This document shows, one piece after another, positions 1-64,000 of a stretch of DNA of 64,000 bases. Each line of letters begins with the position of its first letter. Position 1 is the stretch's first letter. The notes under the pieces were generated by a model. The model saw nothing but the letters and a program-made list of their open reading frames with translations. It had not been told where the DNA came from and did no database searches. The position numbers and the translations under genes are program-made. Origin of the DNA: an uncultured Bacteroidales bacterium (lineage in GTDB: Bacteria; Bacteroidota; Bacteroidia; Bacteroidales; FEN-979); NCBI GenBank assembly GCA_903887775.1, contig CAISRB010000024.1, positions 1-64,000 of the forward strand, read 5' to 3'.

Positions 1-1
1 A

Positions 2-1411
2 CCAGTCGATGTTGCCAATACCACCACCACTTTGGTCGCCACCAATCTTACTGCCACAACAAAATATCGTGCAGTAGTTCAGAGCGGGGTTTGCTCTTCG
101 GCTAATTCAAGTGATGCAACAATCACGGTTGATCCTGTTTCCGTGGGTGGAAGTATTGCCGGAGGCACAACAGTTTGTTTCGGTTCAAATACGACGACGT
201 TAACACTTTCAGGTCATACAGGAATTGTAGTAACATGGCAATCCTCAACTGACAACTGGACTACGCCGGTTGATATTGCGAATACGACAACGAGCTTAAC
301 CGCCACCAACCTGACAGTTACGACAAAATACCGGGCTGTAGTCCAAAGCGGGGTATGTGCTTCGGCTAATTCAAGTGATGCAACGATTATAGTAAGTCCG
401 CTGCCTGTGCCTGTAATTACAGGACCAACCATTAATGTATGCCCCAACTCTGGATGGGCTATTTATACGACCGATCCAGGAAATAATAATTATATCTGGA
501 CGGTCTCAGCAGGTGGAACAATAGAAGACGGTCAGGGTACAGACCTGCTTTATGTGAATTGGAATACCTCGGGGATGCAATGGGTAGCAGTAACATATAC
601 CAGTTCTGCGGGATGTCCTGCTGCATCACCCACCCAGCTTAATCTAACAGTCCTTCCGATTCCCGGTTCATCAGGCGCCATCACCGGAACAGCAACAGTC
701 TGTGCAGGAGCATCAGGAGTATCCTATTATGTAGCACCTGTTACCAATGCCCTTGCTTATGTCTGGAATTTGCCTGCAGGTGCAACTATCCTTTCGGGAC
801 AGTATACCAACTCGATCATGATTGATTTTGCGGCCGATGCAGCTTCAGGGCCAATTTATGTTGCTGGTAATAACCTTTGCGGCAATGGTCCTTCATCCCC
901 CGCATTCCAGGTAACGGTGAACCCTATCCCGGCAAAGCCTGCGGTGACTGCTGACGGCAACACCCTTACCAGCAGTGCAGCTAACGGCAACCAATGGTAC
1001 TGGAACAGCACTGAAGTAGCCGGCGCTACTTCACAGGTATATATTGTCCCTGCGGCCAATCCGGGTAACTACTGGACTATTGTTACTCTGAACGAATGTA
1101 TTTCCGATTCCTCCAATCATGTATATGTGGCGGGAGTGGGAGTGCCGGAAAACGAGTCACCGAACTTTAATGTCTTTCCGGTGCCGAACTGGGGCATATT
1201 CACAGCCCGGGTCAATTCAAGCTATGCCGACTCATACCATATCCTGATATACAACACCCTTGGAGTGTTGGTGCATCGTGGCAAAGAATTCAAGGTGTTG
1301 GGGAATCACGAAGAGATCATCGATGTCAGTTATTTGCCGAGCGGGATTTATTCGGTAATATTAACAAATGAACAAATAAAGGTTGTCAGGAAGATCTTCA
1401 TAAACAAATAA
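2..1411 (+). CDS. 3' part of large Ig-like/PKD-repeat surface protein with T9SS type A C-terminal sorting domain (5' end outside window)
   Basis: Frame open from base 2; two ~88-aa repeats (TTKYRAVVQSGVC[SA]SANSSDATI); C-terminus FNVFPVPNWGIF...LPSGIYSVILTNEQIKVVRKIFINK is typical of T9SS sorting domains. Confidence 0.85.
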   Translation, partial: PVDVANTTTTLVATNLTATTKYRAVVQSGVCSSANSSDATITVDPVSVGGSIAGGTTVCFGSNTTTLTLSGHTGIVVTWQSSTDNWTTPVDIANTTTSLTATNLTVTTKYRAVVQSGVCASANSSDATIIVSPLPVPVITGPTINVCPNSGWAIYTTDPGNNNYIWTVSAGGTIEDGQGTDLLYVNWNTSGMQWVAVTYTSSAGCPAASPTQLNLTVLPIPGSSGAITGTATVCAGASGVSYYVAPVTNALAYVWNLPAGATILSGQYTNSIMIDFAADAASGPIYVAGNNLCGNGPSSPAFQVTVNPIPAKPAVTADGNTLTSSAANGNQWYWNSTEVAGATSQVYIVPAANPGNYWTIVTLNECISDSSNHVYVAGVGVPENESPNFNVFPVPNWGIFTARVNSSYADSYHILIYNTLGVLVHRGKEFKVLGNHEEIIDVSYLPSGIYSVILTNEQIKVVRKIFINK

Positions 1412-1449
1412 CATTTTACCTACCTTTGCAGGAACCATAGCTTCTGTAA

Positions 1450-1788
1450 ATGAAGGTTCTGAGGATCATTCTGGCTCTGTATATTTCATTTCTTACCACA
1501 TTACCCTGTGTGGATATAGATGTCAATTGCGGTCTTCAGCATTCAGAAGAGATTGGTCTGTACCCTCTGAATTCAAAATCCCTGCAGCATAGCGATATCG
1601 ATTGCTGCAGCCCTTTCTGTGTTTGCAATTGCTGCCACGTAAATGTCCTGACCCAGGGAATTGTTATTCTTAATGAGCCTTCAAGGGTTTGCATTTGCAT
1701 ATTTCAGACCAAATCCATTGGTCAAATTCAGGAAATCCCCCTTCCTTTCTGGCAGCCGCCGAAAGTCGTTGTTACCGTGACAGCGTGA
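1450..1788 (+). CDS. Small Cys-rich secreted protein, DUF6660-like
   Basis: 112-aa ORF with N-terminal signal-like hydrophobic stretch, CCSPFCVCNCCH motif and ...PFWQPPKV end; directly precedes the metal efflux gene. Confidence 0.6.
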   Translation: MKVLRIILALYISFLTTLPCVDIDVNCGLQHSEEIGLYPLNSKSLQHSDIDCCSPFCVCNCCHVNVLTQGIVILNEPSRVCICIFQTKSIGQIQEIPLPFWQPPKVVVTVTA

Positions 1789-2090
1789 TCCCGCTCGCAG
1801 CTTCACACTGCCGCTACGGTGTCGCAACACGGTCGCATCTTTGCGTCGCCGCTACGGTGTCGCAACACGGTCGCATCTTTGCGTCGCGGCTACGGTGTCG
1901 CAATACGGTCGCAACTTCACACCGCCGCTACGGTGTCACTTCGTTTCACCTGATGCGGCTTGTGTGAATTGCTCCCTTCGTTTCACCTGATGCGGCTTAC
2001 GCAAAATGCTCCCTTCGCTCCACCTGATGCGGCTTACGTGAACTGCTTCGCTCGCTCCACCTGATGCGGCTTACGCAAAATGCTCGCTTA
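1789..2090. repeat. Two-module tandem repeat array: 4 copies of a 38-bp unit (starts 1811, 1849, 1887, 1925), then 4 copies of a 37-bp unit (starts 1947, 1984, 2021, 2058)
   Basis: Read directly: CCGCTACGGTGTCGCAACACGGTCGCATCTTTGCGTCG at 38-bp spacing, then CACCTGATGCGGCTTACGCAAAATGCTCCCTTCGCTC at 37-bp spacing. Confidence 0.95.
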
Positions 2091-2131
2091 AATAACATTA
2101 CGATCATAACTACTTTTACAACACCCATACC

Positions 2132-5100
2132 ATGTTTGACAAGATCATAGACTTTTCCATCAGGAATAAAATGGCCATTGGAATAATGACTGTTTTGCTG
2201 ATTGCAGCAGGCATCTACTCTATGTTCCACCTGAAACTCGACGCAATCCCCGATATCACTAACAACCAGGTGCAGGTCATCACGATTGCCCCAACCCTGG
2301 CCTCCTCCGAAGTGGAACAGCTGATCAGTTACCCCATAGAAAAAGCTGTCGCTACTATTCCTGATGTGGTTGAGCTGAGGAGTGTGAGCCGCTTTGGCCT
2401 TTCGTTAGTGACCGTTGTTTTCGATGAGAGTGTGGATATTTACAGGGCGAGGCAGCAGATAGGCGAGAAGCTTACAGAAGCAGAAAAACAGATCCCGGCC
2501 GGGATCGGAGAACCCGAACTGGCCCCCATCAGCACCGGGTTGGGCGAGATATACCAGTACCTGGTCAAAGTGAAACCGGGTTATGAATCCCGTTACTCCC
2601 TCAGCGATCTCCGTACAATACAGGATTGGATGGTGAAACGTCAGCTTCTGGGAACTCCCGGTGTTGCTGAAGTGAGCTCACTGGGGGGATATATCAAACA
2701 ATATGAAGTCGCGCTGGATCCAAACCGGCTGCACAGCATGGGCATTTCGATTAACGAGATCTTCGATGCCCTCGAAAAGAATAACGAAAATACAGGTGCA
2801 GCTTACCTGGATGAAAAACCCTATGCGTATTTTATCAGGGGGATAGGCTTTGTTCACAGCCTTGACGATATCGAGAAAATAGTCATCAAAACAGTCAACA
2901 ACGTCCCGGTGCTGATCAGGGACATAGGAACAGTCAGGTTCGGTCATGCCACAAGATATGGGGCAGTTGTTGAAGCCGGCAAAGGAGAAGTTACCGGGGG
3001 TATGGTCATGATGCTCAAAGGCGAAAACTCAGTCGAAGTGATTAAAAGGGTGAAGGACAAGATTGCCCTGATCCAGAAGTCCCTGCCCGAAGGGGTATAT
3101 ATCGATTCCTTTATCGACCGTACGAAGCTGATCGCTAAAACAATCAATACGGTAACCCGAAACCTTCTGCTGGGGGGCCTTATCGTGATTTTCGTCCTCG
3201 CCTTGCTGATAGGAAACCTGAGAGCCGGTCTTATTGTCGCATCAGTCATCCCGTTGTCGATGTTATTCGCGATCATCATGATGGTGCTCTTCGGCGTTTC
3301 CGGCAACCTGATGTCGCTTGGAGCAATCGACTTCGGTATTATTGTCGACGGGGCTGTCATTGTTGTCGAAAGCGTTGTATACAGGCTGTTCCTGAGTCAC
3401 CACCATAAGCAGGGAATAATAAGGCTTAGCCGAGAACAGATGAACTCGGAAGTAAGTATATCGGCCAAAAGAATGATGCAGTCAGCCACCTTCGGGCAGA
3501 TCATTATCCTCATTGTTTACCTTCCGGTGATCTCTCTTTCGGGGATTGAAGGCAAAATGTTCAAACCCATGGCCGAAACAGTCATGTTTGCTGTCCTTGG
3601 CGCCTTCCTTCTTTCACTCACCTATATTCCCATGGTCTCATCCCTCTTCCTCAGCAGGAATACGAAACATTCGGTTAACATCTCCGATCATATCATGCGC
3701 TTTATCCATATCCTGTATGACCCGGTTATAAAGTTTGCGTTGAAGCATAAAGTGGGAGTGATCCTGTCTTCCGTCGCCGTGTTTGTGATCGCCCTTATCA
3801 TGTTCCTCAGGATAGATGCGGTGTTCGTCCCTTCTCTCGAAGAAGGCGACCTCCTTGTCCTGCCTAAAATCCAAAGCGGCAGTTCGCTTTCGCAAAGTAT
3901 CGAGACCTACCGGCAGGTTTCGGATATCCTGAAAAACGATTTTCCGGAAGTCAAAGATGTCGTAGCCAAGATCGGCGTAGGTGAGATACCAACCGACCCT
4001 ACACCGATGGAATCGGCCGATATGGTCGTCTGCCTTAAAGATAAACAAGAATGGGTATCGGCTTCCACGAAGGATGAACTGATTGAAAAGATGAAAGAAA
4101 AGCTGTCGGTAATCCCAGGTGTAAGTTATGAATTCATGCAGCCCATCGAGGCCCGCTTCAATGAACTCATGACGGGCATCAGGTCGGATGTGGCTGTGAA
4201 GATATTCGGCGATAATATGGATACCCTTTCGATGGAAGCGGAGAAACTGGCGTCAATGATCAGCGGGATCCCCGGGATCGGAGATATGAAAGTGGAACAG
4301 GTTGTTGGTTTGCCGCAGATCATCGTCCGTTATAACAGGGACCGGATTTCGGCCGACGGCATGAATATCAAAGACCTGAACAAGGCGGTAAAAGCGGCTT
4401 TTGCAGGCGAGCAGGCCGGGACCGTCTACGAAGGGGAAAAAAGGTTCGCAATGGTTGTAAGGCTGGACCAGGAGCACCGCAACTCGATAGAAGACGTGCG
4501 AAAACTTTTTGTTTCCCTGCCTTCAGGACGGCAGATACCTCTTGAACAACTTGCTGATATAAGGTTTGAAGACGGACCACAGCAGATTGCAAGGGACGAT
4601 GGGAAACGAAGAATAACAATCGGGATCAATGTAAGGAACCGCGATGTGGAATCTCTGATCGAAGATATCAGCAAAACAGTGGAGAGCAAACTGAAATTGC
4701 CTGCCGGGTATTATGTGACTTACGGCGGGCAGTTTGAAAACCTCATCGAAGCGAAGAAACGGCTTGCACTTGCCGTTCCTCTGGCGTTGTTCCTTATCCT
4801 CGTTTTGCTGTATATGACGTTCAGGTCGCTCAAAGAAACCCTGCTGGTATTTCTGGTAGTTCCATTTGCCGCTATAGGAGGGGTGTTTGCTTTGTACCTG
4901 AGCGGAATACCTTTCAGCGTCTCAGCCGGAGTAGGGTTCATTGCCCTTTTCGGCGTGGCTGTGCTTAATGGTATCGTCCTTATAAGCAGCTTTAATCAGC
5001 TGCGGGATGAAGGCATTGCAGACATCAAGGAGCGTGTGCTCAAAGGGACTAAAATACGGTTGCGCCCGGTAATGATGACTGCTTCGGTTGCATCGCTGGG

Positions 5101-6514
5101 GTTTCTTCCAATGGCCATTTCCCGTGCAACCGGCTCAGAAGTACAAAGGCCGCTGGCCATAGTCGTTGTTGGCGGATTAATTACTGCCACACTCCTGACC
5201 CTGGTCATACTCCCTGCCATTTATGCCCTGATCGAGTCGGGATGGAGATCGGGAAAAAGCAAATCCGCCCAAACTGCATCGTTACTTGCATTGCTTTTTG
5301 TTTTCCCGGCCCTCGGATTAAAAGCCCAGGGAAAGCCCCCTGTAATGAGCCTGAAGCAGTGCATCGACTCTGCGCTTGTACACAGCCCTTCGGTTAAAGC
5401 GGTGGCGCTTGAGAAAGATTATTACAGAGCAGGAAAGATGGCTGCCATCGATATCCCCAAAACGGAGCTGGGCGTAATTTACGGGCAAAGCAACAGCATC
5501 AACAATGATGATGAATTCAATATACGGCAGACCATTGAATTCCCGACAGTTTACATCCACCAGAAAGAAATAGCAAAAAGCCAGTCACAGGCAGCGGCTT
5601 TCAAACTCGCCCAGGCCAGGAATGAACTGATCTTCCGGGTGAGGATGATGTATTTTGACCTGCTTTGCCTGAATGCCGAACAGAAACTGTTGAAAACCAG
5701 GGACAGCCTCTATGCCTTGCTGGAAGACGCAGGGGAGAAGAGGTTCAGAACCGGGGAGACCGGGTCTCTTGAGAAGATGGCGGCCCAGGCTGCCCGCATG
5801 CAGGTGCATTACCAGCTCAGGCAAAATGAGACTCAATGGCAGACCGGGCTCCGGCAACTGAAAGCCGTTATGAATTTCAGGGGATACCTTCTGCCCGACA
5901 CCTCAATATCGCTTGTGAGTCTCTGTTCTTTAAACCCTGACACCAGCCTGTTTACAGGGAATCCGGCATTGGCCTTGCTGCAGCAGCAAACCGATGTTGC
6001 CGGCCGCCAGGTAAAACTCGAAAAATCGAAACTCCTGCCTGATATCTCGTTAGGCTATTTCAATAAAAGCCTGATCGGCACCCAGATTATTGACGGGACC
6101 GAACAAAACTTCAGCCGTTCCGACCGTTTCTCGGGCGTTTCAGGCAGTTTGTCGATCCCGGTATTCTTCGGGGCACAGGGATATAAGATCAGGGCTGCGG
6201 GAATTGAACGCAGGATAAACGAGGAGAAATACCTTCAGCAGAAAAATGAACTTGAAGCTGAATATGCTTCCTTCATCGGCCGGTACAGGGTTGAAAAGGA
6301 AATGCTGCTTTATTACAGCAACACAGCCGTTCCCCACAGCCTCCTGATGATCACGAACGCAGGGAAAAGCATGGCTGCTGGTGAAATTGCCTATCCGGAG
6401 TACCTGAAACTGATCGACAGCGCGCTGGAGATCAGGTGCTCCTTCATCGACATACAGAAACAATATTATACAACAATATCAGAGATCCTGCTTATCCAGG
6501 GGAAAAACGAATAA
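2132..6514 (+). CDS. cusA: CusA/CzcA-family heavy-metal RND efflux pump fused to a C-terminal TolC-like outer-membrane factor domain
   Basis: 1460 aa; residues ~1-1040 are HME-RND-like (GAIDFGIIVDGAVIVVE, IALFGVAVLNGIVLIS); C-terminal ~400 aa TolC-like (MSLKQCIDSALVHSPSVKAVALEKD...). Confidence 0.92.
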   Translation: MFDKIIDFSIRNKMAIGIMTVLLIAAGIYSMFHLKLDAIPDITNNQVQVITIAPTLASSEVEQLISYPIEKAVATIPDVVELRSVSRFGLSLVTVVFDESVDIYRARQQIGEKLTEAEKQIPAGIGEPELAPISTGLGEIYQYLVKVKPGYESRYSLSDLRTIQDWMVKRQLLGTPGVAEVSSLGGYIKQYEVALDPNRLHSMGISINEIFDALEKNNENTGAAYLDEKPYAYFIRGIGFVHSLDDIEKIVIKTVNNVPVLIRDIGTVRFGHATRYGAVVEAGKGEVTGGMVMMLKGENSVEVIKRVKDKIALIQKSLPEGVYIDSFIDRTKLIAKTINTVTRNLLLGGLIVIFVLALLIGNLRAGLIVASVIPLSMLFAIIMMVLFGVSGNLMSLGAIDFGIIVDGAVIVVESVVYRLFLSHHHKQGIIRLSREQMNSEVSISAKRMMQSATFGQIIILIVYLPVISLSGIEGKMFKPMAETVMFAVLGAFLLSLTYIPMVSSLFLSRNTKHSVNISDHIMRFIHILYDPVIKFALKHKVGVILSSVAVFVIALIMFLRIDAVFVPSLEEGDLLVLPKIQSGSSLSQSIETYRQVSDILKNDFPEVKDVVAKIGVGEIPTDPTPMESADMVVCLKDKQEWVSASTKDELIEKMKEKLSVIPGVSYEFMQPIEARFNELMTGIRSDVAVKIFGDNMDTLSMEAEKLASMISGIPGIGDMKVEQVVGLPQIIVRYNRDRISADGMNIKDLNKAVKAAFAGEQAGTVYEGEKRFAMVVRLDQEHRNSIEDVRKLFVSLPSGRQIPLEQLADIRFEDGPQQIARDDGKRRITIGINVRNRDVESLIEDISKTVESKLKLPAGYYVTYGGQFENLIEAKKRLALAVPLALFLILVLLYMTFRSLKETLLVFLVVPFAAIGGVFALYLSGIPFSVSAGVGFIALFGVAVLNGIVLISSFNQLRDEGIADIKERVLKGTKIRLRPVMMTASVASLGFLPMAISRATGSEVQRPLAIVVVGGLITATLLTLVILPAIYALIESGWRSGKSKSAQTASLLALLFVFPALGLKAQGKPPVMSLKQCIDSALVHSPSVKAVALEKDYYRAGKMAAIDIPKTELGVIYGQSNSINNDDEFNIRQTIEFPTVYIHQKEIAKSQSQAAAFKLAQARNELIFRVRMMYFDLLCLNAEQKLLKTRDSLYALLEDAGEKRFRTGETGSLEKMAAQAARMQVHYQLRQNETQWQTGLRQLKAVMNFRGYLLPDTSISLVSLCSLNPDTSLFTGNPALALLQQQTDVAGRQVKLEKSKLLPDISLGYFNKSLIGTQIIDGTEQNFSRSDRFSGVSGSLSIPVFFGAQGYKIRAAGIERRINEEKYLQQKNELEAEYASFIGRYRVEKEMLLYYSNTAVPHSLLMITNAGKSMAAGEIAYPEYLKLIDSALEIRCSFIDIQKQYYTTISEILLIQGKNE

Positions 6515-6524
6515 TTCACAGATT

Positions 6525-7718
6525 ATGAAAAAATTACTGACATCAAACTTTTTAGCATTGCTGCTGTTCTGCTCATGCAGTCAAAAACCGGCGGAGAATT
6601 CAGTGACTCAGGAAATCAAACCTGGGGGGACTGAAGCCGTAGTCAGCGTCGTGGAACTTACCAAACTCCAGGTTGAAAAGACAGGTATACAGTTCGGGGA
6701 GTTCGAAAAAAGAAATCTTCGTGAGGTACTGAGGGTAAATGGTTACCTCCATGTGCCGCCCCAGAATAAGGCCCAGGTCTCAACTTTTATGGGCGGGGTT
6801 GTGAAAGCCGTGCTTGTCAGGGAAGGGGATTTCGTACACCAGGGGCAGGCCCTGATAGACCTGGTCCATCCTGATTTTCTTAAATTGCAGGAGGATTACC
6901 TTGTCGCAGGGAGCAATATTCTCTTTTCAAAAAAGGAATACGAAAGGCAGAAAGAACTGGCCAGGGATAACATCGCCTCCCAGAAAGCCTTCCAGGAAGC
7001 CGAAACAAAATACGAAGGGGAAAAGGCAAAGCTGGCATCGCTCGAAGACCAGCTTCAGCTTCTGAATGTCCAGGTGAAAGATCTTTCGCCGGCCACCTTG
7101 CAGAAATCCTTCCAGCTCAGGTCGCCTATTGAGGGCTATGTCGGAAAAATCATGGTAAATACTGGTTCTTATGCCGAGCCTCAAAAGGAACTGCTCACGG
7201 TGATCGACAACAGCCACCTGCATGTCGACCTGATGATTTACGAAAAAGACCTTTCGAAAGTGAAAGCCGGTCAGCACGTCAACATTACTTTTACCAATAT
7301 GCCGGAACTTGTGATGGGCGCGAGGATCTTCAGTATAGGAAAAGAGTTTGAGAACGATTCACGTACGGTGAATGCCCATGCTGAACTGCTGGGGAGCGGC
7401 AAACACGACCTGGTGCCGGGAATGTATGTCAACGGGCTGATAGAGACCGGGGATGCAGATGCTATCGTGATCCCCGAATCTGCAGTGATTCGCGACAAGG
7501 GCAAGGACCTTATTTTTATCATGGACCCCGCCTTGCAAAAACACCCTGAGGAGGTTGCCTTCACCGCAATCGAAGTAAAAAAAGGTGTTACAAACGGAGG
7601 ATATAGCGAGGTGACAACATTGGGCAACCTTCCTGCCAATTATAAGGTAGTAGTCAAAGGTGCGTATTATGTGCTTTCCCAGATGAATGTGGGAAAGGGG
7701 GCGGGATGTGTGGATTAA
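6525..7718 (+). CDS. cusB: RND efflux periplasmic adaptor (CusB/CzcB family), lipoprotein
   Basis: Lipobox LLLFCSCSQKP; biotinyl-lipoyl-like GGVVKAVLVREGDFVHQGQALIDL; adjacent to cusA. Confidence 0.9.
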   Translation: MKKLLTSNFLALLLFCSCSQKPAENSVTQEIKPGGTEAVVSVVELTKLQVEKTGIQFGEFEKRNLREVLRVNGYLHVPPQNKAQVSTFMGGVVKAVLVREGDFVHQGQALIDLVHPDFLKLQEDYLVAGSNILFSKKEYERQKELARDNIASQKAFQEAETKYEGEKAKLASLEDQLQLLNVQVKDLSPATLQKSFQLRSPIEGYVGKIMVNTGSYAEPQKELLTVIDNSHLHVDLMIYEKDLSKVKAGQHVNITFTNMPELVMGARIFSIGKEFENDSRTVNAHAELLGSGKHDLVPGMYVNGLIETGDADAIVIPESAVIRDKGKDLIFIMDPALQKHPEEVAFTAIEVKKGVTNGGYSEVTTLGNLPANYKVVVKGAYYVLSQMNVGKGAGCVD

Positions 7719-7813
7719 ATGATAATTTAAATTTTCTTGATCCTTTTTATTAAATTTGTAAGGAAACACAACGTTTAAGTCAATATTGCCGTCTTTTTTA
7801 TAAACGATCCGTA

Positions 7814-9181
7814 ATGAAAAAATATAAAACCCTGCAATGGACCGGGAACACATCCTTTAATCTACTGCAAGGACTTTTCCTGCTATTGACCGTATTAATC
7901 ATAAATTCTTGCACCTACAAAAAAATTGTGCCCAGGCCTGAATGCCCTCCGATGGCCAGCGGGGGATTTACGGTGGTTGACCATACAGAGCGGACTATTT
8001 ATGAGGTCCTGAACCAGATGGAAGTACTCCCGGATTATCCGGGTTACTTTGATTACCATGATTTTTATGCCCGCACATCAACAAACCTTGAAGGAGGCAA
8101 TTCAATATATCCTGTCGCCCAGGAGGTGGTAAAATACACTTCAACAGATAACAATGGAAATTCTATTGAATTGACGGGCCTTCTGATCTACCCCTGGTCA
8201 GGGGTTGAAACCTTGAGTGTGCCTATAGTCTCTGTAAATCATGGCACTGAACTACTTAAAAGCATTGCACCATCAGGGTGGAAAGACGCTCCCTGGAGCA
8301 AATGGAAGGATTACCCCGAGATGCTTATTGCCGATATTATGGCGATTTACTACGGATGGGCCATCATAATGCCCGATTACCAGGGAATGGGGGAGGATAT
8401 TACCGAAAATCATCCCTATTGTGTGAGGGAGAGGCTGGCAAACTCAACTGCCGACATGATGCAGGCAGCGATGGAATATTTCGGTTGCAGCCGCAATGCA
8501 TATGTCGATTGGAACGGACAGGCTTTCCTTTATGGATATTCTGAAGGCGGGTTTGTTACCATGGCAGCGGCCAGGGAACTCGAGGAAAGAAATGTAAAAC
8601 TCAGCGGCGTTGTATGCATGGACGGGCCATATGACCTTTCAGGAACCATGCTGGATGTGATGCTGGCCGACAAACCTTTCCCTGTTCCTTACTTTTTACC
8701 AATGCTCATGGTAGGTTATCATACGATGTACCCTGAGGCTTATGATTATGGGGCGATGCTGATAGAACCTTATAAGACGAATATACCGAAATACACGACG
8801 GGCTTTTATGATGAAACAGTGGTCAACGGCATTATGCCTCCTGATAAGATTCTAAAGAAGATATTTACAGCGGCGTTTTATGATTCCCTGAAAAATGTCA
8901 ACAGCAAAGCTTACCAGATATTATTTGAGAACAATTCGTATTTAGGCTGGGTCCCGAAATCAAAAATGCTGCTCTGGCATTGCCAGAATGATGACTGCGT
9001 GCCTTTTGGCAATTTTGTTGCCGCGAAAGACCGGTTCAATTCCCTCGGCCTTACCAATATTGATTACGTGGAATGGCCTGCTGTCAGCCCGGATCCAAGC
9101 GGGGGGACGATACATGTTTCAGTAGCTCCAAGGGCTTTCTACGAAGGTTCGCTATGGATAAACAACCTGACAAAGAAATAG
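7814..9181 (+). CDS. Lipoprotein alpha/beta-hydrolase (secretory lipase-like)
   Basis: Lipobox NSCTYKK; nucleophile elbow GYSEGG; C-terminal LLWHCQNDDCVPFGN resembling catalytic Asp region. Confidence 0.75.
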   Translation: MKKYKTLQWTGNTSFNLLQGLFLLLTVLIINSCTYKKIVPRPECPPMASGGFTVVDHTERTIYEVLNQMEVLPDYPGYFDYHDFYARTSTNLEGGNSIYPVAQEVVKYTSTDNNGNSIELTGLLIYPWSGVETLSVPIVSVNHGTELLKSIAPSGWKDAPWSKWKDYPEMLIADIMAIYYGWAIIMPDYQGMGEDITENHPYCVRERLANSTADMMQAAMEYFGCSRNAYVDWNGQAFLYGYSEGGFVTMAAARELEERNVKLSGVVCMDGPYDLSGTMLDVMLADKPFPVPYFLPMLMVGYHTMYPEAYDYGAMLIEPYKTNIPKYTTGFYDETVVNGIMPPDKILKKIFTAAFYDSLKNVNSKAYQILFENNSYLGWVPKSKMLLWHCQNDDCVPFGNFVAAKDRFNSLGLTNIDYVEWPAVSPDPSGGTIHVSVAPRAFYEGSLWINNLTKK

Positions 9182-9186
9182 GGGCC

Positions 9187-9516
9187 TTATCCTTTGATCA
9201 TTGTTAATATCATCTTGAACTTTTCTGTCGCACTCAAGGCATGAGGTATACCTGCAGGCATCACGATAGTGTCGCCTGCAGATAGATGGTTTGGATTGTT
9301 GTCGATCACGATCTCAGCCTTGCCTTCGACCACCTGAGCCATTGCATCATAAGGCGCCGAGTGTGTGCTCAGCTTCTGCCCCTTATCAAAGGCAAACAGG
9401 GTTACTGAGCCTGCAGGGCGATCGATCACACGTTTACTTACTATCCCGTCGGTGGAGTATTCCACGCTTTCGGGGAACCTGAACGTTGTCCCGGGTTCAA
9501 AAATACTCTTTTCCAT
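9187..9516 (-). CDS. Cupin domain protein
   Basis: 109 aa; KLSTHSAPYDAMAQVVEGKAEIVID...LSAGDTIVMPAGIPHALSA cupin motifs. Confidence 0.85.
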   Translation of the reverse strand: MEKSIFEPGTTFRFPESVEYSTDGIVSKRVIDRPAGSVTLFAFDKGQKLSTHSAPYDAMAQVVEGKAEIVIDNNPNHLSAGDTIVMPAGIPHALSATEKFKMILTMIKG

Positions 9517-9530
9517 AATGTTAAAAATAA

Positions 9531-10706
9531 TTAATGCCTTTCAGGCCATCTCTGCCTGGCGATCTTTCGGACCTGCTGGAACAGGGCTTCCCTCAGGGTG
9601 TCGACATGAATTTTTTCTGTTGCGGAGATAAAAAGTGAAACATCATCCACCTTCGAGATCCAGGTTTTCTCAAGTTCTTCGAGGCTGAGGTTTTTCCGGG
9701 TCAGGGGACCGAGGTCGTCGGCTTCCTTTTCTTCAAACCTGTAAGCATCTATTTTATTGAACAGCATGATCACGGGTTTATCTGAGGCCTTGATATCGGT
9801 GAGGGTCTGTTTGACTACGTTGATCTGTTCTTCATGGTCGGGATGGCTGATGTCGGCAACATGGACCAGGATATCTGCTTCCCTCACTTCATCCAGGGTC
9901 GATTTGAAGGAATCCACCAGGGTATGAGGAAGCTTCCTGATAAACCCGACAGTGTCGCTCAGCAGGAATGGCTGATTGTCGATAACCATTTTGCGGACTG
10001 TGGTGTCGAGGGTTGCAAAAAGCTTGTTCTCGGCGAAAACATCTGATTTGCTCAGAAGGTTCATGATGGTTGATTTCCCGACATTGGTATACCCAACGAG
10101 GGCCACGCGTATCATATCCCTGCGGTGTTTCCTCTGGGTGGATTTCTGCTTGTCGATCTCTTCCAGTTTATCTTTCAGCAATGCTATCCTTGCACGGATA
10201 TGCCGGCGGTCGGTCTCGATCTCCTGTTCCCCGGGCCCCCTCAACCCAATACCTCCCCTTTGTTTCTCAAGATGAGTCCAGCGGCGTGTAAGCCTGGGAA
10301 GGAGGTATTCATATTGTGCAAGCTCAACCTGGGTTTTTGCATTCGAAGTTTTGGCCCGCTTCGCAAAAATGTCTAAGATAAGATTGCTCCTGTCTATAAT
10401 ACGGCATTTCAGTTCTCTTTCTATATTCCTGATCTGGCTGGGCGTGAGTTCATCGTCAAAAACGGCCATATCTGCTTTATGCGATTCAATCCAATTGCGT
10501 ATTTCGCTAAGTTTTCCGCTTCCGATATAAGTCCTTGGATCGGGATAATCCAGCTTCTGTACGAATCGTTTTAATGCTTTTCCTCCTGCAGTATCCACTA
10601 AAAACGCGAGCTCTTCAAGGTATTCAATGGTTCGTTCCATATCCTGCAGTCGTGTTGCAACGCCTACCAGGACAGCAGTCTCTATTACAGGACTTGTATC
10701 AAGCAT
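9531..10706 (-). CDS. hflX: GTPase HflX
   Basis: GPGEQEIETDRR, GYTNVGKST, DTVGFIRKLPH motifs. Confidence 0.95.
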   Translation of the reverse strand: MLDTSPVIETAVLVGVATRLQDMERTIEYLEELAFLVDTAGGKALKRFVQKLDYPDPRTYIGSGKLSEIRNWIESHKADMAVFDDELTPSQIRNIERELKCRIIDRSNLILDIFAKRAKTSNAKTQVELAQYEYLLPRLTRRWTHLEKQRGGIGLRGPGEQEIETDRRHIRARIALLKDKLEEIDKQKSTQRKHRRDMIRVALVGYTNVGKSTIMNLLSKSDVFAENKLFATLDTTVRKMVIDNQPFLLSDTVGFIRKLPHTLVDSFKSTLDEVREADILVHVADISHPDHEEQINVVKQTLTDIKASDKPVIMLFNKIDAYRFEEKEADDLGPLTRKNLSLEELEKTWISKVDDVSLFISATEKIHVDTLREALFQQVRKIARQRWPERH

Positions 10707-10805
10707 GATTTATGATTATCTGGCTATTAATTTTTTATAAAGAATGTTTTTCATTAATAATAATCATATACCGGATCAGTTTATAATAATTCTATTTGTT
10801 TACCC

Positions 10806-12104
10806 ATGCTCCGCTTCAGGAACCTGATTATTTTGCCCATCCTGGCCATCCCACTGCTCTCGGTCTCCCAGAGCGGAGGTTCGATGCCATTGTTGCTTAA
10901 AGGCGATACCCTGGCTTACACACTGGTCCAGTTTGAGAAGCAGTTTCTCGACAGCAACCTCCGGCTTCTTTCGCAAAAGTATAACATTACCGAGAATGAA
11001 GCCTATATAAAACAGGCAAAGATCTGGGATCAGCCGAATATGACCTTCGAACACGTACTGTATAATCCTCAACATAAAACATGGCTTGAATTTTCCGACA
11101 GCAGCGAGTCATCGGCACAGGTTCAGCAACTTTTAGTGATCGGGAGCAAAAGATCGAAGCTTGTTTCAATGGCCACTACTAATGCGGAGATAGCGAAATA
11201 CCAGTATTACGACCTCATGAGGTCACTGAAAGTTCAGCTGAGGTCAGCCTTCAATAGTACATATTTTCTTCTGGAACAAACCCGGGTTTACAATACCGAG
11301 ATTGGCAGGCTTAAAGAAATTATACAGGGATATGAAGTACTTTATCCCAAGGGGCTGATTTCACTCAAGGAACTTGTAAGGGTCAAGGCCCTTCTTCTTT
11401 CGATGGAAAGCGAATGGCTTGCCATCAGTACACAGCTTGCCGAAAACCAGAATACCCTGAAAGTCCTGGTCAACGATAAAAGCCGTCATTTTATCCTTCC
11501 CGTTCCTGACCCCGGTGCGTACAGGGATCTCAACCCAGGCAAATACACCCTGCAGGCCCTGGCCGATACGGCTTCAAAGAACCGTTATGACCTGATGATC
11601 TATGAGCAAAAAATGAAATATGCCGAAACCGACCTGGTATATCAGCGTCTGGTCAACATTCCTGATCCTACCCTGTTCCTGGGCTGGGACCAGAACGGAT
11701 CCTTTGTTCATAATTATAATTACATAGGTCTGAGTTTCAACATGCCTTTCTGGGATAAGAACAAAGGAAATGTCATTGCCGCCAGGGCCAGGATAGCCGA
11801 AAGTAAAGCTGAATACAGAAATTATAGTGTACAACTCTGCAACGATATCGCTGAAAGCCTGGGAAAACTGAATGAAATAGATAAAGTATATAAATCTATT
11901 GATAACGGCTTCAGCAATGATTTCATGCGTATTATTCAGAAAGCAGAAGAAAGCTATTTAAAAAGGGAAATCAGCCTGCTCGAGTTTATCGATCTGTATG
12001 AATCATACAAGGAGTCCAGGCTGCAGTTCCTGCAGCTGGAAAACGACAGGATAAATGCGATAGAGAACCTGAATTATATTGTCGGGAGGAATGTTATTTG
12101 GTGA
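10806..12104 (+). CDS. TolC-family outer membrane factor
   Basis: 432 aa TolC-like; first gene of a second HME-RND operon. Confidence 0.85.
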   Translation: MLRFRNLIILPILAIPLLSVSQSGGSMPLLLKGDTLAYTLVQFEKQFLDSNLRLLSQKYNITENEAYIKQAKIWDQPNMTFEHVLYNPQHKTWLEFSDSSESSAQVQQLLVIGSKRSKLVSMATTNAEIAKYQYYDLMRSLKVQLRSAFNSTYFLLEQTRVYNTEIGRLKEIIQGYEVLYPKGLISLKELVRVKALLLSMESEWLAISTQLAENQNTLKVLVNDKSRHFILPVPDPGAYRDLNPGKYTLQALADTASKNRYDLMIYEQKMKYAETDLVYQRLVNIPDPTLFLGWDQNGSFVHNYNYIGLSFNMPFWDKNKGNVIAARARIAESKAEYRNYSVQLCNDIAESLGKLNEIDKVYKSIDNGFSNDFMRIIQKAEESYLKREISLLEFIDLYESYKESRLQFLQLENDRINAIENLNYIVGRNVIW

Positions 12105-12110
12105 ATGTAT

Positions 12111-12297
12111 AAGCGAAGTATTTCACATAGGCCGCATCAGGTGGAACAAGCGAAGCAGTTCACACAAGCCGCCTCAGGTGGAACAAGCGAAGCAGTTCAC
12201 AAAAGCCACATCAGGTGGAGCGCAGCGACACCGTAGTGGCGTTGTGAAGCTGCGAGCGAAATGACACCGTAGTGGCGATATGAATTTGCAAGCGAAA
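12111..12297. repeat. Second copy of the two-module repeat, inverted relative to 1789-2090: three 37-bp units (starts 12131, 12168, 12205), then two GACACCGTAGTGGCG units 36 bp apart (12227, 12263)
   Basis: GCCGCATCAGGTGGAACAAGCGAAGCAGTTCACACAA is the reverse-complement type of the CACCTGATGCGGC module; GACACCGTAGTGGCG is the reverse complement of the CCGCTACGGTGTC module with one change. Confidence 0.93.
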
Positions 12298-12299
12298 AA

Positions 12300-13418
12300 A
12301 TGATTATAAGGATAAGAATTATGAACGGAATAAAGTACTTTGGATTTCTGATATTGATGCTGACGACAGCCTTGTTGACCGGCTGCGGAGGCAGTGAGGA
12401 AAAAACAGACCCTGACAACCAGGAGATACTGGGCGATGTCTTCAACAAGCTGATCACCTTGGATACAGTTAAAACCGAAGAAGTAAGAAACGAAATACTT
12501 CTTACGGGGAAGATCACTTATGATGAAAATCATATTGCAAAGATCTCACCAATGAGCGGGGGAATCCTGGAATCCATGAAAGTCGAGCTGGGAGATTATG
12601 TAAAAAAAGGCCAGGTCCTTGCAATCATCCGCAGTATAGAAACAGCAGAGTACTCCAACCAGTATACGGCGGCCTTATCGAATTATGAAATTGCAAAAAA
12701 GAATTCCGAAGTCACGCATGAAATGTTTCAAAACGGTCTTTCTTCAGAGAAGGATTATCTTGCATCACAACAGGAACTTGTCAAGGCGAATGGCGAGCTT
12801 CAGCGCATTAAAGAGATATTATCAATTTACGGCGTCGAATCGGCAAAGAGGTACACCGTCAGGTCTCCGATTGACGGCTTTGTTGTTGAACGAAATGCCA
12901 CACAAAATATGGTTTTTCGTGCCGATGGACAAAATAACCTTTTCACTGTTGCCGACCTCAGGTATATATGGGCAGTAGGTAATGTCACCGAATCGGATAT
13001 CCCTGATGTTCAGCCTGGTTATCTTGCCAGGGTAACCACGGTTAGTTATCCTGACAAAGCATACAACGGTACCATTTCGAGGGTTATGAATGTGATCGAT
13101 TCAGCATCAAAGGTGATGAAAGTCAGAATAGACCTTGCCAATCCCGATTACCTGCTAAAACCCGAGATGTTTGCCAATATCACTGTGTATTACAATGAAG
13201 GGCATAAAACGATGGCCTGTATTCCCTCAGAAGCGATAATTTTCGATAAAAACCGGAATTATGTAATGGTTTTTTATGGAAAGGGAAAAATTGTAACAAG
13301 GGAAGTTGAAGTGTATCACCCGGTCGGTGGTAAAACATACATTCAGTCAGGCCTGAAGCAGGGAGAGCTGATCGTCTGTAAAAATGCGCTTGTTGTTTAC
13401 AATGCTTTAAACAGCTAA
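12300..13418 (+). CDS. cusB: RND efflux periplasmic adaptor (CusB family), lipoprotein
   Basis: Lipobox LLTGCGG; lipoyl-like SGGILESMKVELGDYVKKGQVLAII. Confidence 0.9.
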   Translation: MIIRIRIMNGIKYFGFLILMLTTALLTGCGGSEEKTDPDNQEILGDVFNKLITLDTVKTEEVRNEILLTGKITYDENHIAKISPMSGGILESMKVELGDYVKKGQVLAIIRSIETAEYSNQYTAALSNYEIAKKNSEVTHEMFQNGLSSEKDYLASQQELVKANGELQRIKEILSIYGVESAKRYTVRSPIDGFVVERNATQNMVFRADGQNNLFTVADLRYIWAVGNVTESDIPDVQPGYLARVTTVSYPDKAYNGTISRVMNVIDSASKVMKVRIDLANPDYLLKPEMFANITVYYNEGHKTMACIPSEAIIFDKNRNYVMVFYGKGKIVTREVEVYHPVGGKTYIQSGLKQGELIVCKNALVVYNALNS

Positions 13419-13422
13419 GTGC

Positions 13423-16400
13423 ATGAATAAATTCATCAAACAGATATTAGGGTTCTCGCTGAAGAATAAGTTCTTTATTCTTTTCGCAACAATTGTCGTT
13501 GTTATCATTGGAATCATCTCATACAGAAACATTCCCATTGAAGCATTTCCAGATGTAACAAATACCCGGGTCATCGTCATCAGCCAATGGCCAGGAAGAA
13601 GCGCCGAGGAAATCGAAAAATTCGTGACAGTGCCGATTGAGATCGCGATGAACTCCGTCCAGGGTAAAACGGATGTTCGTTCCATCACTCTGTTCGGACT
13701 TTCGGTGGTGACCATCATGTTTGAGGACGACATTAAAGATGCATTTGCCCGACAGCAGGTAAACAACCTGCTGGGCAACCTCACCTTGCCTGAAGGCGTT
13801 GATTCCGAAATCGAACCTCCCTATGGACCTACCGGTGAGGTATACCGTTATACCCTGTTCAGCAAATACCGTACTGTAAGGGAACTCAAGACCATCCAGG
13901 ACTGGGTGCTTGAAAGGCAGTTCAAGGCTGTGCCGGGGATTGCCGATGTGGTCAGTTTCGGAGGGGAGGTCAAAGCTTATGAAATAAGCATAGACCCCTT
14001 GCTACTGGAGCAGTATGACATTTCACCACTTGATGTATACCAGGCCGTCAACAAGAACAACATCAATGTGGGCGGCGATATTATTGAAAAAAACAACCAG
14101 GCATACGTGGTTCGTGGAATCGGGCTGATCACGGGTATTAAAGACATGGAGAATATTATTGTAAAATACACCCACGATATCCCTGTTCTTGTTAAAAACG
14201 TGGCCAGGGTCAGGGAAACATGCCTGCCCAGGCTGGGCCAGGTGGGAAGGGACCTTTCAAATGATGCCGTGGAAGGCATCATTGTGATGCGGAAAGGAGA
14301 GAATCCCAGCAAGGTGATCAAAGGAATAAAAACAAAGATCCAGCAGCTGAATGAAAAGATCCTTCCTTCCGACGTCAAGATCATCCCCTTTTATGACCGT
14401 GAAGACCTTATTCATTATACAACCGGTACGGTAATTCACAACCTGGTTGAAGGAATTGTTCTGGTAACAGTCATTGTTTTTCTCTTTATGGCTGACTGGC
14501 GGACGACAGTGATAGTGTCGGTCATCATTCCGCTGGCATTGCTGTTTGCCTTTATCGGGCTTCGCCTGATGGGCATGTCGGCAAACCTGCTTTCGATGGG
14601 CGCCATTGACTTCGGTATCATTATCGACGGTGCGGTAGTCATGGTTGAAGGATTGTTTGTGGTCTTTGACCGGAAAGCGAAAACTATTGGAATACCTGCG
14701 TTTAACCTGCTCTCCAAATCGGGACTGATACGAGAAGCCGGGACCGACATGGCCAGAGCCATCTTTTTTTCAAAACTTATTATTATCCTTTGCCTTATGC
14801 CTATTTTCTCATTTCAGAAGGTAGAAGGTAAAATGTTTTCACCCCTAGCCTGGACCCTAGGCTTTGCCCTGCTTGGAGCCCTGATCTTTACCCTTACCCT
14901 GGTTCCCGTTTTGATCAGGCTAATGCTCAATAAAAACGTAAGGGAAAAACACAATCCTGTTGTTGCTTATATCGAAAAAGGGGTGATGTTTGTTTTCAAT
15001 CTATCATACAAATACAAAAAAATCAGCCTGGGTATCGCGCTTTTCCTCGTCCTCAGCGGGTTTGCATCGTTTAAATTCCTTGGAACGGAATTTTTGCCCC
15101 AGCTTAATGAGGGTTCGATCTACGTCAGGGCAAACCTTCCGTTGAGCATCTCCCTGGAAGCCGCCGTAAAGCTGAGTGAGCAGATGAGAGCAGTTTTTCG
15201 CAGTTTCCCTGAAGTAAAACAGGTCCTTTCACAAACAGGGCGTCCTAACGATGGTACCGACCCTACGGGCTTTTACAATACCGAATTTCATATCGATTTG
15301 TATCCGAAGGACAAATGGTCACGTCATCTCTCAAAAGAGGAACTGATATCCGGGATGCAGAAAAAATTGCTGGCCTTCCCCGGGATCAATTTTAACTTCT
15401 CCCAGCCTATCATGGATAATGTGGAAGAAGCTGTTTCCGGGGTCAAAGGATCTATTGCGGTCAAAATTTCCGGCAATGATCTGAATCTTCTCGAAGATAA
15501 CGCTGATACCGTGTACAAGGTGTTAACAACGGTAAAAGGTATTGAAGACCTGGGCGTGATAAGGAATATCGGACAACCGGAGCTCAGGATTGAACTGGAC
15601 GACCGTAAAATGGCACAATACGGTGTTGCCACTGCAGATTGCCAGGCGGTAATCGAGATGGCTATCGGAGGCAAGGCAGCAACCCAGTTTTATGAAGGCG
15701 ACCGGAGGTTTGATGTCAGGATAAGGTACCAGGAGAACTTCCGCCGGAATGAACAGCAGATAGGAAATCTGAAAGTACCAGCCTTAAACGGGAAACTGAT
15801 TGCACTGAAAGAACTCGGAACCATCCATTATGTTACCGGCCCACTGCTTATTTTCAGGGAGGACAACCAAAGATTCATTGCTGTTAAATTCTCTGTACGC
15901 GGAAGGGATATGGGCAGTACAGTTAAAGAGGCGCAGGCAAAGGTCGACCAGGTATTAAAACTCCCCAAAGGCAGTGACATCAAGTGGGCCGGCGATTTCG
16001 AAAACCAGCAAAGGGCTCAGGCCAGGCTCGCTCAGGTCGTTCCAATCAGCCTGTTGCTGATCTTTCTTGTGCTCTTTATGCTCTTTGGAAACGTGATCGA
16101 TGCAGGGCTGGTACTTACCAATGTGCCCTTCGCAATTATCGGGGGAATTGCAGCCCTTCAGGTAACAGGAGTGAACTTCAGCATTTCCGCCGGCATAGGT
16201 TTCATAGCACTTTTCGGTATCTGCATACAAAACGGGGTACTGCTGACCATGGTCATTAAAAGGAACCTTCGTGCAAAAATGCCCTATGAAACGGCAATAA
16301 AGAGTGGTGTCGAATCAAGGATTCGACCTATCGTCATGACAGCCCTCATGGCAATGTTCGGCTTGCTGCCTGCAGCCATTTCAACAGGAATTGGTTCGGA

Positions 16401-16560
16401 AACCCAGAAACCGCTTGCTATTGTTGTTATAGGTGGATTGCTCAGTGCAACTGCCCTGACGCTGATTGTTTTTCCACTGATCATCCACCTTGTATACAGA
16501 AGAAGCCTTAAAGACAAGAAATCTTCAGGAGAAGATGTGGTACCTGATGATTTAATCTGA
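13423..16560 (+). CDS. cusA: CusA/CzcA-family heavy-metal RND efflux pump (unfused)
   Basis: 1045 aa; GAIDFGIIIDGAVVMVEG, IALFGICIQNGVLL. Confidence 0.94.
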   Translation: MNKFIKQILGFSLKNKFFILFATIVVVIIGIISYRNIPIEAFPDVTNTRVIVISQWPGRSAEEIEKFVTVPIEIAMNSVQGKTDVRSITLFGLSVVTIMFEDDIKDAFARQQVNNLLGNLTLPEGVDSEIEPPYGPTGEVYRYTLFSKYRTVRELKTIQDWVLERQFKAVPGIADVVSFGGEVKAYEISIDPLLLEQYDISPLDVYQAVNKNNINVGGDIIEKNNQAYVVRGIGLITGIKDMENIIVKYTHDIPVLVKNVARVRETCLPRLGQVGRDLSNDAVEGIIVMRKGENPSKVIKGIKTKIQQLNEKILPSDVKIIPFYDREDLIHYTTGTVIHNLVEGIVLVTVIVFLFMADWRTTVIVSVIIPLALLFAFIGLRLMGMSANLLSMGAIDFGIIIDGAVVMVEGLFVVFDRKAKTIGIPAFNLLSKSGLIREAGTDMARAIFFSKLIIILCLMPIFSFQKVEGKMFSPLAWTLGFALLGALIFTLTLVPVLIRLMLNKNVREKHNPVVAYIEKGVMFVFNLSYKYKKISLGIALFLVLSGFASFKFLGTEFLPQLNEGSIYVRANLPLSISLEAAVKLSEQMRAVFRSFPEVKQVLSQTGRPNDGTDPTGFYNTEFHIDLYPKDKWSRHLSKEELISGMQKKLLAFPGINFNFSQPIMDNVEEAVSGVKGSIAVKISGNDLNLLEDNADTVYKVLTTVKGIEDLGVIRNIGQPELRIELDDRKMAQYGVATADCQAVIEMAIGGKAATQFYEGDRRFDVRIRYQENFRRNEQQIGNLKVPALNGKLIALKELGTIHYVTGPLLIFREDNQRFIAVKFSVRGRDMGSTVKEAQAKVDQVLKLPKGSDIKWAGDFENQQRAQARLAQVVPISLLLIFLVLFMLFGNVIDAGLVLTNVPFAIIGGIAALQVTGVNFSISAGIGFIALFGICIQNGVLLTMVIKRNLRAKMPYETAIKSGVESRIRPIVMTALMAMFGLLPAAISTGIGSETQKPLAIVVIGGLLSATALTLIVFPLIIHLVYRRSLKDKKSSGEDVVPDDLI

Positions 16561-16616
16561 TGCGGTGATATCCAAATTGCATATTTTTGTGTAAGTCAAC
16601 ACAAACCGAAAGAAAT

Positions 16617-17459
16617 ATGAGTATTATGTACCGTTTTCTCTGGATACTTCTGATCTTCCCATTCACTGTCTTTTCCCAGGTCGTGCCTTTGCATGCATGG
16701 GACGTTCCCCAGGCGCTGATCTCCAATACTGCTGTTCTCACCGGACAGGATTTCAGGGATTACCTGAAAGGAAGCGGGGAAGTTTATCTTGAATACGGAT
16801 TCCGTAGTTTGCTGGTGCAGGACCTGCGATGGAACACCGAACATGTCGTTATTGAAGCTTATGAAATGGCAGACCTTTCTTCTGCATATGGGATCTTTTC
16901 AATTTCCATACCTGATTGCAGGACGAGAGACACTCTCACAACCTTTGACTGCTTCTCCCCTTCAGGATACCAGGCTGCTTTTGGCAGATTTTATCTCAGG
17001 ATCAGCAGCGAAACGCCATCACCAGGGGATAAAAGTTTTTTTGCATTGCTTGCCGGGAGATTCATGAGTAATAACCCCGACAGCCTGTTCCAGCTTCCTT
17101 CGATATTTGTCCAGGATCTTATCGGCCGTTTTGGCCGTGATCCCTGGTGCACAAAAGGCGTACTTGGTATTCAGCACATCCCCGTTCCCTGGCGGGACCT
17201 GTTTACCATGGTAAGGAATACCATGTTTCTGGTTGTCCTTCCTTTTGAAAGGGATGTGTATTTTGCCATGATCAGCTTTCCTTCACAAAGTGATAAAAAT
17301 ACATTTCTGAAACGTGCCGGCCTGATGGCCGGGTTTAATCCTGTTCCTAACACAACCACTTCCAACGGGCTATACCGTGAGTACCGGCAGATCGACGATT
17401 TGCATATTTACTTTCTCGAATGCCAGCTGCCGTTCTCAATATCCTCCATCGTTCCATGA
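16617..17459 (+). CDS. DUF6599-like secreted hypothetical protein
   Basis: ORF called from 16587, but that start overlaps a TATTTTTG -7-like element; ATG 16617 begins a signal peptide (MSIMYRFLWILLIFPFTVFSQ). Confidence 0.6.
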   Translation: MSIMYRFLWILLIFPFTVFSQVVPLHAWDVPQALISNTAVLTGQDFRDYLKGSGEVYLEYGFRSLLVQDLRWNTEHVVIEAYEMADLSSAYGIFSISIPDCRTRDTLTTFDCFSPSGYQAAFGRFYLRISSETPSPGDKSFFALLAGRFMSNNPDSLFQLPSIFVQDLIGRFGRDPWCTKGVLGIQHIPVPWRDLFTMVRNTMFLVVLPFERDVYFAMISFPSQSDKNTFLKRAGLMAGFNPVPNTTTSNGLYREYRQIDDLHIYFLECQLPFSISSIVP

Positions 17460-18784
17460 AGAAATTTCTTCTGCCCGTCTCTGCAACACTTTTTTTAATT
17501 TTATTTCTTCAAACATCCGGAACCGGGCAAAGTTCAGGGAATATACCCGAATCACAACCCTCCCTCAAAAAGGCAAAAAATTTGAAATCCGACACATGCT
17601 GTCCGCAGAAAGACCTTATTGATTTCTTTTTCAGAGGCAGGAACCCATTTTATCCAAAGAAAGAAAAACGCTTCCGGTTTTTCGCCATCCCGCTTATCGC
17701 ATACGATCCGGCGACCAGCCTGCAGTTAGGAGCAGGCGGTTCTTTCTCGCTCCAGCTCGGAAAAGCCGGAGAGACTAAACTATCGGCCGGCGTGGCTTCA
17801 GTCCTGTACACACTGAACCAGCAGTTTCTCATACAGTACAAAGGCAACATTTATTTCCCTCATAATAAATGGTTTCTTCAAAGCGACTGGAGATTCTATC
17901 TGTTCAATCTTCCTACCTACTCTTTGGGCACTAATAACCAGGTTTCGATCCCGGAAGTTCCAGGCTATAAGGCAGTAATCATAGATCCCGCTTTCAATGG
18001 AGTATATCCGATGGATTACAACTGGATCAGGTTTCATAACGTGATTTCAAGGCGCCTGACTCCTTCGATCAATGTTGGCATAGGATACCACTTTGATTAC
18101 CATTACAATATCAGCGATGATAACCTGCTGATCATTAACGACACCCTGTACAACACACCGCATTATGCTTACAGCACCTTGCACGGGTTTAATCCGGGCC
18201 GGTATATAACATCCGGTTTGAGCGCCAATTTTGTTTTTGATACAAGGGACGACCAGGTCAATGCTTACAGAGGGATCTTTATTAATGTAAATTACCGTTA
18301 CAATGCAACCTGGCTTGGCAGCAGCAGGAACAGTTCCACTTTATGGACCGAGTTCAGGACATATATCCCCCTTTCAAGGCGCTGTCCGAGACATTTACTT
18401 GCTTTCTGGTATTACGGCTCCTTCCTGGTCAGCGGAAAAGTTCCATACCTTGACCTGATGAGCATCAGCTATGACCAGATGAATTCTTCGGGAAGGGGAT
18501 ATGCCCAGGGAAGGTACCGTGGAGAGGATTTTGTTTACGGTGAGATGGAATACCGTTTCCCGATATCTCCGCATACCCATATTCTGGGAGGTGTTATATT
18601 CACAAATGTCACCACTGCTTCCAGCCGAGATATGAACATCCCACTGTTCGGCTATTTTCAGCCGGCTGCCGGGGTGGGGCTCAGGATTATGGTCGGAAAG
18701 AGTGACCGCACAAATATTGCAATTGACTTTGGCATAGGCAATATGTCAAGTGGTTTATACGTTCAGACCCAGGAAGTATTTTGA
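17456..18784 (+). CDS. BamA/Omp85-like outer-membrane beta-barrel protein
   Basis: Signal peptide MKKFLLPVSATLFLILF; barrel-like alternation, GYHFDYHYN, FDTRDDQVNAYRGIF; ATGA overlap with the upstream gene. Confidence 0.75.
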   Translation: MKKFLLPVSATLFLILFLQTSGTGQSSGNIPESQPSLKKAKNLKSDTCCPQKDLIDFFFRGRNPFYPKKEKRFRFFAIPLIAYDPATSLQLGAGGSFSLQLGKAGETKLSAGVASVLYTLNQQFLIQYKGNIYFPHNKWFLQSDWRFYLFNLPTYSLGTNNQVSIPEVPGYKAVIIDPAFNGVYPMDYNWIRFHNVISRRLTPSINVGIGYHFDYHYNISDDNLLIINDTLYNTPHYAYSTLHGFNPGRYITSGLSANFVFDTRDDQVNAYRGIFINVNYRYNATWLGSSRNSSTLWTEFRTYIPLSRRCPRHLLAFWYYGSFLVSGKVPYLDLMSISYDQMNSSGRGYAQGRYRGEDFVYGEMEYRFPISPHTHILGGVIFTNVTTASSRDMNIPLFGYFQPAAGVGLRIMVGKSDRTNIAIDFGIGNMSSGLYVQTQEVF

Positions 18785-18828
18785 TGTACAATGCACCATG
18801 TACAAATTAAAGTTTAAAAATCAGGCCC

Positions 18829-19278
18829 ATGAAAAGAAAGTTCAGTTTGTTTCTTCTGATGATCCTAGTTTGTATCTCAGCCAGCGCCCAGGAAGGCAGC
18901 AGGAAAGAAGTCACACCCGAGGAAATATCAAAGGATATTGTTGATCGCCTGGCCAAGAAAATTGAGGTGACCAAGGGGCAAAAAGATTCAATAAACACGG
19001 CCTTTTTGCAGTTTATGGATGATATTCAGAAATATAATGCACAAGGCAATCAGCAGCTTGTGGATTTACTTATTAAATCAAGGGATGAGAAGGTAAAAAA
19101 GATACTTCATAACGATCAGAAAAATGACAAATACCTTGAATTCATTGCTGACCTGAAGAAGCAAAGGGAAGAAAATCAAGGCCAGCAGAGGTATCAGCAA
19201 CATAAGCCTGGAGGCCAGCATAACCATATAGGCGGAGGGATGCAAGGGGGTGGCATGCAGGGGGGCGGCAATTACTAA
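18829..19278 (+). CDS. Small secreted protein with Gly/Gln-rich tail, hypothetical
   Basis: 149 aa; signal peptide MKRKFSLFLLMILVCISASAQ; GGGMQGGGMQGGGNY tail. Confidence 0.6.
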   Translation: MKRKFSLFLLMILVCISASAQEGSRKEVTPEEISKDIVDRLAKKIEVTKGQKDSINTAFLQFMDDIQKYNAQGNQQLVDLLIKSRDEKVKKILHNDQKNDKYLEFIADLKKQREENQGQQRYQQHKPGGQHNHIGGGMQGGGMQGGGNY

Positions 19279-19314
19279 GCCGTGAATGTAAAGGCAGCAG
19301 AAACATATTCTCAA

Positions 19315-20574
19315 TCAAACCAGTCCATATCGGAGGGCATCCTGTTTAATAAAAATGAACAGGAGAATGGTAAAGGCCCATAAGGACGATCCCCCGTAAC
19401 TGAAAAACGGAAGCGGAATGCCGATGACAGGTATCAGTCCGAGCGCCATACCGATATTTATCGAGAAATGGAAGAAAAACAATGAAGCCACTCCGTATCC
19501 GTATAGTCGGCTGAATTTCGAGCGCTGGCGCTCAGCATTGAGTATAATTCTTATTATCAGTGCAAGAAACAGCGCTATGACGATGACTGATCCGATAAAG
19601 CCGTGTTCTTCTCCCACGGTACAGAAAATAAAATCCGTGCTTTGTTCGGGTACGAAATTATACTTGGTCTGGGTCCCCTGCAGAAAGCCTTTTCCCCAGA
19701 ACCTTCCAGAGCCGATTGCAATAAGCGACTGGTTTACGTTGTAACCGGCTCCTTTCAGATCGGTATTATTGCCGAGCAGTACATTGATCCTCTGTCTCTG
19801 GTGAGGTTCAAGAATATGGTTAAAAGTATAATGTACTGAAAAAACAAACGCAGTAGAAGCAAGGAATACTGCAAGAATGACAAGAAAGTGCCTTGAACGA
19901 TGGGGGATACGATAGTAAACCAGTGCAGCAAGAACCAGAAAGGCAGCTGCGAGTATAAATTTATTGATGATGAGAGCCAGCACTCCGAGCAAGGGAAGGG
20001 CAAGGAGGGCAAGTAAAACAAAGCCCGTAAGCCCTGCCCTGTAAAGTACAAGCACAAAACAGATAAATACAAGGGCTGAACCTGTATCGCGTTCTGCCAG
20101 GATCAGAAGGGCAGGTAAAATGATAATGATCACGGCGATGATAAGGTGGCGGGGGTTTTTAATATTCCTTTCAAGATAACCAAGGAACTTTGCCAGGGCA
20201 AGCGCTGTAGCCATCTTTGCAAATTCGGCCGGCTGGATTCCGAATCCCCCGATCGCGAACCAGGACTTGGACCCCGAGATCTCACGCCCGGCAAAGATTA
20301 CCATGACCAGCATAAGCAGGAAGAATCCGTAGATGAAATAAGAAAACTGCGAAAAGAATCTTGGATCTATGATAATTATTATGATCGCCAATACCAGGGA
20401 AGCGAGGATGAAAATCATCTGTTTCCCGTATTTCTGATGCATATCAGTGATATGCTGGTGGGTGTCGTTATAAACGGCTGCATAAATATTAAGCCAGCCC
20501 ATAATCACAAGAGCCAGATAAAGGATTACCATCACCCAATCAATCCGGTAAAAAATGCCCTTTTCCAGTTTCAT
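19315..20574 (-). CDS. rodA: Rod shape-determining protein RodA (SEDS)
   Basis: GKGFLQGTQTKYNFVPEQSTDFIFCTVGEE, SYGGSSL. Confidence 0.95.
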   Translation of the reverse strand: MKLEKGIFYRIDWVMVILYLALVIMGWLNIYAAVYNDTHQHITDMHQKYGKQMIFILASLVLAIIIIIIDPRFFSQFSYFIYGFFLLMLVMVIFAGREISGSKSWFAIGGFGIQPAEFAKMATALALAKFLGYLERNIKNPRHLIIAVIIIILPALLILAERDTGSALVFICFVLVLYRAGLTGFVLLALLALPLLGVLALIINKFILAAAFLVLAALVYYRIPHRSRHFLVILAVFLASTAFVFSVHYTFNHILEPHQRQRINVLLGNNTDLKGAGYNVNQSLIAIGSGRFWGKGFLQGTQTKYNFVPEQSTDFIFCTVGEEHGFIGSVIVIALFLALIIRIILNAERQRSKFSRLYGYGVASLFFFHFSINIGMALGLIPVIGIPLPFFSYGGSSLWAFTILLFIFIKQDALRYGLV

Positions 20575-22405
20575 ATTTAATATTTATTCCGTGGATGAGA
20601 TCCGCATTCATAATGCGTTCTTCAATTTCTTTGCGCTTCACCGTGCGCCTGAGGTATTTTTCTATCATCAGGCTGGCAACCGGGGCCGCCCATTCAGCTC
20701 CGTAGCCTGCATTCTCAACGACAACAGAAATTGCGATCCTGGAGTTCATTTTAGGCGCAAATGCAATAAAGATTGAATGGTTCTTACCATGCGGGTTTTG
20801 GGCTGTCCCCGTCTTTCCGCAAAAATCAATGCTGTCGATCTTTGAGGCACGTGCGGTTCCTTCAGTGACCACATCCGCCATGCCATCAATTACAATATCA
20901 AAATATGACTGGTCAACGGCTGTGACTTTTTTCTCCCTGTAGCCGGGGTTTAAAGAATCCTTTTTCCCGATGGCCCTTATGATATGCGGCACATAATACC
21001 AACCGCGGTTGCTGATGGTTGCCGCCAGGTTAGCCAGCTGAAGAGGAGTGATCCCGATCTCCCCCTGTCCTATCCCCAGCGAGATAATGGTCATCGATCT
21101 CCAGCGATCTTTCCCATGGTACTTGTCGTAATATGCCGGAGTGGGGATGTTCCCGTTCAGTTCACCGGGAACATCCAGCCCGAGTTTTTTACCGAGGCCG
21201 AAGCTCATCACTTCTTTTCTCCATTTTTCATAAGCCTGCCGTGTGCTGGCATAGATCCTGTTATCGATTATCGACCTGAAAACCCTGCAGAAATAAGTGT
21301 TACAGGAGATCTGGATGGCGCCGATCAGGTTCAAAGGTGAAGGATGGGCATGGCATCTGACCATTTTACCATTACCAATACTAAATCCTCCGGGGCAGCC
21401 ATATGTGGTTGTGGGGAAAAGAACGCCTTCCTGCTGTCCAACGAGCGCATCTACGAGTTTGAACGTTGATCCGGGCGGGTACATAGCCATCAGTGCCCGG
21501 TTGAACAGGGGCTGATACACCGTGTCGAACACAAGATCCCTGTAATTTTTTTTCCTGATATTGCCTACAAGAAGGTTAGGGTCGTAAGAAGGGCTGGTAA
21601 TCAAACAGAGGATCTCGCCGGTGGAAGGCTCAATGGCGACTATGCTTCCTTTCTTGTTCATCATCAGTTTTTCCCCGTATTCCTGCAGTTCTTCATCAAG
21701 AGAAGAAAACAGGTCAGTCCCGGCATAGGCAAGCGTATCGTATAACCCATCCTGAAAGCTGCCTTTATCCCGGTTCAACACATCCACCACACGTATTTTC
21801 ATCCCTTTTTCACCTCTGAGGATCTCTTCGTAGGATTTCTCTATCCCGTTAACCCCGATATAATCCCCTGGTTTATAATAGGGGTCGGTTTCAATAATGT
21901 CAGGACCGGCTTCACCAATATACCCGAAAGTATGGGCGGCAATCGGGTAGGTATACTTGCGGAGAGTACGGGACTGGACAAAGAATCCGGGAAAACGGAA
22001 CAGCTTTTCTTCCAGGAACCCATAATTTTCGCGTGTGATCTGGCCTTCGAAAATAGATTGCCTGTAAGAAGAATAATTTCTGGCGTTTGTCATCCGCCGG
22101 ATGTATTCTTGCTTTTCAATCCCCAGAAGCCGGCAAAGTTCGATAGTATCCACATTCTTAGCCTGCCTGGGGATGACCATCAGATCATAAGCCGCCTCAT
22201 TATATACAAGCAGCTTCCCGTTGCGGTCGAATATAAGCCCTCTTGCGGGATACTGGGTGATGTACCTGAGAACGTTATTATTGGCCGAAAGGATGTATTT
22301 GTCGACTAGTATCTGCACATAAAAAAGCCGGAAAGTGAAAATCAGTCCCACCGTAAGGAAAATTCCTATAATAATAAATCTCCGGTAAGCCAGAACCTTT
22401 TCCAT
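20540..22405 (-). CDS. mrdA: Penicillin-binding protein 2
   Basis: YPPGSTFKL (SxxK), SCN, FCGKTGTAQNP (KTG). Confidence 0.95.
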   Translation of the reverse strand: MEKVLAYRRFIIIGIFLTVGLIFTFRLFYVQILVDKYILSANNNVLRYITQYPARGLIFDRNGKLLVYNEAAYDLMVIPRQAKNVDTIELCRLLGIEKQEYIRRMTNARNYSSYRQSIFEGQITRENYGFLEEKLFRFPGFFVQSRTLRKYTYPIAAHTFGYIGEAGPDIIETDPYYKPGDYIGVNGIEKSYEEILRGEKGMKIRVVDVLNRDKGSFQDGLYDTLAYAGTDLFSSLDEELQEYGEKLMMNKKGSIVAIEPSTGEILCLITSPSYDPNLLVGNIRKKNYRDLVFDTVYQPLFNRALMAMYPPGSTFKLVDALVGQQEGVLFPTTTYGCPGGFSIGNGKMVRCHAHPSPLNLIGAIQISCNTYFCRVFRSIIDNRIYASTRQAYEKWRKEVMSFGLGKKLGLDVPGELNGNIPTPAYYDKYHGKDRWRSMTIISLGIGQGEIGITPLQLANLAATISNRGWYYVPHIIRAIGKKDSLNPGYREKKVTAVDQSYFDIVIDGMADVVTEGTARASKIDSIDFCGKTGTAQNPHGKNHSIFIAFAPKMNSRIAISVVVENAGYGAEWAAPVASLMIEKYLRRTVKRKEIEERIMNADLIHGINIKYETGKGHFLPD

Positions 22406-22411
22406 TGCTAC

Positions 22412-22939
22412 TTAGGGTCTTCTGACAACAATCTCCGGGGTTGTCACGGTATTGCTTTTATGCAATGCACGATCATAAATGAACATCGAGAATTGAATGG
22501 TGTCATAGACCGGCTTTGGGTTCAGTGGAATCGTATCGACAATGAACCCTTTGATTGCTTTATTGGGATCGTCAGGGGTAAGGTTGGGGATTCGGGTGTA
22601 AAGAGGAGGATTAAGCGTAGTATCTTTCACAAAGACACCGTTCTTTTTCTCATACAGGTCGATGTAATAATTGTAATAATATATGCTGGCGCTGTCGTAT
22701 GGAGGGTAAATATCGGCAGCATTCAGGCCGATATCCCCGTCGCCATCCTGGAACGTAATAGTAAGCACACCAATTTTGGCGATCCTGGTCGTATCGAACA
22801 AATTGGTGTAACCGGCAAAGGCGATCTGGGGAATATCAGAATAAGATTCCTTTTTCATGCAGGATGTGAGCATGACAACGCAGGCTGCAGCCAGGAGGCT
22901 GCAGAAAATGGCCGTTCCGAATATCCCTTTTGCTCTCAT
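22412..22939 (-). CDS. Hypothetical lipoprotein
   Basis: Lipobox MLTSCMKKES; ends 6 bp before mrdA. Confidence 0.75.
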   Translation of the reverse strand: MRAKGIFGTAIFCSLLAAACVVMLTSCMKKESYSDIPQIAFAGYTNLFDTTRIAKIGVLTITFQDGDGDIGLNAADIYPPYDSASIYYYNYYIDLYEKKNGVFVKDTTLNPPLYTRIPNLTPDDPNKAIKGFIVDTIPLNPKPVYDTIQFSMFIYDRALHKSNTVTTPEIVVRRP

Positions 22940-23002
22940 GCGATACCTGATTTTTGATATCTTTGAACCCTCGCAAAGATATCAAAAATAAAGTATTTCA
23001 GG

Positions 23003-23998
23003 GTGGCGGAAGGTCAAAAACTAAGGGATAGGATTTTAGTTTCGGGCAGCCTTGCCGGGTTCTGTGACCTTGCGCTGGAGGTCTTCCGGTTCCAATATGA
23101 AAATTGCCCGGTGTCCAGGGAGTTTGCTGATGCTTTGTCACGGAACCCGGGGAATGTGCGAAAGCCTGAGGAGATTCCATTCATGCCTGTGGAATTTTTT
23201 AAATCGAGGGATATCATCTGTTCCGGAATGAAACCCTTGCTTGAGTTTCGCAGCAGCGGGACTACAGGCAGCATTCCGGGCCGTCATTTTTTGGCCGACC
23301 CTGCTTTATATGATACCTCCCTTCTGAAAGGTTTCTCCCTTGCATACGGTGACCCTGCCGGGTATACTTTTCTTGCGCTGACCCCACGTCCGGAAGAAAA
23401 TCCGTATTCATCCCTCATATATATGATTAATAAACTGATGCAGCAGAATTCACAACTGCCCCATGGGTTTTTTCTTGATAAGCCTGAAGCGCTTTCGCAG
23501 AGGCTGAGAGATCCTTCAGTTGCCGCCGGTAAGACCATCCTGATAGGCCTCACTTATGCCCTTCTTGACTTTGCGGAAAAATACCCTGGTAACTATCCCG
23601 GGCTGGTAGTCGTTGAAACCGGGGGAATGAAAGGCCGCCGCACAGAGATCACCCGAAGGGAGCTTCATGAAAGACTGAAGGCAGCATTCTCATCCGCCGG
23701 GATACATTCTGAATACGGAATGACGGAATTACTTTCGCAGGTTTGGTCTTCAGGGTCGGGGATTTTCAATACCCCTCCCTGGATGAAGGTGCTTATTCGC
23801 GAGGTAAACGACCCTTTTTCCTTTTGCCTGCCCGGACGTACAGGCGGTATAAATATTATCGACCTGGCCAACCTGTATTCATGCAGTTTCATAGCAACCC
23901 AGGATCTTGGAAGAGTTACTAAAGAAGGAAGTTTTGAGGTCCTTGGACGTTTTGATTTGAGCGACCTAAGGGGCTGTTCACTTATGTTACAGGAGTGA
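23003..23998 (+). CDS. LuxE-like acyl-protein synthetase / adenylate-forming ligase
   Basis: EFRSSGTTGSIPGRHF (adenylation-type loop), SEYGMTELLSQ. Confidence 0.8.
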   Translation: MAEGQKLRDRILVSGSLAGFCDLALEVFRFQYENCPVSREFADALSRNPGNVRKPEEIPFMPVEFFKSRDIICSGMKPLLEFRSSGTTGSIPGRHFLADPALYDTSLLKGFSLAYGDPAGYTFLALTPRPEENPYSSLIYMINKLMQQNSQLPHGFFLDKPEALSQRLRDPSVAAGKTILIGLTYALLDFAEKYPGNYPGLVVVETGGMKGRRTEITRRELHERLKAAFSSAGIHSEYGMTELLSQVWSSGSGIFNTPPWMKVLIREVNDPFSFCLPGRTGGINIIDLANLYSCSFIATQDLGRVTKEGSFEVLGRFDLSDLRGCSLMLQE

Positions 23999-24638
23999 AA
24001 ATCTCCGCGGAATCATTCTTTGGTGAATTTACCAGCTTTGAGATTTTATAAGCTTTCATTTTTTCCGAAGGAAAAGGTTTTAAAAGGCTCAGAAGCTCGG
24101 AATCCGACAAGGGAGAAAGCCAGCGTTTTTCATCTGCCTGACAGAGGATTGCCGGCATCCTGTCGTGAATGTCACTCATTATTTCATTAGGAGTAGTGGT
24201 CAATATTGAAAACGAATGGACCGACTCACCATCAGGGCCTGTCCATTGGTCCCATATCCCGGCCATCGAAAAGGGTTTCTCGTCCTTCATCAGGATCCGG
24301 TACGGGTCTTTTTCTTTGTCTTTTTTCCATTCAAAAAAACTATCAGCGGGTACGAGACAACGCCTGCTTCTGAATGCACTTTTATAAGAAGGTTTTTCGG
24401 TGATGGTCTCTGATCTGGCGTTGATCAGGCGGTAACCAATAGACTTGTCAGTGGCCCAGAACGGGATAAGTCCCCAATGGTAAAAGCTGAGTTCGCCTGG
24501 ATCATGATTAGAGATCACAGCCAGGTCCTGTCCGGGAGCGCAATTGTACCTTGCTTTATAGATGGCTGTGCGAACCCTTACCCCAAAGCGTTCTTCGATG
24601 AGTTCATCCAAAACTGTAAAAGAATATCTTCCACACAT
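23982..24638 (-). CDS. SOS response-associated peptidase (SRAP/YedK family)
   Basis: MCGRYSF start; ARSET, RCLVPADSFFEWKK, HDRMPAIL motifs. Confidence 0.95.
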   Translation of the reverse strand: MCGRYSFTVLDELIEERFGVRVRTAIYKARYNCAPGQDLAVISNHDPGELSFYHWGLIPFWATDKSIGYRLINARSETITEKPSYKSAFRSRRCLVPADSFFEWKKDKEKDPYRILMKDEKPFSMAGIWDQWTGPDGESVHSFSILTTTPNEIMSDIHDRMPAILCQADEKRWLSPLSDSELLSLLKPFPSEKMKAYKISKLVNSPKNDSAEIFTPVT

Positions 24639-24756
24639 TCAGAAAGAATTACAGCTTAAAGTTAGTAAATTTTTTAATTTTAACTTTTTTACCGGTTTTT
24701 CAAATGGAGGAACCCAGGCAGGGAATCTCCTACCAGTGGTGTGGAAGGCAAAGCAG

Positions 24757-25026
24757 ATGAAGCATTATAACATCAGCATCAGCGGACGGGTTCAGCGTGT
24801 CGGGTTCAGGTTTTCGGCCATGCAGGCTGCATATCGTCATGGCGTATCCGGCTTTGTCAGGAATATGAAAGATGATTCAGTGTATATCGAAGCGGAAGGA
24901 GAAGAGGATGCCATAAACCTCTTTCTGCAATGGTGTCGAAAAGGTCCTCCCGGAGCCAGGGTAGATACGGCTAAGATCTCGGAAGGGGAAATGAAAAATT
25001 TCAAGACGTTTGATATACTGTATTAG
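24757..25026 (+). CDS. acyP: Acylphosphatase
   Basis: GRVQRVGFRFSAMQAA, GVSGFVRNMKDDSV; ATG 24757 chosen over the ORF-track start. Confidence 0.92.
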   Translation: MKHYNISISGRVQRVGFRFSAMQAAYRHGVSGFVRNMKDDSVYIEAEGEEDAINLFLQWCRKGPPGARVDTAKISEGEMKNFKTFDILY

Positions 25027-25101
25027 CAAGGCAGTTTATGGGGATTTGATTACCGTTGCAGGTTATTTAAAGGTGATCATTATGCCTCTTTGAGGCGAAA
25101 T

Positions 25102-25779
25102 TCATTCCTTCAGCCCTTCAACAATTATCACGATCTCTCCTTTAACCGTTTTACTGCTGAAGTGCAGTATCAGTTCTTCCATAGTTCCTCTTGCATTTTC
25201 TTCATGGATTTTTGTAAGTTCCCTGGAAACGCAGGCATAGCGGTTGCTGCCAAAGAATTCAGCAAATTGAGTCAGGGTTTTGACAAGCCTGAACGGGCTT
25301 TCATAAAAGACCATTGTCTTTTCTTCTTTTGCCAGTTGCTGCAGGCGTGTATGCCGGCCTTTTTTATGCGGAAGGAAGCCTTCGAAGATAAAATGGTCGG
25401 AAGGGATTCCGCTGTTGACCAGGGCCGGGACAAAGGCCGTTGGTCCGGGCAGGCATTCCACCGGAATGCCTGCCCGGATGCAGGCCCGGATCAGAAGGTA
25501 GCCGGGATCGCTGATCCCGGGAGTGCCGGCGTCGCTCACGAGAGCAATCACGGAGCCCAGAAGCAGCCGGTCAGTAACATTATCCACTGAACGGTGCTCG
25601 TTGAACTGGTGATGCGAATGCAGAGGCTTATCTATGCCGTAATGCCTTAAAAGTACCGATGTGGTACGCGTGTCTTCAGCCAGTATCAGGTCAACTTCCT
25701 TCAATATCCTGATCGCCCTGAGAGTGATATCCTCGAGGTTGCCGATGGGAGTGGGTACTATATAAAGTTTTCCGGGCAT
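25102..25779 (-). CDS. rsmI: 16S rRNA (cytidine-2'-O-)-methyltransferase RsmI
   Basis: LYIVPTPIGNLEDITLRA, EDTRTTSVLLRHYGI, SDAGTPGISDPG. Confidence 0.97.
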   Translation of the reverse strand: MPGKLYIVPTPIGNLEDITLRAIRILKEVDLILAEDTRTTSVLLRHYGIDKPLHSHHQFNEHRSVDNVTDRLLLGSVIALVSDAGTPGISDPGYLLIRACIRAGIPVECLPGPTAFVPALVNSGIPSDHFIFEGFLPHKKGRHTRLQQLAKEEKTMVFYESPFRLVKTLTQFAEFFGSNRYACVSRELTKIHEENARGTMEELILHFSSKTVKGEIVIIVEGLKE

Positions 25780-25786
25780 ATTTTAA

Positions 25787-25830
25787 GTAGCGGGATAGCG
25801 AAATAGCGAAGTAGCGAAATGGCGAAATAT
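25787..25830. repeat. Short-word repeat (TAGCGAAA-like)
   Basis: gtagcgggatagcgaaatagcgaagtagcgaaatggcgaaata. Confidence 0.85.
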
Positions 25831-25833
25831 ATT

Positions 25834-25910
25834 GAGCGAAGCATTTTGAACTAGCCGACTCAGGCGGAGTGCAGCGACACCGCAGCGGCGGTGCAAAGAT
25901 GCGAGCGGCC
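25834..25910. repeat. Third, single-unit copy of the two-module repeat
   Basis: GAGCGAAGCATTTTGAACTAGCCGACTCAGGCGGAGTGCAGCGACACCGCAGCGGCGGTGCAAAGATGCGAGCG shares both module cores and GCAAAGATGCGA with the first array. Confidence 0.85.
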
Positions 25911-26627
25911 TCATGATTTTACAACTAATTTAAACCCCACTCCATGAACATTGATCAGCTCCACGCTGGGGTCCTCCTTCAGGTACTTCCGCAGTTTAAC
26001 AATATACACATCCATACTTCGGGCATTGAAATAGCTGTCATCATTCCATATCTGTGTCAGGGCAGAAGAACGGTCGAGCACCTCGTTGGCATTTATACAA
26101 AGAAGTCTCAGCAGACCTGCTTCTTTCGATGTCAGCTTCTGTTCCTTTTCGTTTATCGTGAGGATCTGATGGTTGAAATCAAACGTATACTTCCCAAGGG
26201 TAAATACATTATCATTCCCGGTTGTTTTCCCCCCCTCATCCGTCCTCCTGAGAATTGCATGCATCCTCATTAAAAGCTCTTCCATACTGAAAGGCTTTGT
26301 CACATAATCGTCAGCCCCGGCCTCAAACCCTTTCAGCTTGTCGTCCTGCAGGGTTTTTGCAGTAAGAAAAAGTATAGGCACCTTCCGGTTCATCGCACGT
26401 ATCTCCTTTGCAGCCGCAAACCCATCCTTCACAGGCATCATGATATCAAGAATCACAAAATCAATTTCCTTTTTCCCGAATGCCTCAACAGCTTCCTGCC
26501 CGTTAAGGCACAGGGTCGTATTGTATCCCTTGGCGTCGAGGTAATTCTTAAGGATATTACCAAGGTTTCGGTCATCCTCCGCCAGCAAAACATTTACATT
26601 CACTTTTTCCATATCTTGATCTTTCAT
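25911..26627 (-). CDS. OmpR-family response regulator (RprY-like)
   Basis: Receiver domain LLAEDDRNLG...DIMMPVKDGF...LTAKTLQDDKLKGFEAGADDYVTKPFS plus winged-helix C-terminus. Confidence 0.93.
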   Translation of the reverse strand: MKDQDMEKVNVNVLLAEDDRNLGNILKNYLDAKGYNTTLCLNGQEAVEAFGKKEIDFVILDIMMPVKDGFAAAKEIRAMNRKVPILFLTAKTLQDDKLKGFEAGADDYVTKPFSMEELLMRMHAILRRTDEGGKTTGNDNVFTLGKYTFDFNHQILTINEKEQKLTSKEAGLLRLLCINANEVLDRSSALTQIWNDDSYFNARSMDVYIVKLRKYLKEDPSVELINVHGVGFKLVVKS

Positions 26628-27910
26628 TCTTTATAGATAAACGGAAGAAATACTTTAAACTTGCTTCCCCTGTTAACTTCACTTTCAAGACTGATCTTCC
26701 CGTGATGTTCGCCGACAATTGCCTTGACATAACTTAAGCCCAGGCCGAATCCTCTCACTTCGTGAATATTCCCGGTGGGAACGCGGTAAAGCTTATCAAA
26801 GATCTTCTTTTGTTCCGACTTGCTGATGCCAATGCCGTTATCTTCAATCGTCAGAAGAACGCCGTTCCCGCTGTTCTCGGTGCTTATCCTGATCATAGGT
26901 TTCCTGGGGGAATATTTATTGGCATTATCCAGAAGATTGTAAATCAGGTTGGTCAGATGCACCTTATCCCCTTCAATCCTTGGATTCGAAGCAAAAAAAC
27001 TCTTAATGATCACCCCGTCTTTGATTTCAACCTGAATGCGGATGTTCTTAACCACATCATGAATGATTTCGTGGATATTGATTATCTCCCTCTTCATCTT
27101 CAACTGACCTGAATCAAGCACCGCCGTCTGCAGGATCTTTTCCGCCATCCCTGCAAGCCGCTGGTTTTCCTCCCTTACCATATTGATGTAGTTCGAATAA
27201 AATTCGGAGGATTTGCCGATATCCTTGTCACTTAAGGCCTCGCAAGCCAGGGAAATGGTAGCAATAGGGGTTTTGAACTCATGGGTCATGTTGTTAATGA
27301 AATCGTTTTTCATCTCCGAAAGTCTCTTTTGCCTGAAAATGGTCGAAATAGTATAGGTAAATGAATACACTATAACGATTATGAGAACCAGGGAGATCAG
27401 CAGCATGCCCCATAATTCAGTCAGCAGGAACCTCCTTTCATTAGGAAAATTAATCAGCAGGTACTCGGGAGGAGTGAAGATATCGCTCTGGAACAAAGGG
27501 AATGCATAGCCCTTCTCAAAGAGCTCCTTTCGGTAATTTGGTGATTTCTCGATCAGGTAAGCTTCATTCTCAGGTTTGTAAATACCGAACTCAAAACGCG
27601 TATCAATTCCCCTGATGTTTAGTTCCCGTGAGATGAGGGAGTCAAGAATATTTTTATTCAGGAATTCATCATAAGGCAGATGAGGATTGATGTTTAGCAA
27701 TCCTTCGGGTTTTGATTTCTCTATCGAACGGCGTTTTTCAAGCAGCTCGATCTTCGAAACAACTTTCGTAATGGCCTCATTCACACTGCGGCGGAAATTA
27801 GCTTCCTTGACGGTTGAGGCATTCCTGATCCAGTAGATCTGGATGCCCATAAGCCCTCCGAGTGCAAGGGTCATCACAACAATAGTAAGGATTATAAACC
27901 GGCGGTTCAT
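26624..27910 (-). CDS. Sensor histidine kinase (RprX-like)
   Basis: NNMTHEFKTPIATI, NLLDNANKYS, RGFGLGLSYVKAIV; 4-bp overlap with its regulator. Confidence 0.93.
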   Translation of the reverse strand: MNRRFIILTIVVMTLALGGLMGIQIYWIRNASTVKEANFRRSVNEAITKVVSKIELLEKRRSIEKSKPEGLLNINPHLPYDEFLNKNILDSLISRELNIRGIDTRFEFGIYKPENEAYLIEKSPNYRKELFEKGYAFPLFQSDIFTPPEYLLINFPNERRFLLTELWGMLLISLVLIIVIVYSFTYTISTIFRQKRLSEMKNDFINNMTHEFKTPIATISLACEALSDKDIGKSSEFYSNYINMVREENQRLAGMAEKILQTAVLDSGQLKMKREIINIHEIIHDVVKNIRIQVEIKDGVIIKSFFASNPRIEGDKVHLTNLIYNLLDNANKYSPRKPMIRISTENSGNGVLLTIEDNGIGISKSEQKKIFDKLYRVPTGNIHEVRGFGLGLSYVKAIVGEHHGKISLESEVNRGSKFKVFLPFIYKE

Positions 27911-27981
27911 AACACAAAAGTAAAGTAAAAAGCCGATTTATGGTTTTAACACTTTTTAACGTACTTTAATAATCCTTAACA

Positions 27982-28010
27982 TTTGCGAATCGGAGGCTGC
28001 AGTATATTTG
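27982..28010 (+). promoter_or_regulatory. Bacteroidota-type promoter for a candidate sRNA
   Basis: TTTG (27982-27985), 17 nt, TATATTTG (28003-28010) fits TTTG/TAnnTTTG. Confidence 0.5.
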
Positions 28011-28015
28011 TGGCA

Positions 28016-28132
28016 CAATTGCGAGCCTGATAAGAAATACGATAGCTTTGATAAGGCAGTAATGTGTGCATTTAAGTGAGACAGCGTTTTGTTTATTGAT
28101 TAAATCCCGGATTCTTTCCGGGATTTTTTTTA
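28016..28132 (+). ncRNA. Candidate intergenic small RNA (~115 nt)
   Basis: Promoter-like motif upstream, rho-independent terminator at its end, no convincing ORF, flanked by genes on the opposite strand. Confidence 0.4.
28102..28131 (+). terminator. Rho-independent terminator
   Basis: AAATCCCGG-attcttt-CCGGGATTT (9-bp perfect stem) followed by a T tract. Confidence 0.8.
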
Positions 28133-28138
28133 TCCCCA

Positions 28139-28291
28139 CTCATGGCTCATGGCTCATGGCTCATAGCTCATGGCTCATAGCTCATGGCTCATGGCTCATA
28201 GCTCATGGCTCATGGCTCATGGCTCATGGCTCATGGCTCATGGCTCATGGCTCATGGCTCATAGCTCATGGCTCATGGCTCATGGCTCATC
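28139..28291. repeat. 7-bp tandem repeat (CTCATGG/CTCATAG), about 21-22 copies
   Basis: Read directly; reaches the last codons and stop of purN. Confidence 0.97.
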
Positions 28292-28869
28292 ACGACCTTC
28301 TCGATTACTTCCGGATAGTACTCATACTCCAGCTCATGTATCCTCCCGGCGAGTGTTTCCACAGTGTCTCCGGAAAACACCGGGCATCTGGCCTGGAAAA
28401 TAATGTCACCCTCATCATATCTTTCATTTACATAATGTATGCTGATGCCCGATTCCCTTTCACCTGCCTTAATTACGGCTTCATGCACCCTCTCGCCATA
28501 CATGCCTTTTCCTCCATATTCAGGAAGAAGAGCGGGATGAATGTTGACGATCCTGCCGGGGTAAGCCTTGAGCAGGTTCCCGGGTATGAGCCAGAGGAAA
28601 CCCGCGAGCACAAGAAATGAGATTTCATTATTTGTCAATATTTCAGGGATTTCACTGGTATTATAAAAAGTAAAGCGGTCGAAGACATGGCAGGGGATGC
28701 CAAGTTTCTGCGCACGTGTCAATACATAAGCATCCGTCCGGTTGCTCAGGATGAGCCTGACCCTTATCGCCGGATGATTCGAGAAATATTCTGAGATCCT
28801 CTGTGCATTAGTCCCGTTCCCTGAAGCCAGAATTGCTATATTTGTCATGATTATCAGTTTCAGATACAA
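28273..28869 (-). CDS. purN: Phosphoribosylglycinamide formyltransferase
   Basis: MTNIAILASGNGTNAQRI, NIHPALLPEYGGKGMYGERVHEAV, GISIHYVNERYDEGDIIFQ. Confidence 0.96.
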   Translation of the reverse strand: MYLKLIIMTNIAILASGNGTNAQRISEYFSNHPAIRVRLILSNRTDAYVLTRAQKLGIPCHVFDRFTFYNTSEIPEILTNNEISFLVLAGFLWLIPGNLLKAYPGRIVNIHPALLPEYGGKGMYGERVHEAVIKAGERESGISIHYVNERYDEGDIIFQARCPVFSGDTVETLAGRIHELEYEYYPEVIEKVVMSHEP

Positions 28870-29017
28870 AAATACAAAACCGTAAGGTTGATGGCCCGAC
28901 CTAACTCAATATAATATAAGTGCCTGAGAATTAATTTTTAATAAAACCTAACATTATCCAAATAGTACTGATATTCAGCAGGTTGATATTTTAAAATGTT
29001 AAAAAATCTTAAAATTC

Positions 29018-29048
29018 TTTGGCAGGTACCTGAAAATTATTTCCTTTG
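29018..29048 (+). promoter_or_regulatory. Candidate promoter of acpP-fabF-rnc
   Basis: TTTG-N19-TTCCTTTG (one mismatch to TAnnTTTG), 32 bp before acpP. Confidence 0.4.
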
Positions 29049-29079
29049 CACTCCTTTTAACCAAAAAATTTAAAAAAAC

Positions 29080-29316
29080 ATGTCTGACATTGCAGCAAAA
29101 GTAAAAGCTATCATTGTTGATAAGCTTGGTGTTGATGAAAGTGAAGTTACACCTGAAGCAAGTTTCACAAATGACCTGGGTGCTGACTCCCTGGACACTG
29201 TTGAACTGATCATGGAATTTGAAAAGGAATTCGATATTGCCATCCCCGACGATCAGGCCGAAAAGATCAGTACAGTAGGTGAAGCAATTGCTTACATTGA
29301 AAACAACACCAAGTAA
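29080..29316 (+). CDS. acpP: Acyl carrier protein
   Basis: [22 protein letters not shown]. Confidence 0.98.
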
Positions 29317-29407
29317 GGATTTCTACGCTTGTATTGTATGATGACAAACACTTCCTTAACAGGGAGTCTCCTTTAACAAATGTAATTTAACCATCAATCA
29401 GAAAGCT

Positions 29408-30649
29408 TTGAGACGAGTTGTTATAACTGGCCTTGGCGCGATTACACCGCTGGGGAATTCGGTCGATGAGTATTGGAATAATCTGGTTAAAGGAGTAAGT
29501 GGTGCAGGCCCGATCACCCGCTTCGATTCCTCTAAATTTAAAACCCGCTTTGCCTGCGAGGTCAAAAATTTCAACCCTGAAGATTATTTCGACCGAAAAG
29601 AAGTTCGTAAATACGACCGTTATGCCCACTTCGGAATAGTTTGTGCCGACCAGGCTATTATAAATTCGGGAATGGATCTTGAAAAGGTCGATAAAGACCG
29701 GATTGGGGTTATCTGGTCTTCTGGCATCGGCGGTTTGGATACTTTCCAGCAGGAGGTATCAGGTTTTGCATTAGGCGACGGGACTCCCCGCTTCAACCCG
29801 TTTTTCATTCCAAAGATGATCGCTGACATTGCAGCAGGTCATATTTCGATTAAATATGGTTTTCGGGGACCGAACTTTGCGATCGTTTCGGCCTGTGCAT
29901 CTTCTGCTAACTCACTGGTGGATGCCATGCTTTATATTAGGAACAACATGGCCGATGTTTTTGTAGCCGGTGGATCCGAGGCTGCTATTACTCCTGTCGG
30001 TATTGGCGGGTTTAATGCGATGCATGCCTTGTCGACCCGTAACGATGATCCAGCCACTGCTTCAAGGCCGTTTGATAAAGATCGTGACGGTTTTGTCATG
30101 GGAGAAGGAGCGGGCGGCCTTATCCTTGAAGAACTTGAACATGCGAAAGCACGCGGAGCCACGATCTATGCTGAAGTTGCCGGAGGCGGGGTTTCTGCCG
30201 ACGCTTATCATATGACTGCTCCTCATCCCGAAGGTATGGGAGCAATCCTCGCAATGCGCCATGCCCTGGCAGATGCAGGAATGAAACTCGAAGATATCGA
30301 TCACATTAATACCCACGGCACATCAACCCCGGTTGGCGATATTGCCGAACCAAAAGCAATTCTTGGACTTTTCGGGGAACATGCATACCGGATCAATATC
30401 AATTCAACGAAGTCGATGACCGGCCACCTTCTGGGCGCTGCCGGCGCAATCGAAGCTATCGCATCGGTTATGGCTGTAAGGAATAATATTGTTCCTCCTA
30501 CGATTAATCATTTCACCGATGATCCTGAGCTGGACAGTAAACTGAATTTTACTTTCCACAAAGCCCAGGAAAGAGTTGTGAACGTTGCACTCAGCAATAC
30601 TTTCGGTTTCGGCGGACATAATGCCACGCTGATCGTAAAAAAATATTAA
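29408..30649 (+). CDS. fabF: 3-oxoacyl-ACP synthase II
   Basis: MRRVVITGLGAITPLGNSV (TTG start), SACASSANSL, NTHGTSTPVGD. Confidence 0.97.
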   Translation: MRRVVITGLGAITPLGNSVDEYWNNLVKGVSGAGPITRFDSSKFKTRFACEVKNFNPEDYFDRKEVRKYDRYAHFGIVCADQAIINSGMDLEKVDKDRIGVIWSSGIGGLDTFQQEVSGFALGDGTPRFNPFFIPKMIADIAAGHISIKYGFRGPNFAIVSACASSANSLVDAMLYIRNNMADVFVAGGSEAAITPVGIGGFNAMHALSTRNDDPATASRPFDKDRDGFVMGEGAGGLILEELEHAKARGATIYAEVAGGGVSADAYHMTAPHPEGMGAILAMRHALADAGMKLEDIDHINTHGTSTPVGDIAEPKAILGLFGEHAYRININSTKSMTGHLLGAAGAIEAIASVMAVRNNIVPPTINHFTDDPELDSKLNFTFHKAQERVVNVALSNTFGFGGHNATLIVKKY

Positions 30650-30659
30650 GCGCCTTGCT

Positions 30660-31403
30660 TTGAAGTTCCGGACATTAAAAACGGTCCTCTTCGTTAATCA
30701 TTCCGACAAACATCTGAAACATGCCATCAGGAATATTTTTGGGTTTCGTCCCGGAAATATTTTTTTATACCGGCTTGCATTTACACATAAGTCGGCCAGC
30801 CAGGAAACCATCAGAAACCTCCGGATAAATAACGAACGACTTGAATTTCTGGGTGATGCAATACTCGATGCAGTCACGGCCGATTTTCTTTTCAAGACAT
30901 TCCCAGCCAGGGATGAAGGCTTTCTTACAGAAATGCGTTCCAAACTGGTCAGCAGGGCCCAATTGAACAAGCTTTCCCAGAGAATGGGAATAGATAATCT
31001 CATCCAGCTCGAGAACTCTTCATCGGGCGTGTTCCGGTCCTTTAAGGGCGACGCTTTTGAAGCCCTGATAGGAGCGATCTACCTCGACAAAGGTTTCAAT
31101 TTCACCCGCAGGATCATCCTCAAAAAAATAATAAACCATTATATTGACATCAACGAACTTGTGAACCAGGAAGTGAACTTTAAAAGCAAGGTTATTGAAT
31201 GGGCGCAGAAAGAGAAAAAGCAACTCAGCTTTAATGTCCTTGAGGAGATCGGCAGCGGTTATAAAAAACAATATCTCGTTGAGTTAACTATCGAAGGACT
31301 GCAACCGGCAAGGGGACAGGATTATTCGATTAAGGGAGCAGAACAGAATGCCTCTGAGAAAGTCTGGCAAAAAATAAACGGGGAAAGCTTGGAAAAGACT
31401 TGA
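30660..31403 (+). CDS. rnc: Ribonuclease III
   Basis: NERLEFLGDAILDAV, FEALIGAIYLDKG, C-terminal dsRBD; follows fabF. Confidence 0.95.
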   Translation: MKFRTLKTVLFVNHSDKHLKHAIRNIFGFRPGNIFLYRLAFTHKSASQETIRNLRINNERLEFLGDAILDAVTADFLFKTFPARDEGFLTEMRSKLVSRAQLNKLSQRMGIDNLIQLENSSSGVFRSFKGDAFEALIGAIYLDKGFNFTRRIILKKIINHYIDINELVNQEVNFKSKVIEWAQKEKKQLSFNVLEEIGSGYKKQYLVELTIEGLQPARGQDYSIKGAEQNASEKVWQKINGESLEKT

Positions 31404-31440
31404 TATTTGATTATATTTGTTATGATCAATCGTTCTGATT

Positions 31441-31905
31441 ATGGCAAAAAAATTCATGCTTGAATCACGAGCTGAACCTTCGTTTTATACTCTTGCCGCA
31501 GTTTCCTGCCATCTGAAAGATTACCGCCTGTCGTTTTTACTTAACCAGAAGCTGCCTGCCGGCTTCAGGAAAATGGATGATTTCCATGGCCATTACAGTC
31601 TTTATTTTTATCTGGATGAAGAATGCCGGAATTCATATTACCTTGTTAGTAACCGGAGCGAGGAAAAAGTTCTTTTTCCTGAACTCAAACAAACCGATTT
31701 TGTGATCCTGGTGGAAGGTCAGTATAAGAAAAACCAGCTTAACTACCTGATCAGTACCATCAAATCGATACCAAATGTACTGACCACTTTTGAGATCCAG
31801 GCTGAAAGCCTGAAAAATTTTTCAGGCTTCCTGGCTGATCTTGAACTTCATTTTTTAAATCTTAAAATAGAAAGCAAGCCCAAATTAGTATTTACTAAAA
31901 AGTAA
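31441..31905 (+). CDS. IPExxxVDY-like conserved Bacteroidota protein
   Basis: SCHLKDYRLSFLLNQKL motif; located after rnc. Confidence 0.65.
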   Translation: MAKKFMLESRAEPSFYTLAAVSCHLKDYRLSFLLNQKLPAGFRKMDDFHGHYSLYFYLDEECRNSYYLVSNRSEEKVLFPELKQTDFVILVEGQYKKNQLNYLISTIKSIPNVLTTFEIQAESLKNFSGFLADLELHFLNLKIESKPKLVFTKK

Positions 31906-31915
31906 GGAGGTGCAT

Positions 31916-32245
31916 ATGTTTGAAGAATTAAAGAAATCGCTTGATAAAGGAATCGAATATGCCTTTATGACAACCGACAAGCTTGCAAAAGCAGCCAGGG
32001 ATATGGCAAAGGAAAATAATCTGACAAAAGAGGAAGCCAAAAAACTGCTCGACCTTCTTGTTAAGAAATCCGAAGAAACGAAGAAAAACCTGGAGGTGAA
32101 TTTCCAGGAGCTGGTTAAAACCACACTTCACAAGATGAATGTCCCGACTAAGGAAGAGATCCGGAGCCTGGAGGCAAGGATCAAGAAGCTCGAAGCGAAG
32201 AAAGTCCCGGTGAAGACGGCAAAGAAACCGGTAAAGAAAGTATAA
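31916..32245 (+). CDS. Phasin-like coiled-coil protein
   Basis: Amphipathic, Lys/Ala-rich; NNLTKEEAKKLLDLLVKKSEETKK; PVKTAKKPVKKV tail; AAGGAGG before ATG. Confidence 0.65.
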   Translation: MFEELKKSLDKGIEYAFMTTDKLAKAARDMAKENNLTKEEAKKLLDLLVKKSEETKKNLEVNFQELVKTTLHKMNVPTKEEIRSLEARIKKLEAKKVPVKTAKKPVKKV

Positions 32246-32253
32246 ACAATTAG

Positions 32254-32307
32254 CGAAATGTGAAAAGCGAAAAGCGAAATGTTTCGCTTTTCGCTTTTCA
32301 CATTTCG
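32254..32307. repeat. Perfect intergenic palindrome: 26-bp arms, 2-nt centre
   Basis: CGAAATGTGAAAAGCGAAAAGCGAAA-tg-TTTCGCTTTTCGCTTTTCACATTTCG. Confidence 0.97.
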
Positions 32308-32323
32308 TTTTTATCATTGAGTT

Positions 32324-33973
32324 ATGCGAATCTCCCAAATCGGACTGGCCATGCATGAACTCGGAAGAGCCAGGGAAATACTGGGTGTTTTATTCAAATA
32401 CGGGTTCCAGGACTGGGTCAGTAAAAATGGATTGGGCAAGTACCTTGTGACGAAGAAACGCTTTGCCCGAATTGAGCAATACAATCAGTGGGAGAGGATC
32501 AGGATGGCTGTGGAGGAGCTTGGCCCCACATTTATAAAATTCGGTCAGATACTGGCCGACCGGCCTGATATCCTCGATGAAGATCTCAGGAATGAACTTA
32601 AAAAACTCCAGGATGCTGCCGACCCCATGCCTGATGACATTGCCATTGCCTTTATTGAAAAAAACATCCATTGTTCCGTCGCCGACGTTTTCAGCAAATT
32701 TGACACCAACAGGCTGGCATCTGCCTCTATGGCACAGACCTACCGTGCAACTCTTCTGAACGGGGAAGAAGTTTGCGTTAAGATCCAGAGGCCGGGGATT
32801 GATAAAAAGATCAATCTTGACCTCCATCTCATGAATTATTTTGCCATTCGCATGCAAAAGAATAACCCCGAGATGGAAGCCATCAATGTAATTGGTATCG
32901 TTAAAGAATTCGGTAACACAATTAAAAAAGAACTGGATTTCAGGCATGAAGCGGCAAGCGTGATCAGGTTCAGGCATAATTTTGAGGACGATCCGGATAT
33001 TTATGTCCCGAAAATATTTACGCAGTTTACAAACCAGTATGTACTGGTTGAAGAATATGTTAGCGGGATCAAGGTTTCAGACATGGCATCACTTAACGCT
33101 TCCGGCCTTGATACATTCCAGCTTGCGAAAAATGCCGTCAGGCTGATGTTTGACCAGCTTTTTAAACATGGATTCTTCCATGCCGATCCGCATCCGGGAA
33201 ATATATTCGTACTTCCCGGTAATGTGATCAGTTTTATTGATTTTGGCATGATGGGTTCGTTAAGGGACGAGCACCTGAATTTTCTTGGGAAATACACTTT
33301 AGGCTATCTGGAGAGAGATGCACGTGGCATGACGGAAGCACTTCTGCTGGTTTCCGGAAAGAGGCATTTTGCGAGGTCCAGCGAACTGGAACATCAGATC
33401 AAGGACCTGCTTGCACATTACAAGTATCTTTCTATCGAAGAAATGGATTTCGGGAAGATCATGAACGAATCGGTTGATATACTTGTCCAATATGGTTTGC
33501 GGATGCCTCAGGGGATCTACCTCCTGGCCAAAGCGCTGATGGGAATAGAAAGAGTTGCGGTCGTCCTGAACCCGGGCATCGATTTTGCCGGTGAAATGAG
33601 GCCATATGCAACCGAGCTTATTTCACGGCAATTCGACCCGAAAGTGATTGCACGTGAAGTATTCGATTCGCTGAAAGAATATTACAGGCTCGTTACAGAG
33701 ATCCCGGCCGATCTCAACGAGATCATCAGTAAAATAAAGGAAGGCCGTTTTAAAACCCAGATCGAGCTCAAAGGCTTCGAGCCCCTGATCGAACATATAG
33801 ATGCTTTTGGGAACCGTCTTTCGATTGCTATCGTTCTTGCGGCCCTGATCATCGGTGCATCGATACTTTCACAGTGGGAACAGGTTCGCTGGATCGGCAC
33901 TGCAGTGTTCGGCCTTGCAGGTATATTCGGGTTCTGGATGCTGGTGAAACTTTTGCGAAAGAATAAGTTCTGA
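32324..33973 (+). CDS. ABC1/AarF/UbiB-family atypical kinase-like protein
   Basis: GPTFIKFGQILADRPDIL, ASMAQTYRATL, FFHADPHPGNIFV, FIDFGMMG; C-terminal TM segments. Confidence 0.93.
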   Translation: MRISQIGLAMHELGRAREILGVLFKYGFQDWVSKNGLGKYLVTKKRFARIEQYNQWERIRMAVEELGPTFIKFGQILADRPDILDEDLRNELKKLQDAADPMPDDIAIAFIEKNIHCSVADVFSKFDTNRLASASMAQTYRATLLNGEEVCVKIQRPGIDKKINLDLHLMNYFAIRMQKNNPEMEAINVIGIVKEFGNTIKKELDFRHEAASVIRFRHNFEDDPDIYVPKIFTQFTNQYVLVEEYVSGIKVSDMASLNASGLDTFQLAKNAVRLMFDQLFKHGFFHADPHPGNIFVLPGNVISFIDFGMMGSLRDEHLNFLGKYTLGYLERDARGMTEALLLVSGKRHFARSSELEHQIKDLLAHYKYLSIEEMDFGKIMNESVDILVQYGLRMPQGIYLLAKALMGIERVAVVLNPGIDFAGEMRPYATELISRQFDPKVIAREVFDSLKEYYRLVTEIPADLNEIISKIKEGRFKTQIELKGFEPLIEHIDAFGNRLSIAIVLAALIIGASILSQWEQVRWIGTAVFGLAGIFGFWMLVKLLRKNKF

Positions 33974-34062
33974 ATTTCGAATTTCGAATTTCGAATAACG
34001 AATGTCGAATTATGATTTTTTTCACAGTTCGACATTCAACATTCAATATTCGCTATTCGATA
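33974..34062. repeat. TTTCGAAT/ATTCGATA short-word repeat with inverted arms between convergent genes
   Basis: gaatttcgaatttcgaatttcgaataacgaatgtcgaa...; AATGTCGAA (34001-34009) pairs with TTCGACATT (34028-34036). Confidence 0.85.
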
Positions 34063-35085
34063 TTAAATAGTCCCCGTAAACTGCTTGAGGAATCTGAGGT
34101 CGTTTTCGAAAAACAGCCTCAGGTCGCGTACCTGGTACTTCAGCAGGGTGACCCGTTCAATACCCATACCAAAAGCAAATCCTGTGTAAATCGTACTGTC
34201 AATCCCGCAATTGTCAAGCACTGCAGGGTCTACCATCCCGCAACCCAGGATCTCAACCCAGCCGGTATATTTGCATATATTACATCCCTTACCTCCACAG
34301 ATATTACAGGAAACATCAAGTTCTCCCGACGGTTCGGTAAAGGGGAAAAAAGACGGCCGGAGGCGAATCTCAGTACTTTCGCCGAACATCTCCCTTGCAA
34401 AATACAATAAGGTCTGTTTAAGGTCCATGAACGAGACATTCTTGTCAACGTACAAACCCTCAACCTGGTGAAAGATGCAATGCGCCCTTGCCGAAATAGC
34501 TTCGTTTCTGAATACCCTGCCCGGAAAGATTTTCCTGATCGGTGGCTGTTCAGTCTCCATCGTTCTTATCTGGACTGATGAAGTATGAGTGCGGAGCAGG
34601 ATCTCGGGGTCCCTGGCAATGAAAAAAGTATCCTGCATATCCCTGGCCGGATGTTCAGGGGGGAAATTCAGAGCGCTGAAATTATGCCAGTCATCCTCGA
34701 TCTCCGGGCCCTCGGCAACAGTATATCCGATCTGCCCGAAAATTCGAATGATCTCATTCCTTACTATTGAAAGCGGATGGCGTGTCCCGGGTGCCATATG
34801 ATCGACCGGAAGACTAAGGTCAGCAGACTCATCGTTGGCTTCCTTGTTGCCCTCAAATGCCGATTTCAGGTTCTCGATCTTCAGCTGGGCCGCATTCTTC
34901 AGATGGTTGAGCAATAGGCCCATCTCCTTTTTCTGTTCGGCCGGGACATTCCGGAATTCATCAAACAAAACAGAGATAAGCCCCTTCTTGCTGAGATACT
35001 TCAGCCGAAGCTGTTCCACGTCGCCGGGCAAGTCAGCCTTAAGATTGCTAATCTCCTCTGTGAGATATTTTATACGTTCGAGCAC
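34063..35085 (-). CDS. pheS: Phenylalanyl-tRNA synthetase alpha subunit
   Basis: HPLSIVRNEI, ARDMQDTFFI, LRTHTSSVQIRTM, FAFGMGIERVTLLKY. Confidence 0.97.
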   Translation of the reverse strand: MLERIKYLTEEISNLKADLPGDVEQLRLKYLSKKGLISVLFDEFRNVPAEQKKEMGLLLNHLKNAAQLKIENLKSAFEGNKEANDESADLSLPVDHMAPGTRHPLSIVRNEIIRIFGQIGYTVAEGPEIEDDWHNFSALNFPPEHPARDMQDTFFIARDPEILLRTHTSSVQIRTMETEQPPIRKIFPGRVFRNEAISARAHCIFHQVEGLYVDKNVSFMDLKQTLLYFAREMFGESTEIRLRPSFFPFTEPSGELDVSCNICGGKGCNICKYTGWVEILGCGMVDPAVLDNCGIDSTIYTGFAFGMGIERVTLLKYQVRDLRLFFENDLRFLKQFTGTI

Positions 35086-35103
35086 GGCTTGACGAATTAC
35101 GAG

Positions 35104-35153
35104 TTACGAATTACGATTTACGAATGATATCTGAAAGAAATCGTAATTCGTAA
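35104..35153. repeat. Inverted repeat built from a TTACGAA word
   Basis: TTACGAATTACGATTT (35104-35119) and AAATCGTAATTCGTAA (35138-35153), 16-bp perfect arms. Confidence 0.92.
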
Positions 35154-35175
35154 ACCGTATTCGTAAATCAGGATT

Positions 35176-35811
35176 TTAATCCGCTAATTTGATTGTCATC
35201 TTCAGGTCCTTCTTCGGCCTGTCGTTCTGGTCGCGTTCAACATTAGCGATCTTATCAATGATATCAAGGCCTTCGGTTATCTCTCCGTAAACGGTATATC
35301 CGCCATCAAGAAAAGGAGTTCCACCAATAGTCTCATAGATCTTTTTCTGCTCATCGGTATACTTTGCCGGGAGTGAAGAAGCGGGGTATTTTTTGCCTTC
35401 AACAATATAGAACTGGCATCCGGAGGAGGCTTTTTTAGGGTTTACATTGTCGCCCTGCCTTGCAGCTGCAAGAGCACCTTTTTTATGGATGAAGGCAGGA
35501 TTGAATTCAGCGGGAACAGTATAGCCGGCATCACCGGAACCAAGCTGCTGGCCTGGTTTTGCATTCTTAGAATCCGGGTCGCCACCCTGTATCATAAACT
35601 GGGGAATTACCCTGTGAAACAGGGTCCCGTTGTAAAAGCCCTGCTTTACAAGCTTTACAAAATTATCACGGTGCTGGGGCGTTTCATTGTACAGAAAACC
35701 CTTCATGTCACCATAGTCGGTATGAATTACGAATTTTACCACTTTCTGGGAGGTTTTAGTTTGAGACATAGTTGAAATACTGAAAACAAGAATACTTGCT
35801 AAGAAGAACAA
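35176..35811 (-). CDS. Peptidyl-prolyl cis-trans isomerase, cyclophilin type
   Basis: FHRVIPQFMIQGGD, SGCQFYIV, YTVYGEITEGLDIIDKI; exact start uncertain. Confidence 0.93.
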   Translation of the reverse strand: MFFLASILVFSISTMSQTKTSQKVVKFVIHTDYGDMKGFLYNETPQHRDNFVKLVKQGFYNGTLFHRVIPQFMIQGGDPDSKNAKPGQQLGSGDAGYTVPAEFNPAFIHKKGALAAARQGDNVNPKKASSGCQFYIVEGKKYPASSLPAKYTDEQKKIYETIGGTPFLDGGYTVYGEITEGLDIIDKIANVERDQNDRPKKDLKMTIKLAD

Positions 35812-36064
35812 TACGATTTTTTTCGTGAGTCAATAATTTGTTTTTAATGGTTACATCAAATACCCCTATTGTCTTTCCCGGTTTGCAATAACGCTGTTAA
35901 CCCGGGTATTTCTTATAAATTCTGTTTAAGATCAGGCTGCAAATTTAAGGAATTTTTTCTCAGAACTTATCCACAAAGATGTGAAGTGTGACAGTAAATG
36001 AAGTAATTTTAAATCCAGCATTAAAACATTTGGCATTCAGGGCTTAACGCCGGCCTTGATAAAT

Positions 36065-36868
36065 ATGGATAAAAGTATTATCACCCGGGAATTGCAGATA
36101 CTGCTCGAAGCAATCAACGAACAGTTTGAGATCATCAGGGAATATGAGGATTTTATACCTCAGATCGAATTTGACATGATCATGGAGAATGTTCGTAAAC
36201 TTTACGAAACCTTTCACCGTCTTCAACGTTTGAATGATCCCCTGCTTTTCGTGGAAAAAAAGATTTCGGTTCCGCAGGACATTAAAAAATCAATATCCGC
36301 TCCCCCAACTTTTAAACCTGTAAAATTGCCCGGCATGCAGCAGGAAGCCGTCCCGGAGATAAAGTCAGAACCTGTTAAAATGCCTGAACCGGAACATTTC
36401 TTCGAATCTCTTCCTGAGTCAGAACCTCAGCCATTACCGGTTACATCGACGAAGCAGCCGGTAATCAACGGGCCCATTATTCATCCGCCAATTCCGATGA
36501 GGCCTTTGGTTAAAAAGGAAGCCCAGTCGAAGCGTCATGCTGAAACCGCAGAACTCGAGCTTTTCTCCAGGGAGGAACCCGTGTTTAATATCAAACTGAA
36601 GGAAGCAAGAGAGAAAAGCCTGGGCCCCAAGGTTTCGAGGCATGAAAGTTTTAAAGCGGCAATCGGTATCAACGATAAATTCATGTTCATCAACGAGCTC
36701 TTCGACGGGAACCTTCGTGAATATAATGAAAGTGTAGAAACACTCAGCGGTTTTAAAACATTACCCCAGGCTCAGGAATACCTTGATCTTTTAAGGCGAA
36801 GGAATAGCTGGAACTCGGCATCAAATTCCTTTAAAAGGATAAAAGAACTGGTAGAAAAACGCTTCTGA
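36065..36868 (+). CDS. Conserved hypothetical with Pro-rich linker and FMFINELFDGNLREYNESVETL C-terminal motif
   Basis: Long ORF; low-complexity centre, structured C-terminus. Confidence 0.65.
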   Translation: MDKSIITRELQILLEAINEQFEIIREYEDFIPQIEFDMIMENVRKLYETFHRLQRLNDPLLFVEKKISVPQDIKKSISAPPTFKPVKLPGMQQEAVPEIKSEPVKMPEPEHFFESLPESEPQPLPVTSTKQPVINGPIIHPPIPMRPLVKKEAQSKRHAETAELELFSREEPVFNIKLKEAREKSLGPKVSRHESFKAAIGINDKFMFINELFDGNLREYNESVETLSGFKTLPQAQEYLDLLRRRNSWNSASNSFKRIKELVEKRF

Positions 36869-36880
36869 ATTATCAATCCT

Positions 36881-37510
36881 TTATTTCTTTGCCACTGCAT
36901 TGATCAGGCCATTGGTTTGCCAGTCGGCATAGATTTTCTGGGCAAGCTGCAATGCCGATTGATCCACGTATTGAGGGTCGGTTACAGTAATATCGGCAGT
37001 CCAGATGGCACCATCGCTCTTTTTAATATTGTATAATACCGATTTGATGTTTACTGTCGAAGTAGTACTCCAGTATCCGCCCGAATATACTCCTCCACCG
37101 TAAAATCCGCCGCCCCAGCCCCAGCCGCCACCCCAGCCGCCGTAATACGTTGCAGGGACATAGTTGGCTTCTTTGTCGGTACCGGTATATTTGAATATAA
37201 GAACCGCATCGGCACCAAGACTGTCGATCTTGGCTTTAACCTGTTCTACAGTATATGACTTCGATGGGTTCAGAAATTCCAGGGAACCGAGGCTTTTCAG
37301 TCCTTGCTGGGAAAAATAGGCGCACATCGACTGCTCAAAAGGTTTCACATATTCCAGCTTTGAAAACATGGGAATAACAACAACCTTCGAAATCTGTGAA
37401 TGATCGTCGGGGTTTTTCCAGCTTGTAAGTGTAATGGGCGAACTGCAGGAAAGCAATAGCATCAGTGCAATTATTCCAAGGATGCCGGCAGGTAATGTAA
37501 ATTTTTTCAT
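36881..37510 (-). CDS. Hypothetical lipoprotein with Gly/Trp/Tyr-rich insert
   Basis: Lipobox LLLSCSSP; YYGGWGGGWGWGGGFYGGGVYSGGYW. Confidence 0.7.
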   Translation of the reverse strand: MKKFTLPAGILGIIALMLLLSCSSPITLTSWKNPDDHSQISKVVVIPMFSKLEYVKPFEQSMCAYFSQQGLKSLGSLEFLNPSKSYTVEQVKAKIDSLGADAVLIFKYTGTDKEANYVPATYYGGWGGGWGWGGGFYGGGVYSGGYWSTTSTVNIKSVLYNIKKSDGAIWTADITVTDPQYVDQSALQLAQKIYADWQTNGLINAVAKK

Positions 37511-37536
37511 ACTAAATGGTTTTTAGAATAATTAAA

Positions 37537-37917
37537 TTAATCTTTATAAAAAGTATATAAGGCACCGAAGTAATATTCATCCCAGCCATTTGTAAAGTCT
37601 TTATATTCCTTGTCGGGGATGTTGGTATGTCTAAGCTCGGCGGAAGTCCCATCTCCTTCGGGATGCAGAATAATGGTGACAATTGATTCTTCGGGTTGTC
37701 CGTCGAAATACCATTGCTGGACTATTTTTTTGTCTTCTTCGAATTCGATGTTTCTTCCAACGATGCTGCCATCCCAGAGTGAAAACTCAGAACCTGCCTG
37801 GGTTGACATGACTGCGGGATCACCTGTCCACAGCTGAAGAGTGACCGGGTTGGTCAGGGCTGTATATACGTCATGAGGCGGGGCGGGGATATGGTAATAT
37901 TTCTTGAATTCTTTCAT
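37537..37917 (-). CDS. SRPBCC/AHSA1-like domain protein
   Basis: KKYYHIPAPPHDVYTALTNPVTLQLWTGDPA...WDEYYFGALYTFYK. Confidence 0.85.
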   Translation of the reverse strand: MKEFKKYYHIPAPPHDVYTALTNPVTLQLWTGDPAVMSTQAGSEFSLWDGSIVGRNIEFEEDKKIVQQWYFDGQPEESIVTIILHPEGDGTSAELRHTNIPDKEYKDFTNGWDEYYFGALYTFYKD

Positions 37918-38028
37918 GTTTCTCCTGCTTAAACGGTCGGGCAGTTTTTCCTTTACTTCAAAGGTAATAAAATGTTTTCACTTTTATTCATCACCACTTC
38001 GCTTACAAAAGAATGAACCTGGAAGTTT

Positions 38029-40563
38029 CTATTTTACCTGCAGCTTCGTTTTAATCCTTATGTCAGCCGACGAACTGCCAGCCATTATCTCAAAATTACC
38101 CGGTTCCACTTTCCATTTCTTCCCTGTAACGTCGTAATAGGCAAATGAACGGGAATTGAGGTGCATCGTCACCTCTTTCTCCTGCCCCGGTTCAAGGGTG
38201 ACCCTCGCGAATCCTTTAAGTTCTTTCACCGGACGGGGCAAATGACTATGATCATCAGCCACATATAGCTGGACTACTTCAGCGCCTGCAACCTTTCCTG
38301 TGTTTTTCACCTTGACGGTGACCTTATATGTATCGTTTATCTCCTTATCCACATGAAGTCCTGAATAGAAAAATGAAGTGTAAGATAAGCCGAATCCAAA
38401 CGGGAAAGTTGGAACAAGCTTATTTTTTTCGAGGTAGCGATATCCTACAAAAATTCCTTCTGCATAAGGAGCCTTCAGGCTTTTATCCATATAATTCTTG
38501 TAGGCAGGCGTTTGATCATATCCGCTTATGAACGAAAATGGAAGTTTGGCTGATGGATTGTACTTTCCAAACAGGATTTCGGCAATCGCATTTCCACCTT
38601 CCTGGCCTGGGAAGAAAGCTTCGAGCAATACAGGAACTTTGCTCAGCCAGCTTTTCGTAATTACCGGCGTACCAGTGTTTAAGACCACGATAGTGCGAGG
38701 GTTGGCGGCGGTAACGGCTTTGATCAGTTCGTCCTGGTTTCCGGGCAGATTGAGTCCGCCCACACGGTCATAACCTTCACTCTCAAAAGCATCTGAAGTT
38801 CCGGCAAAGACAATTGCTGCATCAGCGCTTCGCGCGGCTTCAACTGCTTTTGCAATCATATCGTTCTGAATCTTTCTGGCAGGCAGGTCCCAGCCCAGAA
38901 TAAGTACAGCGTTGCCACCATTTTCATAATATTCAACTCTAATGCTGTAAGATTTACCTGCAACCAGGTCGATTTTCGCTGAATCGACAGTTGCGCCGTG
39001 ATCGCTCCAGTTTTCGATCAGGTTCTTACCATCAATGAAAACTCTTACCCCGTCATCACTGGCCGCGTAGAACGTATAGGTTCGGGTTAAAGGCGGCGTA
39101 ATAAAACCGCTCCATCGCACAGAATAATTATCTTTTCCTATTCCTTCAGCGGGAGGATCATCCTCCCAGTTGAAATACAGGATTGAATCAAGGCGTGTAA
39201 GTGCAGGCTGACCCTCAAGCCTGGTGTTGTTGAAAAATTCTGCTTTCAGCCCGTTGCCTTTCAAATCAGGCGGCTGAAGGAATTGTTCATGCACAGGCAA
39301 TATGGGGGTTGACTGTAATTCATCGCCCTGGGAAAATATAATCTCAACACTGTTTCCCAGGAGTTTTTGAATACCCTCCAGGGGTGAAATACGGTAAACC
39401 GGGTTCACATGCGAACTGCCGCCTCCACCCACACGGGCAACTGCTGCATTGGGACCGATGAGAGCAATTTTTTTCAGCTTGTTCTGATTAAGAGGAAGAA
39501 TGTTCCCGTCGTTTTTCAATAATACAATACTTTCCTTAGCGATCGCAAGAGCAAGTTTTTTGTGAGCATCAGCTGTGAGAACAGTGGTATCGGAGACAAA
39601 AGTCCTATCAAATAAACCGGCCATGAATTTTACCCACAGAATACGACTTACCTTATCGTTGATCGTTGCTTCGGAGACTTTGCCTTCCTGAACAGCTTGT
39701 TTCAGGTTTTTGAGAGAGAATACATCTCCGAGCGGCATTTCCAGATCAAGTCCATTGTTCGCTGCATTCACCGTTGAATGGGTCGAACCCCAGTCTGAAA
39801 CCACGAGTCCTTTAAAACCCCAGTCATTTTTCAGAATATCGGTAAGTAATACCTTGTTTTCACTGCACCACCATCCGTTAACCTTATTATATGCCGACAT
39901 CACAGTGTATACACCGGCTTCATTAACGGCGGCTTCAAAGGCTGGCAGGTAAATCTCCCGCATGGTACGTTCATCGGCCAGAACATTTATCTCGGTACGC
40001 TGCCATTCCTGGTTGTTGAGGGCATAATGCTTTACGCTGGCAATCACATCATGAGATTGAAGGGCTTTGATATAACTCACAGCGATACGGGAAGAGAGCC
40101 ATGGGTCTTCCCCATAACTTTCAAAATTGCGCCCGCCCGCGGGAAAGCGGTGAATGTTCACGCATGGCCCCAGTAAAAAATCCCGGCCGTGGGCATGGGT
40201 CTCTTCAGCCAGAGCATCTCCAAACCTCGCTACCAGACTGGTGTCCCAGGTTGCAGCTATAGCAGCCCCACAGGGAAAAGATGTCGACTTATACCATCTC
40301 ACACCCAGAGGGCCGTCGCTCATCCTGAAGGCCGGGATCCCCAGCCTCGTATTTTCCCTGGTGTCAAAACCAAGGTCTCCTGTTCCGGAGAGCTGGTCAA
40401 TCTTTTCCTCAAGGCTCATTCTGCCTAGCAGATCCCTGACCCTTGCATCAACCGTTGCTTTCGGGTTTTTGTATTCCTGAGAAAAAACAGCTTGGGTTAA
40501 CAGTATCAATATTGCAACCACAAACAAAACAGCTATTCTTTTGTTCAGCATTTTTACCTCCAA
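38029..40563 (-). CDS. Glycoside hydrolase family 3 beta-glucosidase with PA14-like insert
   Basis: GLVVSDWGSTHS (nucleophile region), KHYALNNQEWQRT; PA14-like RTYTFYAASDDGVRVFIDGK; C-terminal fibronectin-III-like domain. Confidence 0.93.
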   Translation of the reverse strand: MEVKMLNKRIAVLFVVAILILLTQAVFSQEYKNPKATVDARVRDLLGRMSLEEKIDQLSGTGDLGFDTRENTRLGIPAFRMSDGPLGVRWYKSTSFPCGAAIAATWDTSLVARFGDALAEETHAHGRDFLLGPCVNIHRFPAGGRNFESYGEDPWLSSRIAVSYIKALQSHDVIASVKHYALNNQEWQRTEINVLADERTMREIYLPAFEAAVNEAGVYTVMSAYNKVNGWWCSENKVLLTDILKNDWGFKGLVVSDWGSTHSTVNAANNGLDLEMPLGDVFSLKNLKQAVQEGKVSEATINDKVSRILWVKFMAGLFDRTFVSDTTVLTADAHKKLALAIAKESIVLLKNDGNILPLNQNKLKKIALIGPNAAVARVGGGGSSHVNPVYRISPLEGIQKLLGNSVEIIFSQGDELQSTPILPVHEQFLQPPDLKGNGLKAEFFNNTRLEGQPALTRLDSILYFNWEDDPPAEGIGKDNYSVRWSGFITPPLTRTYTFYAASDDGVRVFIDGKNLIENWSDHGATVDSAKIDLVAGKSYSIRVEYYENGGNAVLILGWDLPARKIQNDMIAKAVEAARSADAAIVFAGTSDAFESEGYDRVGGLNLPGNQDELIKAVTAANPRTIVVLNTGTPVITKSWLSKVPVLLEAFFPGQEGGNAIAEILFGKYNPSAKLPFSFISGYDQTPAYKNYMDKSLKAPYAEGIFVGYRYLEKNKLVPTFPFGFGLSYTSFFYSGLHVDKEINDTYKVTVKVKNTGKVAGAEVVQLYVADDHSHLPRPVKELKGFARVTLEPGQEKEVTMHLNSRSFAYYDVTGKKWKVEPGNFEIMAGSSSADIRIKTKLQVK

Positions 40564-40575
40564 TTTAAGGATTAA

Positions 40576-42036
40576 TTATTCAATGATAAGCGTTTGAATT
40601 GAATGCGGCAAACTGGTTGTTTCAGCAGCCTGCCCGGAAATCCATAAGCGATATGAGATTTTTTCGTTACTCTGGTTCATCACAATGACCACTATTTTCC
40701 CGTTTGTGTTCATGAAGGCTGTTGAAAGCAATTGTCCGCGGCTGACCGAACTGATGATTCGCATGGCGCCCGGGCGGATGAACTTTGAAAAATGGCCGAT
40801 ATAATAAAATGAATTCAGGTAGTATAATTCCCCTGTTTTTGTATTGGCATGAAGAGGAGCAAAACACAGGTTGCCAACATGATTGGGACCGCCTGTTTCA
40901 TCGAGCAAAATATTCCAGTCGGTCCATCCGACGGTCCCGTTGTTGAAATCGTTGATCATAGAACGTCCGTATACCTCTCCCCACTTCCATTCATCCATTC
41001 TGCTGAAATTGAAACTTTCTGCACAACCTTCGGTAAAGATCAGATGAGTATTGGGATATGCCTCGTATACCCTTCGCACATTATCAAACAATTTACCACC
41101 CCCGGTCCAGTCCTCATACCAGTGAAATCCAATCCCCCAGACATATTTTGCTGCATCAGGATCGTTCAGAATGGTGCTTGCACGCTGGTATATCAGGTCA
41201 CGGTTGTGATCCCAGGCAATAAGTTTTTTCTCACTTAATCCGGCCTTTTGCAATGCGGGCCCAAGAAAGTTCTTTATAAAATCCCTTTCCTCTTCAGCAG
41301 TATAGATACATGATTCCCAGGTTTGTTTGGCCATAGGTTCATTTTGAACACTGATTCCCCAGATAGGAATACCCTCGGCCTGGTATGCATTGATAAACTT
41401 TACAAAATAATTCGCCCAGCTCTGATAATATGCCGGTTTAAGCTTCCCTCCATGCAAAATATCGTTATTGTCCTTCATCCATGCCGGCGGGCTCCAGGGG
41501 CTCGCAAACAGGGTAAATTGTCCTCCTGCAGCAGCAATGGCCTGCCTGATGAAAGGAATCCGGAACTCCTTGTCGTGGGCAACACTGAACGATGTCAATG
41601 CAGCGTCATTTTCATTTGCATAGGTATAACTGCTGCTCGAAAAATCACAGCTATGAATATTAGTCCGGCCCAATGTATATCCAATCCCTTTTTCAGGGTC
41701 AAAATACTTCTGCAGAATTTCCTGCTGCTTTTCTTTGGGCAGTTTTGCAAAAGTCTCCGCTGAGGCATCCGTTAAGGCGCCACCTATCCCGATTATCGTT
41801 TGGAATGTCCTGCCGGGATCCACGAACACGCAAGGCTGTGTTTCGAGAGGCTGGCCAAAATCGGCCAGTGTCAGTGTCCCGGTAAGGGATATCCTGAGTT
41901 TTGTATTTTCAGCTGTCGTATATACACTAACCTTTTTCACAGCATTTGAACCGGGGACAACAGCTGCATTAACAGCAAACGAGGTACCGGCGAATAACAG
42001 AATTAATGAACCTGATAAAAATAATAAATTTTTCAT
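40576..42036 (-). CDS. Glycoside hydrolase family 30
   Basis: ASPWSPPAWMKDN, ISVQNEPMA (acid/base Glu), LIFTEGCAE (nucleophile Glu). Confidence 0.92.
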   Translation of the reverse strand: MKNLLFLSGSLILLFAGTSFAVNAAVVPGSNAVKKVSVYTTAENTKLRISLTGTLTLADFGQPLETQPCVFVDPGRTFQTIIGIGGALTDASAETFAKLPKEKQQEILQKYFDPEKGIGYTLGRTNIHSCDFSSSSYTYANENDAALTSFSVAHDKEFRIPFIRQAIAAAGGQFTLFASPWSPPAWMKDNNDILHGGKLKPAYYQSWANYFVKFINAYQAEGIPIWGISVQNEPMAKQTWESCIYTAEEERDFIKNFLGPALQKAGLSEKKLIAWDHNRDLIYQRASTILNDPDAAKYVWGIGFHWYEDWTGGGKLFDNVRRVYEAYPNTHLIFTEGCAESFNFSRMDEWKWGEVYGRSMINDFNNGTVGWTDWNILLDETGGPNHVGNLCFAPLHANTKTGELYYLNSFYYIGHFSKFIRPGAMRIISSVSRGQLLSTAFMNTNGKIVVIVMNQSNEKISYRLWISGQAAETTSLPHSIQTLIIE

Positions 42037-42053
42037 ACAAAGCAGATTATGTT

Positions 42054-44807
42054 TTACTGGATGATGAGTTTAGAGCGGTGTATCGTTCCTGATATCTCCA
42101 GCTCCAGGAAATAAAATCCTTTCGGAAGATCTCCCACATAAATTTGTTGAGACTCCTGGGCCGGTGATAATTCCATTTCTTTAATCAGTAAACCATTCAG
42201 GTTGCGAACAATGAGTAATTTTTTCAGACCCCTGGAGTTTGGACTTTCAATTGTTAATTCATCCCTCACAGGGTTAGGGAAGATGTTGATCTCCTGACCA
42301 CTGATCACTGGTGTACCCTGACTTTTATCTGTGAATTTATACCAGTTCATATTGAATTCTGGTTTTAAGATCCTGACCCGTAATTTACTGTGACCTTCAG
42401 TCAGCGACAGTTCTGCATTTACGCTGCTCCACGTTTGCCATCCCCCGGTAACGGGAATATTGACAGTACCTGAGTTAAGCACATCGCCATTATCATTTAA
42501 CTGCTGAATCTGGATGGTACCAGCGTCACTGAGACAGGCAATTCGCACTTCCACATTATATTTTCCCGATTTCGAAACCATAATACGATAGTCGAGATAA
42601 TCTCCGGCATTAGTATAACCAACATCTTGTCCGCCCCCCGCATCTGTGGTCGTTTCGAGCTGCAAGCCCTGGTTAAAACTAAATGCCTCGGCTTCAATTT
42701 TTCCTGGTATCTGCAGATAGGCCGGTAAGTTGATTTTGACCGGGAGCTTGCTGAAGTTTTCGAGTAATGTGTTATCTGTGGCCCTGACATGACCATCCTG
42801 ATAGTTAAGCTCGACAGTATCACCGGCAAAAATCTGCTGGCCAAGGTTCAGAATAATCTGAGCAGAATTCTGACTGTTAATTGCCAGGCTGATTATATTG
42901 ACTGTTTTTCCGTTCATGGAGCAGCTGAACCCGTCAGCCTTCACAGTAGAATCGACGAGAGTTTTATTGAAACTGATACAAATACTTTCACTCTGCCGGT
43001 ATGTTTCTGCTGAAACAGGTTTCAATGGGACATCAGAGGTTTTCCCACTGATTGAAAATTGAAGGAACCCCAGATTAATGCCGCCTTTTTCAAAAATAAC
43101 TTTGAGTTTTTGCGTGCTCTTATAAAGAATGACATTATTAATTATGAAGTCTTTCCATGTTTGATATCCTCCGGAAGACGGAACAGGCAATTCTCCTGTA
43201 ATATCAACTTCGTCGGCTGTAAGTCTTATTATTGATCCGGAAAGGCCGGCATACCTGACCTGGACAGTATAGGCTGCGGTCGAATCTGTTTCAGCTGTAA
43301 ATTGCAGCCATTCGCTATCGGCAGTCCAGCCCACATCGTATCCATTTGCACCCGGATGAGTATCTGTTGTGACTTCAATATCCACGCCATCGTTTCTGTA
43401 ACTTCCGCCACTGTTCCAGGCTGTATATGTTCCTGTACTTACCTGATAGGTTGCGATATCGGTATCAAAGTAAGCTTTCCCATTTCTGCCCAGGTCATAA
43501 TCGGAAGCATGAACGATTCCCGGAATTACATGATGTGTGAAAACCCGGGTTGTTGAATCATACACTTGCCGGAACATCGCGTCAATTACATCCTTGCGGT
43601 AAATGCAATTTTCAGGTTTTGCGTTGGATGCTATCTGCATCAGGGTGTAGTATGCAAAACCCGCAGATGGCTTTGTTCCTCCACTGGTCCAGTAATCGAG
43701 CAAAGTCTGATATTCGGGAGTTTTCATTATCGTAAACGGGTTGACAACCGAATTGATCTTTTTAAGGGGCCACCAGGCCCAGCCTATATTATTTGTCTCA
43801 GCCAGGCGAATGGCATCGGTAAACCATGGGTTTGAATTTTCGCCGGATTCTCCCATCCAGAGCGGAACATTATACTGATTTCTGAGATTCAGCATGCCTT
43901 GAATGCTGTTCTGGTCGTTGTAAGACCAGTATTTATGAAAACTGATCACCGTATTATTATCCCATGCCGGTAAAATGCCGCTGTAATTGTTGCCCCAGCA
44001 GTTGCCTTCGATAATAATAATATGCCTGCTGTCGGCTTCCCTGATAGCACTGGTGATGCTTATGAGCAATTGCCGGAGGGGGGTATTTGATGTTTCAGAA
44101 CAACCATTCTGGTTGCCGCCTGCAGTAAAGCTCCAGTTGGGTTCGTTCAGCATATCATATCCTCCCACCCAGGGCTCATTGGCGTAACGTTCGGCCAGTT
44201 TTCTCCATAAGGCGATTGTTTTTTGCTTATTGGCTTCATTTTCCCAGAGGGATGATTTGGCGGGGTTTCCATCGCAGATTGCGTAATCCTTTCCCTGTCC
44301 TCCCGGGGCGGCATGCAAATCAAGAATGACATAGATATGCCGGGCTGTGCACCATTTTATCAAACTGTCGGTTAAATTAAAACCCTTGTCAAGCCATGTG
44401 TTTGCTCCGGCCACGGGTTCTTCTTCAACAGGCAGGGTAAAAAGGTTATAATGCATGGGCAACCTCACCGAATTGAATCCCCAGGAAGCCAGTGAATCAA
44501 TATCCCGTTTTGTACAATGGTTTGCATGCCAGGCATCATAAAAAGCTTCTGTATTGGCGGGCCCGATGAGGTCCTGGATCTTCGATTTAATCTGCCATTG
44601 AGCGCTGGCGAAAGCGCTCATTTCCATCATATAGGGTTCCTGAAGCATCCAGCCTCCAAGGCCCATGCCTCTCAGGATCACTTCATTTCCGCTTTCATTG
44701 ATTATTTTTTTCCCGCTTGTTTTCAGCCACTGGGCAGAGGCAGCAAGATTCATCAGAAGAATGACCGATGCAAAAAGTAATTTTATTGCCCGGGGTTTCA
44801 ATTTCAT
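42054..44807 (-). CDS. Glycoside hydrolase family 5 with two CBM6-like modules and T9SS sorting tail
   Basis: GGYDMLNEPNW and LWMGESGEN catalytic motifs; two CBM6-like segments (YDVGWTADSEWLQF, DVGYTNAGDYLDY); INIFPNPVRDELTIE...FYFLELEISG tail; start moved to ATG 44807 (signal peptide). Confidence 0.9.
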   Translation of the reverse strand: MKLKPRAIKLLFASVILLMNLAASAQWLKTSGKKIINESGNEVILRGMGLGGWMLQEPYMMEMSAFASAQWQIKSKIQDLIGPANTEAFYDAWHANHCTKRDIDSLASWGFNSVRLPMHYNLFTLPVEEEPVAGANTWLDKGFNLTDSLIKWCTARHIYVILDLHAAPGGQGKDYAICDGNPAKSSLWENEANKQKTIALWRKLAERYANEPWVGGYDMLNEPNWSFTAGGNQNGCSETSNTPLRQLLISITSAIREADSRHIIIIEGNCWGNNYSGILPAWDNNTVISFHKYWSYNDQNSIQGMLNLRNQYNVPLWMGESGENSNPWFTDAIRLAETNNIGWAWWPLKKINSVVNPFTIMKTPEYQTLLDYWTSGGTKPSAGFAYYTLMQIASNAKPENCIYRKDVIDAMFRQVYDSTTRVFTHHVIPGIVHASDYDLGRNGKAYFDTDIATYQVSTGTYTAWNSGGSYRNDGVDIEVTTDTHPGANGYDVGWTADSEWLQFTAETDSTAAYTVQVRYAGLSGSIIRLTADEVDITGELPVPSSGGYQTWKDFIINNVILYKSTQKLKVIFEKGGINLGFLQFSISGKTSDVPLKPVSAETYRQSESICISFNKTLVDSTVKADGFSCSMNGKTVNIISLAINSQNSAQIILNLGQQIFAGDTVELNYQDGHVRATDNTLLENFSKLPVKINLPAYLQIPGKIEAEAFSFNQGLQLETTTDAGGGQDVGYTNAGDYLDYRIMVSKSGKYNVEVRIACLSDAGTIQIQQLNDNGDVLNSGTVNIPVTGGWQTWSSVNAELSLTEGHSKLRVRILKPEFNMNWYKFTDKSQGTPVISGQEINIFPNPVRDELTIESPNSRGLKKLLIVRNLNGLLIKEMELSPAQESQQIYVGDLPKGFYFLELEISGTIHRSKLIIQ

Positions 44808-44847
44808 ATCACCAGTATATTTCCGGAAGGTATTCTCCAAAGGTACA

Positions 44848-44880
44848 AAAAAAACTGCCCTCATCGGATGATGAGGGCAG
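44848..44880 (-). terminator. Strong rho-independent terminator between susD and GH5
   Basis: CTGCCCTCATC-ggat-GATGAGGGCAG, 11-bp perfect stem; minus strand continues GGGCAGTTTTTTTT. Confidence 0.85.
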
Positions 44881-44918
44881 CAGAATAGATTAGTAATTAT
44901 TACCCGGTTTATCCGGGA

Positions 44919-46406
44919 TCAATATCCGGGATTTTGAACCAGCATGGTATTTGAAAGTTCAGCCAGGGGAATCGGCAATATCTCATTTTTGCCTGCGGTA
45001 AATCCCTTTCCAGCTAAAACAGTCGGAGCGTCTCCCCATCTGACAAGGTCAAACCAGCGATGGCCCTCTGTGGCCAGTTCGAGGCGGCGTTCCTTTTTGA
45101 TATTATCGAGGGTTACCGGTACAGAAGGAAGTTTTACACGTGCCCGCACCCGGTCTAAATAGATCTGAGCCTTTCCGAGGTCTCCGCCTCCGCGAACCAG
45201 GGCTTCAGCTTCCAGCAGGTAGGTATCAGCCAAACGGATTTCCATATCGTCGTTCGGATAATTCAGTACAGGATCGCCTCCGATTGTGGAATAGAATTCC
45301 TTCAATGGGGCGTATTTGGCCAAAAAGTAGCCGGTGTTCATATAACTCTTCTCATACGAGCAGAGACCGGCAGTTTTCATGCTGTCGATATTGACAACGG
45401 TGTATTTGTACCTTGGGTCATTTTTCAATGCAGCCACGAGCTCCGGGGTGATGGGGTTAAATCCATAGCCGGCAACATAGGTCGGACCCGAATATGATCG
45501 GGGGCCAACCATCTGTGTTAAAAGATTGCCCTGGAAATTCGGCCATGACTCCCATCCTGACATGGCTTTCGCAGTATGAACAATTTCGAAAACAGACTCG
45601 CTGTTGAATTTATTATCGGGGCGGAAAATCTGTCCAAAGTCAGTAAGCAGGGCGTAATTAGGAGAACTGTTCACGATTTCAAACAAATTAGCAGCTTCGA
45701 GCATCCGGCTGTCATTGTTCTGGTAAAGTATCACTTTCCCAAGCAAAGCGATGGCAGCCATTTTCGTAACACGGCCATTTTCACTTGCGGGCACAGCAAT
45801 CGGCAGAACAGCAATTGCCTCATTCAGGTCCTTCTCTATCTGCGCATACGTCACCGCTGGACTAACCTGGGTCACATTAAACCAGTCCTTTGGTTCGAGA
45901 GGAGCTGTGAACAAAGGAACATTCTTAAAGAGTCTGACCAGGTCGAAATAGAAATAGGCCCTTAAAAATTTGCATTCGGCCATAAACCTGGCCCTCAGGG
46001 TGTCGCTCATCGACGTATTGGGTAATTTTGACAGCAGGACGTTAGCCCTGTAAACGCCGGTAAAATTCCTGCTCCAGAAATCAGCCTGTATCCCGGTTGC
46101 AGCGTCAAGTGTATAATTATTCCAGACCTGCCATGCCGGCACATCAGATGAACTGCCGCCTCCTGCATAACAATCATCGGATGCTGAATTGAGCGGTCCT
46201 ATTTTGTTGGAGTATGTTTGTCCGCATTCGATACCGAGTGGATTATAGGCTGCTATCAGGCCTTTATACGCTTCATCCGCATTTTTATAATAGTTTGCTT
46301 CCAATGTAGTCCCTTTGGGGTCAACATTCAGCCAGTTTTTTGAACAGGAACTCACTAGAAGAACTCCCAGGATCAAAGTACTTAGATATATGTTAAATTT
46401 TTTCAT
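44919..46406 (-). CDS. SusD-like outer-membrane lipoprotein
   Basis: LVSSCSKNWLNVDPKG; RADTYLLEAEALVRGG; KKERRLELATEGHRWFDLVRWG; LVQNPGY end. Confidence 0.95.
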   Translation of the reverse strand: MKKFNIYLSTLILGVLLVSSCSKNWLNVDPKGTTLEANYYKNADEAYKGLIAAYNPLGIECGQTYSNKIGPLNSASDDCYAGGGSSSDVPAWQVWNNYTLDAATGIQADFWSRNFTGVYRANVLLSKLPNTSMSDTLRARFMAECKFLRAYFYFDLVRLFKNVPLFTAPLEPKDWFNVTQVSPAVTYAQIEKDLNEAIAVLPIAVPASENGRVTKMAAIALLGKVILYQNNDSRMLEAANLFEIVNSSPNYALLTDFGQIFRPDNKFNSESVFEIVHTAKAMSGWESWPNFQGNLLTQMVGPRSYSGPTYVAGYGFNPITPELVAALKNDPRYKYTVVNIDSMKTAGLCSYEKSYMNTGYFLAKYAPLKEFYSTIGGDPVLNYPNDDMEIRLADTYLLEAEALVRGGGDLGKAQIYLDRVRARVKLPSVPVTLDNIKKERRLELATEGHRWFDLVRWGDAPTVLAGKGFTAGKNEILPIPLAELSNTMLVQNPGY

Positions 46407-46426
46407 GGTTTATGTTTTTTTACTGA

Positions 46427-49400
46427 TTAAATAGTGACACTTAATCCAATCATATACGAGCGGGCCTGTGGGTAAACACCACGGTCGATACCATAACTGG
46501 ATCCGCCAATTTCCGGATCATATCCCTGATATTTCGTAATGGTAAACAGGTTGTTCGCGGTCACATAGAATCTTAAAAGCTGTAACCCGATCTTATTGAC
46601 TATTTTCTTTGGCAGGGAATAGCCTAACTGAATAGTTTTTATCCTGAAATAAGACCCATTGGTTAAATAGAACGTTGAAGGCTTGCTGAAATTTCCATTC
46701 GGATCGCCGACTACCAGCCTGGGATAGGTAGTTGATGTTCCAGCTCCTGTCCAACGGCCTAAGGCATCTGAGGTCCAGTTAGCCGTTGGAATATCCAAAC
46801 GGCGCAAGCCGTTGAAAACATCATTGCCGGCTACACCCTGTCCGAAAATCATTAAATCAATGCCTTTGAAGCTCGCCGACATTGTGAAACCATACGACCA
46901 GTCAGGCGTGGGATCACCGATAAATGTACGGTCATTGGCATCAATCTTTCCGTCCCCGTTCAGATCGGAATAGCGAAAATCACCAGGTTGTGCATTTGGC
47001 TGAATCATATTGCCGTTCTTGTCTTTATAATGATGCACTTCGGCCATGGTCTGAAAAATGTCAAGAACCTCAAACCCATAAAAAGCGCCCATGGGATGTC
47101 CTACAGCCAGGCGGCTTATTTCGTAAGCACTTGACTGGAAGGTTGCACCAGTGATGTACTGCACCGTACCAAGGTCGGTGATCCTGTTTTTCAGGTATGA
47201 ACAGTTTCCGCTGAATTTCAGATCCCATTCCCCGAGTTTCTTATGATAACCAAGTTCAAGCTCGACCCCTTTGTTTGACATCGAACCCACATTACCTGTC
47301 GGGGCTCCTGCTGCTCCAACGTAGCCAGGCAGGATAACAGGCTGTAACATCCCGCTTGTATTTTTATTGTACCAGTCAAAAACCAGGGTGAGGTCCTCAA
47401 AGAACGTAGCTTCAAGACCAACATCCATCTGACTGGTTTGCTCCCATTTCAGATCGGGATTGGCAGGTGCGTTCGGGCTGTAGCCAATGACATAGTTATC
47501 GGCGCCGAAGGTGTAATTTCTGCCTCCTCCCACGGTCGACATATACTGGAAGTCTCCAATGTTGTCATTCCCGTTCACACCCCATGAACCACGGATTTTC
47601 ACAAAAGTCACGACTTTATTTTTAGGCCAGAAATTTTCGCGGGAAGCTACCCAACCCAATGAAACTGACGGGAAAATACCATATTTATTATTGCTTCCAA
47701 ACCGGGATGAACCATCACGGCGGATAACACCCATAAACAAATATTTTTCATTATAATTATATAGGGCACGGGCATAGATCGAACTGACTTTATGGTCCGG
47801 ACTTTCCCAACCGCCACCAACCCTGTCGGAAGCAACCACGCTATAGTTCATTGACGCTTCATCAAAGGTATTAACGGGAAGATTCTTATAAGTGGCATTC
47901 ACCCCCATGGCATTTTCAACATAAGCGCTCATCCCGATCAGGACGGTCGCATTATGTTTCCCGAAGCTTCTGGTATAGGAAGCAGTGTTTTCCCAATTCC
48001 ATATAAAACCGCGGTTTGCGGCACGGTAAAAGGAATTGTTCGTAGTGTATGTGGAAGCATTCAGATAAGTAACCGGGGCGAAGCTTTCATCACCATAAAA
48101 AGCTAATTTGGCACCTATATCTGATTTAACTTTCAACCCTTTTATAGGCTCAATCTCGGCGTAAGCATTGCCGACAATGTTGTCGGACCATCCGTAATTT
48201 CCCAGGTGAGTCTGAATATATGCCATGGGGTTGGTCATTTCCTGGGCAACATATTGCGAAATACCATAGGGGTTCCCGTTCGCATCTCTCTCCACAGGGT
48301 GGTTGCTGTAAGGCGGGGAATTCGCAATTGCTGGATCGGTGATTACCGGTTGCGTGATTGGATCCAGGTTGATGGCCGAAGAAAGAGGTCCGCCGTATTC
48401 ACTGTTTGTATTCAGCGAGCCCTGGCTCTTTATGTGAGTGTATCCAACATTATCGCCAAACCTCAGCCAGTTTTTAATTTTATGAGTCGAGTTAAATCGC
48501 AGATTAAGTCGTTTGTAATTGGAAATGGATGTAGCAACGACACCTTCCTGAGAAAAATATCCCATCGAGGTATAATAGGTTGATTTATCATTTCCTCCGC
48601 TGATACTCAGCTCATAATTCTGAATTTTTGCAGAATTATTGAAAATTGTACTTTGCCAGTCTGTGCCTGTGCCAAAGGATTGAGGATCGGTAAATATAAC
48701 AGGGCCGCCGCCGTTAACAGAGGCCTCATTACGTAATGTGGCATAATCCGTTGCGTTTAGAAGGGAAAGCTTTTTTGCCGGGGACTGGGTCCCGTAATAC
48801 GCATTAAAATTCACCGACATACTGCCTGAGCCTACCTTCAGGCTGCCTTCTTTACCTTTTTTCGTAGTAACAAGGATTACACCGCTTGCAGCACGTGTAC
48901 CATATATGGAGGCTGAGGCGGCATCCTTCAGTACCTCAAGAGATTCAATATCTTCCGAATTTAAATAGTCAATGCCTCCGTTGTCGATGGGAACTCCGTC
49001 AACCACATAAAGCGGGTTGCTGTTATTAATGGTTGTTGTACCGCGAACTCTTACCGTGGATGAAGCGCCAGGCTGCCCGGAACTTGTGGCAATAGTTACA
49101 CCGGTGGTTCTCCCCTGCAGGGCCTGCTCAATACGCACAATGGGCATGTATTCCAGATCCTGGCCTTTAACCTTCGAAATGGCGCTGGTCACTGAGGTCT
49201 TTTTCTGTGTGCCATAGCCGATCACTACAACTTCCGAGAGGCCAACCGTACTGCTCATGAGTACTGCTTTAACCGGAACACCGGCAGTGGCCTGAACTTC
49301 CTGGGTTATAAAGCCGATAAATGAGAAAATAAGAGTTTCTGTCGGCTTCGGGGAAGTCAGCTTAAATGCTCCCTGCATATCAGTAGCTGTACCGTTCACG

Positions 49401-49585
49401 GTACCTTTTATCAGGACGTTAACACCGGGCAGAGTTTCACCTTTGTTATCGGTGACAGTGCCAGTGTACTGGTTGGTATTCTGCGCAAACAGCGTCGTGA
49501 CGCCAAGCCACAGAAGACCGGTTAAAAGGATCAGCCTGCTCCTGAATACACTGACCTTTGAACAACGGGGGTACATTTGTTTCAT
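46427..49585 (-). CDS. SusC-like TonB-dependent receptor
   Basis: Carboxypeptidase-like domain, VVVIGYGTQKKTSVTSAIS plug motif, C-terminal barrel. Confidence 0.96.
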   Translation of the reverse strand: MKQMYPRCSKVSVFRSRLILLTGLLWLGVTTLFAQNTNQYTGTVTDNKGETLPGVNVLIKGTVNGTATDMQGAFKLTSPKPTETLIFSFIGFITQEVQATAGVPVKAVLMSSTVGLSEVVVIGYGTQKKTSVTSAISKVKGQDLEYMPIVRIEQALQGRTTGVTIATSSGQPGASSTVRVRGTTTINNSNPLYVVDGVPIDNGGIDYLNSEDIESLEVLKDAASASIYGTRAASGVILVTTKKGKEGSLKVGSGSMSVNFNAYYGTQSPAKKLSLLNATDYATLRNEASVNGGGPVIFTDPQSFGTGTDWQSTIFNNSAKIQNYELSISGGNDKSTYYTSMGYFSQEGVVATSISNYKRLNLRFNSTHKIKNWLRFGDNVGYTHIKSQGSLNTNSEYGGPLSSAINLDPITQPVITDPAIANSPPYSNHPVERDANGNPYGISQYVAQEMTNPMAYIQTHLGNYGWSDNIVGNAYAEIEPIKGLKVKSDIGAKLAFYGDESFAPVTYLNASTYTTNNSFYRAANRGFIWNWENTASYTRSFGKHNATVLIGMSAYVENAMGVNATYKNLPVNTFDEASMNYSVVASDRVGGGWESPDHKVSSIYARALYNYNEKYLFMGVIRRDGSSRFGSNNKYGIFPSVSLGWVASRENFWPKNKVVTFVKIRGSWGVNGNDNIGDFQYMSTVGGGRNYTFGADNYVIGYSPNAPANPDLKWEQTSQMDVGLEATFFEDLTLVFDWYNKNTSGMLQPVILPGYVGAAGAPTGNVGSMSNKGVELELGYHKKLGEWDLKFSGNCSYLKNRITDLGTVQYITGATFQSSAYEISRLAVGHPMGAFYGFEVLDIFQTMAEVHHYKDKNGNMIQPNAQPGDFRYSDLNGDGKIDANDRTFIGDPTPDWSYGFTMSASFKGIDLMIFGQGVAGNDVFNGLRRLDIPTANWTSDALGRWTGAGTSTTYPRLVVGDPNGNFSKPSTFYLTNGSYFRIKTIQLGYSLPKKIVNKIGLQLLRFYVTANNLFTITKYQGYDPEIGGSSYGIDRGVYPQARSYMIGLSVTI

Positions 49586-49886
49586 GGTTTCTTTGTTTTG
49601 AAAATGTGTTTAATAATTGATGGATATGAGGTTGTGTTTATATTATCTTTCCTGGCAGGTCATGCTCAAAATTAATAAATTGTCAAACATCTTCCGTCTT
49701 TCTTTGAATACTTCTGCTAATATATGATTGTATGCAGCAGGGAACAAAATATTATTCTACATCAAGAATGCAGCAGGAATAATTATATTATTACATCAAT
49801 AATACATCATAATAATGGATGCAATAATATAAAAAATTGTAAAGCAATTACATAGAGAAAACAAGAATATTGAAAAAACACATCAG

Positions 49887-49910
49887 CGTCTACACAAAAT
49901 ACTCTAGACG
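49887..49910 (-). terminator. Possible weak terminator after GH30
   Basis: CGTCTA/TAGACG inverted repeat with a T run ~8 nt further on the minus strand. Confidence 0.3.
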
Positions 49911-49924
49911 TCCGGTGATTTATT

Positions 49925-51397
49925 TTACCAGGTAATTGAGGCAACAGATTGTGCTGCAAGTGTATATGAAAAATTATTTTCTCCCTGTTTAACATTGAAT
50001 GTCTTGAAGTCAGAGCTGTAATTACATACAATCATCACCTTTGACCCATCCGGGTTCTGAAAAGCGACAGCTCCTGTTCCTGTGAGGGTTTGAGGGATTA
50101 TTGAAGAAACCCTTGAAGAAGCCGGCCTGACAAATTTTGAGAAATGGGCTATTGAATAATACTCTTCATTATATGAAACCTGTCCGCTTGAGGAGTTAAT
50201 AGTTACGACCCCCCGGCAGGTTGATGAACCGTTTGCGTGGGGACCACCATTCTGGTCAAGTGCAAGGTTCCATAGCAAGGCGCATTTAGACCAGTTTTGT
50301 GTTGTCCCGATGAAAATATTCTTCATATTCCACATCAGGTTATCTGCGAAGTTTGTCGCCCATGTGCCTCCGGATATTTCTGTAAAGTACAATCCTTTAT
50401 CAGGATGGGCGAAATGCACAGTGGTCATTGCTGAAACATCCCCTGCATAGGCATGGAAAGCAGTGCCTGCAATATATTGTTTTGCACCGGCATCATTCAG
50501 AACCGATATTGAATAATTTGTATTGTCCCAGTTGTGATCGTAAATAATTATTTGAGTATTTATACCGGCTGACAGAAATTTCAGGCCGAGATGGTTTTTA
50601 ATGAAATCAGCCTCCTCGGTGGCTTGCATGGACATGCAGGGATAAGTGGCTGTTGAATACAAAGGTTCATTTTGGGGAGTGACAGCTTTGATCGTAATGC
50701 CATGGTTGTTCATCATCTGAATATATTTCACAAAGTAGTCAGCATATACGTCATAACAGGCGGTCTTCAATTTGCCTCCTTCCATACTGTTGTTTGTTTT
50801 CATCCAGGCCGGCGGACTCCATGGCGACCCTAACAAAGTTATTGCCGGCACAAACTGAAGAATATCTTTTAAAACGGGCAGCACATCTTCCGTATCCCTC
50901 GATAATGAAAAATGCTGAAGAGTGAAATCGGTTTGTCCCGATGGCAGGTCATCATAGGTGAAGTCGGAAAGTGAAAAATCGGAGGCGCCGATGGTCAGGC
51001 GAAGGTAGGAAAAGCCTGCGCCATTTACCGTATCGAATAAAGTTAGCAATAAAGTCTGTTTAGCGCCCTCGCTCAGCTTCTGATGCAAAAGAAATGCCGA
51101 CGAACCGGTTAACGCAGCTCCGAAACCATCGATGGTCTGGAGCAGCGTAACCGTGTCAATAATAATGGTAGGTAAAGAAGATGAACTCTGAGATTGAATG
51201 ATCAGGTCGGCTTCCCTGCTAAGCAATTTGGATTTATCGCCCTTCGTCAGCCAGACTTTAGCTTTTCCGGTACCTGATGGAGTCGGTGGTTGTCCGGGAT
51301 CAGGTTCAAGCTTGCTTTTACAATTTAAAAGCAATGCCATAATCATCAGCAAAAGCAGAGACTTATAAAACAGATAATATCTCTTAAGGCAGAACAT
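49925..51397 (-). CDS. Glycoside hydrolase family 30 lipoprotein
   Basis: Lipobox LLLNCKSK; GSPWSPPAWMKTN, VTPQNEPLY, YFTEISGG. Confidence 0.92.
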   Translation of the reverse strand: MFCLKRYYLFYKSLLLLMIMALLLNCKSKLEPDPGQPPTPSGTGKAKVWLTKGDKSKLLSREADLIIQSQSSSSLPTIIIDTVTLLQTIDGFGAALTGSSAFLLHQKLSEGAKQTLLLTLFDTVNGAGFSYLRLTIGASDFSLSDFTYDDLPSGQTDFTLQHFSLSRDTEDVLPVLKDILQFVPAITLLGSPWSPPAWMKTNNSMEGGKLKTACYDVYADYFVKYIQMMNNHGITIKAVTPQNEPLYSTATYPCMSMQATEEADFIKNHLGLKFLSAGINTQIIIYDHNWDNTNYSISVLNDAGAKQYIAGTAFHAYAGDVSAMTTVHFAHPDKGLYFTEISGGTWATNFADNLMWNMKNIFIGTTQNWSKCALLWNLALDQNGGPHANGSSTCRGVVTINSSSGQVSYNEEYYSIAHFSKFVRPASSRVSSIIPQTLTGTGAVAFQNPDGSKVMIVCNYSSDFKTFNVKQGENNFSYTLAAQSVASITW

Positions 51398-51402
51398 CAG
51401 GG

Positions 51403-52869
51403 TTAATAACCCGGATTTTGTACCAGATTTACATTTTTATCCATTTCTGACTGAGGGATAGGCCATACGAGCCCGTTCTGAGTAAGGTTATACCCTATTT
51501 TCTGACCATCCGGGCCCACTGCATTGTTCATAACTTCGATGGCCCTGCCGTTGCGTTTGAGATCATACCAGCGGCGTCCTTCAAATGCAAGTTCCAGCCT
51601 GCGCTCTTTTTCAATAGCAAGCCGCATGGCATCCTGGGTGGAGGCCGGGGTATTCCCCAATTTTGCACGGTGCCTGATCTGGTTGACAAGGGCTGCAGCA
51701 CCCTGGGCATCTCCCTGTTCATTCAAAGCTTCAGCTTTTAGCAAAATCATATCGGCCAAACGGATAAAAATATAATTCTGGTTGCTGCCTGATTCAAAAT
51801 TCCTCCATTTGTTAAGAAATGGGTAATGCGTCTGGGGCCAGTTTGGATCGCTCCAATGGCCGGTAATATCCAGAAAAATTATCGAGTTGTTCTTCCTTAC
51901 CGTATCACCTTCAGCATCAAAAGCAAATACCAGGTCATTGGATGGGATATTAAACTTTTTCCAGTCCAGTCCCCTGAACATATTCGTACCCCAGTTGCCG
52001 TCGGTGGCGCCACCGGTGTAATTGATCTCAAAAATCGATTCAGCGCAGTTTTTGTTCTGGTTATTCCACAAATCATTGTAATTGGGCATCAGGCTGTACC
52101 CCCCGCCTATTACCGCATCGCAATATTGCTGGACTTTGGCATAATCATGGGGCAGCTGTGTGGCATAAACATAGGCAAGCATCGAATTTACGGCACCTTT
52201 TGTGGCATAACCCTTATTGGTTGCAGAAACCTGGACATTGGCGAGGGCTGTTTCAAGATCCAGGATGATTTGCTTGTAAACGTTTGCCATCGGGGCCCTG
52301 GGTGGAAACAATTGAGGATAAAGCTCAGCTAAATTGCTGGCGCTGAAGCTCGTGACCTCTTTCAATTGAAGAGGAACATCGCCCCATAGCTGAACCAGTT
52401 GAAAATACATGAATGCCCTGATAAATGAAGCTTCGCTGATGATCTGTTTCTTCCGGTCAGCAGTAAGAGCCGCGTCAGGACAGGAATTCACATTGTTGAT
52501 AACTGAATTTGTCTTTCCTATTGTGGAATAAAGGTAGGCCCAGTCGCGGCTTACATTGCTGTTGATGGCATCGATCTTAAGAGCATCAATCTGAAAATTC
52601 GCAGGATTATCGGCGCCTGCGTAAGCATCATCGGCTTGCGCATCGCCGTTCACATAATAATCAAGCTCGTAATATTCATTTTTAAAATCGCTGTAAGCGC
52701 CGGCAAGGGCAGATTCAACCTCTTGTGCGGTTTTATATAAAATGGAATCGGAGGATGCATTTTGAACAGCAATTCCTTGAGACTGAGGTTGCAGATCAAG
52801 AAATTTTTTACAGGAGTAAAACGTAACTGCTGCAAATAAAATCATCGATAGTATGAATAGTTTTTTCAT
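51403..52869 (-). CDS. SusD-like outer-membrane lipoprotein
   Basis: MKKLFILSMILFAAVTFYSCKKFLDLQPQ; EKERRLELAFEGRRWYDLKR; LVQNPGY. Confidence 0.95.
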   Translation of the reverse strand: MKKLFILSMILFAAVTFYSCKKFLDLQPQSQGIAVQNASSDSILYKTAQEVESALAGAYSDFKNEYYELDYYVNGDAQADDAYAGADNPANFQIDALKIDAINSNVSRDWAYLYSTIGKTNSVINNVNSCPDAALTADRKKQIISEASFIRAFMYFQLVQLWGDVPLQLKEVTSFSASNLAELYPQLFPPRAPMANVYKQIILDLETALANVQVSATNKGYATKGAVNSMLAYVYATQLPHDYAKVQQYCDAVIGGGYSLMPNYNDLWNNQNKNCAESIFEINYTGGATDGNWGTNMFRGLDWKKFNIPSNDLVFAFDAEGDTVRKNNSIIFLDITGHWSDPNWPQTHYPFLNKWRNFESGSNQNYIFIRLADMILLKAEALNEQGDAQGAAALVNQIRHRAKLGNTPASTQDAMRLAIEKERRLELAFEGRRWYDLKRNGRAIEVMNNAVGPDGQKIGYNLTQNGLVWPIPQSEMDKNVNLVQNPGY

Positions 52870-52879
52870 ATGTTTAAAA

Positions 52880-55810
52880 TTAGAATTCAAGATTAAAACC
52901 GCCAATAAATGTTAATGCCTGGGGATAGGTGCCATAGTCAATCCCCATTTCAGTGGCGCTGTTTCCATATGCATTGACTTCAGGGTCGTAACCGGAATAC
53001 TTCGTAAAAGTTAGCAGGTTCTGACCTGTGATGTAGACAGACAGTTTTGGGACCCCCTTCTTCTTTTTCACGTTTTCAATGATCTTATAGGAAAGTGTGA
53101 CTGACTTTAGCCTTACATAGGATCCGTCCTCAACAAAACGGGTTGAATTGCGCAGATTGTCCATAATACCTCCGCCCTGAGCTTTTGGTATATTAGTAAT
53201 GGTATTGGTTGGAGTCCAGCGGTCTAATACGATTGAGCTCTGGTTTTTTGAATCGAACATTCCTTCCAGGTCGATCCGGGTAGCGTTGTAAATATCATTC
53301 CCGAAACTTCCCTGAACAAAGACTGAAAGGTCAAACCTCCAGTAACTGAATGTATTGGTGATCCCAAAGGTGTACTTCGGCTGGGCACTCCCGATAACTG
53401 TGCGGTCACCGGGATCAATAACACCGTTATTATTGAGATCGGCATATTTCATCATCCCTGTTTTCGGATCGACTCCTTCTGAAACATAACCAAAAAATGT
53501 GCCGAGGGGCAAGCCTGCCTTGACGATGGTAACATCCTGGTTGTTACTGTAAATGCGTCCAAAATAGTACACATTTGTGTACTGTAATTCCTTGACTTTA
53601 TTGCGATTGAAAGAGAGATTGAAATCGGTATCCCAGCGGAATTTTTTAGCAAAGTTCACTGAATGCACATTGAATTCCATTCCTTTGTTCTCAATTTTTC
53701 CTGCATTCGTCTGAATGGTCGTTATAGGAAGGGAGGCAGGAAGCTGGACATTCAGCAAGACATCGTTCGTAAGTTTATAATAAGCATCTACATTCAGGAT
53801 AATCCTCGAATTAAACATCGAAAGGTCAAGTCCGAGGTTGGTCTGGTTGGTGGTTTCCCATTTCAGGTCAGGATTTCCGTAAGTTGTTTGTACGGCGCTG
53901 GGTCCTGATAAGGGATTCGTTGGTGAGCGGCGGTAGTATGTTATAAGGCCATAACGTGCATAGTTCGGAATTCCCTCCTGGTTACCGTTTTTACCCCAAC
54001 CTCCACGGATTTTCAGGTCGTTGATCACCTTAACTCCTTTCATAAAATTTTCTCCGGAAATTCTCCAGCCTGCCGAAAAAGCCGGCATAATACCCCAGGG
54101 ATTGGCAAGTTTGGATGAACCGTCATCCCTCAAACTAACGGTAATATAATATTTACTGGCGTAATCGTAGGTAGCCCTGCCAAAGAATGAAGCAAGAGCC
54201 CATTGCTGGATATCAGTTGAGGCTGACACCGAATTGGCAGCATTAAGTGTTGTAACTGAAACATCGGCAGGGAAGTCATATCCGTAGATGTATGAATCGT
54301 TGCTGTTAAAACGCTGCATACTGGTGCCGACCAAAGCGCTGATCTTATGTTTGCCGAATGTTTTATTGTAATTCAGGGTGTTTTCCCATAACCATGTCAG
54401 GCTGTTCCTTTTATCAGCCTGGCCGATGCCATTATTCTGACGCCCGTAATTGGTACGGAAGGGATCAAGGTAATAATCCCACTGGTGAGCGGTATAATCG
54501 ATCCCGAAATTTGTAGTAAAGGTGAGGCCGCTGATGATCGTGGCTGTGATATTAAGGTTGCCGAATACCCGGAAATCAAGAGCCTTCTGTGAAGGGCCTT
54601 CCATATATGCAACCGGGTTTTCCCATGAAGGCTGAAACGGGTTGGGATCAAACTGTCCGCTATTGCCTGCCTTATAAACATGCAGAAATGGTGGTGTATT
54701 GAGGGCGCTCATGATAACTCCGCCCCGGCCCGAACTTGCATTATCGGGTGTATCCTGTGTTTTTGAGTAGATCAGGTTGATATTTGTACTCGTTTTAAGC
54801 CAGGACCTTAATTGGTTGTCAAGATTGAGCCTGAAATTATAACGGTCGAAACGGGCAGGTTTCACGATACCTGATTCGCTCAAATAGCCCAGTGATGCAA
54901 AATACTGGGTTTTTTCAGTCCCCCCTGAAGCGGAGAGCTGGTATGATTGATTGAACCCGGTTCCGAAAACAAGGTCGCTCCAGTTGGTGTAATCAGTCCA
55001 TGTCGGATCAAGGGAACCCGGCATGATCTGGTCGATCAGGGTTCTGTATTGTTTCGTATTAAGGGTTTCGATTGGTTTGCGGAGCCATGATGCTCCAAAA
55101 TAGGTATTGAACTTGATGACGGGTGTGTTTTCCTTGCCCCTGAAAGTAGTGATCGTGATTACGCCGTTGGCTGCCCTTGCCCCGTAAATGGCTGCTGAAG
55201 AGGCATCCTTGAGTACGCTCATCGATGCGATATCAGTCGGGTTCAATCCTTTAATGTCGGTGGTGGGAACTCCGTCAACGACATATAAGGGGTCGTTGCC
55301 TGCCAGAACGGAGGTCGTTCCGCGCACATGAACCACGATATCCCCACCCGGTTTTCCTGAAGGCTGCACTACGTCAACACCGGCGGCCTTTCCCTGTAAT
55401 GCCTGGGCGGCAGAGGTGATCGGCCTGTCCTCGATATCTTTCTGATCCACAACCGAAACTGCTGTGGTCAGGTCTTTTTTAACCTGGGTTCCATAACCGA
55501 TGACGACAACTTCATTCAGTATGTTGACATTCTCCTGTAATACAATATTAACAACAGTCTGTTTTTCCAACTTGATTTCCTGTGAGATAAAGCCAATAAA
55601 ACTGAATTTCAATATTCCCTTGTCAGCAGTGATCTGGAAAGTTCCGTTGGCATCAGTGGTTGTACCTTTCGTAGTCCCCACCAATTGTATCGTAACGCCT
55701 GGAAGGTTATATCCACTGGCGTCGGTAACTTTACCTGTAATAATGCGGTTTTGAGCAAACACAGATAAAGATAGAACCGATAAGAAAAATAGCGTAAAAT
55801 GTTTAATCAT
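52880..55810 (-). CDS. SusC-like TonB-dependent receptor
   Basis: VVVIGYGTQVKKDLTTAVS; barrel; same PUL. Confidence 0.96.
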   Translation of the reverse strand: MIKHFTLFFLSVLSLSVFAQNRIITGKVTDASGYNLPGVTIQLVGTTKGTTTDANGTFQITADKGILKFSFIGFISQEIKLEKQTVVNIVLQENVNILNEVVVIGYGTQVKKDLTTAVSVVDQKDIEDRPITSAAQALQGKAAGVDVVQPSGKPGGDIVVHVRGTTSVLAGNDPLYVVDGVPTTDIKGLNPTDIASMSVLKDASSAAIYGARAANGVITITTFRGKENTPVIKFNTYFGASWLRKPIETLNTKQYRTLIDQIMPGSLDPTWTDYTNWSDLVFGTGFNQSYQLSASGGTEKTQYFASLGYLSESGIVKPARFDRYNFRLNLDNQLRSWLKTSTNINLIYSKTQDTPDNASSGRGGVIMSALNTPPFLHVYKAGNSGQFDPNPFQPSWENPVAYMEGPSQKALDFRVFGNLNITATIISGLTFTTNFGIDYTAHQWDYYLDPFRTNYGRQNNGIGQADKRNSLTWLWENTLNYNKTFGKHKISALVGTSMQRFNSNDSYIYGYDFPADVSVTTLNAANSVSASTDIQQWALASFFGRATYDYASKYYITVSLRDDGSSKLANPWGIMPAFSAGWRISGENFMKGVKVINDLKIRGGWGKNGNQEGIPNYARYGLITYYRRSPTNPLSGPSAVQTTYGNPDLKWETTNQTNLGLDLSMFNSRIILNVDAYYKLTNDVLLNVQLPASLPITTIQTNAGKIENKGMEFNVHSVNFAKKFRWDTDFNLSFNRNKVKELQYTNVYYFGRIYSNNQDVTIVKAGLPLGTFFGYVSEGVDPKTGMMKYADLNNNGVIDPGDRTVIGSAQPKYTFGITNTFSYWRFDLSVFVQGSFGNDIYNATRIDLEGMFDSKNQSSIVLDRWTPTNTITNIPKAQGGGIMDNLRNSTRFVEDGSYVRLKSVTLSYKIIENVKKKKGVPKLSVYITGQNLLTFTKYSGYDPEVNAYGNSATEMGIDYGTYPQALTFIGGFNLEF

Positions 55811-55830
55811 ACCGTGAAGATTTAATGTGT

Positions 55831-56958
55831 TTATTGAAGGATTAATTTCTGGGTTCTTTTCTCCCCGCCTGATGTGATGGCTAAGAGGTATATTCCTTTA
55901 GGAAGGAAGGAGATATCGATATCGGTTTTATCAGGATTGATTTGAAACCTGAAAACATCGACTCCCATCATATTATATATAATACCCTGACCCGGATGCC
56001 TAAGCGGGAAAAGAAGGTTTATTTTTCCTGAGGAAGGATTGGGTGCAAATAGTTGCTTATTCAGAGATCCATCGCCTGAAGGCGGGTCCTCGACAGAAGC
56101 CGGGTAGACCAATTTATAAACCCTTACGTAATCCAGCTCCATACGGGCCAGGTTGAGCGCAGGATCAACTCCGTTCTTCAGTCCGTTTGTTTCATACTTG
56201 GGATCACTGCCAAAAGTTCCTCCCATGGCAAGGTTTATAATGATAAAGAAGGGTTTTTTGAAAGGCCAGTTACTATTGGTTTTTGTAGCAGGATTATAAG
56301 TGTAGAATAAGATGCCGTCGACACTGAATTGAATCTTTTCGGGTGTCCAGACCGCCTGGTACTCGTGAAACTGAGTCGTTGTATTATTAACCATGATGGC
56401 GTTAGTGTTCACTGTATTACCGGAGCTTGAAATAGTATGCAATGAGCTGCGGACACTTCTCGGGTTTTTTCCTGCATTTTCCATCACATCAATTTCCCCG
56501 CAGGCAGGCCAGCCCGAACTTGTAATGGATTCTCCCAGCAGCCATAAGGCGGGCCATGTACCGCTTCCGACGGGGAGCCTGGCCGAGAATACGATTTTTC
56601 CATAAGTAAAGTTGAATCTTTTCTGGGTTTTAATCCTGGCCGATGTCCACGTATATCCCTGTTTACGCGCTTCAACGATCAGTTTGCCGCTGTCCTGCCG
56701 AACATTTTGTGTACTGCTTGTATAAAGCTCAATCTCACTGTTTCCCCATCCGTTATTGGTTCCCAGGTCGTATGACCAGGTTGTGTCGGGTACTCCGCTG
56801 CCATTGAATTCGTCAGACCAGATCAGGGAATCTTGTTGGGCGTGACAGGCAAGAGACAGAAGAACCAGAAAAAAACCAAGCCAAGTTCTCATACTGCTGA
56901 TTATAAAGAAAAAAATCAAGAGCAAGAAAGAATTTTTCTCACTCTTGATTTTTTTCAA
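55831..56958 (-). CDS. Glycoside hydrolase family 16 (laminarinase-type) with T9SS sorting tail
   Basis: WPACGEIDVMENAGK catalytic motif; SLIWSDEFNGSGVPD; FAPNPSSGKINL...LPKGIYLLAITSGGEKRTQKLILQ. Confidence 0.95.
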   Translation of the reverse strand: MKKIKSEKNSFLLLIFFFIISSMRTWLGFFLVLLSLACHAQQDSLIWSDEFNGSGVPDTTWSYDLGTNNGWGNSEIELYTSSTQNVRQDSGKLIVEARKQGYTWTSARIKTQKRFNFTYGKIVFSARLPVGSGTWPALWLLGESITSSGWPACGEIDVMENAGKNPRSVRSSLHTISSSGNTVNTNAIMVNNTTTQFHEYQAVWTPEKIQFSVDGILFYTYNPATKTNSNWPFKKPFFIIINLAMGGTFGSDPKYETNGLKNGVDPALNLARMELDYVRVYKLVYPASVEDPPSGDGSLNKQLFAPNPSSGKINLLFPLRHPGQGIIYNMMGVDVFRFQINPDKTDIDISFLPKGIYLLAITSGGEKRTQKLILQ

Positions 56959-56977
56959 TCAAATTAAAAATATTAGA

Positions 56978-58747
56978 TTAACGTTCCAGGATGGCAGACC
57001 ATGCTGATCCGCCGGTATGATCTGCTGAGAGATCAACTGATACGAACAAATACTCTTTCGTTCCTGTATTTGCGTAACCCATTACCTGATAAGTGTTGGT
57101 AGCGGAGCCAAAATTCGGAGGATCAGTACCATTGTTTTCTCCACCTTTAATACCGCTTGCAACGCCATTGTATCCTTTATAGAACCCTATGAATGCTGTG
57201 TAGCCTGCACCGTTAGTCAGGGTAATAGTCGGGATGGCGCCGGGAGTGAACACATAAGTATGTGTTGCACAGGAGCCGAAAGAAACGCCAGTCGGGCTTG
57301 CTGCGATTTCTGCATCGGACCAGCAGCCGTTTGGAGTTCCAAAATAACTGTCGTTACGGGCGAAGCCCATTGTGTTGTATGAAAATGCTCCGCCAGCGCT
57401 GAAGGTGAATTCATCATCCGGCATACATGTCCAGTCATCACCACCGGTTCCGCTCTCGAACATGGTCTTGGAGACATGCCACCAGTCATTTTTACCCATA
57501 CCTGAACCAACAAAGATCGAATTATCACTAACGCTTACCCTCCATGGATTGCCAATGATCTCAGCTCCGGTAAGGGTGGCCGGGTCAGTGCCAAGGAAAA
57601 CTAGTCCGGTTGCTGTTGCGCTTCCATTGCTGTTTGTAGCGGTGAGAACAATGGTATAAATACCCTGGTGTGCATAAGTGTGAACAGGGCTGGCAGCAGT
57701 GGAAGTCTGGCCGTCGCCAAAATCCCAGGAATATGAAGTAGCGCCTGCCGATGTATTCGTGAAAGTAACGGCAAGACCGGTATACGTAAATGTAAACCCT
57801 GCATTGGGCTTATTCCCCGGCATGGGTGGTTCATCGGCCGGGTTGGTGTAATGCATAAGGACAAATCTCCAGTACCCGCCTGATGTTGTGGGATCCCATC
57901 TGTAAATGCCTTCAATAACAAGGGTATCAACAGTCCCGGTAGTCAGTTTAACAATATCATAAGTAACATGGTCAAGCGGTATTTTCGTTTCAGAACCATT
58001 TCCCAGTTTATAAAATCCAAGGAATGCACCCATACCAACAGCCTTGATTTGCGGCGGCGTGCCGGCAATCAACTCAAACGTATGAGATCCGCTGCCCCAG
58101 GCTGAAAGATCTTCCCCGTTCGGTCCTACCATCGGGTCAGTGGTTAATGCGCAAATATTGGCAGGGTTGAAAATTCCGCCTTCTGCCCAATAATCTCCCT
58201 TGGCATCATATACCAGGGACATATCGCGGCCAAGAATAAATTCATCGTTCAGCATGCACGGACGGTTACCAAGTTCGTTGTTGTCTTTACCCATAGCCCA
58301 CCAAATTGTTGAGTGGTCTTCAGGTCCGCATTCAAGAGGATAACGTCCGGTAGATGTAACGCGAAGCAGTTTCCAGGTTTTTGAGACGTCGCCTGTAAGA
58401 GCGGTCAGTAATAAGTTCGGGTCACTGATAGTAACATTCTCAGAATAGGAATCTACGGTCCCATCTGAACCGGTGGCAGAGAGTTTTACAGCATAAGTAC
58501 CCACATCCGGGAAAATATGGATCGGATTAACTTCAGTCGAAGTTGTATTATCTCCGAAATTCCATAATAATGAAACGTAGTTTTGCGACTGATTTGTGAA
58601 TGTTACTTTTTTAAAGTTCACAGCATCAGCCTGTTTGGTAAAGCTGGCAATGACAGCAGGTGTCGTTTCTTTCTTTTTACAAGAAATAAATAGCGTGATG
58701 ATTAACAAAGTGTAAATCACCCAACTCAACTTTTTAACGTTTTTCAT
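56978..58747 (-). CDS. PKD-domain lipoprotein, probable surface glycan-binding protein with an internal duplication
   Basis: Lipobox LFISCKKKE; two PKD domains (SLLWNFGDNTTSTEVNPIH, SYSWDFGDGQTSTAASPVH), each followed by a ~170-aa module. Confidence 0.8.
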   Translation of the reverse strand: MKNVKKLSWVIYTLLIITLFISCKKKETTPAVIASFTKQADAVNFKKVTFTNQSQNYVSLLWNFGDNTTSTEVNPIHIFPDVGTYAVKLSATGSDGTVDSYSENVTISDPNLLLTALTGDVSKTWKLLRVTSTGRYPLECGPEDHSTIWWAMGKDNNELGNRPCMLNDEFILGRDMSLVYDAKGDYWAEGGIFNPANICALTTDPMVGPNGEDLSAWGSGSHTFELIAGTPPQIKAVGMGAFLGFYKLGNGSETKIPLDHVTYDIVKLTTGTVDTLVIEGIYRWDPTTSGGYWRFVLMHYTNPADEPPMPGNKPNAGFTFTYTGLAVTFTNTSAGATSYSWDFGDGQTSTAASPVHTYAHQGIYTIVLTATNSNGSATATGLVFLGTDPATLTGAEIIGNPWRVSVSDNSIFVGSGMGKNDWWHVSKTMFESGTGGDDWTCMPDDEFTFSAGGAFSYNTMGFARNDSYFGTPNGCWSDAEIAASPTGVSFGSCATHTYVFTPGAIPTITLTNGAGYTAFIGFYKGYNGVASGIKGGENNGTDPPNFGSATNTYQVMGYANTGTKEYLFVSVDLSADHTGGSAWSAILER

Positions 58748-58788
58748 GTTTTGTTTGAATTAAGAATTAATAACCAGGTTAGTTATGG

Positions 58789-58820
58789 CAAATATAATAT
58801 ATATTAGGGTGTGATGCAAA
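58789..58820 (-). promoter_or_regulatory. PUL promoter
   Basis: Minus strand TTTG (58820-58817), N20, TATATTTG (58796-58789). Confidence 0.5.
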
Positions 58821-58838
58821 ATTTTGAAAAAAATACAA

Positions 58839-58855
58839 AGTGTAATTCGGACACT
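58839..58855. promoter_or_regulatory. Possible operator: AGTGT-N7-ACACT
   Basis: Inverted repeat directly upstream of the predicted PUL -33 element. Confidence 0.25.
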
Positions 58856-59165
58856 AAGTTATAAAGATTAGAACTTACTTTCCAAATATTTTTTTCAAAA
58901 CAGAACTTTTTTTTAATGAAACCATACAGGCAATTGAAATAATTTGAAAATCAATTACTTAAATTTACTTTTTTATTTATTAATTCAAGTCAGTGCTCTG
59001 CTTTTAAAGTGAAAAAAAGGATTTACGTTTGATTTTTTGTCTCATAAACATGTTTTTTCAGATTATTAGACCAAAGAAATGTTTCAAAAGTTGCATGGAT
59101 TTATCACTTTTCAGTTATTTTTACCGCTCTTCCCTGAAACTAATCGTGATTAAAAGAATAATAGA

Positions 59166-59906
59166 ATGATGGAAGATTCAAACTTACTTGAAAATCTGAA
59201 CCTGCATGTTTCTGTCGATTGTGTGGTGTTTGGTTTCGAATTCGGGAAACTGAATGTTTTGCTGATCGAGCGCAACATGCAGTTCGAAGGGAAGGAATAC
59301 CATGATTTAAAGTTGCCGGGGGATCTTGTGCGTAAGGATGAAGACCTGGATACAGCAGCATCTCGTGTGTTAAGTGAGCTCACCGGCCTCGACAAAATTT
59401 ATCTTAAGCAATATGCCGCGATAGGATCCCCGGGGCGGCTTAAAAGACAGGCCCGGGACATGGAATGGTTAAGAAGCATCGCTCATCCGGAGGAAATTGT
59501 TGTCACTGTTGCTTATTATTCACTTATCAATATTGACCAGGACAAGGCTGCTAATTTTACCCTTCAGGAGAACGCCAGGTGGTACAAAATCTCAGATGTA
59601 CAGGAACTTGCTTTTGACCATATATCAATCCTGCAGCAGGCTCTTAATACCCTGCGAAATGACCTGAAATCAAGGCCTATTGCCTATGAATTACTGCCTC
59701 CCAAATTTACCCTCGGGCAATTGCAGCAGTTACATGAAGTTATTCTCGGAAGCGAACTCGACAAACGGAATTTCCGTAAAAAGGTGGCCAATATGCCATA
59801 TATCCTGCCAGTTAATGAGAAGCAGGTTGACGTATCGCATAAGCCTGCCCGTTTCTATAGTTTCCACCCCAGGATCTATGAAAAGACGAATAAGATCTCG
59901 TTTTAA
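59166..59906 (+). CDS. Nudix-domain transcriptional regulator (NrtR/AraR-like) with C-terminal winged helix
   Basis: Nudix-like N-terminus with apparently degenerate Nudix box (LPGDLVRKDEDLDTAASRVLSELTGL); wHTH-like C-terminus FTLGQLQQLHEVILGSELDKRNFRKKV. Confidence 0.88.
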   Translation: MMEDSNLLENLNLHVSVDCVVFGFEFGKLNVLLIERNMQFEGKEYHDLKLPGDLVRKDEDLDTAASRVLSELTGLDKIYLKQYAAIGSPGRLKRQARDMEWLRSIAHPEEIVVTVAYYSLINIDQDKAANFTLQENARWYKISDVQELAFDHISILQQALNTLRNDLKSRPIAYELLPPKFTLGQLQQLHEVILGSELDKRNFRKKVANMPYILPVNEKQVDVSHKPARFYSFHPRIYEKTNKISF

Positions 59907-59907
59907 T

Positions 59908-60060
59908 CTATCCAGGCAAATTCCCCTCAGCCCAATGCGGAACCTCGGGCCGCGGCATGCCCCGGGGTTTATACCCTTTATTCTATCCAGGTAAATTCCC
60001 AGCTCCTTCGCGTCTTAACCAGAGTAGAAGGCTTGCCCTGAGGTTTATACCATTTGATTC
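59908..60060. repeat. Diverged ~75-bp tandem duplication between convergent genes
   Basis: CTATCCAGG[C/T]AAATTCCC at 59908 and 59983; GGTTTATACC at 59966 and 60042. Confidence 0.8.
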
Positions 60061-60079
60061 CTCAGCAGTGCATTTTCTT

Positions 60080-61201
60080 TCAAACTTTCAGGAAAATCTT
60101 TTTTGTATAGAGAAAGTATAAAAAGAACCACTTAACCAGGATAATGCTGAACTGGTAAAATACAGGTTTGAAACTGCCAAAAGCATCAACAAAGCCATGA
60201 ATGAATATATTAGCTATGATGCCGAAATCAAAGATTCCCTGGGCTACATAAATTGTGATGGGGTTTAAACCGATAACGATAAACGGGAAGGCCCATTTTT
60301 TGTAACCTCTTACATCAATGATCCAGAAAAAGAGGCATAGGAGCAGGAAAGAGATGCCAACCGTGAGCAGCACATATGAACCGGTCCATAAATATTTGTT
60401 GATCGGGAAAACCAGGCTCCATAATAAAGCGCCGGCTATAAAAGAAACGCCGGCAATAACCAGGTTCTTAATTTTTTTCATAGCTTCATCGGCACCCAGC
60501 AGCCAGCGGCCTGCAAGTACACCAAACAACACATTGGTGATGGCGGGGAACATAGTCAGAATACCTTCATTGTCACCGTAGGTATAGCAGCAGAAAGAAC
60601 CCGGAAGAAACTGCCTGTCGATATACCCGCAGAGGTTACCCTGGGGGGTAAGATCGTATGCGTGAAATCCGGGTGAAGGGATTAACAGCAGGATCAGCCA
60701 GTATACTGCAAGGATTGAGGCGGCCCAGATCAGTTGCCCCTTGTTTTTAAAATTCATCACGATAATGGAAGCGAAGAAATAGGTTACAGCGAAACGTTGC
60801 AAAACGCCTGACCAGCGTTGAGCAGCAAAATCAAAGTTAAACAGTCCGTTATAAATTAAACCAAACAGGAACAGCAGCAATGTTCTTCTCATGATATGCA
60901 GGTATAATTCCTTTCGGGAATCGCCACGCTCCAGCCGGCGTTCAATCGATAAAGGCATTACAACTCCCATGATGAACAGGAATAAAGGAAATATGATGTC
61001 ATAAAAACGGAATCCAGCCCAGGAAGGATGATCCAGTTGTGTGGCCAGTCGCTGAAAGAAAGGGGTGTTGATAAATGTGAACAGAGCGATAAAGAAAGCA
61101 TCGCCGCTCGATATCCAGAACATATCAAAACCTCTTAATGCATCAATTGAAACGATTCGTTCAGCTTGTTTGCCAGTCTTTGCTTCTTTCATAAATTGCA
61201 A
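60080..61201 (-). CDS. DUF5009/NagX-like (heparan-alpha-glucosaminide N-acetyltransferase-like) membrane acyltransferase
   Basis: RIVSIDALRGFDMFWI; FPLFLFIMGVVMPLSIERRLERG; multiple TM segments. Confidence 0.88.
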   Translation of the reverse strand: MQFMKEAKTGKQAERIVSIDALRGFDMFWISSGDAFFIALFTFINTPFFQRLATQLDHPSWAGFRFYDIIFPLFLFIMGVVMPLSIERRLERGDSRKELYLHIMRRTLLLFLFGLIYNGLFNFDFAAQRWSGVLQRFAVTYFFASIIVMNFKNKGQLIWAASILAVYWLILLLIPSPGFHAYDLTPQGNLCGYIDRQFLPGSFCCYTYGDNEGILTMFPAITNVLFGVLAGRWLLGADEAMKKIKNLVIAGVSFIAGALLWSLVFPINKYLWTGSYVLLTVGISFLLLCLFFWIIDVRGYKKWAFPFIVIGLNPITIYVAQGIFDFGIIANIFIHGFVDAFGSFKPVFYQFSIILVKWFFLYFLYTKKIFLKV

Positions 61202-61210
61202 TTTTAATTG

Positions 61211-62194
61211 TTATTCAGACAGCGAAAGGTACTGAATTTCGCGAAGAATTGAGTCAACTTCCTGCAAAGACCCTGATAAGATCAACTTCAGCCGGTATGG
61301 TTTAAATCCCGCAATCCCCCTGAAATAACCGCTGTACATCTTGCGCATTTCAAACAAGGTGGCACGTTCACCTTTATACAGCAGCGATTTCTCAAGATGA
61401 AGCCGAACCATGTTAATCCTTTCGGTTACACTTGGGGGAGCAGTTACGCTGCCGGTCCCCAGGAATGCCTTCACTTCCCTGAATATCCAGGGATTCCCCA
61501 CGGCAGCCCTGCCGATGAGAATTCCATCGACACCGTATCGTTCTTTCATTTCCCCGGCTTTAGGTCCCGAATCGATATCCCCGTTACCAAAAACCGGAAT
61601 TTTCATCCGGGGGTTGTTTTTCACTTCACCGATCAGGGTCCAATCGGCTTTGCCCCCGTATAGCTGGACACGGGTGCGGCCATGGATACTGATAGCCTGT
61701 ATCCCCGCATCCTGAAGGCGTTCTGCAATATCCACGATCTCAAGATGATGTTCATCCCATCCCAGCCGGGTCTTTGCAGTAACAGGAATCCTTGTCGATT
61801 GTACAACGGCTTTTGCCATAGAGATCATTTTCGGGACATCCTGCAGCAGGGCGGCACCGCCACCTTTCATCACGATCTTTCGCACCGGGCAACCGAAGTT
61901 AAGGTCGATGAAATCGGGACCGGCATTTTGGGCAGCCTCAGCTGCTTTTATCATCGAATCAATATTAGCCCCAAAGATCTGTATGCCGATAGGTCTTTCT
62001 TTAGTTTCAAACTGCAACTTCATCCTGCTTTTCCAGGCATCGCGGATAAGTCCTTCGGAGGCCACGAATTCAGTGATCAGCACATCCGCCCCGAAATCCT
62101 TGCAGATAGAACGGAATGGAGAATCCGTGACGTCTTCCATCGGAGCAAGGATTACAGGAAATTCACCGGCTGCTATCTGGCCAATCCTGATCAA
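61211..62194 (-). CDS. tRNA-dihydrouridine synthase (DusB-like)
   Basis: FPVILAPMEDVTDSPFR, DLNFGCPVRK, GRTRVQLYGGKADW; start ambiguous (TTG 62194 or ATG 62230). Confidence 0.93.
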   Translation of the reverse strand: MIRIGQIAAGEFPVILAPMEDVTDSPFRSICKDFGADVLITEFVASEGLIRDAWKSRMKLQFETKERPIGIQIFGANIDSMIKAAEAAQNAGPDFIDLNFGCPVRKIVMKGGGAALLQDVPKMISMAKAVVQSTRIPVTAKTRLGWDEHHLEIVDIAERLQDAGIQAISIHGRTRVQLYGGKADWTLIGEVKNNPRMKIPVFGNGDIDSGPKAGEMKERYGVDGILIGRAAVGNPWIFREVKAFLGTGSVTAPPSVTERINMVRLHLEKSLLYKGERATLFEMRKMYSGYFRGIAGFKPYRLKLILSGSLQEVDSILREIQYLSLSE

Positions 62195-62238
62195 AATATA
62201 GTATTTTAGCGCAAAAATAGAAAAATCCATAACATCTG

Positions 62239-63150
62239 ATGAAACAAGCCTTTTTAGGAAACCTCTCTCCATTCAGCCGACTCGTGTTCGCTGTCGCTCT
62301 GACGTTTTCCTGTTTCATCATTATCTTTTTTGCAGCTCTTTTACTGGCAATGCCACTCTACCATGTGAACCTGGCCGGCACTCTTGATCTTCTCAACCAG
62401 CAGGACAATCCAAAATCGCTGGCCCTGCTCAAATATTTCCAGGTTACACAGAGCTTCGGGCTTTTTATCATACCTCCAATCCTCATCGGTTATCTCTTTG
62501 AACTTAATTCGTGGTCTTTTCTGAATGCAAATCATGCAGGCGGCAGCAGTCTCTATTTTATTGTTTTTCTGCTGATGTTTGTTTCCCTTCCCCTGATCAA
62601 CTGGCTTATTGATATCAATGAAATGTTGAAACTTCCTTCCTTCCTTAAGGGGGTGGAAGACTGGATGAAAAACGCCGAGGACCAGGCCGGAAAACTTACC
62701 GGGGCTTTTCTGGCCGGGAAATCATTCAGCAACTTCCTTTTCAACCTTTTCATGATCGGCATACTGCCGGCCGTGGGAGAGGAGTTTATGTTCAGGGGTG
62801 TTTTGCAGAGGCTGCTGAAAGACTGGCTTAAAAACGTTCATATCGCCATCTTCATCACCGGCTTCCTTTTCGGAGCCATGCATATGCAGTTTTACGGACT
62901 GCTTCCGCGGATGATACTCGGTGTGATCTTTGGTTATCTTTTCTACTGGAGCGGTTCCATATGGGTACCGGTATTTGCCCATTTCATCAACAACAGCGGG
63001 GCTGTCATCATTTCGTATTTTGCCAACCTGGGCCTGATCAGCCAGAAGTACCAGGACTTCGGAAGCACTCAAAGCATCTTTCTTATTTTGCTCAGCCTGC
63101 TGATGACAATGTCGTGCATGTTCATCGTGTACAGGCGAAAACTGCTCTGA
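62239..63150 (+). CDS. CPBP-family intramembrane glutamic endopeptidase
   Basis: GEEFMFRGVLQ, FGAMHMQFYG, PVFAHFINNS. Confidence 0.93.
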   Translation: MKQAFLGNLSPFSRLVFAVALTFSCFIIIFFAALLLAMPLYHVNLAGTLDLLNQQDNPKSLALLKYFQVTQSFGLFIIPPILIGYLFELNSWSFLNANHAGGSSLYFIVFLLMFVSLPLINWLIDINEMLKLPSFLKGVEDWMKNAEDQAGKLTGAFLAGKSFSNFLFNLFMIGILPAVGEEFMFRGVLQRLLKDWLKNVHIAIFITGFLFGAMHMQFYGLLPRMILGVIFGYLFYWSGSIWVPVFAHFINNSGAVIISYFANLGLISQKYQDFGSTQSIFLILLSLLMTMSCMFIVYRRKLL

Positions 63151-63867
63151 TTAACCTTTCATAAGCTTCATCAGGTTATCACGGTAAACAAGCCCGATAG
63201 GGATCATGGTCCCTTCAATGTTCACCTGGTTCCCTTCAATAAACCTGATCCTTCCCAGGGGTACGATGAAGGACTTATGTACTCTTATAAAAAGCCCATC
63301 AGGTAACTGTTCTTCCATTTTCCTGAATGTTTCGTGCACAATAAGCACCCTGGCAGCAATATGGACTTTCACGTAGTCACCTGTTGCTTCCAGGTAAAGG
63401 ATTTCTGAATAATTTACCTTATGAACTTTTTTATCTGCACGGAGGATGAGAAAACCCGTAGTTTCATGTTCTGTTGCCGCGGGCAGGCCGGCTTTAGACT
63501 TCAGGTAGTTTGTCCTTTCGAAAGTTTTGTTCACTGCTTTCAGGAATCTTTCAAAGGAGAACGGTTTAACAAGGTAATCCACGGCATCGGCTTCGAATCC
63601 TTCCACGGCAAATTCCGGATAGGCTGTTGTGAAAATCACCATTGGAGGATGGCTCAGCGACTTTACAAAATGCATCCCCGAGATCACCGGCAGATTGATA
63701 TCGAGAAAAATCAGGTCAACAGCAGAATTCCTGAGCAGTCCTGAGGCCTGCAATGCATCACCGCAGATCCCGGCCAGTTCCAGTTCAGGGATATCGGCAA
63801 TGTATCTGGCCAGGATCTCCTGCGACAGCGGTTCGTCTTCAATTACCAGGCAACGGAGTTTTTCCAT
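63151..63867 (-). CDS. LytTR-family response regulator
   Basis: LRCLVIEDEPLSQEIL, FLDINLPVISG, DYLVKPFSFERF; LytTR EILYLEATGDYVKVH, RVHKSFIV. Confidence 0.95.
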   Translation of the reverse strand: MEKLRCLVIEDEPLSQEILARYIADIPELELAGICGDALQASGLLRNSAVDLIFLDINLPVISGMHFVKSLSHPPMVIFTTAYPEFAVEGFEADAVDYLVKPFSFERFLKAVNKTFERTNYLKSKAGLPAATEHETTGFLILRADKKVHKVNYSEILYLEATGDYVKVHIAARVLIVHETFRKMEEQLPDGLFIRVHKSFIVPLGRIRFIEGNQVNIEGTMIPIGLVYRDNLMKLMKG

Positions 63868-64000
63868 ATAAAGGAATTGTCAGATTTACAGTAAAACGTT
63901 CCTTTTCTTTGCTTATTTTCAGTTCATGCCTCCCGGCGTACAGCAGATCAAGGCGGTTACGAAGGTTAACAAGACCTATTCCCTGAGTTTTTCGGGCTCC
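63839..64000 (-). CDS. C-terminus of LytS-like sensor histidine kinase (truncated by window)
   Basis: Minus-strand translation contains GIGLVNLRNRLDLLYAGRHELKISKEKERFTVNLTIPLYGKTPLPGN and then stops, overlapping the LytTR gene. Confidence 0.8.
   Translation of the reverse strand, partial: GARKTQGIGLVNLRNRLDLLYAGRHELKISKEKERFTVNLTIPLYGKTPLPGN

Follow-up and report, generated by a model that had tools for sequence, protein, structure and literature searches.

A probable nest of short palindromic mobile elements in front of an efflux gene of an uncultured Bacteroidales bacterium

What fills the gap between a DUF6660 gene (PF20365, end at 1788) and a CusA/CzcA-type RND gene (TIGR00914, start at 2132) in an uncultured Bacteroidales bacterium? 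The window analysed here, a stretch of 64,000 nucleotides from contig CAISRB010000024.1, carries at this site a repeat array of about 1792-2089. Tandem Repeats Finder (TRF) reports 3.4 copies of 38 bp at 1810-1937 and 4.1 copies of 37 bp at 1939-2089, with A cores beginning at 1810, 1848, 1886 and 1924 (steps of exactly 38 bp) and B cores at 1947, 1984, 2021 and 2058 (steps of exactly 37 bp). These values confirm four 38-bp and four 37-bp exact-period units filling the gap, as an earlier sequence-only reading had described. That reading was also right to set a CRISPR array aside, as the units are contiguous and unique spacers are absent. The downstream cusA-like gene (2132-6514) encodes a fusion protein of 1460 aa that includes a TolC-type outer-membrane efflux (OEP) domain.

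The element is present three times in the window (Table 1). At up to two mismatches, 7 B-core and 8 A-core matches were found, against about 0.1 expected by chance. Both the inverted array at 12111-12299 and the copy at 25834-25909 had gone unnoticed in the earlier reading, as had the complementarity of the modules. Other heptamer arrays in the window are (CTCATGG) x21.7 at 28139-28290, (GAATTTC) x5.7 at 33972-34011 and (ACGAATT) x4.9 at 35092-35125.

Table 1. Coordinates of the palindromic element and its parts in the window
Feature	Position	Strand	Details
Four left arms, module A, 38-bp period	1792..1942	+	arm stems 1797-1814, 1835-1852, 1873-1890, 1911-1928
Four right arms, module B, 37-bp period	1943..2089	+	arm stems 1955-1972, 1992-2009, 2029-2046, 2066-2083
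Innermost complete hairpin copy of the nested array, A4-loop-B1	1904..1979	+	covariance model, E 5e-25
Inverted second nested array, A2B3; flanked by a TolC-like (OEP) gene and a gene for an RND adaptor	12111..12299	-	inner hairpin 12185-12260, covariance model E 2e-25
Single diverged AB copy, adjoins AATAGCGA octamer array	25834..25909	-	covariance model E 3e-17

In terms of structure, module B repeats module A imperfectly in reverse complement, and A and B together make up a hairpin element of about 72 bp, with a left arm, a loop of about 12 nt and a right arm. The minimal copy in the genome is one A plus one B, and the A4B4 array is one long nested hairpin. All copies in the genome keep the order A(n)B(m), with 23 bp from the last A core to the first B core in nearly all of them, a fixed order that follows from A and B being arms of one palindromic element. 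The composite of two module types that was previously proposed is thus wrong in substance, as the modules are not independent, while the accompanying view of a defined architecture rather than simple slippage holds up. An inverted-repeat search reported none because the arms are too imperfect for the search seed.

The element reads GCAaCTTCACAC-C-GCCGC-TAC-GGTG-loop-CACC-TGAT-GCGGC-TT-GTGTGAAtTGC, with conserved unpaired bulges of TAC opposite TGA[T/G] and of C opposite TT. An alignment of 32 inner copies shows pairing in 95.4% of stem cells and changes on both sides in 10 of the 22 stem pairs (87 two-sided cells versus three one-sided G-U cells), with a covariation score of 0.301 versus 0.123 in shuffles. 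As the copies were gathered by core patterns with few mismatches, core conservation is inflated, including the 95% conservation of the internal-loop columns within the genus; most of the co-varying stem columns fall outside the collection patterns. The near absence of G-U changes leads us to favour a DNA hairpin over an RNA hairpin. A subfamily with a loop about 40 nt longer, bearing small hairpins of its own, was also seen (L061, L074, L081 and many copies in G004, where it is the main form).

With respect to distribution, the covariance model gives about 43 copies in this genome, so the array has many counterparts beyond this locus, and the lack of further copies that the earlier reading had named as refuting does not apply. 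The model gives 3-51 copies in each of seven congeners, and all eight members of the genus carry the element (3-51 copies). This dispersal, with conserved order throughout the genus, led us to reject a simple local satellite. Other genera yielded nothing comparable by the covariance model. A divergent relative exists in the sister-genus genomes G049 and G054, where a hairpin that shares the core, GCNGC-TRC ... CTGAGGCNGC-TT-ATGTGG, is present in about 12 copies per genome. These were found via the right arm only, and a reversed control pattern matched nothing in either genome; the left-arm TRC, though unselected, is kept in nearly all copies read. Two further hits were left out of the counts: a weak one in G031, and L236 in G050, which is identical, flanks included, to L068 of the studied genome and may on that account be contamination of the G050 assembly. 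That G012 or G050, both with Y1 orthologues (see below), contain a similar hairpin family was rejected on 14-mer counts over 381 kb and 287 kb, which returned nothing but octamer arrays for G012 and, for G050, an unrelated palindrome, CTCCTGAAGGAG. This separate palindromic repeat of the sister-genus genome G050, CCCC..CTCCTGAAGGAG..GGGG, recurs at several sites (L216, L225, L228).

The same sites are occupied differently among species. Specifically, the spacer orthologous to that in front of the efflux gene contains AAAABBBB in the studied genome, a single AB in G006, and one AB together with half-arms in G005; in G001 and G004 it is free of the element. At the 12-kb site the AABBB array is present here and the flanking genes abut in G005 and G006, and the C15 site measures 105 bp here versus 7 bp in three relatives. 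The copies and orthologous sites that were read show neither a target-site duplication nor an excision product, and no autonomous parent element or parent insertion sequence was found among them.

Most copies are intergenic, in a gene-pair context that resembles the window background and includes divergent pairs. The placement before a metal efflux gene noted by the sequence-only reading is real; a link to metal efflux is incidental, as other copies lie beside unrelated housekeeping genes and two are inside murF-alr and mfd. Both of the latter are in frame. The copy in the murF-alr fusion (aa 338-363; L066:3200-3275, or C7:313199-313274 of the genome) falls in the linker from the middle to the C-terminal Mur ligase domain and adjoins a (GAAAAGC)-type tract; at the same linker, G002 (L119) has its own element-like sequence and an octamer tract. 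The copy in mfd (aa 382-407; L086:2747-2821, or C24:310746-310820) is preceded by a (GGTGAAAT)-type tract. Such elements thus also alter conserved proteins of this lineage.

How, then, did the arrays arise? The numbers of A and B arms per array correlate (rho 0.79, p 2e-8, 35 arrays). In 14 multi-layer arrays, inside-out pairing of arms gives 14.2/16 complementary positions and crossed pairing 12.0 (permutation p 4.5e-4). Arms of the second layer fit the partner at their own locus better than the arms of other loci (p 5e-5). In G002 the inner-layer matches recur, and the outer layers are less clear and lend weak support. Five loci share an inner unit that is 96% identical over 70 nt within outer arms that are only 77% identical, which is what insertion would leave as AB units spread into the loops of older copies. 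Four cleanly stacked insertions do not describe the array in front of the efflux gene: its layers score 16, 15, 13 and 11, the outer two pair uncleanly inside-out, A2 is nearly a duplicate of A3, and the right arm farthest out is without a clear partner. Tandem duplication of single arms, seen as AAAB in G002 and as 27-bp half-arms in G005, indicates that slippage or recombination also acts.

Taken together, these observations suggest that the array probably consists of nested copies of a single short mobile element, palindromic and non-coding. The element is best read as a REPIN-like, non-autonomous palindrome with a tendency to insert into loops of its own family. It would move in the form of folded single-stranded DNA whose bulges are recognised, and a new copy would often land in the loop of a resident one, taking AB to A(AB)B and onward, while local tandem duplication of single arms would add irregularity. 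The gap between the DUF6660 and cusA-like genes would thereby contain at least three stacked layers. If arrays grow by loop insertion, the order of insertions is recorded in each of them, so that the past of a miniature mobile element could be read off, and self-targeting could be tested directly on the matched arms of each layer. The literature searched contained no account of palindromes nesting in themselves in bacteria; organelle cases exist.

As for the enzyme, each genus member (8/8) has one Y1_Tnp gene (PF01797) of 143 aa with a HIH motif, at an identical locus with a cyoE-like gene on one side and a permease gene on the other. The proteins are 79-85% identical across the genus, dN/dS is 0.03-0.07 in the five pairs with estimable dS, and a PDB sequence search with the protein returned no relatives. 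The gene looks like a domesticated single-strand transposase, and the mobilising activity might come in trans from such a host-domesticated Y1 (HUH) enzyme. It is a weak candidate for this role because the gene is unflanked by copies, it scores below cut-off, it has orthologues in genomes without a detected element, and G054 has elements without any Y1 found. Within about 1.5 kb of the gene, the eight genomes contain no A or B core except one 3-mismatch match, and a RAYT flanked by REPs was rejected on this basis. Outside the genus the distribution of Y1 does not track that of the element, and two orthologues in genomes without detected elements adjoin the same permease gene. The whole chain, in which a folded single-stranded hairpin prefers the loop of its own kind and so builds Matryoshka arrays, with a domesticated Y1 transposase fixed in a housekeeping gene cluster of this Bacteroidales family mobilising it in trans, is a tentative proposal that we consider possible but doubtful.

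Several other explanations merit comparison with nesting by insertion. A single ancestral AB palindrome might have grown by arm-wise tandem slippage or recombination, template switching in the hairpin keeping partners alike with no new insertion. The AAAB arrays and identical neighbouring A arms of G002, the half-arm tandems of G005 and the near-identical A2 and A3 of the window array are all in keeping with such growth, which we regard as unlikely in view of the identical inner unit inside different outer units, the distinct types of matched partner arms per layer, and the joint rise of A and B copy numbers. Quite improbable, in our assessment, is a role as RNA (terminators, attenuators or mRNA stabilisers for the adjacent genes), with selection on RNA structure keeping the arms complementary. 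The whole 1792-2089 array does fold as RNA better than shuffles (z -4.1), and copies between tandem genes are oriented with transcription 15 to 7; however, this bias is not significant, G-U intermediates are nearly absent, the genomic context is like background, with divergent pairs and two in-gene copies among the sites, and sites are occupied differently among species. Moreover, the arrays have no match in Rfam, and a known structured RNA was rejected for this reason.

A true REPIN-RAYT system, with the syntenic single-copy Y1 gene as the mobilising RAYT, is a minority possibility about which we are sceptical. It would account for an inverted arm pair forming a hairpin with compensatory changes, for bulges as in E. 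coli REP (PMC8266576), for a CTAC in the left arm that is the reverse complement of GTAG, and for a single-copy, vertically inherited Y1 gene under the constraint described above. Nonetheless, the Y1 protein scores 25.8 bits on REP_Tyr_transpos (NCBIfam), below the cut-off of 80, its gene is unflanked, Y1 orthologues occur without detected elements in G012, G042, G022 and G046, and the elements of G054 occur without a Y1. The hairpin foot also differs: REPs are defined by an unpaired GTAG or CGTC tag at the palindrome end (PMC3733652), and in our alignment this tag is absent, the foot reading CGCTCGCA / TGCTTCGCT and CTAC sitting only at the internal loop. We file the self-nesting element as REPIN-like yet apart from REP because this defining tag is absent.

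The likeness to REPIN/REP-BIME with RAYT (PMC3116915, PMC3733652, PMC8266576) is nevertheless extensive, covering two inverted sequences that form one hairpin and are dispersed extragenically, compensatory changes, conserved stem bulges, non-autonomy and a domesticated Y1 gene in the genome; beyond tag and Y1, the difference is that the arrays here are nested rather than alternating. In Volvox carteri organelle genomes, short palindromes are reported to have inserted into one another and to form large composite repeats (PMC2670323); those are different sequences in algal organelle DNA, with no sequence relation claimed. Bacterial REP dimers reported inside unrelated palindromes, such as Anabaena GTAG-15 (PMC3733652), also place one palindromic mobile unit within another, but there host and insert are different families and here they are the same. 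Rickettsia palindromic elements are tolerated in frame inside protein genes (reviewed in PMC10969869), an analogy to the murF-alr and mfd copies with no sequence relation claimed; unlike them, the present element is mostly intergenic, without a conserved peptide and about 72 rather than about 150 bp long. Of the hallmarks of MITEs (terminal inverted repeats, a target-site duplication and a parent insertion sequence), inverted arms are present here, and no clear duplication or parent came to light among the copies and orthologous sites that were read. Integron attC sites were considered on account of the bulged hairpin, and their core RYYYAAC...GTTRRRY is absent at the ends of the aligned copies.

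In the orthologous spacers of G001-G007 (L125-L176), species-specific tandem repeats of 7-9 bp, for example (TAGCGAA)n, (GGTGAAAT)n and (TGTACGA)n, occur at the same intergenic sites, often starting within the upstream gene's stop codon.
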